This document shows, one piece after another, positions 1 to 39,918 of a stretch of DNA of 39,918 bases. Position 1 is the first letter of the stretch. The number at the start of each line of letters is the position of its first letter. A program made the position numbers and the translations under genes. The notes beneath the pieces are model-generated. The model did not search any database and was not told the origin of the DNA. It saw only the letters and a list, made by a program, of their open reading frames with translations. Source of the stretch: Planctomycetia bacterium (GTDB lineage: Bacteria; Planctomycetota; Planctomycetia; Pirellulales; PNKZ01); the NCBI GenBank assembly GCA_021413845.1, contig JAIOPP010000080.1, positions 1 to 39,918 of the forward strand, read 5' to 3'.

Positions 1-558
1 TGGCTGCGACGTTGTGGAGTCTGTGGAAGAGCGGCGGCCGCTACGATCCTGCGCGGGTGCGCGGCGTCGGGCGACCGTCGGCGCCGAAGGGAGTCGAACC
101 CGCTTGAGCACGAGCGGCGGAGTTCCCAGGGTGGCTCTGAGACGCGCCTCACGGCGCGAGCTCCGGTCCGTGAATGAACCCGCCGCACGAATCACGAACG
201 CACGCTCCGATCTCCGCATGGACCTCGCGCAAGCGAAGAGTCCCCGATAGGTGCCTGGGCGACGTTTTCCAAGATGATCGTCCGATCCTTCCGCGGAACG
301 AATGCGAACCAGCGACTCCGAACCGACGCACGGGAAACGGCCTCCAAGACGTCGCCGAAAGGCACGAACGCCTCGACACGAACGTAACCTACGAACAAGC
401 CCCTCTCCGAAAAGAAGAGAAAAAAAGCGGGCCCGCGCCCGCGGTGTATCTTGACCGAGAGCTTCCTATAGGTGTCACCCCGCGCGGTTCTAAATGCTGA
501 GCCTGGTCGTTTTCTTTGTTGGAAGTAAGACGACTAGGCTCATGGGCGGGAACAACAA
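1..558. other. No gene supported (left edge)
   Basis: I see no convincing gene here. The short open frames on both strands are rich in Arg, Pro and Ser and overlap one another, as expected of non-coding high-GC DNA. A string resembling a reversed T-arm (gagtcgaaccc near 91-101) has no tRNA body around it. The stretch lies downstream of the small gene that ends at 559 on the minus strand. Confidence 0.5.
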
Positions 559-840
559 TTATTGTGAGTCAGATATCGATCTTTCTGATTTGCTTGAAAG
601 ACGCTGCCCCACTAATTCCTCGATTGGAAAACTAGGCGGCTCAATCACGATGATTCGCCTAGCGGCCACATTCCCTGCGTCATCAAAAACGGGTCTGGCT
701 GTTCGAAAGGTCACGTACTTATCAGGTGCCCCGACTACTTCAAGAATGCGGCCCGGCTGCGGATCAAATTCTTCTGTTTCGACGCGGAGTATGCCGGAGT
801 TGCGGTATATCGACGCTGACTGAACAAGGTATGTGGACAT
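559..840 (-). CDS. Small hypothetical protein downstream of RHS tip; immunity candidate
   Basis: A 93-residue soluble protein with no signal peptide or membrane segment. I do not recognise a family. The ATG at 840 is preceded by a good Shine-Dalgarno (AGGAG on the minus strand, plus positions 851-855). It begins only 19 nt after the RHS stop codon, so the two genes should share a transcript. It looks beta-rich, with alternating hydrophobic stretches such as RILEVVGAP and RRIIVIEPP. Known biology: the gene immediately downstream of an RHS or other polymorphic toxin commonly encodes the cognate immunity protein. That role is inferred here from position only. A longer frame opens at 891 but overlaps the end of the RHS gene and lacks a ribosome site, so the 840 start is preferred. 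Confidence 0.7.
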   Translation of the reverse strand: MSTYLVQSASIYRNSGILRVETEEFDPQPGRILEVVGAPDKYVTFRTARPVFDDAGNVAARRIIVIEPPSFPIEELVGQRLSSKSERSISDSQ

Positions 841-859
841 GATGATTTGGCTCCTAAAA

Positions 860-2860
860 CTAGCGTGAAGGCCGGTTCGGGTGATTCTCAAATGACCTCA
901 TCAACCCTTCCAGGCGGGAATTCACCGAAGTTGTTTCCGGTGCCGTTAAACCCCAAGCACGAGAGTTTTGTAACAAGCGTTGTTGAACTTCGATTTCCAA
1001 AACAATGTCACCGAGGTCTTGACCGACCCAATCGTAAATCGCCTGAGCACGGCCTGTTCGGAACTGAGTGGTATGAATCATTTCATCGAAGACGGTGCTG
1101 GCCGTGGGGTTTGGCCGCATAAGAATGTCTTTTGCACTCAGAGTAAGTCCTGTTTGCCCAGGACCCCCTGCTTCAAGCAATTGCATCTGAGCGAAATCGC
1201 TTTGGTCAATTATGCCGCCGTTCCTATCGAATGCCGCTTTGATCTTCTGGAATCGCACCGAATCCATCGGTGCCCCTTCCGCAATGCTTGCCAGTCCCGA
1301 CCGGAAGGTTGTGTTGGCTGGAGTGCTCCGCACTGCGGTCGACAGGCCCGACAAGTCCGTAGCAACGTTCGCTAACTTTCCTCCGATCAGCGTAAATCCC
1401 GCCTCGAACGCCACGCCGCCGACGAGGTCACCTCTTCCTTTCGTCGTGCTTAAACGGTTCCCGAGCTCTTCGACGTAGTTCTCCATTCCATTATAAACCT
1501 CCGACCACGCGTCTTCCCGATTGAATACCAGATTGCCGCCGAAGCCGATCGTTTGGCTCGCTTTTTCGGCGAAACGTCCGGCCGCTGCAATCTTATTATC
1601 CATGAATTGGTCTTTGTCGGTTAAAAACAGTACGGCATCGTCACAAATGGCAGCTCCGAAATTTCTAATACCGGCAAAAAAGGAACGGGTCCTAGAGCCG
1701 AAGCCCTGAGCCACGGCGAGAATTTCGGATTCCCCATTGTCCGCGGAATAACGATTGATTTCTGCAATCTGACTTGGAGTCGAATGGCAATAAAAGCAGG
1801 GCGTGATGGTAAGCGGTGCCCGTATCGGATCCGAAGTGGATTTAAGTGGACCGCCGAACGAAGGCGTGAAGCTGTAGTAGGATGGGTCGTATTCCGCCAA
1901 CCCGGTCGGATCGACGTTGTTGAGCGGATCGTTGCCGACGTACTGATTCAGGTTCAACGTCCCTCCGGCGAAGCCGATGGGGTCGGGGTTGAGCCAGTCG
2001 CCGAGTCTGGGGTCGAGGTAGCGGTTCCAGGCGTAGTAGTTGCCGGTCTCGGCGTCGTACGTCAGGCCGGTCCAGCCGGAGCGGACCAGCGTCGGGTCGC
2101 CCGAGCCTGCCGTGAGGTTGCCGTAGGCGTCGTAGGAATACTTCGCCACGAGGGTCCCGTCGGCAGCGACCAAGGCCCGGGTGCTGCCGAGCTCATCGGT
2201 GAGGAGCCATTCCAAGCCATGCCCCGTCCGCTGCTGGCCGAGCACTTGCCCTTCGGCGACGAATTGCCGCAACCGGAGCTCGCCCGCGCCGTCGAGCACC
2301 AGCAAGAGCTTGTCGCCCGCGTAGACGTAACGCTCCGCGTCGACCAACTCGCCTTCCGCGTCGTATACCTTTTTCCCGATCCGGTGGTTCGACGCGTCGT
2401 ACCGGTACGTCAGCGAGCCGGACGTTGCGCCGTCGACCCGCTTCCAGGTCACCTCGACCAGACGGTTACGATGGTCCCACTGGTACTCTTCCCGCGTGCC
2501 GTCGGCCAGCGAAGTCTTCGCCGTTCGGTTCCCCCGGTCGTCGTACTCGTAGGCGTACGTCCCGTCCGAGTCTACCCGATTGTGCGGATCGGGCGTGTAG
2601 CCCGACGTTCCCGTCGCCGACGAGGTAGACGTCTTGCGGTCGCCGGCCGCGTCGAAGGCGTACGACTCGAGCGTCGCTCCGCTTTGATCGAGCACGCACG
2701 TCAGCTGGTTCAAGCCGTCGTACTTGTAAGACCGCGTCCCCTCCGGGCCGGTCGACTCGATCAGCCGCGCCTTCGCGTCGTACTCGAAGTGGAACGTCGC
2801 CGCTGCGATCGTCGCGCCGACCGTCGTACCGTCGACGATGTAATTCGCGATGTCCGACAC
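860..2860 (-). CDS. RHS-repeat protein, 5'-truncated, with variable C-terminal tip
   Basis: A 666-residue C-terminal part of an RHS/YD-repeat protein. Residues 20-290 carry repeats of the form YDAxGRL, for example YKYDGLNQL and YEYDDRGNR. The conserved end-of-core motif DPIGFAGG...NDP..NVDPTG sits at about residues 293-320. The remaining ~345 residues are non-repetitive and form the variable tip. RHS shells normally need well over 1000 residues, so this is an orphan tip. RHS-like coding continues upstream of the GTG at 2860 (GGTTIRTSQVYHESGRV in frame) with no earlier ATG, GTG or TTG before a stop near 3012, so the 5' part is lost. In the tip, E593-M-I-H596 followed by E622/E624 recalls zincin metallopeptidase motifs (inference). 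Whether the GTG is used, or the gene is silent, is unknown. Confidence 0.8.
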   Translation of the reverse strand: MSDIANYIVDGTTVGATIAAATFHFEYDAKARLIESTGPEGTRSYKYDGLNQLTCVLDQSGATLESYAFDAAGDRKTSTSSATGTSGYTPDPHNRVDSDGTYAYEYDDRGNRTAKTSLADGTREEYQWDHRNRLVEVTWKRVDGATSGSLTYRYDASNHRIGKKVYDAEGELVDAERYVYAGDKLLLVLDGAGELRLRQFVAEGQVLGQQRTGHGLEWLLTDELGSTRALVAADGTLVAKYSYDAYGNLTAGSGDPTLVRSGWTGLTYDAETGNYYAWNRYLDPRLGDWLNPDPIGFAGGTLNLNQYVGNDPLNNVDPTGLAEYDPSYYSFTPSFGGPLKSTSDPIRAPLTITPCFYCHSTPSQIAEINRYSADNGESEILAVAQGFGSRTRSFFAGIRNFGAAICDDAVLFLTDKDQFMDNKIAAAGRFAEKASQTIGFGGNLVFNREDAWSEVYNGMENYVEELGNRLSTTKGRGDLVGGVAFEAGFTLIGGKLANVATDLSGLSTAVRSTPANTTFRSGLASIAEGAPMDSVRFQKIKAAFDRNGGIIDQSDFAQMQLLEAGGPGQTGLTLSAKDILMRPNPTASTVFDEMIHTTQFRTGRAQAIYDWVGQDLGDIVLEIEVQQRLLQNSRAWGLTAPETTSVNSRLEGLMRSFENHPNRPSR

Positions 2861-2942
2861 TCGACCCGACTCATGATAGACCTGGCTCGTGCGAATCGTC
2901 GTCCCGCCGGATAAAGCGGCTTTGGACGGGTCGAAGTCTCCA

Positions 2943-2979
2943 GCCCGGTTCGGCGCGTGGTGCCGAGCCGGGCTTTTTT
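2943..2979 (+). terminator. Terminator-like hairpin at the RHS truncation point
   Basis: A 12-bp stem (2943-2954 with 2962-2973, one G-T pair) with a 7-nt loop is followed by six Ts at 2974-2979. It has the form of an intrinsic terminator for plus-strand transcription, but no plus-strand gene lies just to its left. It sits where RHS-like coding stops being recognisable, so it may be left over from the rearrangement that cut the RHS gene. Confidence 0.55.
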
Positions 2980-3093
2980 CATTTCTGATCGGACCTGTGT
3001 CTGATCACCATTGTGAAACGGATCCGTAGTGCCCCAAGGAACCGAGGGGCTTCTTTGCAGTAGATTCCGCTGCAAGTCACAAAACGGCCGTCG

Positions 3094-3143
3094 TAAGTCT
3101 GTCCGGGCGACACGACGGCTATTGAATTTTTATCGTCGGAGTC
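3094..3143. repeat. Imperfect direct repeat, left copy
   Basis: About 50 bp resembling 5124-5170 in the same orientation. The shared core runs taagtc...gggcgacaSgacgKctattgaa followed by a T-rich stretch and gtcgg. Identity is roughly 80% by eye with a small indel. The two copies bracket the LamG/propeller gene, and the right copy lies at the 3' end of the integrase remnant. They may be attachment-site relics or the 3' ends of two related integrase genes. The rest of 2980-3273 shows no gene I can support. Confidence 0.45.
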
Positions 3144-3273
3144 CGAGGTTGAGAAATCGATTTGGGTGAGCTCCGGGCGGTGCGAACTTGAAAGACTCAT
3201 CACATATCCAGCGCTGCTCCGAATCGATATAGTGGCCGGAAACGCCTACCGTGCGACTCCCGAGTCTCGTCGA

Positions 3274-5049
3274 ATGCTAAGAATGACCACATCCGTGCTT
3301 TCCATGTGTCGGCTTCCGTTTGTCTTGATCTATCTCTTTCTAGTGGGAGCGAACGTCGGTGCGGACGACTCCACCGCGACCATCGCGGTGCATTGGCCGT
3401 TTGTTTCCGACGCTCGCGCGGCCGTCGGGACGGCACATGCGACAAGCCGCGGTGGGGTGCAATTCAAGACAGTCAGTGGTCGGCCGGCGGCTGTGCTCAA
3501 CGGGCGGGACGCCTATTTTGAATCGGCGACGCCGTTGCGGTTCGGAACCGGCGACTTTTCGGTCGCGATGTGGGTTCATCCGGATCGTCCGCTCACTGCC
3601 ATTCCGGGCAACCTGCTGAGTTGCTGGAACCCGCTCCAACGCCGAGGATGGAATCTGTACGTGCAAGGGAGTTCGTCCGCTTATTCGTCGATTTGCGACA
3701 GCCGACATTTGCATTTTGGGATCGACGACGGTTGGAACGGCCCGGAGCGTGACCACGGCAAACCTTGGCCAAGCAATTCATTGATCAGCAACCTGATCGT
3801 ACACGAAGGGCGGCTTTATGCGAGTATCGCCGACGCCGACGAGCCGGCCGCCTATGCCCGCGTTTTCCGTTTATCGGACGACGAACGCAGTTGGGAAGAC
3901 TGTGGGCGGCTTGGCAACGATGAGACGATCCCCTCGGTAATGTCGATGATCGTCCACGACGGCAAATTGTACGCCGGTACCGGCGCCTGGGACTGGGTCC
4001 GCGCGTTTAGCAAGGACGGTAAGCATCGCGCTCCGCGATCAACCCGCGTCTTCGTCTATGAAGGGGGCAAAAAATGGCGTGATCTTGGGGAAGTCGGCAA
4101 AGGTTCGCGAGTTCTTTGCTTGTGCAGCTTCGCCGGATCGCTTTACGCCGGTCTCGATTCAGTCGGGGGTGGTAAATTATTCCGACTTGATCAGGATCGC
4201 TGGATCGATTGCGGATCGCCGGATAATCGAAACCTCGAGAACCTGATGCCGTGCTACGGGGCGCTGCACGTCGCGACCCACGGCAATGTTTATCGATATG
4301 AAGACGAGAACAAGTTCGTCCTCATCGGCAAGGAGCCGCACGGCATCAACCAGATTCACGCCTTGCACATGTACGATGGCAAGCTGATCGCGGGGACTTG
4401 GCCTCAGGGCTACATTCTTCGTCACGCGACGAACGGGAAGTGGGAGATCATGGGCCGGCTCGGCCTGCCGCCCGGCAAGGACGAGGAGATCAACGAAACG
4501 AACGATCTCGAATATCACAACGGCGCGCTTTACGCGGGGCTGCTCCCGCTTGCGGAACTATATCGGTACGAGCGCGACGGACAGTGGGCGAGGATCGGCC
4601 AACTCGGCCGACGAAAGGATTTCACGAATGAACGGGCAAATTTGGCGAGTTGGATGCGACTGACCGCGATGGCGAGTTATCGCGGTCGGCTCTTCGTGGG
4701 AACCGGATCATGTCAGGGGCGTGCCGTCGATTGCGACGCCGATGGGACGCTGGGCCGCGTCCGTTCCTACGCCTTTGGGCAGATGGTGAGCCACGAAAAA
4801 GACCTCCCGCCGGGCTGGGTCCACGTAGCGGCAGTGCGGCGAGAACGGACTCTGGAACTCTACCTCAACGGCCGACTGGTGGCGAAATCCGGCGATCAAC
4901 CGTCGCAATCGATCGACGTCGATAGCGATTCTCCGCTGCGAATCGGCTTCGGAAACCTGACGCACTTCTCCGGGGCGTTGTCCGATGTTCGGCTCTATCG
5001 TGGAGCATTGTCCGAGCACGATGTCGCAAAACTGGCTCAGGGAAATTAA
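3274..5049 (+). CDS. Secreted LamG-fold protein interrupted by a beta-propeller
   Basis: A 591-residue exported protein. The chosen ATG at 3274 gives a short n-region and a hydrophobic signal segment ending near ANVGA; ATGs at 3283 and 3304 are alternatives, and none has a strong ribosome site. Residues ~30-165 look like the first half of a LamG/concanavalin-A jelly roll (FGTGDFSVAMWVHP, GWNLYVQG). Residues ~168-500 contain recurring blades with the signature LYAGTG, LYAGLD, LIAGTW, LYAGLLP and LFVGTG, typical of Kelch-like propellers. Residues ~512-588 supply the second half of LamG (GWVHVAAVRR, LELYLNGRLVAKSGD, GALSDVRLYRGALS). The order suggests a propeller inserted in a loop of LamG. Such proteins usually bind glycans or surfaces; no catalytic residues are evident. 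It is flanked by imperfect direct repeats. Confidence 0.8.
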   Translation: MLRMTTSVLSMCRLPFVLIYLFLVGANVGADDSTATIAVHWPFVSDARAAVGTAHATSRGGVQFKTVSGRPAAVLNGRDAYFESATPLRFGTGDFSVAMWVHPDRPLTAIPGNLLSCWNPLQRRGWNLYVQGSSSAYSSICDSRHLHFGIDDGWNGPERDHGKPWPSNSLISNLIVHEGRLYASIADADEPAAYARVFRLSDDERSWEDCGRLGNDETIPSVMSMIVHDGKLYAGTGAWDWVRAFSKDGKHRAPRSTRVFVYEGGKKWRDLGEVGKGSRVLCLCSFAGSLYAGLDSVGGGKLFRLDQDRWIDCGSPDNRNLENLMPCYGALHVATHGNVYRYEDENKFVLIGKEPHGINQIHALHMYDGKLIAGTWPQGYILRHATNGKWEIMGRLGLPPGKDEEINETNDLEYHNGALYAGLLPLAELYRYERDGQWARIGQLGRRKDFTNERANLASWMRLTAMASYRGRLFVGTGSCQGRAVDCDADGTLGRVRSYAFGQMVSHEKDLPPGWVHVAAVRRERTLELYLNGRLVAKSGDQPSQSIDVDSDSPLRIGFGNLTHFSGALSDVRLYRGALSEHDVAKLAQGN

Positions 5050-5091
5050 GCCGGTGCGGACGAAAAGTTCATATTCCGCAACTACTCGCCT

Positions 5092-5821
5092 TCACAACCG
5101 CTGACGGAATTTTATGTTGCAGTTAAGTCGGGGCGACAGGACGTCTATTGAACTTTTTCTGGTCGGGATCAACGACTGGCCGCGATCAATTGTGCCCTTG
5201 CGTTCCATAACTCCGATCGCCGCCCAAAGCGATGCTTGGTAATGTCGACCCCATTCCTTTCCGTAGTGGTCGTTGGCGGCCATCGGCGTGTCGCCGATGA
5301 GTTCGGCCAACGTTTCGATCGAACAACCGATTCCCTTGTTCCGGTAACTCGAGAGCATCCTATGCACGAACGTATGTCGATAGGTATAGCTCGAGCATTT
5401 GCTCTTCTTCGGATCGAGATCCCGACCAAGCTTCTTCTTTAAGGTGAGGCAGCGAACGACGCCGGTCATCCGCTTCCACGGTTCGTCGCGCGTGTTCCGG
5501 AACAGCGGCTTGCCGGATCCCTTGAGCGCGGAGACCATCAACTTGCGGACGAATACGGCGACCGCGTTTTGAACAGGAATCTTTCGCGTCTTCTTCGTCT
5601 TCAAGGAATAGACCCGGTATGAATTGCCGCAAAGAATAATCGCTCAAGCGATCTTCGCCGGCACCGTAGAGAGCCTGTTCGTCGAACAACGACATTCGCT
5701 TTTTCATGCCGGGCAGCGTGTAATACCGGCAATCGGTCTGCTTCCGATTCCAGGCCGAACCGTGTTGCTTGCGGCGTTGCTTGCGAGTTCTTCTCGTGCG
5801 TCCGTCCGTGAAAAAGTTGAC
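5092..5821 (-). pseudogene. Decayed tyrosine recombinase (planctomycete-type integrase)
   Basis: Two pieces of one integrase lie in different frames. The N-terminal piece (from about 5818 down to ~5600) holds GSAWNRKQTDCRYYTLPGM and KKRMSLFDEQ, which I recall as characteristic of planctomycete integrase N-termini. The C-terminal piece (5604-5092) holds the catalytic region: YTYRHTFVHRML, SIETLAELIGDTP and the nucleophile context DHYGKEWGRHY. A frameshift near 5600 and a large internal deletion remove most of the core-binding domain and the first catalytic Arg region. The gene should therefore be inactive. It marks past mobile-element activity in the left end of the window. Confidence 0.75.
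5124..5170. repeat. Imperfect direct repeat, right copy
   Basis: Right-hand partner of the repeat at 3094-3143, overlapping the last codons of the integrase remnant. See the left copy for the shared core. The pair brackets about 2 kb of DNA containing only the LamG/propeller gene. Confidence 0.45.
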
Positions 5822-5886
5822 CGGTGTCGGCTTAGGTCCGATATTGGCTCGATCAAGGCTCGAAAACCCGCTTGCGAGAGGCTCCG

Positions 5887-8151
5887 ATGATTCCACGCGA
5901 TCCTGTTCGCCCGAAGCCGTGCTTACGAAAATTAGCTCGGCATTTGCTACATAGAATTACCACACTCATCATGGTAGCCGTTGTCGAGACGGTGGCGATA
6001 TCTGCATGCTTCTCCGCCGACACTGACAATAACCGATGTAGACCGAACATCGTCGTCATCATTACCGACGATCAAGGCTACGGCGACTTGTCGTGTCACG
6101 GCAATCCGATCTTGAAGACGCCGCATCTCGATCGGCTCTATGCGGAGTCGGTGCGCTTCACCGATTTTCATGTGAGCCCGACTTGCTCCCCCACGCGCGC
6201 TTCGCTGATGACCGGCCGGCATGAGTTCAAGTCGGGCGTTACGCATACGATCTTCGAGCGCGAACGGCTCAACCTTTCGGCGACGACGCTGCCTCAGGTG
6301 TTGAAGTCGGCCGGCTATGCGACCGGAATCTTCGGCAAGTGGCACCTCGGAGACGAAGCCGAGTATCAACCCGGCCGGCGCGGGTTCGACGAATCGTTCA
6401 TCCACGGCGGCGGAGGGATCGGGCAGACCTATCGAGGGAGCTGCGGCGACGCGCCGCGCAATCGCTACTTCGACCCAACGATTCTCCATAACGGCAAGTT
6501 CGAGAAGACGACCGGTTACTGCACCGATGTCTTCTTCGCCGAAGCGACGAAGTGGATTGCGGCGAAGGTGAAAGCCAATGCAAACGCTGCCGCGAAGCCG
6601 ACTGCGAATCCGTTTTTCTGCTACATCGCCACGAATGCGCCCCACACGCCGCTCGATTGCCCGGCCGAGTACGAGGCCCGCTACACCGGCAAAGCTCCCA
6701 ACGCCGACGTTGCGAAATTCTTCGGCATGATTGCGAACATCGACGACAACGTCGGTCGGTTGCTCGCGAAGCTCGCCGAACTCGGTATCGAGCGCGACAC
6801 TCTCGTCGTCTTCATGAACGACAACGGCGGCACCATCGGTACGCAGGTCTTCAATGCCGGAATGCGCGCGCAGAAAGTAACCGTCTATCGCGGGGGGACG
6901 CGCGGCATCTCGTTCTGGCGCCTGCCGGGCACGCTGGTTCCCGGCGATTGCGATCGCCTCGCCGCGCATATCGACATGCTGCCGACGCTCGCGGATATCG
7001 CCGGTGCGCCGCTCTCTGCGGAAACGGCCGCCAAGCTCGACGGACGAAGTCTCAGACCTCTCTTGCTCGACCAGCGAGCCGCTTGGAGCGACCGCACTCT
7101 CTTCACGCACTCGGGCCGATGGCCGAAGGGGTCGAACCCGGAAGAGGCGAAGTTCGCAAACTGCTCGATTCGCGATCCACGCTGGAACTTAGTGAGCTCG
7201 CCGTCGGCCGCCGGGAGAAAGAAGAAGCCCGGCGAAGCTATAGCGGGCAACGTGCCGAGTTGGGAGCTGTATGATCTCCAGGCCGATCCGGGCGAGTCGC
7301 GAAATCTTGCCGGCGAACATCCCGACGTGGTGCGCCGCCTCGCGACGGCCTACGATGCGTGGTGGGCCGAGGTGATTCCGGCGACGGTCGAAAACGAACG
7401 CGCGGTCGGGCCGGCGATCAATCCGTTTCACGCGCTCTACTATGCGCAGTTCGGCGGCGGGCCCGCGGGTAAGTCCGCCGATCCGCCGCAGCCGGCCGCC
7501 GCGCCGAAGCCGGTCGAACCTGCGTTTGCGCCGGTCGTCGACGATCCGAAATTGCCGCGCGTGCTGTTGATCGGCGACTCGATTTCGATCGGCTATACGG
7601 TCGACGTGCGCAAGCTGCTGGCCGGCAAGGCGAACGTGCATCGAATTCCCGTCAACGGCGGCCCGACGACGAACGGGCTCGCCGTAAAAGACGCTCGGAA
7701 AGACAAGCTCTCGAACCTGTCGCGGTGGCTCGCGCCCGACGGCGCTCCTGCGAAGTGGGACATCATCCACTTCAACTGGGGCCTGCACGATCTGAAGGAG
7801 ATGCCCGACGGCAAGTTGCAGGTCGACCCGGACGCGTATGAGAAGAACCTGCGCGAGCTGGTGAAGCAGATGCAAGCGACCGGCGCGACGCTGATTTGGT
7901 GTACGACGACGCCGGTGCAAGAAGGAACGAAAGGCCCGCCGCGCAAAACGGCCGACGTGCTCATTTACAACGAGCGGGCCAAGAAAGTGATGGACGAAGC
8001 CAAGGTTGAGACGGACGACCTCTACACGTTCGCGCTCCCGAAGCTCAAAGAGATCCAACTCCCGCTCAACGTCCACTTCACCCCGGCCGGCTCAGCGGTC
8101 TTGGCCGAGAAAGTAGCGGCGGAAATCGAAAAGCGGCTGCCGAAGAAGTGA
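5887..8151 (+). CDS. Exported sulfatase fused to an SGNH/GDSL hydrolase
   Basis: A 754-residue two-domain enzyme. The ATG at 5887 is preferred over the in-frame TTG at 5872; ATG 5971 is another option. A hydrophobic stretch ending ISAC fits a signal peptide, possibly with a lipobox. The sulfatase domain starts near residue 50 with metal-binding TDDQGYGD (Asp61, Asp62) and carries the formylglycine motif C-S-P-T-R at Cys100 followed by ASLMTGRH. It should hydrolyse sulfate esters once matured by a formylglycine-generating enzyme. After a Pro/Ala-rich linker (~535-550), an SGNH domain begins with LLIGDSISIGY (Ser565 nucleophile), then NWGLHD, and ends with NVHFTPAG (His730), where the usual Asp three residues before the His is absent. 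The likely target is a sulfated, acylated polysaccharide, with sulfatase and esterase working together. It is divergent from the integrase remnant. Confidence 0.92.
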   Translation: MIPRDPVRPKPCLRKLARHLLHRITTLIMVAVVETVAISACFSADTDNNRCRPNIVVIITDDQGYGDLSCHGNPILKTPHLDRLYAESVRFTDFHVSPTCSPTRASLMTGRHEFKSGVTHTIFERERLNLSATTLPQVLKSAGYATGIFGKWHLGDEAEYQPGRRGFDESFIHGGGGIGQTYRGSCGDAPRNRYFDPTILHNGKFEKTTGYCTDVFFAEATKWIAAKVKANANAAAKPTANPFFCYIATNAPHTPLDCPAEYEARYTGKAPNADVAKFFGMIANIDDNVGRLLAKLAELGIERDTLVVFMNDNGGTIGTQVFNAGMRAQKVTVYRGGTRGISFWRLPGTLVPGDCDRLAAHIDMLPTLADIAGAPLSAETAAKLDGRSLRPLLLDQRAAWSDRTLFTHSGRWPKGSNPEEAKFANCSIRDPRWNLVSSPSAAGRKKKPGEAIAGNVPSWELYDLQADPGESRNLAGEHPDVVRRLATAYDAWWAEVIPATVENERAVGPAINPFHALYYAQFGGGPAGKSADPPQPAAAPKPVEPAFAPVVDDPKLPRVLLIGDSISIGYTVDVRKLLAGKANVHRIPVNGGPTTNGLAVKDARKDKLSNLSRWLAPDGAPAKWDIIHFNWGLHDLKEMPDGKLQVDPDAYEKNLRELVKQMQATGATLIWCTTTPVQEGTKGPPRKTADVLIYNERAKKVMDEAKVETDDLYTFALPKLKEIQLPLNVHFTPAGSAVLAEKVAAEIEKRLPKK

Positions 8152-8194
8152 GGCAACGCTGGTGGAGCAGAAAGTGCCTGTGCTACTCAGCGTG

Positions 8195-8626
8195 CTATTT
8201 GCCGTCATTGTCCATAATATATCGAATTAAGATCGGAATGATCGATAGTATCGGAGGAAGGGAGACGAGGTAGAACCCGTAGCGCTTCGGATCAGTATCT
8301 GCAAATAAAGTCCAAATAATAAGTGGGGCGTAAATGACCCATGCAATCAAAAAGCCGACGATTGCATTCCCATCTATTTCTTTCATCTGCGCTGCTACGA
8401 TCAAACACAGCATCCCCATGGCGAACGGCAGTCCCATAATTACCAGACAACCAAAGACGACCAGTTCGTAGCCAAACCATTCATCACCATCCTTATCTAT
8501 CATGCCCTTATGAACGTTTTGAGCTATCGGACAACATAAACCGATTAGGTTCACTATCAAAAGAACGAGTAAAACGCCTCTTGAGCGATTGTTCCACAGG
8601 GCGTCTTGGTCGTTGTCGCCGAGCAT
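8195..8626 (-). CDS. Hypothetical four-helix membrane protein
   Basis: A 143-residue integral membrane protein of unrecognised family. Hydrophobic helices lie at about residues 17-37, 54-80, 88-108 and 117-138. A polar loop rich in Asp/Lys (MIDKDGDEWFG) separates helices 1 and 2. The start at 8626 has a good ribosome site (GGGAGG on the minus strand). No charged pore or catalytic motif is visible, so no function is assigned. Its base composition is less GC-rich than the sulfatase next to it. Confidence 0.7.
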   Translation of the reverse strand: MLGDNDQDALWNNRSRGVLLVLLIVNLIGLCCPIAQNVHKGMIDKDGDEWFGYELVVFGCLVIMGLPFAMGMLCLIVAAQMKEIDGNAIVGFLIAWVIYAPLIIWTLFADTDPKRYGFYLVSLPPILSIIPILIRYIMDNDGK

Positions 8627-8691
8627 TTAATGGTGGCCTCCCGTGTTTGAATCTGTAGCGATACAGTATTGCTAATTGCTCGTAATCGCAG

Positions 8692-8865
8692 GGGTGGCAC
8701 GGACAACTCGTTGTCCGTGCGCCGAAGGCGCTCAAGGATAGTTCGCAAGACATTTCGGCCCGTTTTTATGAACAATAACAACGCCGTACGCAGAAACTAA
8801 TCAATCCCATGCCGATCGCCTCCTGCGCCTAACGGTACACGGACAACAAGTTGTCCGTGCCACCC
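8692..8865. repeat. 174-bp element with 16-bp terminal inverted repeats
   Basis: The left end (8692-8707) and right end (8850-8865) are perfect 16-bp inverted copies (GGGTGGCACGGACAAC and its complement). Each end is itself nearly palindromic (CACGGACAAC...GTTGTCCGTG), so it can fold alone. The interior has no gene. This resembles a miniature inverted-repeat or REP/BIME-like element. It lies between two minus-strand genes and could also act in transcription termination. Confidence 0.7.
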
Positions 8866-8879
8866 AGCGTCCTTAAGAG

Positions 8880-9188
8880 CTACTCTACCCGATGCTGTTC
8901 ACAAAACCGCATTAGCTCGGCCCTTTTGGACTCCGGCAATACCGACAAGACTTGGTCGATCTGATTTGGCTCAAGGCTTTCTAGATAGTGACACAATCTG
9001 ATTATTGTCCCGGGATTGCGAATTTCCACCTCTTCAGGCGTGCTAGTTGATAGAAGGTCGTCAACCACTACGGAAAGATCGCCGTGAATACTGGCCGTTC
9101 GCTTGCGGAAAAATCGCAGGCAGACTTCGGCCGCAATCCAGACCATCACAGAAAATATTATAACGACGATGTAAAACGTTGTGCGCAT
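8880..9188 (-). CDS. Small single-pass membrane protein, unknown
   Basis: About 102 residues from the ATG at 9188; a GTG at 9203 would add five residues. One N-terminal membrane helix (FYIVVIIFSVMVWIAAEVCL) is followed by a basic stop-transfer patch (RFFRKR) and a cytosolic tail of about 70 residues rich in Glu, Leu and Ser. The tail reads as helical (IIRLCHYLESLEPNQIDQVL). No family is recognised. It stands alone between the inverted-repeat element and the next membrane gene. Confidence 0.6.
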   Translation of the reverse strand: MRTTFYIVVIIFSVMVWIAAEVCLRFFRKRTASIHGDLSVVVDDLLSTSTPEEVEIRNPGTIIRLCHYLESLEPNQIDQVLSVLPESKRAELMRFCEQHRVE

Positions 9189-9297
9189 TGAGGACACCAC
9201 CACCTCTACAGGGACGAGCTTCTAAGTCATGTCGCATTGCGCAAGAATGGGATCAAAATCGGTGACGTTTCAATTACCTGACACATTGACTCGCCTT

Positions 9298-9678
9298 TTA
9301 TCGTACTCTGGAATAAACAAAAAGTTGTGCGCCGATGAGCGCCGTCAGAGTGCTCGCCACGACCATGAGCGCGCAGCAGTAGCGAAATAGTGGGCGGTTC
9401 ATGACTCCTGTGAATCCGATTCCCAAGATCGTAAACGAAACGATCGCGCTTACTCCGATGATTGCAAAGCCGTCGTGGGCGAACCTGAGTCCGATCATGA
9501 AGAAAGACCAGACCGGCATGAGAAGCGAAAATGTCGGATCGTCGGTGAACAGAAGGCCGACCATAAATTGCGGAAGGCAGTAACAGGCCGACATCTCTGC
9601 AACGGCGCGAAGCAGCGGCTTGTCGGCCGTGGCCGGTTTACTTAGGCGGGCGCGCCAATCCAGCGGTATTTTAGCCAC
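9298..9678 (-). CDS. Small polytopic membrane protein, third gene of the DUF3754 cluster
   Basis: A 126-residue protein starting with GTG at 9678, inside the last codons of the upstream DUF3754 gene (8-nt overlap), which argues for translational coupling. Three or four hydrophobic helices are visible, for example PVWSFFMIGLRF, FAIIGVSAIVSFTILGIGF and CCALMVVASTLTALIGAQLF. A short polar N-terminus (MAKIPLDWRARLSKP) lies in front. No family is recognised. Its role is presumably linked to the DUF3754 protein with which it overlaps. Confidence 0.7.
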   Translation of the reverse strand: MAKIPLDWRARLSKPATADKPLLRAVAEMSACYCLPQFMVGLLFTDDPTFSLLMPVWSFFMIGLRFAHDGFAIIGVSAIVSFTILGIGFTGVMNRPLFRYCCALMVVASTLTALIGAQLFVYSRVR

Positions 9679-10927
9679 GGTGGGGCGGCTCCAAGCGTTC
9701 CTGCAGCGCTTCGATCACCAACCCCGCCGACCTTGCCGTCAGTCTGCCGTCGCTTTGGACGTCTAGCATTTCCCAGCGGATCAACTTGTCGACGGCGTCG
9801 GAGACGTCGAAGTCGACGTCGCGCTTGAGTTCCGCTTGCAGTAAGCGCTCGGCGCTCCGGTCGAGTTCGTCCATCGTCCAGCCGTCGTGCGGGGCTTGTC
9901 GCCAGAGGAGGAACCAGGCCGTGAGGGCTTCGCGATATTCTTGGTCTTCCGCTTCGTCGCAGAGCCGGAGGAACGCGCCCCAATCGCCGTCGAGCTTCTG
10001 GTAGTACAGGTTCTGCGTGAGGTTGAGTTGGTATTTCTCTTTGGTCCGTTTGTAGCCGAAGAACGAGCGCCAACCGTAGCCGATCGTGCCGATCAAGAGC
10101 ATCAGATAAGCCAGCAGGCCGTAGATGCCGACCGCCGCGACCAAGAGCGCCCCTTTGATGATCTTCCACGCCGTGACGACGAGGCCCGAGATGAGCGGAA
10201 AGACGATTTTGCCTTGGTCGAGCATCGTCATCCGGACTTGCGTGCCGGGCAGCACCATGTCGACATCCCCTTCGGGAATGTTCTTGAACAGCTTGAGATA
10301 GATCCGATCTTGCACGTAGCCGGAGTCGTCGAGGTCGTGCGCGTGCGGTTGAAAAATGATCATCAACCGTTGGTAGAGCGGAATGCGGTAGTGATGCAGC
10401 TTGAACCAAGTGCGCCAACTCCGTCCGGTTCGGTGGTCGATCTTGTCGCCGCGAGCCCAAACTTCGAGATGCGCGAAGATGTCGAGATCGACCCGAAGGT
10501 TCAACCCCCAAGGGCTCACGGCTCCGACCGCGGCATCGACTTCGTTGCGCGGCAAAACGCGAAAGTTGGCCTTCTCGAGCAACACGCGGGCCGAAGTGAA
10601 GAGCTCGGCGCTGAGTGTTTTGGCGTCTTGCGGCGTGTAGCGCGAGAGGGAATGGACATCGACGTCGGGATCGAACCCGGCGTAGATGTCTTTCAGCCGG
10701 ACGAGCCGAGTGCGGTACTCGCGATGGATGACGGCGTCGAGCAGCCGACAAACTTCGCGATAGTCTTGCGCGGCCGAAGCATCGGGATCGACATGCCGCG
10801 CGAGCAGCGATTCCAAGTCGCGCTTCGTTACCGGGATGAAGCGCCCTCGTTTGTACTTCGACGTCGGCGAAGCAGCGCCGGCCGTATGCTCGGCGGCAGC
10901 GGCGACATGTTTCGGGACAGGAAGCAT
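9671..10927 (-). CDS. DUF3754 / TMEM143-like membrane protein
   Basis: A 418-residue protein matching, by pattern, the DUF3754 family, which includes the eukaryotic mitochondrial protein TMEM143. The family signature is visible in YLKLFKNIPEGDVDMVLPG followed by QVRMTMLDQGKI. A pair of membrane helices follows at about residues 248-287 (LISGLVVTAWKIIKGALLV, GIYGLLAYLMLLIGTIGYG). The C-terminal ~130 residues look like a soluble helical domain (DEAEDQEYREALTAWFLLW). The biochemical function of the family is unknown. No Shine-Dalgarno precedes the ATG; instead a short heptamer array lies directly upstream. It follows the 284-residue gene at 11007 and overlaps the small membrane gene downstream. 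Confidence 0.8.
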   Translation of the reverse strand: MLPVPKHVAAAAEHTAGAASPTSKYKRGRFIPVTKRDLESLLARHVDPDASAAQDYREVCRLLDAVIHREYRTRLVRLKDIYAGFDPDVDVHSLSRYTPQDAKTLSAELFTSARVLLEKANFRVLPRNEVDAAVGAVSPWGLNLRVDLDIFAHLEVWARGDKIDHRTGRSWRTWFKLHHYRIPLYQRLMIIFQPHAHDLDDSGYVQDRIYLKLFKNIPEGDVDMVLPGTQVRMTMLDQGKIVFPLISGLVVTAWKIIKGALLVAAVGIYGLLAYLMLLIGTIGYGWRSFFGYKRTKEKYQLNLTQNLYYQKLDGDWGAFLRLCDEAEDQEYREALTAWFLLWRQAPHDGWTMDELDRSAERLLQAELKRDVDFDVSDAVDKLIRWEMLDVQSDGRLTARSAGLVIEALQERLEPPHRG

Positions 10928-10937
10928 GAGGGGGAAA

Positions 10938-10965
10938 GTCAGAAGTCAGAAGTCAGAAGTCAGAA
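10938..10965 (-). repeat. Four GTCAGAA heptamers upstream of the DUF3754 gene
   Basis: Four perfect tandem copies of GTCAGAA (TTCTGAC on the coding strand of the adjacent gene), ending about 10 nt upstream of its ATG. The same heptamer occurs in front of fabG (16622) and of the radical SAM gene (34758). The arrangement replaces a normal ribosome-binding site. Confidence 0.8.
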
Positions 10966-11006
10966 GTAAAAACCGGAACCAAGAAAAACGATCGTTCTTC
11001 ATTTCG

Positions 11007-11861
11007 TTATTCATCCAGCTGAATCGGTGGCGGGCTTTTGGCGTCGGGGCCCATGAAGCGGTTGAGGTCGATGCCGCCGCGTTGTTCTTCTTCGACCAGC
11101 TTTAAGCGCGCTTCGACTCGTTCGAGGCGGCGCTGCATGAGCGGGATCAAATGTTTCTGTTCGTCGATGCGCTGCGCTCGGGCCACGGAGGGATAGTTGA
11201 GGTGCCGTTGCAGCGCGGCGAAGAGGAGCAGGGGGTCTTTGCGCCGATTCGCGAGCGCGATCCGTCCTTCCTTCTCGCCGAAGAGAATCGGCTTCTCCGG
11301 CCCATCGGCGTCGAAGCCTTGCGCTTGGCGGGCTTTGTGGTAGTGTTCGCTACGCAGATAGAGCAGGTCGGCGAAGTCGACGACGCCGACTTGCCGGCGC
11401 ACGTTCAAGATCCAATCTTGCCACGCGGCATCGTAGATCGGGTCGCGCGAGACCGCTTCCAAGCCTCGATCGTAGCCGAGCCGATTGCGGGCGATCGATT
11501 CGAATTGGTAGACGAACGACGCTTGCGGCGTCGCCCCTTGTCCGCGGAAGGCGGCTTCGAGCCGGAGGATTTCCAGCGCGGTGCGGAAGTCGAACCGGCC
11601 TCCTTCCCGTTCCGCTTCCGAAACGACGTAAGTCTGAAACGGCGTGAAGTAGTGGCCGAGCAGCTTCATGCCCGTGCTGAGGGCTCCGGTATGCTTGAGT
11701 TCGGCGGTGAGGAAGCCGATCGCCTTCGGCAGGTTTGTCGTCGAGAGAATCTCTTCCTGAATCGAGGCGAGCAGGTCTTGGATCGACGAAGACTCTTCGA
11801 GCCGCTCCGAAAGCGAGCGGAAAAGATAAGCCTGCTCGATGTATTCGTCCCGTTCCAGCAT
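11007..11861 (-). CDS. Conserved-looking helical protein upstream of DUF3754
   Basis: A 284-residue protein with no signal peptide or obvious membrane helix. It appears almost wholly alpha-helical: an N-terminal region (RSLSERLEESSSIQDLLASI), a middle Tyr/Arg-rich part (YHKARQAQGFDADGPEKPI) and a C-terminal likely coiled coil (QRRLERVEARLKLVEEEQR). I do not recognise the family. It is the first gene of an apparent minus-strand unit with the DUF3754 protein and a small membrane protein, so it may be their cytosolic partner. About 80 bp with the heptamer array separates it from the next gene. Confidence 0.7.
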   Translation of the reverse strand: MLERDEYIEQAYLFRSLSERLEESSSIQDLLASIQEEILSTTNLPKAIGFLTAELKHTGALSTGMKLLGHYFTPFQTYVVSEAEREGGRFDFRTALEILRLEAAFRGQGATPQASFVYQFESIARNRLGYDRGLEAVSRDPIYDAAWQDWILNVRRQVGVVDFADLLYLRSEHYHKARQAQGFDADGPEKPILFGEKEGRIALANRRKDPLLLFAALQRHLNYPSVARAQRIDEQKHLIPLMQRRLERVEARLKLVEEEQRGGIDLNRFMGPDAKSPPPIQLDE

Positions 11862-11940
11862 GTCGCATTCCGATAACTAGTTGCGATCGTTACCGTCGGC
11901 CCGTCGTTGGCGGCATTTCGCTCGCTTCCCCTCATTGTAA

Positions 11941-11967
11941 CCGCCGGCCGCGCTTCTCGGCCGGCGG
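11941..11967. other. Strong GC hairpin between divergent genes
   Basis: A perfect 10-bp stem (11941-11950 with 11958-11967) and a 7-nt loop lie between the divergent 284-residue gene and ribBA. There is no T-run on either side, so it is not a classic terminator. A smaller 7-bp hairpin follows near 12020-12040. I searched this leader for FMN-riboswitch hallmarks and found none. Confidence 0.5.
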
Positions 11968-11994
11968 AGACCTGTCGTAATGGGAAGCGAAACC

Positions 11995-12000
11995 TATAAT
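11995..12000 (+). promoter_or_regulatory. Possible -10 box for ribBA
   Basis: A perfect TATAAT lies about 100 nt upstream of the ribBA GTG. The matching -35 region (around 11972-11978) is weak. If used, it gives a leader of roughly 90 nt containing a small GC hairpin. Confidence 0.35.
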
Positions 12001-12098
12001 TAGATGTCTACGAACCAGGGCCGGCGCGGTAACCGCCGGCGTAGCCGAGCGCACCGCGTACGAAAACTCGGACGCGAACGCTCAGAAGGGAACCAGCC

Positions 12099-13313
12099 GT
12101 GGCCGACGAATATTCGAGCATCGAAGCGGTCGTCGAAGCGATCGCGCGGGGCGAGGTCGTGATCGTGGTCGACGCGGAGGATCGCGAGAACGAGGGAGAC
12201 TTCGTGTGCGCGGCCGAGAAGATCACGCCCGAGATCGTGAACTTCATGATCACGCACGGCCGTGGGCAAGTTTGCATTCCGGTGCTGCCCGACGTGTGCG
12301 AGCGGCTCAAGCTTTCGATGATGGTCGAGACGAACACCGCGCCGCACGGCACGGCCTTCACCGTGCCGATCGACCATCGCACGAATAAGACCGGCATCAC
12401 CGCGCAAGAACGGGCCGCGACGGTCGCGGCCGTGATCGACCCGAAAAGCGTGCCGGGCGATTTCGCGCGGCCGGGGCATATGTTTCCGTTGTTGGCGCGC
12501 GAAGGGGGGGTGCTCCGCAGGGCGGGGCATACCGAAGCGGCGATCGATCTTGCGCGGCTCGCCAACGTGTTTCCCGCCGGCGTGCTGTGCGAAATTCTCG
12601 ACGTGAACGGCAATCGGGCCGACAGCGCGCACTTGTTTCGCTTGGCGCGCGAGTTCGATCTGGAGATCATCACGATCGAGCAGTTAATCCGCTATCGTCG
12701 GCACAGCGAGAAGCTCGTCTTCCGCAACGCCGACGCCCTACTGCCGACGAAGTACGGCGACGGGCGGATCATCGCTTACGGCGTGAAGTATGAAACGCAG
12801 GAGCCGTTGGCGTTCGTGATGGGAGACCTGACGAAGGTGGATGCGCCGCTCGTGCGGATGCACTCGTCGTGCTTTACCGGCGACTTGCTCGCCTCGCTAC
12901 GCTGCGACTGCGGCGACCAACTTCACATGGCGCTACAGATGATCAGCGACCACGGGGCCGGCGTGCTGGTTTATCTGCCGCAAGAAGGGCGGGGCATCGG
13001 GATCGTCGAGAAGATCAAAGCCTACGCGCTGCAAGACCAGGGGCACGACACGGTCGATGCCAACCTCATCTTGGGGCATAAGGTCGACTCGCGGGAGTAT
13101 GGAGTCGGCATTCAGATCTTGAAGGATCTGGGGCTCACGAAGATCCGCCTGCTCACGAACAACCCGAAGAAGATCGACGCATTTCTTTCGGGAAGCTTCG
13201 ACCTACAAGTGGTCGACCAGATCCCGATCGTTCCGCCGGTGCATGAGCACAACGCGAAGTACCTAGCGACGAAACGCGACAAGCTGGGGCATACGCTGCC
13301 GGGGAAGCCGTAG
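12099..13313 (+). CDS. ribBA: Bifunctional DHBP synthase / GTP cyclohydrolase II
   Basis: A 404-residue riboflavin enzyme. The N-terminal half (about 1-205) is 3,4-dihydroxy-2-butanone-4-phosphate synthase, making the four-carbon unit from ribulose 5-phosphate. It shows the acidic metal-binding stretch DAEDRENEGDFV and RPGHMFPL...GHTEA. The C-terminal half is GTP cyclohydrolase II, opening GTP, with the zinc-binding run CFTGDLLASLRCDCGDQ (three Cys), YLPQEGRGIGI and DANLILGHKVDSREYG. Both entry steps of riboflavin synthesis are thus covered. The start is GTG at 12099 with AGAAGGG 8 nt upstream. It stands alone on the plus strand and converges on the toxin gene with a 20-bp gap. Confidence 0.97.
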   Translation: MADEYSSIEAVVEAIARGEVVIVVDAEDRENEGDFVCAAEKITPEIVNFMITHGRGQVCIPVLPDVCERLKLSMMVETNTAPHGTAFTVPIDHRTNKTGITAQERAATVAAVIDPKSVPGDFARPGHMFPLLAREGGVLRRAGHTEAAIDLARLANVFPAGVLCEILDVNGNRADSAHLFRLAREFDLEIITIEQLIRYRRHSEKLVFRNADALLPTKYGDGRIIAYGVKYETQEPLAFVMGDLTKVDAPLVRMHSSCFTGDLLASLRCDCGDQLHMALQMISDHGAGVLVYLPQEGRGIGIVEKIKAYALQDQGHDTVDANLILGHKVDSREYGVGIQILKDLGLTKIRLLTNNPKKIDAFLSGSFDLQVVDQIPIVPPVHEHNAKYLATKRDKLGHTLPGKP

Positions 13314-13333
13314 CGTGTGATCCTATTCACTCG

Positions 13334-13603
13334 CTACATAATACCGAGGATCCGATCGTATTCGCTATGCGGGCCGATCCAAAACCAAGTGATGGTGTCC
13401 CCGTTCATGTTTCCGAGAGCTCGATAGCCGATACCGACTCGCACCGAATAAATAGGACGCGAGTCATGGATTCTTTTGAAACGCAGACTTGTATGGTATG
13501 GGTCTTCACGGAATAAAGAGTATGCAGCCTGCGCTTGCCTATGAATTGAAAGCGGAAGTCTCGCAAGAAGTTCACGAAACTTCTTATTCGTGCGAGAGGT
13601 CAT
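13334..13603 (-). CDS. RelE/ParE-superfamily toxin
   Basis: An 89-residue protein with the layout of RelE/ParE-type toxins: an N-terminal helix pair (FRELLARLPLSIHRQAQAAY), then beta strands with the recurrent motif SLRFKRIHDSRPIYSVRVG, then YRALG and the ending WFWIGPHSEYDRIL. Family members usually cleave mRNA at the ribosome or inhibit gyrase; which applies here is unclear. The start codon overlaps the antitoxin stop as ATGA, which couples translation in the antitoxin-first order. Confidence 0.85.
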   Translation of the reverse strand: MTSRTNKKFRELLARLPLSIHRQAQAAYSLFREDPYHTSLRFKRIHDSRPIYSVRVGIGYRALGNMNGDTITWFWIGPHSEYDRILGIM

Positions 13604-13818
13604 AGCTGGTCCGGGTCGAGCGGGAGCGTTTCACCACGGAGAAATTCCGCGTTAGCTTCCTCCGCTAACTTTATCAACTTGTCCGAAGTGGCAGCGATCT
13701 TGCGATCGAATTCGTCTTCTGCGGCCAATTCGGCCAGAAGACGTGACGCAATCATGTCTTGCTCTTCGGGCGAGAGTTTCGAGGCTTCGTTGAAGGCTTG
13801 CTGCAGTAGATCGGTCAT
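13600..13818 (-). CDS. Antitoxin of the RelE-like pair
   Basis: A 72-residue acidic, helical protein. The segment SKLSPEEQDMIASRLLAEL is typical of small antitoxins paired with RelE/ParE toxins in planctomycetes and cyanobacteria, and the C-terminal acidic tail (LPLDPDQL) would wrap the toxin. AAGGAG lies 8 nt before the ATG at 13818. It precedes and overlaps the toxin by 4 nt. Autoregulation is likely by analogy, but I see no clear operator. Confidence 0.8.
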   Translation of the reverse strand: MTDLLQQAFNEASKLSPEEQDMIASRLLAELAAEDEFDRKIAATSDKLIKLAEEANAEFLRGETLPLDPDQL

Positions 13819-13887
13819 GGCGCATGCTCCTTACTACCCATCGTACCCTATGCGTCAAGGGTGGGCGATGTCGTCGTTAGGCTGCAT

Positions 13888-13915
13888 CGCTTGCGGGTTC
13901 GCGAAACCGCAAGCG
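13888..13915. repeat. REP-like hairpin CGCTTGCGG
   Basis: A 28-bp near-palindrome, cgcttgcgg...ccgcaagcg with a central tcgcga. Related half-copies (cgcttgcgg followed by tttcgc or gttcgc) occur at about 24178-24192 and 33480-33495, so it is a dispersed family. It lies between fabF and the antitoxin gene. Confidence 0.6.
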
Positions 13916-13951
13916 AGATAACGATCGTAAAGCAGAAACCGTCGCCGGTTA

Positions 13952-15187
13952 CTACAGCCGGCCTGCGATCAGCGAGCCGTTGTGGCCGCCGAAGCCGAAG
14001 CTGTTCGACATGATGATGTCGACCCGCTTTTCCTTGGGCTTGTTCGGAGTGTAGTCGAGGTCGCAACCTTCGTCGGGATTGTCGAGGTTGATCGTCGGCG
14101 GAATCAAGCTATCGCGGATCGCGAGCAAGCTCAGCACCAGCTCGACGCCGCCGCTCGCACCCAACAAGTGGCCGAGTTGGCTCTTCGTGCTCGAGATGCT
14201 GACCTTCTTCGCCGCCGGGCCGAAGATCGACTTGATAGCGACCGTTTCGGCTTTGTCGCCAAGCGGCGTGCTGGTGCCGTGAGCGTTGATGTAGTCGATC
14301 TTGTCCGCGGTGAGGCCGGCATCGCGGAGCGCGTATTCCATCGACTTCGCCGCGCCGATTCCGTTTTCGTCGGGCTGCGTGATGTGGCCGCCGTCGGAGC
14401 TGATTCCATAGCCGAGAATTTCGGCATAGATATTCGCACCGCGAGCCTTCGCGTGTTCGAGCTCTTCGAGCACGAGCACACCGGCCCCTTCCGAGAGTAC
14501 GAAGCCGTCGCGATCGCGGTCCCAGGGGCGGCTGGCCTGGGTGGGTGCGTCGTGGCGTTCGGAGAGGGCGCGCATATTCGCGAAGCCGCTGATGCTCATC
14601 GGCGTGAGCGCCGCTTCGGAACCGCCGGTGATCATGACGTCGGCGTGGTCGTACCGGACGGCGCGGAAAGCGTCGCCGATGGCATTGGCTGCGCTGGCGC
14701 AGGCCGTCGCAATGGCGCAGCTCGGGCCCTTCAATCCGTAATTGATCGAAACGTGCCCGGCGGCGGCGTTGGCCATCAGCTTAGGAATCGTGAAGGCCGA
14801 CACACGGTCGGGGCCTTTCTCGATCAGTCGGCTATGCTGCTCTTCGATCTCGTTGAGCCCGCCGATGCCGGAACCGATGATCGCGCCGCAGCGAAACGGA
14901 TCTTCCTTGGAGAAATCGAGGCCCGATTCGCGCACCGCATCCATCGCGGCCACCATCGCAAATTGGGTGAACCGATCGATGCGCTTGGCATCCTTCAGGC
15001 TGACGTATCCCTCGGTCGACCAATTCCGAACTTCCCCTGCGAAGCGAACTTTGAAGCCCGTGACATCGAACAGGGTGATCGGGCCGATGCCGCTCTCACC
15101 CGCCAAGATCCGCTTCCAAAGATCCTCGACTTTGCAGCTTAAGCCCGTGACGGCGCCGAGGCCGGTGACGACGACTCGGCGTTTCAT
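13952..15187 (-). CDS. fabF: Beta-ketoacyl-ACP synthase II
   Basis: A 411-residue condensing enzyme that elongates acyl-ACP with malonyl-ACP. The Cys-His-His catalytic set is visible: Cys163 (in [11 protein letters not shown]), His303 ([11 protein letters not shown]) and His340 ([13 protein letters not shown]). The glycine-rich ending NSFGFGGHN is also present, and length is normal for FabF. The ATG at 15187 overlaps the acpP stop as ATGA, so it is translated with its carrier protein. It is the last gene of the fatty-acid cluster. Confidence 0.96.
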
Positions 15188-15432
15188 TTATTCGCGTTGC
15201 CCTGAGATTGTTCGATGTAGTCGATCGCTTGACCGACGGTTTGGATTTTTTCGGCAGCGTCGTCCGGGATGTTGATGTCGAACTCTTCTTCGAGCTCCAT
15301 CACCAATTCCACGGTGTCGAGCGAGTCTGCGCCGAGGTCGTTGACGAACGACGTCTCACGCGAGACTTGGTCTTTATTGACGCCTAGCTGCTCCGAAACG
15401 ATATCGATAACTCGTTCTGTGACTGAGGCCAC
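15184..15432 (-). CDS. acpP: Acyl carrier protein
   Basis: An 82-residue acidic ACP. The 4'-phosphopantetheine site is Ser37 in [11 protein letters not shown]. The start is GTG at 15432, preceded by GGAGGG; it aligns with the usual ACP N-terminus (M[11 protein letters not shown]). Longer in-frame starts would add an atypical basic extension. It is coupled to fabF by a 4-nt overlap. It carries acyl chains between the Fab enzymes encoded around it. Confidence 0.95.
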
Positions 15433-15802
15433 CTTCGGGTCCCTCCACCGCGCTAAATACATTCTAGACAAAATTTCAAAACGGGACCGCATCGGCGGTC
15501 ACGCTGTTTTTCTTTGGACTGATTCTAAACGGAAAGTCGCTCGCTGCTTAGCCCTTCGTTCGCTTCCTCGACCCGAATTCAGGATCGAGCCGGGGCCACG
15601 ATCGCCGTATTGTCGTCGAGGCCCGATCTGCAGGAGATCAAAACAGGCCGACGGCAGCAAAATGCCCAGTTTCGCCGTTACGACGAAAATGGAGGGTTTC
15701 CGTAAAGAAGGTCAAGATATACCGACTTTTCCTACCGGTGTCTATACATACCGCCGGTTCCGCAACATCGCCGGAGGAGCCCCGATGATCGGCAGGGCAT
15801 TG
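15433..15802. other. 370-bp gap between fabG and acpP
   Basis: No gene supported. The gap is long for an operon, and AT-rich patches near 15455-15480 leave room for a separate promoter driving acpP-fabF on the minus strand. I see no strong terminator after fabG. An antisense open frame crosses this gap and fabG but is only a shadow. Confidence 0.5.
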
Positions 15803-16582
15803 TCAGCAGGTCATTCCGCCGTCGACGATGAGAAGCTGCCCGGTCACGTACGAACTCGACGGCGCAGCGAGGAAGAGAACCGCATTGGCGATATCTTCCC
15901 CCTTGCCGAGCCGTTTGGCGGGAATCCGCTTTTGCACTTCGTCCAAGATCGCATCCCCGAGCGCCGCGGTCATATCGCTTTCGATAAATCCAGGAGCGAT
16001 CGCGTTGACCGTCACCTTGCGGCCGGCGAGCTCGCGAGCCACGGTGCGGGTGAAGCCGTGCAGAGCGGCCTTCGAGGCCGAGTAGTTGGCCTGGCCCGGG
16101 TTACCGATCACGGCCCCGGAAACGCTCGCCATGTTGATGATCCGTCCGTAGCGGCCGGTCATCATCACGCGGCTGGCGGCGCGGGTAAAGAGAAACGTGC
16201 CGCGCAAGTTCGTATTGATGACTTCGTCCCATTGCTCATCGCTCATGCGAGGGAGCAGGGTGTCGCGGGTAATGCCGGCGTTGTTGACGATGATCTGCAA
16301 GCCGCCGAACTTCTCGACGACCTTGTCGACCACGGCATCGACGTTCGTGCCGTTCGTCACGTCGCACTCGAACGCTTCGGCCGAGCCCCCGGCGGCGACG
16401 ACGGCGTCGACCGTTTCCTTGAGCTTGTCCACGGTGCGCGCGATGCACGCCACGTTGGCTCCCGCTTTGCCGAGGGCCAGTGCGATCGTTCGCCCCAGGC
16501 CGCGCGAGGCACCCGTGACGATGGCCGTTTGGCCCTTGAGGTCGACAGTCAATTCACCGGTCGGTGCTTCGGGACGTGCCAT
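15803..16582 (-). CDS. fabG: 3-oxoacyl-ACP reductase
   Basis: A 259-residue short-chain dehydrogenase that reduces 3-oxoacyl-ACP with NADPH. The Rossmann motif TGASRGLGR, the NNAGITRD segment and the catalytic Ser153, Tyr167, Lys171 (NYSASK) are present. The C-terminus VTGQLLIVDGGM is typical of FabG. It lies between fabD and acpP, which supports the fatty-acid role over other SDR activities. Its leader carries two GTCAGAA heptamers instead of a Shine-Dalgarno. Confidence 0.93.
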   Translation of the reverse strand: MARPEAPTGELTVDLKGQTAIVTGASRGLGRTIALALGKAGANVACIARTVDKLKETVDAVVAAGGSAEAFECDVTNGTNVDAVVDKVVEKFGGLQIIVNNAGITRDTLLPRMSDEQWDEVINTNLRGTFLFTRAASRVMMTGRYGRIINMASVSGAVIGNPGQANYSASKAALHGFTRTVARELAGRKVTVNAIAPGFIESDMTAALGDAILDEVQKRIPAKRLGKGEDIANAVLFLAAPSSSYVTGQLLIVDGGMTC

Positions 16583-16621
16583 GGGAAGACTCGGAGTATT
16601 GGTCAGGGGGCAGTGGGAAAA

Positions 16622-16700
16622 GTCAGAAGTCAGAAGTCAAAATGCAAAACTACATGACCACTTCTCACTTTTGCATTTTGCATTTTAACTTTTGACTTCT
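16622..16700. repeat. Heptamer/ATGCAAAA inverted repeat between fabD and fabG
   Basis: The left arm has two GTCAGAA units and then gtcaaaatgcaaaa; the right arm (from ~16670) has ttttgcattttgcatttt and then ttttgacttct. The arms are imperfect inverted copies, so the spacer can fold into a hairpin. The same pieces (heptamers plus ttttgcattttgcattttt) occur at 34758-34970. Confidence 0.7.
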
Positions 16701-16702
16701 CT

Positions 16703-17614
16703 TTATTTTTCTTCGCTTCCTTCGCAGGCGATCTTGCGGTCGATTCGTTTCAGCAGGCCGCGCAATACGCGCCCCGGCCCGACCTCGTAGAACTTGTCGC
16801 AACCCTCGGCGAGCAGGTAACGTATCGAATCTTCCCAACGAACCGGCGAAACGACTTGCCGGATCAGCAGGCGGCGAATCTCTTCGGGATCGTCGTGCGG
16901 CAAGGCATCGACGTTGGAGACGACCGGAATGCGCGGCTTCCGCAGCGGTACGTTGCCGAGCGCGTCGGTCAGTTTTTCGACCGCGCTTTGCATGATCGAG
17001 GTGTGAAACGCTCCGGCGACGGCCAGCGGAATCGCCTTCATCGCTCCCAGTTTCGGCGCGAGTTCGGCGGCCCGTTCGCAGGCTGCGCGCGTTCCGGAGA
17101 CGACGATATTGCCGGGGCAAAGCAAGTTCGCGATTTCGAGCGTTTCGCCGGCTCGGGCCTGTGCGCAAAGCTCTTCGACTTGCGCTCGCTCCAAGCCGAG
17201 AATGCTCACCATGCCGCTCGCTTGCGCATCGGCCGCGGCTTGCATCGCCGTGCCGCGGGCATGCACGAGCTTCAGCCCGTCGTCGAACGACATCACGTCG
17301 GCGAAGACCAAGGCCGTGTACTCGCCGAGGCTCAAGCCTGCCGCCGCTTGGCAACCGGCGACCACCTCGGGCTGCGTGGCGCGTAGCGACTCGATCGCAG
17401 CCATGCTCGCGACGAAGAGCGCAGGCTGGCTGCGCACCGTACTGTCGAGCTCTTCGGCAGGCCCTGTGAAGCAGAGCTTCGCGAGATCGTAGCCGAGAAT
17501 GTCTCCCGCGCGGGCGAACATATCGCGAGCGGCGGGGAGCGACTCGCAAAGGGCCTGGCCCATCCCGACGGTTTGAGCACCTTGGCCCGGAAACAAAAAA
17601 GCGATTTTGCTCAC
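16703..17614 (-). CDS. fabD: Malonyl-CoA:ACP transacylase
   Basis: A 303-residue acyltransferase that loads malonate on ACP. FPGQGAQTVGMG at the N-terminus, the nucleophile elbow GLSLGEYTAL (Ser95), the carboxylate-binding Arg120 (HARGTAMQ) and His204 (AGAFHTSIM) are all present. Length and motif order are standard for FabD. It lies between rpmF and fabG in a normal bacterial fab cluster; plsX and fabH are not seen next to it. Confidence 0.95.
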   Translation of the reverse strand: MSKIAFLFPGQGAQTVGMGQALCESLPAARDMFARAGDILGYDLAKLCFTGPAEELDSTVRSQPALFVASMAAIESLRATQPEVVAGCQAAAGLSLGEYTALVFADVMSFDDGLKLVHARGTAMQAAADAQASGMVSILGLERAQVEELCAQARAGETLEIANLLCPGNIVVSGTRAACERAAELAPKLGAMKAIPLAVAGAFHTSIMQSAVEKLTDALGNVPLRKPRIPVVSNVDALPHDDPEEIRRLLIRQVVSPVRWEDSIRYLLAEGCDKFYEVGPGRVLRGLLKRIDRKIACEGSEEK

Positions 17615-17659
17615 GGCACGAAGGTCCTCAACGCGGGCGAAGTCTGACTCGGGCGGCCC

Positions 17660-17848
17660 TTATTCGGCGGCGTCGTCGGTTTCGACGACGGTACGGCCCA
17701 TATAATAGCCGCAATTCGGGCAGATGACGTGCGAAGGGATCGCCGTGCTGCACTTAGGGCAGTAATGCAACTGCTTAGGCTTCTTCTGATCGTGAGCACG
17801 GCGCGAGCCGGTCTTCTGATTGCTCTGACGGCGCTTTGGGACGGCCAT
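17660..17848 (-). CDS. rpmF: 50S ribosomal protein L32
   Basis: A 62-residue basic protein starting MAVPKRRQSNQKTGSRR, the usual L32 opening. A zinc ribbon is formed by CPKC and CPNC. The acidic tail (VVETDDAAE) is somewhat longer than in many L32 proteins. The ATG at 17848 matches the family N-terminus, so upstream in-frame starts are rejected. Linkage of rpmF with fatty-acid genes is common in bacteria. Confidence 0.95.
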   Translation of the reverse strand: MAVPKRRQSNQKTGSRRAHDQKKPKQLHYCPKCSTAIPSHVICPNCGYYMGRTVVETDDAAE

Positions 17849-18264
17849 GGAACCAACCGATACAAATAGGTCTACAATCTGGGAAACCAACGATCGTAAA
17901 GGGGGCCGGACGGAGTGTCAAGGCGGTCCCGGCGCGAAAGCGAAGTCGCGCCCGGCAGAGCAATTGCCGCAAATCACCTAGTTTCGGATCGCAAAAGCAG
18001 AAGAAACCAACCGAAGCGAGCGCCGACGATAGCTTCATCCAAGTCCGTCGCCCCGCTTGCGATTTCGTGAGTCGATGATCCTACACGGGAGCCGGGACGG
18101 GCTCTGTCTCGCGGCGGCGCAGAAAGATTCCTTGCTAACTTTTCGACTCGCACAACGCCTCGTTTATGGAAAGACCGGCGTCCTTCGCTTTTTTTGCGGA
18201 AACCATTCCCGGCGAGCGGCGAATAACTCTGAGAGACGTCTTAAGACGTCGAGGATGGAATCGT
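17849..18264. other. Divergent intergenic region rpmF / secreted protein
   Basis: No gene supported. Near the plus-strand gene there is a GGAAACC at 18198-18204 that could serve as an ECF-type -35 element (weak), and a perfect palindrome at 18235-18250, described separately. Confidence 0.5.
18235..18250. promoter_or_regulatory. Perfect 16-bp palindrome before the satellite gene
   Basis: GACGTCTTAAGACGTC is its own reverse complement. It lies 14 nt upstream of the ATG at 18265 and immediately before the ribosome site (GAGGATGG). It could be an operator for a dimeric repressor or a leader hairpin that hides the ribosome site. Confidence 0.45.
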
Positions 18265-18618
18265 ATGAGCCATGCTATTCGATGGTTTGCAGTCATGTTT
18301 GTATGTGCATTCGTGGATGTGGTCGCTGTCGATGCCGACGACGCGAAGTTGAAGCCCGAAATGACGGTCGGCTTTATTCATGCCGTCGACGCGAGTGCGA
18401 AGACGTTCGTCCTCGGTGGGAAGAACGAGAGTCAAACGACATTCAAAGTGCTGGTGAAAGCCGCCGGAAATCGTGAAGCCGCACACGTTCTGCTCGACGG
18501 GAAAAGGACCACCTTCGAAGAAGCGATTCAATCGAAGCGAAAAGCAACGGTGACGTTTGTGAAGACAGGCGACGATCTTTGGGTCTGGAAAGTCGATGTG
18601 GCGTCGGGATCGAAGTAG
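18265..18618 (+). CDS. Secreted satellite copy of the FecR C-terminal domain
   Basis: A 117-residue protein: signal peptide (about 1-24, cleavage near VDADD) plus one domain of about 82 residues. That domain is about two thirds identical by hand alignment to residues 266-347 of the FecR protein encoded 1 kb downstream. Shared blocks include AVTFVKTG-like KATVTFVKTGD, GNREAA, LDGKRTTF and WVWKV. I know no named family for the domain; the pattern of alternating strands suggests a small beta-barrel. It lies just upstream of, and parallel to, the ECF sigma gene. The ATG at 18265 has the Shine-Dalgarno GAGG. A role in sensing or in competing with the FecR output domain is inference. Confidence 0.8.
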   Translation: MSHAIRWFAVMFVCAFVDVVAVDADDAKLKPEMTVGFIHAVDASAKTFVLGGKNESQTTFKVLVKAAGNREAAHVLLDGKRTTFEEAIQSKRKATVTFVKTGDDLWVWKVDVASGSK

Positions 18619-18676
18619 CTCGACATGCGCCCCGCCATGAAAACCGCAACTACGTTCGCTAATAGTGAGGATCGTG

Positions 18677-18708
18677 ACGACCGGGTCGCCGCGCTGCGGC
18701 CCGGTCGT
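18677..18708 (+). terminator. GC-rich hairpin between satellite gene and sigma factor
   Basis: A 13-bp stem with one mismatch (18677-18689 with 18696-18708) and a 6-nt loop. No clear T-run follows, so it may attenuate rather than end transcription between the satellite gene and the sigma factor. Confidence 0.45.
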
Positions 18709-18748
18709 GTTGCCGTGGCGCGGTCGCAACCGAAAGTCGATCGTTGAT

Positions 18749-19282
18749 ATGGAGCCCGACGAGCTACTCCGCGAGTTCGTGCGACAACGCCACATGCTCT
18801 ATGGCTACGTCTTCGCACTCACGGCCGACCACAACGTCTCCGAAGACGTTCTGCAGGAAATCGGCGTCTCGATTCTGAACGAACGAAAACGAGGCACGGA
18901 ACCCGAAAACGTCCTTCTGTGGTTGCGAGGCTTGGCGCGACATCGCGTTGCCGACCACTATCGCCATGCCGCGACTCGCGAACGCCGTGAAATGCAGTTC
19001 GAGAAATTCGCCGATATCGTAGATCGGGCTTTCGTCGAGAATGCAACCGAGGGGGGCGACGAGCACGATCAACTCGAACTTCTCAAAGCGTGCATTAAAG
19101 AATTGACGGAACGAGTTCGAACGCTCGTCGAATTGAAATACGGCTCAGGCAAGTCGATCGAGGAGATCGCCTCGGCCGTGTCTTGGACTTCCGCCTCGGT
19201 CAAGGTTGCCCTGTCGCGCGCTCGACGTTCTTTGGCCGATTGCGTAGGTCGTAAATCGCGCCGCGAGGAGGCACTTCGATGA
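18749..19282 (+). CDS. ECF-type RNA polymerase sigma factor
   Basis: A 177-residue sigma-70 family protein with only regions 2 and 4. Region 2 covers about 5-75 (MLYGYVFALTADHNVSEDVL, then WLRGLARHRVADHYR for promoter melting/-10 contacts). Region 4 is at about 115-170 (LVELKYGSGKSIEEIASAV, then the recognition helix SWTSASVKVALSRARRSL). The chosen ATG at 18749 matches the usual short N-terminus. Its stop overlaps the FecR start as ATGA, so sigma and anti-sigma are made in step. It resembles the planctomycete/verrucomicrobial ECF groups whose partners are FecR proteins. Confidence 0.93.
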   Translation: MEPDELLREFVRQRHMLYGYVFALTADHNVSEDVLQEIGVSILNERKRGTEPENVLLWLRGLARHRVADHYRHAATRERREMQFEKFADIVDRAFVENATEGGDEHDQLELLKACIKELTERVRTLVELKYGSGKSIEEIASAVSWTSASVKVALSRARRSLADCVGRKSRREEALR

Positions 19283-20322
19283 CGTTCGATGAACTCATGG
19301 ATGCGTATTTGCTCCGAGAGATCTCCGCAGAGCAATTCGCGGAACTGCAAGAACTGCTCGACGCGGATCCCGTTGCTCGCAGTCGTTTCGTGCAGACCTC
19401 GCTGCTCGAGGCGCGGCTTCATCATGCGTTAGGGAGCACGCTATTCGAGACGGCTTCTTCCAGCCAACGCTTGGCCTTCGCGAAGCCGGCCGGTCGCATG
19501 TTTCAGCGTGGTATCGCCGGCCTACGGCGACTGGATTTGGCGGCGGTCGCGGTGTTGGCTGTCGTCGCCGTCGCGATTTTCTACGTCGCTCGCCCGAACG
19601 CTACTCCGGGAGCGGTCGTGATTTCGGGAACGCTCACGGTCGACGGCGCGCCTCGCACGCGAGTCGTCGATGGTTCTACCTTGGTCGTTTCCGGTCAGGA
19701 ACAGGTGATCATCGAGCTTGCGGACGGAACTCGGGCCACGCTCTATCCCGGCACCGAGTTGACGATTCGCGGGTCCGTCGATAACGCTCGCCAAGCCGTT
19801 CAACTCCATTCCGGCGGCGGGCGATTCGATGTCGGTCGCAGCGGCGATTCTTTTCGAGCCGACACGCCGCTGGGTTCGGCCGTGGCGCGCGGCACGCAAT
19901 TCACCGCGGTGCTTCGTTCGTCGCGGAGTTTGTTTCTTTACGTCGCCGAAGGGAAGCTGCAATTCGACGGCGAAGGCCAAGCGTTTTCGCTGGGCACAGG
20001 CGAAACTCGCATCGTCGGTCAAGACGAGGGCTCCGCCCCGCCGAGTGTCGCCGCTGATATTCAAGTCGAAGAAGGTTGGATTCAAACCGTCGACGCGGTC
20101 TCGAAGACGTTCGTCGTTGGGGGCCGAAACGAGCATCGGACGACGTTTCACGTCGCGATTCTCGCGGAGGGGAATCGAGAAGCGGCGCAAGTGTATCTCG
20201 ACGGGAAAAGGACCACCTTCGACGAAGCGATAAAACCGCAGCGAAAAGCAACCGTGACGTTCGTGAAGACAGGCGACGAGCCTTGGGTTTGGAAGGTCGA
20301 AGTTATTTCGGCACTGAAGTAG
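19279..20322 (+). CDS. FecR-type transmembrane anti-sigma factor with an extra C-terminal domain
   Basis: A 347-residue membrane protein. The N-terminal ~75 residues are cytosolic and would bind the sigma factor (MDAYLLREISAEQFAELQEL). One membrane helix is at about 86-104. The FecR domain spans ~111-250, with GSTLVVSGQEQVIIELADGT and DTPLGSAVARGTQFTAV typical of the family. Residues 266-347 form an additional domain nearly identical in pattern to the satellite protein at 18265. Known role of the family: hold the ECF sigma factor until a surface signal is received. The extra domain probably acts as periplasmic sensor or ligand. Translation is coupled to sigma by ATGA. Confidence 0.9.
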   Translation: MTFDELMDAYLLREISAEQFAELQELLDADPVARSRFVQTSLLEARLHHALGSTLFETASSSQRLAFAKPAGRMFQRGIAGLRRLDLAAVAVLAVVAVAIFYVARPNATPGAVVISGTLTVDGAPRTRVVDGSTLVVSGQEQVIIELADGTRATLYPGTELTIRGSVDNARQAVQLHSGGGRFDVGRSGDSFRADTPLGSAVARGTQFTAVLRSSRSLFLYVAEGKLQFDGEGQAFSLGTGETRIVGQDEGSAPPSVAADIQVEEGWIQTVDAVSKTFVVGGRNEHRTTFHVAILAEGNREAAQVYLDGKRTTFDEAIKPQRKATVTFVKTGDEPWVWKVEVISALK

Positions 20323-20323
20323 A

Positions 20324-21490
20324 ATGGCGACGAGCGCGGGCCCGATTCTTCGTCGGCCGCTCGAACTCGCCTCTTTCTTTCGAGCGAATGGTTTCTCTTT
20401 CGTGACCGCCGACCTGCGACATCTTTTCGACCTGCCGCGCGCGGAGCTTTCGCAGTTGCTCGCCTCGTGGGGCTTTGCCTCCGTGCATGCCGTGCGGCTT
20501 TGGCGCTACCTCTATCGCGAGCTCACGACCGACTTCGCAACGATGGTCGAGCTTCCGCGCCGCTTGCGCGAGCGTTTGGCCGTGGAAACCAGCCTCGCAC
20601 TGCCGACGGTTGCCGCGACGAGCAGCTCCGACGAAGGGGCGACGTCGAAGTATCTACTCGAACTCGATTCGCAATCGAAAATCGAAACCGTTCTGATGCG
20701 TTACGCGCGTCGGGCCACGGCGTGCCTCAGTTCGCAAGCCGGCTGCGCGCTTGGTTGCGTCTTTTGCGCGACGGGACAAGCCGGCTTTACGCGCAATCTT
20801 TCGACGGCGGAAATCGTCGGCCAAGCGCTGCTGGTGGAACGCGAACTCCGCGCTGCCGACGCGAGCTCCCGGATGTCGCAGACGCGCCGGCGTGCGTTGC
20901 TCGGCAATCTCGTCTTCATGGGGATGGGAGAGCCGCTCTTGAATTACGAGGCCGTGATGCGGGCGATCGAAATTCTCGGCGACTCCGCCGGCTTCGCGAT
21001 CGGCGGCAAACAAACGACCCTCAGCACGGTCGGCATCGTGCCGGGCATCGTTCGCTTGGCCGACGAGCGGCGTCCGTTCTCGTTGGCCGTCTCGCTGCAT
21101 GCGGCGACGCAAGAAGAGCGCGCGGCGATCGTGCCCGCGGCGCGTGCTTGGCCGCTCGAGGCCGTGATCGAGGCCTGCCGCTATTACGCGACGAAGCTCA
21201 GTGCGGCGAAGCTCGATCGCAAGATCTTCTTCGAGTGGACCCTCATCGCCGGCAAGAACGACGGACCGGAGCAGGCGCGGCGCCTCGTCGAAATGCTGCG
21301 CGGCATCCCGGCGCAGATCAACGTGATCCCGCTCAATGCCACGGCCGGCTACGACGGCATCGCGGGCAGCGTCGAAGCGGCTCGCCGTTTTCAAGCGTGG
21401 CTGCGTGCCGCCGGCCTGCCGACGACGATCCGCCGACATCGCGGCCTCGACGTCGCCGGCGGCTGCGGGCAACTCGCCGGCGCGACGTGA
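20324..21490 (+). CDS. rlmN: 23S rRNA/tRNA adenine-C2 methyltransferase
   Basis: A 388-residue radical SAM methylase that methylates A2503 of 23S rRNA and A37 of some tRNAs. The iron-sulfur motif CxxxCxxC is Cys141, Cys145 and Cys148 (AGCALGCVFCATG). GMGEPLLNYEAV and SLHAATQEERAAIVP are family hallmarks. The methyl-carrying C-terminal Cys381 (AGGCGQLAG) is present. It starts one nucleotide after the FecR stop, so it may be co-transcribed with the sigma locus. It converges on alaS with a 6-bp gap. Confidence 0.95.
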   Translation: MATSAGPILRRPLELASFFRANGFSFVTADLRHLFDLPRAELSQLLASWGFASVHAVRLWRYLYRELTTDFATMVELPRRLRERLAVETSLALPTVAATSSSDEGATSKYLLELDSQSKIETVLMRYARRATACLSSQAGCALGCVFCATGQAGFTRNLSTAEIVGQALLVERELRAADASSRMSQTRRRALLGNLVFMGMGEPLLNYEAVMRAIEILGDSAGFAIGGKQTTLSTVGIVPGIVRLADERRPFSLAVSLHAATQEERAAIVPAARAWPLEAVIEACRYYATKLSAAKLDRKIFFEWTLIAGKNDGPEQARRLVEMLRGIPAQINVIPLNATAGYDGIAGSVEAARRFQAWLRAAGLPTTIRRHRGLDVAGGCGQLAGAT

Positions 21491-21496
21491 TCGCCG

Positions 21497-24115
21497 TTAC
21501 GCTCCGAGTTGCTTCGTCATCGCGGCGAGCCCTTCGCTGAGTGCTTCCGCGAGTTTTTCCGGGTGCTTTCCGCCGGCCTGAGCCATGTCGGGACGACCGC
21601 CGCCGCTGCCGCCGACGACCGTGGCGGCCGCCTTGACCCAGTTGCCCGCGTGCATCTTTTTCGCTTGGAGATCATGTGTGATTCCGGCAACCAGCACGAC
21701 TTTGCCTTCGTCGTCCGTCGCGCCGAGAATCGCGGCGATGCTCGGTTGCTTCTGTCGCAACTGGTCGATGATCGCACGGAGCGTATCGCCCGTTCCGCCG
21801 GGAATCTCGGCGGCGACGATCTTCGTCGCGCCGACCGTCTTCGCATCGGCGAGCATCTGATCGACGGTCGGGCCGCCGGCGCGAACGCCGGTCGCGAGCT
21901 GCTTCTTGAGCTCTTTCACTTCTTTGACGAGCGCCGCGACCCGCTTCGGCAGATCGTCGACGGACGACTTGAGTTCGGAAGCCGCTTCGTTAAGGAGCGC
22001 CTCTTGCTTGCGCGTGCGCTCGAGTGCCGCACGCCCGGTAACGGCCGTAATGCGGCGCGTTCCCGCGGCGACGTTCTCTTCGCTCACGATCTTAAACAGA
22101 CCGACTTGTCCGGTGTTGTCCAGGTGCGTGCCGCCGCAAAGTTCTTTGCTGAAGTCTCCCATCGAGACCATGCGGACGACGTCGGGATACTTCTCGCCGA
22201 AGAGCATCATGGCCCCTTCCTTGCGGGCCTCGGCGATCGGCAAGTTCTTCCAGTTGATCGGCGCGGCCTCGGCGATCTTGGCGTTCACTTCGTTTTCGAT
22301 GTCGGCGAGCTTTTCCTTCGGCACTTGCGTCGGGTGGCCGAAGTCGAAACGAAGCTCATCGCCGGAGACTTTCGAGCCCCGTTGCAAGGCATCTTTGCTG
22401 ACGTACTTTTGCAGCGCGTAGTGCATCAGATGCGTCGCGGAGTGAGCGCGGCGAATCGCTTGCCGCCGTTCCGGATTGACGGTCGCGGTCGCTTTCGCCC
22501 CTTGTCGCACGACGCCCGCGCGCAGATGGCCGACGTGGAGCATGAAGCCCCCTTCTTTTTGCGTGTCGATCACTTCGAAGGCAAAACCTTCGCCGAGGAT
22601 CTCGCCGATGTCGCCGACTTGTCCGCCGCTTTCGCCGTAGAACGGTGTTTGATCGAGCACGACGACGATCGGTTTCGCATGCCCGATCTCATCGACTTGG
22701 TCGACGAGCTTGTCTTGTGCGATCAGGCCGACGATCTTCCCTTCGGCTTCCAGCTTCTCGTAGCCGAGGAACGTGGTGCCATGCATCGCCTTCTTTAGCG
22801 CATCGAGCGGCCCGCTGGCGAACACGATCCGTTCGCCGACGTTGGAGATTTTGCCGTGCTCCTCCATCGCCTTCTTGAAGCCGGCCCAATCGAACGTGAG
22901 GTTGTGTTCGGCGGCGATCGTCTCGAACAACTCCGGCGGGAAGCCGTGCGTTTGGTACATGTCGAAGGCATCGCGGCCGGGGACCATCGGCTTGTTCTTC
23001 GCCTTCATCTCGTCGAAGACCTTGTCGATGCGGTTGAGCCCGGCGTCGACGGTGGTGAAGAAGCTTTGCTCTTCGCGCTCGATCACTTTCGAGACCGAAG
23101 CGATGGTCTCTTGGAGCTCGGGATAAGAGTTCTTCATCATGTCGGCGACGACCGGCACGAGCTTGTGCAAGAACGGCTGCGTGAGGCCCATTTGCCGACC
23201 GTCGAGCACGGCGCGGCGCAGCAAGCGGCGAATCACGTAGCCTTGCTTTTGCTTGTCGGGATACACGTTTTCATGCACGGCGAACGAGCAGGCGCGCACG
23301 TGGTCGGCGATGCGGCGCAGGCGCCGGCCGTCGTCGTTCGCGGGATCGTATTTCCGGCTGCAAATGTCGCCGGCCGCTTCGACGAGCGGGCGCAGAATGT
23401 CGATGTGGTAGTTCGTCTCGACCCCTTGCATGACCGAGGCGATGCGCTCGAGGCCCATGCCGGTGTCGATGTTTTTGCTCGGCAGCGGACGCAGATTGTT
23501 CGGCGGAGTGCCGACCCGGTTGAACTGCGTGAAGACGAGGTTCCAGATCTCGACGCTCTTCGGGCCGCCGTCCGGATGGTAGAAGATTTCGCTGCAAGGG
23601 CCGCAAACGCCGTCGGGGCCCGCGGTCGGCGCGCCGGCCGGCCAGAAGTTGTCGTCTTCGCCCATGCGCTCGATGCGGTCGTTCGAGAGGCCGATGTCTT
23701 TGTGCCAGATGCCGGCCGCTTCATCGTCGTCGAGATACACGGTGACGGTGAGCTTATCGGCCGGGAGGCCGAGCCACTTCTTGTCGGTGAGGAATTCCCA
23801 GGCCCAATGGATGGCGTCGCGCTTGAAGTAGTCGCCGAAGCTGAAGTTGCCGAGCATCTCGAAGAACGTGTGGTGGTAGGCGGTCCGCCCCACGTTGTCG
23901 ATGTCGCCGGTACGAAGACATTTCTGGCACGTCGTGGCCTTCGTGTATTCGAGCTTGCACTTGCCGAGGAAGTGGTCTTTGAACTGATTCATGCCGGCCG
24001 GCGTGAACAGGACCGACGGATCCCAGCGGGGAACCAGCACGTCGCTCGGGCGGCGCGTGCAACCCTTCGAGACGAAGAAATCCAGGTACTTCTCACGCAG
24101 TTCGTCGGTCTTCAT
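21497..24115 (-). CDS. alaS: Alanyl-tRNA synthetase
   Basis: An 872-residue class II synthetase of normal full length. The ATG at 24115 (MKTDELREKYLDFFVSKGC) fits the family start better than the upstream TTG at 24124. The catalytic domain opens with FTPAGMNQFKDHFLGK. The editing domain shows HSATH (His558, His562) and CGGTH (Cys660, His664) as zinc ligands. The C-Ala domain ends with the glycine-rich GGSGGGRPDMAQAGG, typical of AlaRS. It charges tRNA-Ala and clears Ser and Gly mischarges. It lies about 250 bp downstream of the HtrA-like gene, a stretch in which I see no gene. Confidence 0.97.
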   Translation of the reverse strand: MKTDELREKYLDFFVSKGCTRRPSDVLVPRWDPSVLFTPAGMNQFKDHFLGKCKLEYTKATTCQKCLRTGDIDNVGRTAYHHTFFEMLGNFSFGDYFKRDAIHWAWEFLTDKKWLGLPADKLTVTVYLDDDEAAGIWHKDIGLSNDRIERMGEDDNFWPAGAPTAGPDGVCGPCSEIFYHPDGGPKSVEIWNLVFTQFNRVGTPPNNLRPLPSKNIDTGMGLERIASVMQGVETNYHIDILRPLVEAAGDICSRKYDPANDDGRRLRRIADHVRACSFAVHENVYPDKQKQGYVIRRLLRRAVLDGRQMGLTQPFLHKLVPVVADMMKNSYPELQETIASVSKVIEREEQSFFTTVDAGLNRIDKVFDEMKAKNKPMVPGRDAFDMYQTHGFPPELFETIAAEHNLTFDWAGFKKAMEEHGKISNVGERIVFASGPLDALKKAMHGTTFLGYEKLEAEGKIVGLIAQDKLVDQVDEIGHAKPIVVVLDQTPFYGESGGQVGDIGEILGEGFAFEVIDTQKEGGFMLHVGHLRAGVVRQGAKATATVNPERRQAIRRAHSATHLMHYALQKYVSKDALQRGSKVSGDELRFDFGHPTQVPKEKLADIENEVNAKIAEAAPINWKNLPIAEARKEGAMMLFGEKYPDVVRMVSMGDFSKELCGGTHLDNTGQVGLFKIVSEENVAAGTRRITAVTGRAALERTRKQEALLNEAASELKSSVDDLPKRVAALVKEVKELKKQLATGVRAGGPTVDQMLADAKTVGATKIVAAEIPGGTGDTLRAIIDQLRQKQPSIAAILGATDDEGKVVLVAGITHDLQAKKMHAGNWVKAAATVVGGSGGGRPDMAQAGGKHPEKLAEALSEGLAAMTKQLGA

Positions 24116-24371
24116 AGTCGCCAAAGCAAAAGGGTTTTATGTGAGTGAGGTGCGTCTCTTGAACGGACGACGCAGTTCGCTTGCGGGTTCGCCGATCTTC
24201 AATGGCGCGACAATCGCTAAGCCGTGCGCCGCGAAGAGGTTACGGGAAAACCGCGGCCCGTCATCATAGCGAGAGGGCGAAATCAGGGCTAGAGAAGCCG
24301 GAATGGCCTGCACGGAAGCGGAGAATCGGGAAAGATGCGCGGTCGGCTTTCGTCCGACTACTCGTTGCTTG

Positions 24372-25859
24372 CTACTCGCCGACCTTCACGACCGGCGGTT
24401 GCGTGGGCATGGCGCCGATGCGGAGTTCGACTTCCCCCTTCAGCTGCTTCGTCCGGTCGTAAAACTCTTGGGGGTTATCGACCGGGACGTTCTTCACATG
24501 CGTGATCAGCATCCCGCGGCGCACGCCGGCGGCCCAGGCGGCGGAATTCGGATCGACTTCGTAGGCCAACACGCAAGACGTGCCGACTCGAAAGCCTTGA
24601 TTGAATTGCGGGTCGAGCTCGGGATGGGCCGAAGGGAAGTCGACGCGCAGCCCGCGCCAGATCGGTTCGGGAGCGGTCGAGATGTTTTTGCCGCGGACTT
24701 CGAACTTCGCGAGCGTGACGTTGATCGGAAAGAGTCGGCCGTCGCGCTCGACGGCGATGCTCGTCACGTTGCCGGCCGGCTGCTTGCCGACGAGGAGCAT
24801 CAAGCCATCGACGTCGTCGATCGGCTTCCCGGAGATTTGCGTGATGATGTCGCCGGGAAACAGCCCGGCCCGTTCGGCAGGGGAGCCGTTGCGAACGGTC
24901 TCGACGCGCACGCCTCGGACGCCGGCCGCTCGTTCGCCGGGAGTCAAAGCCGACGACGAAACGCCGAGCAGGCCGTAGTCGACCTTTTTCCCTTGCTTGA
25001 GCGTGTCGACGACGCGCAAGAAAAGTTCATCGATCGGCATGGCATAGCCGGCCGCCTGCTCGAAGCCGGCCACGGCGGCTTGCGAAGTGGTCAGGCCGAT
25101 CATCTCCCCTTGCAAATTCAGCAGTGCGCCGCCGCTGGTGCCGAGATTGAGCTTGGCGTCGGTTTGAATGAGGGTGCCGAAGTGGTGGATCGTCTTCTTG
25201 CGGTCGCGGGGGTCTTCGGCTTTCAAATCCGGGGCCGACTTGCGCGAGAGGTTCGCGATGATTCCCCAACTGGCGCTCACTTGCCCATCGCGCGCGATCG
25301 CGTAGGGGTTGCCGAGCGCCAGCACGATCTGTCCCTTCTTCAGCTTCGAGCCGTCGCCGAACTTGATCGGCGGAAACGGCATATCGGTCGGAATGCCGTC
25401 GACGCGCAGCATCGCGAGGTCGCTCCGAGCATCCGTCGCGACGATCGCGGCTCGTAGCGGCCGGCGCGCGATCGTGGTGACCCAGATCTCGCCGGGGCCG
25501 TCGATCGCGTGCAAGTTCGTCACCACGAAGCCGGCTTTATCCACGATGACGCCGGTCGCGAAATCGTTGGGGACGAAGTCCGGATTCGTCGGAGTCTGCA
25601 TCGTCGGGTCGAAAGGGAGCATGCCGGGGCGGGGCATGATTTCCGGCCGGAAGTCGCGCAGCCCGACCTCTTCTTGATGGAAGCGGGCGATGCTGACGAC
25701 CGACTTTTCCGCCCGCTCGATCGCCTGGGTCAGCACTTGCTCCAAGGCGATCGCCGCTTGCAGCCCGCTCGGCTCTTGAGCCGGAGCGGGGGCTGCAACG
25801 GACAACAGCGAGATTAAGGTGAGCGACAAAACGAGCCGAGAGTCGAGCAAGCCGTTCAT
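24372..25859 (-). CDS. HtrA/Deg-like serine protease with two PDZ domains
   Basis: A 495-residue exported protease. A signal peptide (LVLSLTLISLLSVAAPAPAQ) precedes a trypsin-fold domain whose triad is His117 (TNLHAID), Asp147 (ARSDLAM) and Ser242 (LGTSGGALL, where Thr replaces the more usual Asn). The first PDZ is at ~285-370 (NGSPAERAGLFPGDIITQI); a second, more divergent PDZ is at ~395-485 (DPNSAAWAAGVRRGMLITHV). It likely degrades misfolded envelope proteins. It begins 18 nt after the recA stop with GGAG upstream, so it appears to be in one transcript with recA. N-terminal residues 60-95 form an extra loop. Confidence 0.9.
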   Translation of the reverse strand: MNGLLDSRLVLSLTLISLLSVAAPAPAQEPSGLQAAIALEQVLTQAIERAEKSVVSIARFHQEEVGLRDFRPEIMPRPGMLPFDPTMQTPTNPDFVPNDFATGVIVDKAGFVVTNLHAIDGPGEIWVTTIARRPLRAAIVATDARSDLAMLRVDGIPTDMPFPPIKFGDGSKLKKGQIVLALGNPYAIARDGQVSASWGIIANLSRKSAPDLKAEDPRDRKKTIHHFGTLIQTDAKLNLGTSGGALLNLQGEMIGLTTSQAAVAGFEQAAGYAMPIDELFLRVVDTLKQGKKVDYGLLGVSSSALTPGERAAGVRGVRVETVRNGSPAERAGLFPGDIITQISGKPIDDVDGLMLLVGKQPAGNVTSIAVERDGRLFPINVTLAKFEVRGKNISTAPEPIWRGLRVDFPSAHPELDPQFNQGFRVGTSCVLAYEVDPNSAAWAAGVRRGMLITHVKNVPVDNPQEFYDRTKQLKGEVELRIGAMPTQPPVVKVGE

Positions 25860-25877
25860 CGCACACAGTCTCCGTTT

Positions 25878-27020
25878 TTATTCTTCGTCGGGAGAGCCTT
25901 CGTCGTCGTCGCCCGGCTCTTTTTCGGCAGCGACCGCCAAGCCGGCGACCCCCGCCATGAGAACCTTCTGCCGCAATTCTTCCGTTAGTTCCGGATGCTC
26001 GTTGAGATAGGCTTTCGCCTTCTCGCGCCCTTGGGCGAGTTGCATGTCGCCGTAGCGGAACCAAGCACCCGCACGAACCACGATCTTTTGCAGAATCGCG
26101 AGGTCGAGGACGTCTCCTTCATAGCTGATGCCGTTGGTATGCATCATATCAAACTCGGCGAGCTTGAACGGAGGAGCGACCTTGTTTTTCACGACTTTCG
26201 TGCGAACCCGTTGGCCGACGACGTCTTCCCCTTCCTTGAGTTGGCCGATGCGGCGAACGTCGATCCGGCAGGAGCAATAGAACTTCAAGGCCCGACCGCC
26301 GGGGGTCGTTTCCGGGCTGCCGAACATCACGCCGATCTTCTCGCGGATCTGATTGATGAAGATCACGACCGTCTTGCTTTTGGAGATGCAGCCGGTGAGC
26401 TTCCGCATCGCTTGGCTCATGAGCCGGGCCTGCAAGCCGACGAACGAATCCCCCATTTCACCGTCGAGCTCCTTCTTCGGAACCAGCGCGGCGACCGAGT
26501 CGATGACGATCACATCCACGGCGTTGCTTTTGACGAGCATTTCCGTGATGTTCATCGCCTCTTCGCCGCTCGAAGGTTGGCTGACCAAGAGCGATTCCAA
26601 TTCCACGCCGAGCTTCTTAGCCCAACTCGGGTCGAGCGCATGTTCGGCGTCGATAAAGGCCGCGATTCCGCCCGTTTTTTGGGCCTGTGCGATCACGTGC
26701 AGAGCGATCGTCGTCTTGCCGCTCGATTCGGGGCCGAAGATTTCGATGATCCGTCCGCGCGGTAGCCCGCCGCCGCCCAGCGCAATGTCGAGCGAGAGGC
26801 TCCCGGTCGGGATGCATTCGATCTTCAGCAGGCTCTCGCCCCCCAAGGGCATGATCGTTCCTTCGCCGAACTCTTTTTCGATCTGCGAAAGGGTGTTTTT
26901 CAGGGTCGGGTTATTGCTGAGAAGGGTTTCCATCGCCGAGGCGGGGAGCTTCCCTTTGCTTCCCTTGGAACCGGCGTCTTTGTCTTTTTTGGCCATCTGA
27001 TTTTTCGTCGCGGTAACCAT
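25878..27020 (-). CDS. recA: RecA recombinase
   Basis: A 380-residue RecA, catalysing strand exchange and LexA-type co-cleavage. The Walker A motif GPESSGKT is at residues 96-103; Walker B ([14 protein letters not shown]) and the L2 loop region ([22 protein letters not shown]) are intact. The N-terminus is Lys/Gly/Ser-rich and longer than in E. coli. The ATG at 27020 has AGAGG 8 nt upstream, so it is preferred to the internal ATG at 26996. The acidic tail [11 protein letters not shown] is typical. It is followed closely by the HtrA-like gene. Confidence 0.97.
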
Positions 27021-27106
27021 GGGGAAACCTCTCGCTTTGCTAGTAGGGGCCTAAAATCCAGCGGTTTAGGGCCGCTTGGGAAGGGTTAGAGGCCCGAGTG
27101 TGATGT

Positions 27107-27129
27107 ACTATACGCATGGATACTGTATC
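27107..27129 (-). promoter_or_regulatory. Candidate recA promoter and operator
   Basis: On the minus strand, TATAGT (plus 27107-27112) resembles a -10 box about 90 nt before the recA start. Just upstream, in the expected spacer, lies the perfect palindrome GATACxGTATC (27119-27129). Position between -10 and -35 suits a repressor such as LexA. Neither the E. coli CTG-N10-CAG nor the Gram-positive GAAC-N4-GTTC box is seen. Confidence 0.35.
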
Positions 27130-27440
27130 GACGTACACCGTGCCCGGCAAGAGATCTTTTTTCAGATTCGCGAGAAGTTCCTGGGGGTGAGGTTCGGGTT
27201 GTTGAAACGAGCGGAAAAGTCCGCCGAAACGGAGCCCGAACGCTAGCAAAACGGCGGCGGGTTTACCAATGGTTTTTTGGGGAAAACCGGAAGCTCGAAC
27301 GGCTCCGGGAATGCCGCCGGCGGGGCCGGCAACGAGCCCGGCGCGAGCGCGATCGACCTTGACGGCGGAGGCGCAATCCCAGTATTTCTGCCGCCGATTT
27401 CGGGGGTTTGGAAAACTGCGCACTCTTCGGAACGCTCATC
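27130..27440. other. Divergent gap recA / MBOAT
   Basis: About 310 bp with no supported gene. A minus-strand open frame crosses it (27040-27423) but overlaps the likely recA promoter and looks non-coding. Confidence 0.5.
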
Positions 27441-28940
27441 GTGCTCTTCAGTTCCTACACGTTCATCCTGCTGTTTCTACCGCTGACGCTCAGTGGTTTT
27501 TTCGCGGCCGGACGATTCGGGCGTAAGCCGGCGCTGCTCTGGTTGCTGGCCGCGTCGCTCTTTTTCTATGGGTATTGGAGCCCGCCGTTTCTGGCGCTGC
27601 TCGCCCTTTCCATGGCCTTCAACTACGGCATGGGACGGTCTCTCGAAGTCGGCAGCCTGACGGCCCGAACGCGCAAGCTTTTGTTGTACATCGCCGTCGG
27701 GGGCAACCTCGGCTTGCTCGGCTATTACAAGTATGCCGACTTCGCCTACGGCACGTTTTGTCGCTGGTCGGGCCACGAGTATTCGTCGCTCGGCATTCTC
27801 TTGCCGTTGGGCATTTCGTTCTTCACGTTTCAGCAAGTCGGCTACATCGTCGATCGTTATCGCAACGTCCACCTCGATTACGACCTGATCGACTACATGC
27901 TGTTCGTCGTCTATTTTCCGCAACTGATCGCGGGCCCGATCGTCAGCCATCGCGATATCATCCCGCAGTTTCATGATCCTGAGATTCTCCGCCCGCGCGC
28001 CGATCGGTTCGCGATCGGTTTGTCGATCTTCTTCGTCGGGTTGTTCAAGAAGTGCGTGGTGGCGGACGAGTTGGCGAGGTTCGTCGGTCCGGCATTCGCC
28101 ATGACCGCCGAAGGGACGACCCTGCCGATGTACGAAGCGTGGATCGCGCTGCTCGCATATACGTTTCAATTGTACTTCGATTTCTCCGGCTACTCCGATA
28201 TGGCGGTCGGCCTCGGTCGGACTTGCGGCTTGCAGATGCCGCTCAATTTCGATTCCCCTTACAAGGCCGTGAGCGTCATCGACTTTTGGCGGCGCTGGCA
28301 TATCACGTTGTCGCTGTTTCTCCGCGACCATTTGTATATTCCGCTCGGAGGCGGTCGTTGCGGAACCGCGCGACGCTATACGAATCTTTTTCTCACGATG
28401 CTCTTAGGCGGATTGTGGCATGGCGCAGGCTGGGGCTTCATCCTCTGGGGCGCGATGCATGGTGCGCTGCTGGTCGTGAACCATGCGTGGCGTGCCGTGC
28501 GCAAGGCGTGGCTGCCTTCGACCGTGTGGGACGCGCTCCCCTTTCGCTTGCTCGCGGGTGCCGTCACGTTTCTGTCCGTGAGCTTGGCCTGGGTGCTCTT
28601 TCGCGCCGGCGATCTCGACGCTGCGCTGCGCTATTTCACCGCGCTGTTTCAATTCCACGATCTTAGCTTCACGGCTCGTTTCGACGCCGCGAAGGCGTGG
28701 GGCTGGCTCTCCTTAGCGGCGTTCATCGTGTGGTGCGTGCCGAATACACATCAACTATTTCGCAGTCTGGAAGAAGCCTCGACGCGTCGCGCTACGCAAA
28801 GCGCCGACGAAGCGCTTCCGGCAGGCGGCATCTTGGCCTGGCGCTTCAGCCCGCTGCACGCCGGCGCGATTGCCCTACTCGCCATCGCGTCGCTGGTGAA
28901 CATGGGCCGGGTTCAAGAATTTCTTTACTTTCAGTTCTAA
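27441..28940 (+). CDS. MBOAT-family O-acyltransferase (AlgI-like)
   Basis: A 499-residue polytopic membrane protein. The GTG at 27441 gives VLFSSYTFILLFLPLTL, matching the usual MLFNSYxFxxFLP opening of AlgI-type proteins. Family motifs are clear: FGL-like PLGISFFTFQQVGYIVD, YFDFSGYSDMAVGLGR, NFDSPYKAVSVIDFWRRWHI and the catalytic-His region LLGGLWHGAGWGFILWG. Members move acetyl groups across the membrane to exopolysaccharides. The next gene encodes an SGNH-like protein, the usual partner that finishes the transfer. Together they probably O-acetylate an exported polysaccharide. Confidence 0.93.
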   Translation: MLFSSYTFILLFLPLTLSGFFAAGRFGRKPALLWLLAASLFFYGYWSPPFLALLALSMAFNYGMGRSLEVGSLTARTRKLLLYIAVGGNLGLLGYYKYADFAYGTFCRWSGHEYSSLGILLPLGISFFTFQQVGYIVDRYRNVHLDYDLIDYMLFVVYFPQLIAGPIVSHRDIIPQFHDPEILRPRADRFAIGLSIFFVGLFKKCVVADELARFVGPAFAMTAEGTTLPMYEAWIALLAYTFQLYFDFSGYSDMAVGLGRTCGLQMPLNFDSPYKAVSVIDFWRRWHITLSLFLRDHLYIPLGGGRCGTARRYTNLFLTMLLGGLWHGAGWGFILWGAMHGALLVVNHAWRAVRKAWLPSTVWDALPFRLLAGAVTFLSVSLAWVLFRAGDLDAALRYFTALFQFHDLSFTARFDAAKAWGWLSLAAFIVWCVPNTHQLFRSLEEASTRRATQSADEALPAGGILAWRFSPLHAGAIALLAIASLVNMGRVQEFLYFQF

Positions 28941-28994
28941 GTGCCTCGGCAAACCTAGCGCCCCGGCGCCGCTCTCGGGCTTGTGAATTCGATC

Positions 28995-30236
28995 ATGAAA
29001 TGCACTCCGCAAACGTATTTGAAAATCCTTGCGATCGGAGCGGTCTTCGTTCTCGGCGGCCTCGTGGCGCTGAACGTCGCCGCCGATCCGTACGGAGCAT
29101 ATCGCGGAGTCGCGCGGCTGGATCCGAACTCGCTGCAATTGAATTCGCGCGTGCTCGCCGCCGAGCGGGTCTTACAAACTCCGTGCGATACGCTGGTCGT
29201 GGGGACTTCGCGTGCCGAGGCGATCTATGCCGGCTCCCCACATTTCGACGGTCGTCCGACGTTGAACGCCTGCATTCGGGGCGCCTCGTTGGAAGAGCAG
29301 GGGCGGCTCGTCGAATACGCGTGCGAAACGAATCAACCTAAGCGCATTCTGTTTTGCACCGATTTCTTTCAGTACGCGGTTTCACACAAACCCGCCGGCG
29401 ACTACCACGCGTCGCGCCTCGCGCCGGGCCTCGCTACGTTCGATTATCATTGCGACAAACTGGTCGGACACGGCGCGCTGAAGCAATCGTGGAAGATCGT
29501 TCGTTCGCCGTCGTTTTCCGTGTTCGCCGCCGCTGCTCCGCGCGCGTTGCATCCTTACGAGCCGTTAAGCGGAGGGGCCGTGATTCCCGTCTTCGCCGGG
29601 ACGCGGCGCGGTTATTTCGAAGGGGATTTGAATACTTATCTTTCCGTGAAAGGCTACTACGGCCGCTACATCTACTCCCCGGAGCGCGTGAAAGAATTTC
29701 GCAGCGCGGTGCGAGCGGCCTTGGCGAACGATGTCGAATTGATCGTCGCGATCTTGCCCGTGCATGCCGTGGAATTGGAATCGCTGCGCGCGGCCGGCCT
29801 GTGGAATACGTTCGAGCGTTGGAAGCAAGACCTCGCGGTCGTCTGTCGCGAGGAAGGAGCGGCGAAGAGTTCCGCCGCCGTGCCCGTCTGGGATTTCACC
29901 GGCTACTCGTTGCAGCGCGGCGAAGCGATCCCTACGGTCGAGAGCGCGGCGAATATGCAGTACTTCATCAACGGCTCCCACTGTACGGTGGCGTTAGGAG
30001 AACTTGTGCTCCAGCGCATCTTCCACGAACCGCATTCCGACGATACGTTTGCCGGGCGCCTCGATCGGGTCGATCTTGCTCGGCACCTCGCGGCGATTCG
30101 TGAAGACCGCGAGCAATGGGTACGGTCGAATCGTGCGGAATTCGAAAACGTTCGGCAAATCGCGAAGGCCCATCAGAACCTCGTCGACGATGCGCCGGTT
30201 CTCGTTGCTGCCGAGAGTGCGGCAGCGCGTCGCTAA
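28995..30236 (+). CDS. SGNH-like partner of the MBOAT acyltransferase
   Basis: A 413-residue protein with an N-terminal membrane anchor or signal (ILAIGAVFVLGGLVALNVAA). The G-x-S element VVGTSRAEAIY and the late NGSHCTVALGELVLQR resemble the Ser and His blocks of AlgJ/AlgX/DUF1574-type SGNH proteins. The ATG at 28995 is chosen over the GTG at 28983. It follows the MBOAT gene by ~54 nt in the same direction. By analogy with alginate acetylation it would transfer the acyl group onto the polymer outside the membrane. Substrate is unknown. Confidence 0.75.
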   Translation: MKCTPQTYLKILAIGAVFVLGGLVALNVAADPYGAYRGVARLDPNSLQLNSRVLAAERVLQTPCDTLVVGTSRAEAIYAGSPHFDGRPTLNACIRGASLEEQGRLVEYACETNQPKRILFCTDFFQYAVSHKPAGDYHASRLAPGLATFDYHCDKLVGHGALKQSWKIVRSPSFSVFAAAAPRALHPYEPLSGGAVIPVFAGTRRGYFEGDLNTYLSVKGYYGRYIYSPERVKEFRSAVRAALANDVELIVAILPVHAVELESLRAAGLWNTFERWKQDLAVVCREEGAAKSSAAVPVWDFTGYSLQRGEAIPTVESAANMQYFINGSHCTVALGELVLQRIFHEPHSDDTFAGRLDRVDLARHLAAIREDREQWVRSNRAEFENVRQIAKAHQNLVDDAPVLVAAESAAARR

Positions 30237-30245
30237 GTAACGTTG

Positions 30246-30827
30246 TTACTTGCCGCTTAGCTCCGCCGTATGCAGTGCGTCGTAGACCGGGCCGCTGCGG
30301 CGTGGGTCGCTGGCGTAAAGCGATATGTCGCAGACATCCGTCACGCCGCCGTGAAAGTCTTTCAGCGCTGCGAGGCGAGCCGCGAGATCGTCGAACACTC
30401 CTTGTTCGCTGTCTTGCACGCGCCCGATCGTCAGGTGCGGCTTGAAGGCCCGTTCTTCCGAGCGGTAGCCGAGCGGCCGCAGTCGGGCGTCGAGCTTCGC
30501 GTGGAGGTCCATGATCTCTTCGGCTCCGCGCAAGAGCCCGAGCCAGAGCGTGCGGGCGAAGCGGGGATCGGGAAACGCTCCGACTCCGCCTGCCTCGATG
30601 TCGAACGGCGCGATGTCGTCGGCCACGGCATCGAGCGCCTTGCAGAGTTCCGGCAGGTCCATCTCGTCGACGTTGCCGAGGAACTTCAGAGTCAGATGCA
30701 AGTACTTCGTTTCGACCCACTTCACGCGGGCCTCGGCGGCCGAAAGCTCGGTGATGAGCTTTTGAACCCGACCCGTGATCGAGGGGGATAGCTCGATGGC
30801 GATAAACATCCGGAGGCGACGCGACAT
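30246..30827 (-). CDS. thpR: RNA 2',3'-cyclic phosphodiesterase (LigT/2H family)
   Basis: A 193-residue 2H phosphoesterase. Both HxTx motifs are present: His44 in HLTLKFLGN and His131 in HLTIGRV. The N-terminus MFIAIELSP is the family start, so the ATG at 30809 is an alternative to 30827. The enzyme opens 2',3'-cyclic phosphates of RNA ends. It converges on the SGNH-like gene with a 9-bp gap. Confidence 0.93.
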   Translation of the reverse strand: MSRRLRMFIAIELSPSITGRVQKLITELSAAEARVKWVETKYLHLTLKFLGNVDEMDLPELCKALDAVADDIAPFDIEAGGVGAFPDPRFARTLWLGLLRGAEEIMDLHAKLDARLRPLGYRSEERAFKPHLTIGRVQDSEQGVFDDLAARLAALKDFHGGVTDVCDISLYASDPRRSGPVYDALHTAELSGK

Positions 30828-30910
30828 AAAACGGTAACACTATTAGCTGGATAAGAATTAACGACGATCGAGCCTAAGGGTACGTGGGCGGGGTTGGCAA
30901 GGGGCGCGGA

Positions 30911-31006
30911 AAACCAGAAACTAGAAGGCTGAAACCAGAAAAGAGGAGGTCAGGCCCAATCCCGGCCCTCTCATTTCTGGTTTCTAGTTTCTGCCTTCTA
31001 GTTTCC
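30911..31006. repeat. Inverted repeat with TTTCTGG/TTTCTAG units upstream of a PQQ gene
   Basis: The left arm (30911-30942, aaccagaaactagaaggc...) and right arm (30973-31006, tttctggtttctag...ccttctagttt) are imperfect inverted copies and can form a hairpin of about 25 bp. The right arm lies 15 nt upstream of the ATG at 31022 and is pyrimidine-rich on the coding strand, like the heptamer arrays elsewhere. Confidence 0.7.
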
Positions 31007-31021
31007 CTTGAGGTTTTCGTG

Positions 31022-32407
31022 ATGCGTCGTTCTTTCGTTCTGGTCGCGGTCGTTTGTTTCGGAATCGCCGGAGCCGGCTTCGTTTCGCTGGTTGCGCAAG
31101 CCAAGGCGCCGGCCGGCGTGCAACTGCCGGACAATGAATGGCCGCAATGGCGCGGGCCGCGCCGCGATGCTGTTTCGACCGACACCGGGCTCTTGCAAGA
31201 GTGGCCCGAGACGGGGCCGAAGCTGGCTTGGAAGGCGACCGGCCTGGGGGGTGGTTTCTCCAGCCTCGCAATCACCGGGGGCAAAATCTACACGATGGGC
31301 GACATCCTTCCACCGCCGCCGGCCGATGCTCCGCCGGTCGATCCTAAAGAGAAGAAAAAAGGAGGCGCGCCGACCGGTAAGCAATACGTCGTCGCCCTCG
31401 ACGGCACCGACGGTCATGAACTCTGGCGCACGCAGATCGGCCTGTCGTTCGAGCAGACCGGCTACCTCGGGCCACGCTGCACACCGACCGTCGACGGCGA
31501 TCGGGTCTACGCGCTCGGCACCGACGGCGACCTGCTTTGCCTCGACGCCGCGACCGGCAAGATCATCTTCTCGAAGAACCTCAAAACCGACTTCGGCGGC
31601 AAGATGATGTCGGGCTGGGCCTATAGCGAATCGCCGACGATCGACGGCGACAAGCTCGTCGTCACGCCGGGCGGCACCGACGCCGGGATCGTGGCGCTCG
31701 ACAAGAAGACGGGCAAGGAAATCTGGCGCTCGAAGCTCACGATCGCAGGAGAAAACGGCAAGGACGGCGCGGCCTATGCGTCGATCGTCGTTTCGACCGG
31801 AGCCGGCGTGAAGCAATACGTCACGATCGTCGGCCGAGGCTGCGTCGGCATCGACGCCGAAACCGGCAAGCAACTTTGGAGCTACAACCGGATCGCCAAC
31901 CCGACGGCGAACATTCCGACGCCGATCGTGCGCGACGACTATGTGTTCTGCACGACCGGCTACGGCGGCGGCGGGGCGGCGCTCTTGAAGCTCGTGAAAG
32001 ACGGCGACGGTCTCAAAGCCGAAGAAGTTTGGTATACGCCGGCCAAGGAATTCCAAAACCATCACGGCGGCGTCGTGCTCGTCGGCGACTATCTCTACTG
32101 CGGCAACGGCCACAACAAGGGCTTTCCGATCTGCGTCGAGTTCCTCACCGGCAAGACGGTCTGGGACGGCGGGCGTGGGCCGGGCTCCGGTTCGGCGGCG
32201 GTCGTGGCGGCCGATGGTCAACTTTATTTCCGCTACCAAGATGCCGTGGTCGCGCTGATCGAACTCTCGCCGGCCGGCTACAAGCTCAACGGCACGTTCA
32301 AGATCCCCGACTCCGAAAGCCCGAGCTGGCAACATCCGGTCGTTCTCGGCGGGAAGCTGTATCTGCGCGAGCAAGATAATTTGTTTGTTTACGATGTGAA
32401 GAAGTAG
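31022..32407 (+). CDS. Secreted PQQ-type beta-propeller protein (BamB-like)
   Basis: A 461-residue protein. The ATG at 31022 with TTGAGG upstream gives a clean signal peptide (FVLVAVVCFGIAGAGFVSL). The propeller starts with EWPQWRGPRRDAVSTDTGLL, a planctomycete hallmark, followed by PQQ/quinoprotein-type blades such as VALDGTDGHELWRTQIG, LCLDAATGKIIFSKNL and VGIDAETGKQLWSYN. No heme or catalytic acid of a true dehydrogenase is evident, so a binding or scaffolding role is more likely. It is a paralogue of the protein at 37629, with the same ending (KLYLREQDNLFVYDVK). Confidence 0.88.
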   Translation: MRRSFVLVAVVCFGIAGAGFVSLVAQAKAPAGVQLPDNEWPQWRGPRRDAVSTDTGLLQEWPETGPKLAWKATGLGGGFSSLAITGGKIYTMGDILPPPPADAPPVDPKEKKKGGAPTGKQYVVALDGTDGHELWRTQIGLSFEQTGYLGPRCTPTVDGDRVYALGTDGDLLCLDAATGKIIFSKNLKTDFGGKMMSGWAYSESPTIDGDKLVVTPGGTDAGIVALDKKTGKEIWRSKLTIAGENGKDGAAYASIVVSTGAGVKQYVTIVGRGCVGIDAETGKQLWSYNRIANPTANIPTPIVRDDYVFCTTGYGGGGAALLKLVKDGDGLKAEEVWYTPAKEFQNHHGGVVLVGDYLYCGNGHNKGFPICVEFLTGKTVWDGGRGPGSGSAAVVAADGQLYFRYQDAVVALIELSPAGYKLNGTFKIPDSESPSWQHPVVLGGKLYLREQDNLFVYDVKK

Positions 32408-32530
32408 TGGGCAGTGGTCGGTTGTCAGTGGTCGGTGATCAGTTGATGGAGACGTCGATATCAGGCGGTTTGCCGTGTCGGCCGGCTCTCGCATCGCGCT
32501 TCATGAGGCGTTAAGCTCTACGCCGCATCC

Positions 32531-32567
32531 ACCACGAACCAAGAACCACGAACCAAGAACCACGACC
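32531..32567 (+). repeat. 14-bp tandem repeat upstream of the SDR gene
   Basis: Two full copies and a partial copy of ACCACGAACCAAGA lie directly before the SDR start codon at 32576. Another simple repeat (cagtggtcggt) occurs at about 32411-32445. The intergenic stretch 32408-32575 holds no gene. Confidence 0.75.
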
Positions 32568-32575
32568 GTTTTCTC

Positions 32576-33385
32576 ATGGATCTCAAACTTAAAGGTAAAG
32601 TCGCCATCGTTACCGGCGGCGCTAGCGGCATCGGGCGGGCCATCGCTGCCGGGTTCGCGGCCGAAGGGGCGCGCGTCGCCTTGTGGGACATGGCCCGTAA
32701 CGTCGCGGAGCAGGCCGCGCAACTCGCTGCGCAATTCGCGACGAACGTGATCGGCTGCACGGTCGACGTCACTAAGCCCGACACGATCACGACGGCGCTC
32801 GCAGCGACGGAAGCCGCGCTCGGCCCGGTGGAGCATGTCGTGCATGCCGCGGCGATCGGCTCCGGCAAGTTCGGCTTTCCGTTCACGAACCTCGCGGCTT
32901 CGGACTGGCCGCGCGTGCTCGAAGTGAACATCATGGGGATGACGCATGTGGCCCATGCCCTTGCGCCGCGCATGGTCGAGCGCCGCTCGGGCACGTTCCT
33001 GTTCATCGCTTCGGTTGCCGGCCAAATCGGTTCGCCGACCGATCCGCCTTACAGTGCGTCGAAGGCGGCAAACATCAACTTCGCGCAGTGCATGGCGAAG
33101 GATCTCGCGAAGTACGGCGTGCGCGTGAACACGATTTGTCCCGGCATGGTGCAGACGCCGCTCAACCGCGGCGTGTGGCAAGCGTGGCACGATGCGCAGC
33201 CGGCCGACCTGCGACGAAGCTACGAAGAATGGGGCGGCGACAAAGTGAAGAACATCGTGCCGCTCGGCCGGTGGCAAAGTCCGGAAGACATCGCCGATAT
33301 GGCGGTGTTTTTGTCGAGTGATCGGTCGAAGGAAGTCACGGGCCAGACGATCAACGTCGACGGCGGCTTCGTGATGCACTGGTAG
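32576..33385 (+). CDS. Short-chain dehydrogenase/reductase
   Basis: A 269-residue classical SDR. The cofactor motif TGGASGIGRA, the DV at the end of strand 3 (CTVDVTK), the catalytic Tyr and Lys in YSASKAAN and the preceding Ser (IASVAG) are present. The usual NNAG is HAAAIGSG here, a variation. The C-terminus VTGQTINVDGGFVMHW is normal. The substrate cannot be told; there is no pathway context. No ribosome site is seen; the start follows the tandem repeat. Confidence 0.88.
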   Translation: MDLKLKGKVAIVTGGASGIGRAIAAGFAAEGARVALWDMARNVAEQAAQLAAQFATNVIGCTVDVTKPDTITTALAATEAALGPVEHVVHAAAIGSGKFGFPFTNLAASDWPRVLEVNIMGMTHVAHALAPRMVERRSGTFLFIASVAGQIGSPTDPPYSASKAANINFAQCMAKDLAKYGVRVNTICPGMVQTPLNRGVWQAWHDAQPADLRRSYEEWGGDKVKNIVPLGRWQSPEDIADMAVFLSSDRSKEVTGQTINVDGGFVMHW

Positions 33386-33409
33386 TCGCGCAACTGCTTA
33401 TGGTGCAGT

Positions 33410-34732
33410 TTAATTCTTGATCGTCGTCACGTCATCGATTGCGACGAAGCCGCTCGAACCCACCGTCGCGTCGCCGCTGGTTCGCTTGCGGTTTCGCCGT
33501 TCGATCTCGGCTTGCGCCGGCACGGTATACGTCAGCCCGCCGTCGTAAGCTCCGAAGTCGTTGAACGCGAACCACTTCACCAAGCGATACGCCCAGCTTC
33601 GCTCCGGCACTTCTTGGCCCGGCATATATTGCGACGGGCGACACTCCATCGCGTCGAGTTCCGCGAGCGCGGTCCCTCGGGCCGTCGTGTCGCGGGCCCC
33701 GTGTTTCACGACGAGTTCTTGCAGCAAGTCCGGTCGTTCTAGCACGATGCAGCCGCGCGTGGCCGAGGCGGCGAGCTTGCGAAAGTCGCGTAAAAACTCC
33801 GAACCGCCGATCGATTCCTTCAGCGGCCGCGCGTCGTGGATCGATTCTTTGGCAAACTGAATGATCGGACACGGCTCGATGTCGCCCCACGGGCCGACGT
33901 GGTGCGTGAACCCGGTGGCTGCCGGGCAGAGAGCCTTTCCCGCACCGTCGTAATAGGCGTCGACCACGGCGATCGGCTTCGTCGCGCGCGTGTTGACGAC
34001 GAACTCGCGCACGCGGCGCTGTTGCTCCGGCGTCAGGCAAAGCTCCGGATGCGGCTCGGGTCCGACCGCGCGATAGGTGTGGTACCACATATACAGGGCA
34101 CCCATCTCGATGAGCTTGTCGACCCAGCGCTCGGTGAGCAGGTCGTCGATGTTCGTCGCGCAGAGACTCGTGCAGACACCTGTAAGGAGCTTGTTCCGCA
34201 AGCAAGCCTGCAACCCTTCGAGCGTGCGGCTATAAACTTCCGGCCGGCCGCGGCGCACGTCGCTGATGATCTCCGTTCCCTCGATGCTCACGAGCGGAGT
34301 GACGTTGCCGGCCTTGCGCAACCGCTTGGCGACTTCATCGGTGATGAGTTGGCCGTTGGTGAAGACTTGGAAATAGCAGTCGGGATGTCGCTCGAACAGT
34401 TCCAAGATCTCCGGATGCATAAACGGCTCGCCGCCGAGAATGCCGAAGAAGCTGTTGCCCATCTCCTTCGACTCGGCGATCACGCGGTCGAGCGCCGGAA
34501 TGTCGATCGTGTGCTGCTTGGCAGCGACGTCGACCCAGCAACCTTGGCAGCGAAGATTGCAGCTGTTGATGATCGAAAGATACAGGAACGGCGGAAAGAA
34601 CTCCCCTCGCTTGAGCCGGCGCTTGTGCATCCAAATCGCTCGAGCCCCTTTGACCCCCATATTCCAAACGAGTTTCCACACTAACCGTTTGTCGGTTTCA
34701 AGGAGCGCGCGGCGGGCCATGCGGAGGTACAT
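33410..34732 (-). CDS. Radical SAM protein with a long C-terminal extension
   Basis: A 440-residue radical SAM enzyme. The cluster motif CxxxCxxC is Cys58, Cys62, Cys65 (INSCNLRCQGCWVD). GILGGEPFMHPEI and VSIEGTEIISDVRRG are typical. A second Cys set (KALCPAATGF, DIEPCPII, TRGCIVLE) suggests a SPASM-like or other auxiliary site. The last ~60 residues (SWAYRLVKWFAFNDFGAYDG) are basic and unrecognised. The pathway is unknown; neighbours give no peptide or cofactor context. The ATG at 34732 lacks a ribosome site and is preceded by a heptamer array. Confidence 0.85.
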   Translation of the reverse strand: MYLRMARRALLETDKRLVWKLVWNMGVKGARAIWMHKRRLKRGEFFPPFLYLSIINSCNLRCQGCWVDVAAKQHTIDIPALDRVIAESKEMGNSFFGILGGEPFMHPEILELFERHPDCYFQVFTNGQLITDEVAKRLRKAGNVTPLVSIEGTEIISDVRRGRPEVYSRTLEGLQACLRNKLLTGVCTSLCATNIDDLLTERWVDKLIEMGALYMWYHTYRAVGPEPHPELCLTPEQQRRVREFVVNTRATKPIAVVDAYYDGAGKALCPAATGFTHHVGPWGDIEPCPIIQFAKESIHDARPLKESIGGSEFLRDFRKLAASATRGCIVLERPDLLQELVVKHGARDTTARGTALAELDAMECRPSQYMPGQEVPERSWAYRLVKWFAFNDFGAYDGGLTYTVPAQAEIERRNRKRTSGDATVGSSGFVAIDDVTTIKN

Positions 34733-34757
34733 AGGAGCGGGAAGGGGTCAGGGGAAA

Positions 34758-34918
34758 GTCAGAAGTCAGAAGTCAGAAGTCAGAAGTCAGAAGTCAGAAG
34801 TCAGAAGTCAGAAGTCAGAAGTCAGAAGTCAGAAGTCAGAAGGCAGAAGTCAGAAGGCAGAAGTCAGAAGGCAGAAGTCAGAAGGCAGAAGGCAGAAGGC
34901 AGAAGTCAGAAGGCAGAA
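34758..34918 (-). repeat. Array of 23 heptamers (GTCAGAA / GGCAGAA)
   Basis: Exactly 161 bp, 23 units of 7 bp. The first twelve are GTCAGAA; units 13, 15, 17, 19, 20, 21 and 23 are GGCAGAA, mostly alternating. On the coding strand of the radical SAM gene it reads TTCTGAC and TTCTGCC. It ends about 25 nt upstream of that gene's start. It is followed on the other side by ttttgcattttgcattttt (~34944-34962), as in the fabD-fabG spacer. Unit number could vary by slippage. Confidence 0.95.
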
Positions 34919-34960
34919 CGCCGGACGCAAGCGAGCTTCCACGTTTTGCATTTTGCATTT

Positions 34961-35563
34961 TTACTTCTTACTTTCCTCCACATGTCTTCGATCGTTCCAG
35001 AGTTCGATTGCTTCGTCGCGGCGTTCGTAGCGGTAGGTGAGTATGCTTACCGAAGCGGTGCCGAGCAATAAGTGTTGGCCGGCGACGACGTCGAGCCCGA
35101 GCCAGCGGACGGCGAGTGCCCGCAGGCAGTCGCCGCTGGAAAAGAGCAGGGTGTTGCCGTCGAGCGGACGGACTCGCCCGAGCACGCGCTCGACCCGTTG
35201 CGTGATCGCGGTAGGTGATTCACCCCCCGGGCATCCATCGACGAAGAGCCGCCAATCGGGCCGATCGCTGCGGATGTCGGCGGTTGTGCGTCCTTCGTAG
35301 TCGCCGTAGTCCCATTCGACGAGATCGGCATCGATAACCGCACGCGCGCCGAACCCAGTCAACTCGCAAGTTTGCCTAGCTCGCGCGAGCGGGCTACAGA
35401 GGACGGTCGTAAACTCGACCTCGGCCAGCCGCGCGGGAAGCCGCCGTGCGTTCTCACGTCCGCAATCGATCAGCGGTTTATCGGTCAGGCCCGTATGCCG
35501 GCCCGAGAGCGACCACTCGGTTTCGCCATGCCGAACGAGATAGAGCTTGGGGATCGCGGTCAT
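34961..35563 (-). CDS. Histidine-phosphatase-fold protein lacking the second catalytic His
   Basis: A 200-residue member of the phosphoglycerate-mutase-like fold. The nucleophile motif LVRHGETEW (His12), the Arg in SPLARARQT and the acid Glu83 (LVEWDYGDYEG) are present. The second histidine, normally in HGHFLR, is replaced: residues 142-146 read S-S-G-D-C, so Ser143 stands for His. Activity may therefore be lost or altered. The ATG at 35563 gives the usual N-terminus; a TTG upstream lies within the decayed toxin. Family members act on phosphorylated sugars or proteins. Confidence 0.85.
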   Translation of the reverse strand: MTAIPKLYLVRHGETEWSLSGRHTGLTDKPLIDCGRENARRLPARLAEVEFTTVLCSPLARARQTCELTGFGARAVIDADLVEWDYGDYEGRTTADIRSDRPDWRLFVDGCPGGESPTAITQRVERVLGRVRPLDGNTLLFSSGDCLRALAVRWLGLDVVAGQHLLLGTASVSILTYRYERRDEAIELWNDRRHVEESKK

Positions 35564-35613
35564 GGAGAGGACTATTCGGTTTTGCCGATCCGCTGAGGAA
35601 CTGCTTTGCACCG

Positions 35614-35702
35614 TCAAAACTTCAGGGCTTGCTCAAGGCTGCGATGCTTCATCCACCATAAAGCGCCTTTGCCGTACTGGAGATGCGAACCAGATACGTC
35701 AT
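35614..35702 (-). pseudogene. Remnant of a RelE-type toxin gene
   Basis: An ATG overlaps the antitoxin-like stop as ATGA, as in an intact pair. The frame reads MTYLVRISSTAKA, a typical start of RelE-family toxins (M-x-Y-x-V-x-x-S-x-x-A), then stops after 17 codons. A shifted frame continues LWWMKHRSLEQALKF, which resembles the later W-Y helix of such toxins. I infer an internal deletion and frameshift. Confidence 0.5.
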
Positions 35703-35947
35703 TGTGGCGTGCGTTTGAGGCGTTCTTTGATGTCCGCAATCGCCTCGTCGAGCGGAAACATCCGACCGGCTTCTAAGTCCGCGATTCCTCGGCGTGCCGC
35801 CTCGAGATCAAGTTGGGCCTGCAAGCCATCGAAGATCGTCGGATCGACGAGATAATACTTTCGATGATTCTCTTCATCCTCAACGACCACCGGGCCGGGA
35901 TACTGATTTAAGGCTTCGCGTTGTTCGGCCGTGATTTTCGGAGTCAT
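35699..35947 (-). CDS. Antitoxin-like small protein
   Basis: An 82-residue acidic protein. The opening MTPKITAEQREALNQYPGPV and the segment VVVEDEENHRKYYLVDPTIF resemble small planctomycete/cyanobacterial antitoxin-like proteins, and the C-terminus (PLDEAIADIKERLKR) is helical. It precedes the toxin remnant with a 4-nt overlap. It is probably an antitoxin left behind after toxin loss; DNA-binding has not been shown. Confidence 0.65.
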   Translation of the reverse strand: MTPKITAEQREALNQYPGPVVVEDEENHRKYYLVDPTIFDGLQAQLDLEAARRGIADLEAGRMFPLDEAIADIKERLKRTPQ

Positions 35948-36026
35948 GGAGGTAGCTTACCATAAGCCTGCTCCGGTATAAATCGAAAGTCCGTTTCTCG
36001 TTCGTCCTCGCCGGAGATCGTAAGTT

Positions 36027-37517
36027 ATGACGCAGTCGGCCGTGTTGATTGCTTGCGAAAATTATGCCGATCCGCTGCTGCCGAAGATCGAATACGGCGC
36101 GGCCGACGTCGCGGCGGTCGGAAAGGCGCTCGAGCAACACGGCTTCGCCGCCGCCGATCAAACTCTCTTGGTCGATGGCAAGAGTACGAAGAGCCTGATC
36201 GAATCGCGCGTGCGCAAACTGCTGCGCGGCGCGCAAGCCGACGACGCGATCTATCTCTACTACGTCGGCCACGGCTTCGCGCACCGAGGGGCGAGCTATC
36301 TCACTTGCGGCGACTCCGTCGCTACGGACCTCGTCGACACCAGCATCGCGCTCAAAACGCTTCTCGGCGAGATCGAGAAGAGTGCGTGCGGCAAGATCGT
36401 GCTGTTTCTCGATGTGTCGTCCGCTCCACTGCTTCAAGTCGAGAAGCTCGTCGGGCATTACGAGCCGTGGAACGATGTCCGGCTCCATGAAGCGTTCGAT
36501 GGCGCGGAGCGTCGCGTCTGTTTCGCGTCCTGTACCCCGGGCGAGGCTTCGTGGTCGAGCGGCGCGCTGAAGCACGGTGTTTGGGCCTCGTCGCTGATCG
36601 AGGCGCTCCAGGGGGAATCGCCGTCCGCGGCCGAGCGCGGCGGCGTCGTTACCTGCGCGTCGCTGCTGAAACAATGGAAAGCCGCCGTGCCGCGGGCGCT
36701 GCGCATCGCCTATACGGATAAGAAGACGCAAACGCCGCAACTCTACGGCGGGGCCGGCGGCGCGCTCGTGATCGCCGACGTGAAGGAGCTCGCGGCGAGT
36801 CGGAAGAAGAAGCCTGCGAAGCGCACCGTGCGCGACGTCGCTCGCGTGGCGCTGGTGCGCGAGAGAATCGAAAGCGTCAAAAAGCTCTCCGGCTTCCGTA
36901 AAGGAACGCGCGTCCCTGATGCCGTGAATGCTTCGTCGCAGAAGTTCGTCGGGCAGTTGGCGCTCGAAGAAATTCAAAACGATCTCGATAAGGTCCATGC
37001 CGAGTTGCGCGAAGCGTTTAAGTTCAAACGGCTCGATCTCCAAGTCGACGGCCCCCTCGACGGCTCCGGCACGATCATCACTCCCTTCTTCAGTTACACG
37101 TCGGGCGTGAAGCAGAATCCACGCGATCCGGCCGAGGTCATTTGGCGGCGCGAGGTGATCGACATCGTCGATGCCGAGCAGATTCTTACGAAGCCGTTCG
37201 CCGCGGTCTTCGCCGAGTTGTTCGACACGGTCGAATTCGCACCTGCCGACGCAGTCGATCTCGAAGCCTTGATCGATCGGATCGAAGCGCTCGACGATCC
37301 CCGCGTGGCGATCGATTACGATCGGGAAATCACTTGGTGCAAGCTTGCGATTCGGGGCATCGGCGGCGAAATCAAAGTAACGAAGCGGACGTTCGAGATC
37401 GTCAAAGACCGGCCCGAGAGTCCGAAAAAATTGTTGCAATCGTTCTTCGATATCCAGCACATGCTCGTCGACACGCACGACGTGCGGCTTATCGGCTTCG
37501 GCAAGCAACCGGCTTAA
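36027..37517 (+). CDS. Caspase-fold protein without catalytic Cys, plus unknown C-terminal domain
   Basis: A 496-residue cytosolic protein. Residues ~1-250 fit a C14 caspase/metacaspase p20-like fold: ALIACENYADPLLPKIEYGA at the N-terminus, DDAIYLYYVGHGFAHRG with catalytic-type His82, then the strand KIVLFLDVSSAP at 124-133. In active members this strand ends D-x-C; here it is D129-V-S131-S, so Ser replaces Cys. The later GVWASSLIEAL and YGGAGGALV agree with the fold. A basic linker (SRKKKPAKR, about 258-270) leads to a ~220-residue C-terminal region I do not recognise (LDLQVDGPLDGSGTIITPF, KVTKRTFEIVKDRPES). It may be a signalling pseudo-protease. There is no ribosome site of note. Confidence 0.8.
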   Translation: MTQSAVLIACENYADPLLPKIEYGAADVAAVGKALEQHGFAAADQTLLVDGKSTKSLIESRVRKLLRGAQADDAIYLYYVGHGFAHRGASYLTCGDSVATDLVDTSIALKTLLGEIEKSACGKIVLFLDVSSAPLLQVEKLVGHYEPWNDVRLHEAFDGAERRVCFASCTPGEASWSSGALKHGVWASSLIEALQGESPSAAERGGVVTCASLLKQWKAAVPRALRIAYTDKKTQTPQLYGGAGGALVIADVKELAASRKKKPAKRTVRDVARVALVRERIESVKKLSGFRKGTRVPDAVNASSQKFVGQLALEEIQNDLDKVHAELREAFKFKRLDLQVDGPLDGSGTIITPFFSYTSGVKQNPRDPAEVIWRREVIDIVDAEQILTKPFAAVFAELFDTVEFAPADAVDLEALIDRIEALDDPRVAIDYDREITWCKLAIRGIGGEIKVTKRTFEIVKDRPESPKKLLQSFFDIQHMLVDTHDVRLIGFGKQPA

Positions 37518-37628
37518 AACAGCCGAAAACGAGCCTCCAGCGGGGTGTCGCGAGCGGCCTGTCGGGCGTGTAAGATTTTAAGTCTCACCCTGCGAATCGA
37601 AGTTAAGCCTCAGTTCGGATAAATTACC

Positions 37629-39035
37629 ATGCACGTTTTGCTGACGGCTTGCCTACTTGTTTCAGCCGCGCTTCCCGAGACCCCTACTAAGCAGACCACG
37701 GCCAAGGCGCCCCTTGCCAAGGCACCAGCGAAAGCAGCCCCGACGAAAGCCTTGCCCGGAAAAGCCGCCGCTACGAAAGCTACACCTGGAAAAGCTACGC
37801 TAGCCAAGGTCGGGCCGGTGCTCGACTGGCCGACGTTTCGCGGCGCCGACCGGAGCGCCGTCGCCCCCGATCAAGGCCTGCTGCAAACGTGGCCGGCCGA
37901 TGGTCCGCCGCTCGTGTGGGAAGCGAAGGGGGCAGGGCGTGGTTATTCGAGCCTCGCGATCGCCGGCAACTTGATCGTCACGCTCGGCGACGCTCCTTCG
38001 ACGGCCGAAGCCGGGGACGAAGATGAATATCTACTCGCCTTCGACCGAACCACCGGTAAGCAACTTTGGAAACTAAAGACCGGCCCGGCTTGGAAAGAAG
38101 GCTCGCCGACCTGGCAGAGCTCGCGCGCCACGCCGACGATCGCCGACGAGCTGGCCTACGTTCTCACGGCGCAGGGCACTCTCATTTGTTGCCGAGCGGA
38201 AACCGGAAAAGAAGTCTGGCGCAAGGACTTGAAGAGCGAGTTCGGCGGCAAGAAGGGAGACGGTTGGGGCTACAGCGAGTCGGTGCTGGTTGACGGCGAG
38301 CAGCTCGTCTGCACGCCCGGCGGCGAGACGTCGACGATGGTCGCGATGAATCGCAAGACCGGCAAAGTTCTTTGGACGACGGTGCGCGAGGGAGACCGCG
38401 GAGCAGGGCACGCCTCGATCGTCGTTGCGCAGATCGGCCCGACGAAAGTTTATGTGCAAACCACGGCGTCCGGCGCGCTCGGCGTCCGCGCGAAAGACGG
38501 CAAGCTCCTCTGGTCGTACGAAATCGAGAAGACCACGGCCGTGATTCCGACCGCGATCGTGCGCGGCGATCTCGTCTTTTTCGCGGCCGGCTACAAGCGG
38601 GGCGGGGCGTTGCTGAAGCAGCTTCCGAAGCCGCGCGGCGAAGTCGAAGTGAAGGAGATTTATCCGATCACGAAGGAGCTCGCCAACAAGCACGGCGGCA
38701 TCGTCCTCGTCGGCGACTATCTCTTCGGCGACAGCGACGACCAAGGCATTCCGTTCTGCGCCGACCTGATGACCGGCGAGATCAAGTGGAAGTCGCGCGG
38801 ATCCGGCTCAGGCTCGATCGCGATCGCCGCGGCCGACGGTTGCCTGTATCTGCACTACTCCGACGGAGTGATGTCGCTCGTCAAAGCCGATCCGGCGGAG
38901 TATCGGGAACTCGGCTCGTTCAAGCTCCCTGGCGGCGGCGAACGGCCGGGCTGGATGCACCCGGTCATCGTCGACGGCAAGCTCTACGTCCGCGAGCAAG
39001 ACTCGATCTTCTGCTACGACGTGAAGGCGAAGTAG
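37629..39035 (+). CDS. Secreted PQQ-type beta-propeller with Lys/Ala/Pro linker
   Basis: A 468-residue protein. Signal peptide (LLTACLLVSAALPETP), then a low-complexity linker of KAP/KAT repeats at about 22-60, then a propeller opening DWPTFRGADRSAVAPDQGLL. Blades include LAFDRTTGKQLWKLKTG, ICCRAETGKEVWRKDL and VAMNRKTGKVLWTTV. It is a clear paralogue of the protein at 31022, ending KLYVREQDSIFCYDVK. The basic linker could bind the cell wall, a polysaccharide or nucleic acid. No enzyme motif is seen. Confidence 0.88.
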   Translation: MHVLLTACLLVSAALPETPTKQTTAKAPLAKAPAKAAPTKALPGKAAATKATPGKATLAKVGPVLDWPTFRGADRSAVAPDQGLLQTWPADGPPLVWEAKGAGRGYSSLAIAGNLIVTLGDAPSTAEAGDEDEYLLAFDRTTGKQLWKLKTGPAWKEGSPTWQSSRATPTIADELAYVLTAQGTLICCRAETGKEVWRKDLKSEFGGKKGDGWGYSESVLVDGEQLVCTPGGETSTMVAMNRKTGKVLWTTVREGDRGAGHASIVVAQIGPTKVYVQTTASGALGVRAKDGKLLWSYEIEKTTAVIPTAIVRGDLVFFAAGYKRGGALLKQLPKPRGEVEVKEIYPITKELANKHGGIVLVGDYLFGDSDDQGIPFCADLMTGEIKWKSRGSGSGSIAIAAADGCLYLHYSDGVMSLVKADPAEYRELGSFKLPGGGERPGWMHPVIVDGKLYVREQDSIFCYDVKAK

Positions 39036-39141
39036 CGCGATCTAAGGATCGCGATCGTCCCTCGATAGCCGCGGGTGCATATCCGCGGCAACGCCGCCGC
39101 GCCCCGCAAAGCATTCGCCGGCACCTAATCGCGCAACGTCG

Positions 39142-39585
39142 TTACGCCTTCTTCTTCCCTTTCGGAAACTCGCACAGCGGCACGCTCCGGCTTGGGTCCG
39201 CAAGAATATCCGCCAGCGTCGTTCCGCCGAACGCTTTCTCGACGCTCGCCATTGCGTTGTCGAGTTTGCGATGCAGCGGGCAGAGATGCGTGCCGTGCGT
39301 CGCGATGCCGAGCGGACAGGTTTTGATGCGCATGATCGGCTCGACCGCGTTGACGACTTCGAGAATCGTCAGTTCCTTCGGCTCTTTGACGAGCGTCATG
39401 CCGCCGCCGAGCCCGCGCTGCGAATGGACGATGCCTGCCCGACCCAGGCTTTGCAACACCTTCGAGAGATAGGCGCGGGGGACCTGCGTCACGCCGGCGA
39501 TCTCGTCCGTCGTCCGGGCCGTCGGGGCTTCGCCGGCCAAGTGGACGACCGCGCGCAAGGCATACTCGACCGTCTGGGAAAACAT
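39142..39585 (-). CDS. Rrf2-family transcriptional regulator
   Basis: A 147-residue winged-helix regulator. It opens MFSQTVEYALRAVVHLA, with recognition-helix region QVPRAYLSKVLQSLGRAGIV and wing RGLGGGMTL. Two Cys flank a His-rich loop (Cys90, Cys102 in CPLGIATHGTHLCPLH) and a third is Cys138; these could bind an iron-sulfur cluster as in NsrR, IscR or RsrR. It is divergent from the protoglobin gene, with a palindrome between them, so it probably represses itself and that gene and responds to nitric oxide or redox state (inference). Confidence 0.9.
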   Translation of the reverse strand: MFSQTVEYALRAVVHLAGEAPTARTTDEIAGVTQVPRAYLSKVLQSLGRAGIVHSQRGLGGGMTLVKEPKELTILEVVNAVEPIMRIKTCPLGIATHGTHLCPLHRKLDNAMASVEKAFGGTTLADILADPSRSVPLCEFPKGKKKA

Positions 39586-39612
39586 GCGATTTTCTCAAGC
39601 AAGGCGGAAATA

Positions 39613-39645
39613 GGATGTTGACATCCAATTATACGCCGATAATGT
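39613..39645 (+). promoter_or_regulatory. Candidate Rrf2 operator over a -35 box
   Basis: GGATGTTGACATCC (39613-39626) is an inverted repeat with half-sites GGATGT/ACATCC. It overlaps TTGACA (39618-39623), a perfect -35 box, with TAATGT 16 bp downstream as a weak -10. A second GGATGTC lies near 39658. The GATGT half-site recalls NsrR-type operators. Confidence 0.55.
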
Positions 39646-39729
39646 AAAGAAGTAGTGGATGTCTTTGTCCAGTTTAGGCGGACGAAGGCGATTTCGTCAA
39701 ATAGTTCGCTATTTCAGGAGGTTTCAGCC

Positions 39730-39918
39730 ATGCCCGACGTCATGCAGCGGATCGACGAAGCCCGTTTGGAAACGGACACGCAATACCGCGTCGGCTACCT
39801 GCGCGAGTTCATCGGGTTCGACGGAGCCGACGTCGCCGCGATCCACGCTTCCGCCCCCTTGCTCGCGCCGCTCGTGCCCGGCTTGGTCGACGCCGTGTAC
39901 GTGAAGCTCTTCGGCTAC
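39730..39918 (+). CDS. Protoglobin-domain protein, cut by the window end
   Basis: The first 63 codons of a gene that runs out of the window. AGGAGG lies 9 nt upstream of the ATG at 39730. The sequence RVGYLREFIGFDGADVAAI followed by LAPLVPGLVDAVYVKLFGY is the N-terminal half of a protoglobin or globin-coupled-sensor fold, which binds heme and gases. Divergence from an Rrf2 regulator suggests a nitric oxide or oxygen response. Whether a signalling domain follows cannot be seen. Confidence 0.75.
   Translation, partial: MPDVMQRIDEARLETDTQYRVGYLREFIGFDGADVAAIHASAPLLAPLVPGLVDAVYVKLFGY

Follow-up and report, generated by a model that had tools for sequence, protein, structure and literature searches.

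A planctomycete ECF sigma/FecR locus carrying a second copy of the FecR C-terminal domain, and similar pairings at other FecR loci of the order

What might a FecR regulator sense when its own C-terminal domain is encoded a second time, as a separate protein, in the same gene set? To our knowledge, the ligands sensed by most planctomycete FecR proteins are unknown. The question is raised by a locus at positions 18265-20322 of a 39,918-nt stretch of planctomycete DNA (the whole of this stretch is termed the window), which is made up of three genes, all on the + strand: the gene for a small free protein, an ECF sigma factor gene and a FecR gene.

The free protein (18265-18618, +; 117 aa from the open reading frame and its translation) is apparently exported. 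Its N-terminus is hydrophobic (best 17-residue hydropathy window from residue 8, mean 2.25), and this signal-like segment is followed by a domain of about 83 residues, the protein ending in VDVASGSK. A PEP-CTERM sorting signal is not matched in it, and the protein is not classed as a PEP-CTERM protein. The sigma factor (18749-19282, +; 177 aa) scores 53.7 bits against TIGR02937 (cut-off 42.9), and thus counts as an ECF sigma factor; in Pfam it exceeds the cut-off of Sigma70_r4_2 (46.6 bits, cut-off 25.7) and falls just below that of Sigma70_r2 (23.8 bits, cut-off 24). Its best match is TIGR02989, the Rhodopirellula/Verrucomicrobium sigma subfamily, at 103.2 bits, which is below the cut-off of 124.55 and does not place it in that subfamily. 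The FecR gene (19279-20322, +; 347 aa; Pfam FecR 44.4 bits, cut-off 24) is coupled to the sigma gene by an ATGA in which the sigma stop codon overlaps the FecR start codon. FecR has one strongly hydrophobic segment at about residues 87-103 (hydropathy), a FecR domain at 137-226 and a C-terminal domain at 263-345. The N-terminus would be cytoplasmic, with residues ~87-103 as the single membrane segment; a FecR domain past the membrane segment in this predicted topology and a gene coupled to an ECF sigma gene identify the protein as a FecR regulator.

An rlmN open reading frame comes next, its first ATG one base past the FecR stop codon; its true start may lie further in, since the RlmN domain starts only at residue 34. 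The upstream flank holds fatty-acid genes and rpmF on the opposite strand, and the downstream flank alaS and a trypsin/PDZ protease gene (Pfam). A FecA-like TonB-dependent receptor was not found by Pfam scan among the eight flanking genes (13952-25859). A second rlmN-like gene is present in the genome (G000:C152:15454-16500), with 41% identity to the rlmN behind FecR (window 20324-21490). Among the window genes tested for synteny, rlmN alone is present in the three family stretches examined, and the six other genomes of the family contain no relative of the window sigma factor above 32% identity.

A search for a sigma-70-like promoter on the + strand between 17880 and 19300 found none. Two non-coding elements lie beside the free gene. 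The perfect 16-bp palindrome GACGTCTTAAGACGTC (18235-18250), 14 bp upstream of the free gene start codon, has one match in the window and none in 100 shuffles; folding of its region is no better than that of shuffles (z -0.03), and it is possibly an operator or a 5' hairpin. Between the free gene and sigma, an inverted-repeat search located a strong GC-rich hairpin (18677-18708, +) that lacks a T-run and does not appear in the terminator listing. For the region 18619-18748 the computed folding energy is -59.7 kcal/mol (z -3.3), and a putative role of the hairpin in processing or attenuation is possible.

Residues 33-115 of the free protein align with residues 263-345 of FecR at 66% identity (E 3e-32). 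This bears out the first-pass annotation, in which the last ~82 residues of FecR were said to recur, about two thirds identical, in a separate protein upstream of sigma. At the DNA level the repeat covers 243 nt (18376-18618 and 20080-20322; 75% identity). A gapless 252-nt alignment delimits the duplicated domain as 18361-18612 (+) in the free copy and, together with the protein match, as 20065-20316 (+) in the FecR-fused copy, with 72.2% identity in DNA and 65.5% in protein. Beyond the domain edges DNA identity drops, over 60 nt on either side, to 25% (upstream) and 33% (downstream). Full open frames are retained in both copies.

Similarity is highest in one tract, 18493-18598 (+) of the free copy and its partner 20197-20302 (+) of the FecR copy, where 94 of 106 positions are identical. 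This value of 88.7%, the best of any 106-bp interval, compares with 72% for the whole domain, and an earlier count by hand of about 88%, above the rest, was accurate. When codons were shuffled, 0.03% of 20,000 shuffles equalled the tract (p = 0.0003), so it is not a product of chance. Among codons for the same amino acid, silent differences occur in 12 of 25 within the first 44 codons and in 6 of 30 within the last 40, a modest contrast (Fisher p 0.043). The excess in the tract is not well explained by constraint alone, because the one homologue found in another genome (G524, below) shows no stronger conservation in the second half of the domain: its amino acids agree with the free copy at 20 of 42 positions in the first half and at 19 of 41 in the second. 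Gene conversion or a recent partial exchange is the likely origin of the tract, with support that is good although drawn from a short stretch. Of the recent duplication or gene conversion proposed at first, a recent homogenisation of part of the two copies is supported.

The domain itself is very rare. It exceeds no curated family cut-off in Pfam and TIGR profile scans, and it has no LamG match in Pfam and no convincing match among PDB sequences. Genome sets of 57 (own included), 396 (order) and 392 (phylum) were searched, which overlap, in addition to 9 genomes of the class of G524, viral contigs, plasmids, PDB sequences and, by two pattern scans, the contigs of close relatives. The own genome has two convincing copies, both at the window locus; three further matches there (E 0.09 to 0.9; L003, L004 and L005 among them) were taken as chance, the matching frame of L003 (E 0.09) being a short ORF antisense to two long ones. 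In the order (396 genomes, own included), the other 395 genomes gave no convincing homologue, and the single weak match, L019, is a repetitive stretch with two stop codons inside the match. The phylum search of 392 genomes gave one convincing homologue outside the own genome, in G524 (E 7e-16). Nine other phylum matches (L025-L033, E 0.003-0.04 per genome) were dropped as chance; chance alone would give about 20 of this kind at E 0.05 in a set of 392 genomes. No further convincing homologue was found in the 9 genomes of the G524 class, viral contigs, plasmids or contigs of close relatives.

The G524 homologue is a free protein of 111 residues from another class of the phylum, with an N-terminus that, judged by eye, resembles a classical signal peptide. 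Visual inspection of the 15 kb fetched around it showed neither a sigma nor a FecR gene, and tblastn of the window sigma factor and FecR against this stretch returned only the domain itself. The domain can thus exist without FecR. Widespread occurrence apart from FecR, which the first-pass annotation had named as an argument against its proposal, is not what the searches found; co-occurrence of free and fused copies, which it had proposed to check, holds at the window locus, and the G524 copy is free with no FecR gene seen nearby. Where the window copies differ, G524 sides eight times with the free copy and twice with the FecR copy, which mildly favours a free ancestor that was captured by FecR.

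Does such pairing recur with other domains? The survey drew on 30 genomes, the own genome among them; 19 have a FecR match, and the 70 matches listed were all taken with up to ~6 kb on each side, often less at contig ends, and with 15 kb for the window. Each FecR C-terminal region was compared with the rest of its locus at a threshold of at least 40 bits, the 70 FecR genes being masked. A non-FecR stretch of the same locus matches the FecR C-terminal region in 10 of 70 cases, compared with 15 of 4,760 non-cognate pairings, a rate ~45-fold higher for cognate pairings (Fisher p 6e-13, a value that overstates the spread of the pattern since one genome, G017, contributes seven of the ten); the remaining 60 FecR have no own-locus match. 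The ten pairs are the window, seven G017 loci, a LamG pair in G009 (L146), whose free protein runs past the end of its contig stretch, and a probable remnant (L082). The L082 match (4526-4858, minus strand) is a 110-aa ORF with 34% identity over 97 aa to the FecR C-terminal region. It adjoins the sigma/FecR pair of a same-genus genome divergently, on the opposite strand, has no evident signal sequence and is truncated. Beyond the window, free and fused copies thus also pair at other FecR loci; in this order, FecR C-terminal domains of several unrelated kinds are accompanied by a neighbouring exported protein of like kind.

Upstream sigma genes were sought solely with the window sigma factor, and many FecR loci gave no match, so that a sigma partner is not claimed for every FecR. 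The locus L127 (genome G020) was not counted as a free copy, since what matches there is a tandem pair of FecR genes separated by ~3.9 kb, whose C-terminal regions share ~56% identity. By whole-protein search the nearest relative of the window FecR in the order is L049 (5894-7318, minus strand, genome G192); its C-terminal region is unrelated and, by eye, highly charged, which would fit frequent ectodomain swapping.

Of the 30 genomes, G017 alone has a PEP-CTERM gene at every FecR locus. At 13 of 13, a PEP-CTERM gene follows FecR on the same strand, ~40 to 1,100 bp downstream (motif above cut-off by TIGR02595 in 10 and by Pfam in 3). Outside G017, a PEP-CTERM-like C-terminus occurs somewhere in the fetched stretch at 8 of 56 loci, none of them among the ten pairs, and the one other genome of the family of G017, 81% complete, has no FecR match. 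Seven of the 13 FecR C-terminal regions in G017 match their own PEP-CTERM neighbour at 24-52% identity; these seven form six clusters without BLAST links between them, and none of 200,000 label shuffles reached seven own-neighbour matches. In four (L091, L101, L103, L129), no other PEP-CTERM protein of the set was matched at E <1e-5. L105 and L107 also match crosswise, each with the partner of the other (for L107 the score is slightly above that with its own), and L113 also matches the partner of L086, by phmmer slightly better than its own. The FecR proteins without an own-neighbour match include L093, which matches the PEP-CTERM proteins at L129 and L086 instead, and L086 and L087, which weakly match the partner of L111 (E 3e-4 and 6e-5); L099, L109 and L111 match no PEP-CTERM protein of the set at blastp E <0.05. 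At L091 the FecR/PEP-CTERM pair is followed by a prepilin-like gene with a DUF1559 (SBP_bac_10) match (4759-5700; Pfam), and by eye a similar gene lies beside L099, L101, L107 and L111. The pseudopilin may belong, with sigma, FecR and the PEP-CTERM protein, to a single surface module. The window locus and G017 may not share a mechanism, because the free gene lies upstream of sigma in the window and downstream of FecR in G017, and the window protein has no PEP-CTERM signal.

At the window the two domains are homologous and encoded by co-directional neighbouring genes, and other FecR loci of the order show the same pairing in domains that BLAST does not link. The explanation that we prefer, with about even confidence, is that the locus would act as a trans-envelope switch whose FecR ectodomain was captured, as a copy, from the exported protein of the same gene set. 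As a copy of that protein, the ectodomain would recognise the same target, a ligand at the surface or in the periplasm that might be a polysaccharide. Any ligand that the free protein has not covered would engage the FecR copy; the engaged FecR would be altered or cleaved and sigma freed, and the freed sigma would lead to more exported protein until the ligand is covered. The free copy would be both output and competitor and the loop a homeostat, while exchange in the repeated 3' tract would keep the two recognition surfaces alike. That the free protein and FecR would compete for one ligand is plausible; like export, the ligand and membership in the sigma regulon, such competition is something we infer.

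This captured-copy reading draws on the free/fused homology, the homogenised tract, the excess of cognate matches in the survey, the G017 pairs, the precedent of RsgI6 and the cleavage of E. coli FecR (both below). Against it stand the near uniqueness of the window locus, the 395 other genomes searched in the order giving no second example with this domain, the 60 of 70 FecR without pairing, the concentration of pairs in one genome, the 6 of 13 G017 FecR proteins without an own match, the cross-matches of L107 and L113, the different gene order and sorting signal in G017, the low confidence of the structure models (below) and the lack of a sigma-70-like promoter in the stretch searched.

Homotypic control, in which the exported free domain would itself bind the FecR ectodomain as a dimer or domain swap, and FecR would gauge its own product in the periplasm, dispenses with a third ligand. 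It would fit the cognate homology at the window and in the survey and the position of the most alike tract, which in the window pair falls within the final 40 residues. However, 24-52% identity in G017 is much divergence for a shared interface, and AlphaFold2 models are of low confidence (mean pLDDT 41.4 with the two-row alignment A1 and 40.2 with the three-row A3); this alternative is held to be rather unlikely. From its sequence pattern, the domain might adopt an OB-like small barrel fold.

Two adjacent repeats recombine readily, and the pairing might be a by-product of this, with ectodomains often swapped and captured by recombination from the nearest exported gene and no present functional link. 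The great diversity of FecR C-terminal regions (31 clusters among 70), the truncated copy at L082 beside a same-genus FecR locus and the free G524 homologue with no FecR seen nearby are what such a process would leave. Yet both window copies keep full open frames at 65.5% protein identity, and the free partners in G017 keep their sorting signal, follow FecR at every locus and, across several domain families, resemble the FecR of their own locus; an origin as a by-product is judged unlikely. That neighbours match by chance through a widespread LamG-like carbohydrate-binding domain common in these genomes is very improbable: one of the ten pairs (L146) is indeed LamG on LamG, at a locus that also matches L141, a FecR of another genome, and non-cognate matches do occur, but the window domain shows no Pfam match to LamG, the five G017 FecR proteins scanned with Pfam (of 13) match FecR alone, and the cognate rate far exceeds the non-cognate one.

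How do known systems compare? RsgI6/SigI6 of Clostridium thermocellum is closest: its anti-sigma factor sits in the membrane and has an outer sensor homologous to a secreted protein, the promoter of which is recognised by the sigma factor. In the available part of the source, the GH10 sensor of RsgI6 shares 57% identity with Xyn10D, and work in a Bacillus subtilis host showed a response of the xyn10D promoter to sigma-I6 (PMC4711584). The first-pass view of the locus as a new kind of surface-signalling control was, given this precedent, too strong. RsgI1-5 of the same species carry carbohydrate-binding sensors. Unlike the window locus, RsgI6/SigI6 belongs to other sigma and anti-sigma families and to a Gram-positive cell; the window free copy is adjacent, partly homogenised in DNA and a small, unclassified domain, whereas sigI6 and xyn10D have distant locus tags in the tables seen of PMC4711584. 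Pfam finds no RsgI domain in the window FecR at E up to 1, with FecR above cut-off, and the protein is not assigned to the RsgI family.

The E. coli ferric citrate system FecI/FecR likewise couples an ECF sigma gene to a single-pass FecR with its FecR domain outside, and FecR is there cut in the periplasmic part and, by RseP, in the membrane, according to the portion consulted of PMC8144685. In contrast, the window locus has no FecA-like receptor among the eight flanking genes and on that scan is not classed as a FecA-FecR-FecI system, and its FecR has an extra C-terminal domain past the FecR domain, of which a free copy is encoded beside. PEP-CTERM/exosortase sorting resembles the G017 loci, where the free partners are PEP-CTERM proteins adjoining FecR; the window free protein has no such match, and many proteobacterial PEP-CTERM genes are, in published work, controlled through a sigma-54 site together with PrsK/PrsR rather than by ECF/FecR, as far as the excerpt used of PMC1569441 goes. 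The principle thus has a close precedent in RsgI, and the FecR version with a neighbouring exported protein was not found in the literature searched, from which most subscription journals are absent; within the same literature, no paper was found that pairs a FecR C-terminal domain with a neighbouring exported homologue or joins FecR with PEP-CTERM.

Together, the sequences suggest that the window switch monitors its environment through a sensor copied from its own product, and that the related G017 pairs would involve six other kinds of exported protein. A wider reading, put forward tentatively and held at somewhat less than even confidence, is that planctomycetes have a general class of self-referential ECF/FecR switches, whose ectodomains were repeatedly captured from adjacent exported or PEP-CTERM proteins and each of which would monitor what becomes of its own product (whether it is exported, assembled at the surface or occupied by ligand); the window locus would be a young case, in which gene conversion still keeps the two copies similar. 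If ectodomains copy the exported proteins that they control, the sensor sequence alone would name both regulon and ligand. Direct tests would then become possible for many orphan switches and for the uncharacterised PEP-CTERM proteins that some of these have as neighbours, and the RsgI6/Xyn10D principle would extend from clostridial cellulosomes to another anti-sigma class and another phylum.
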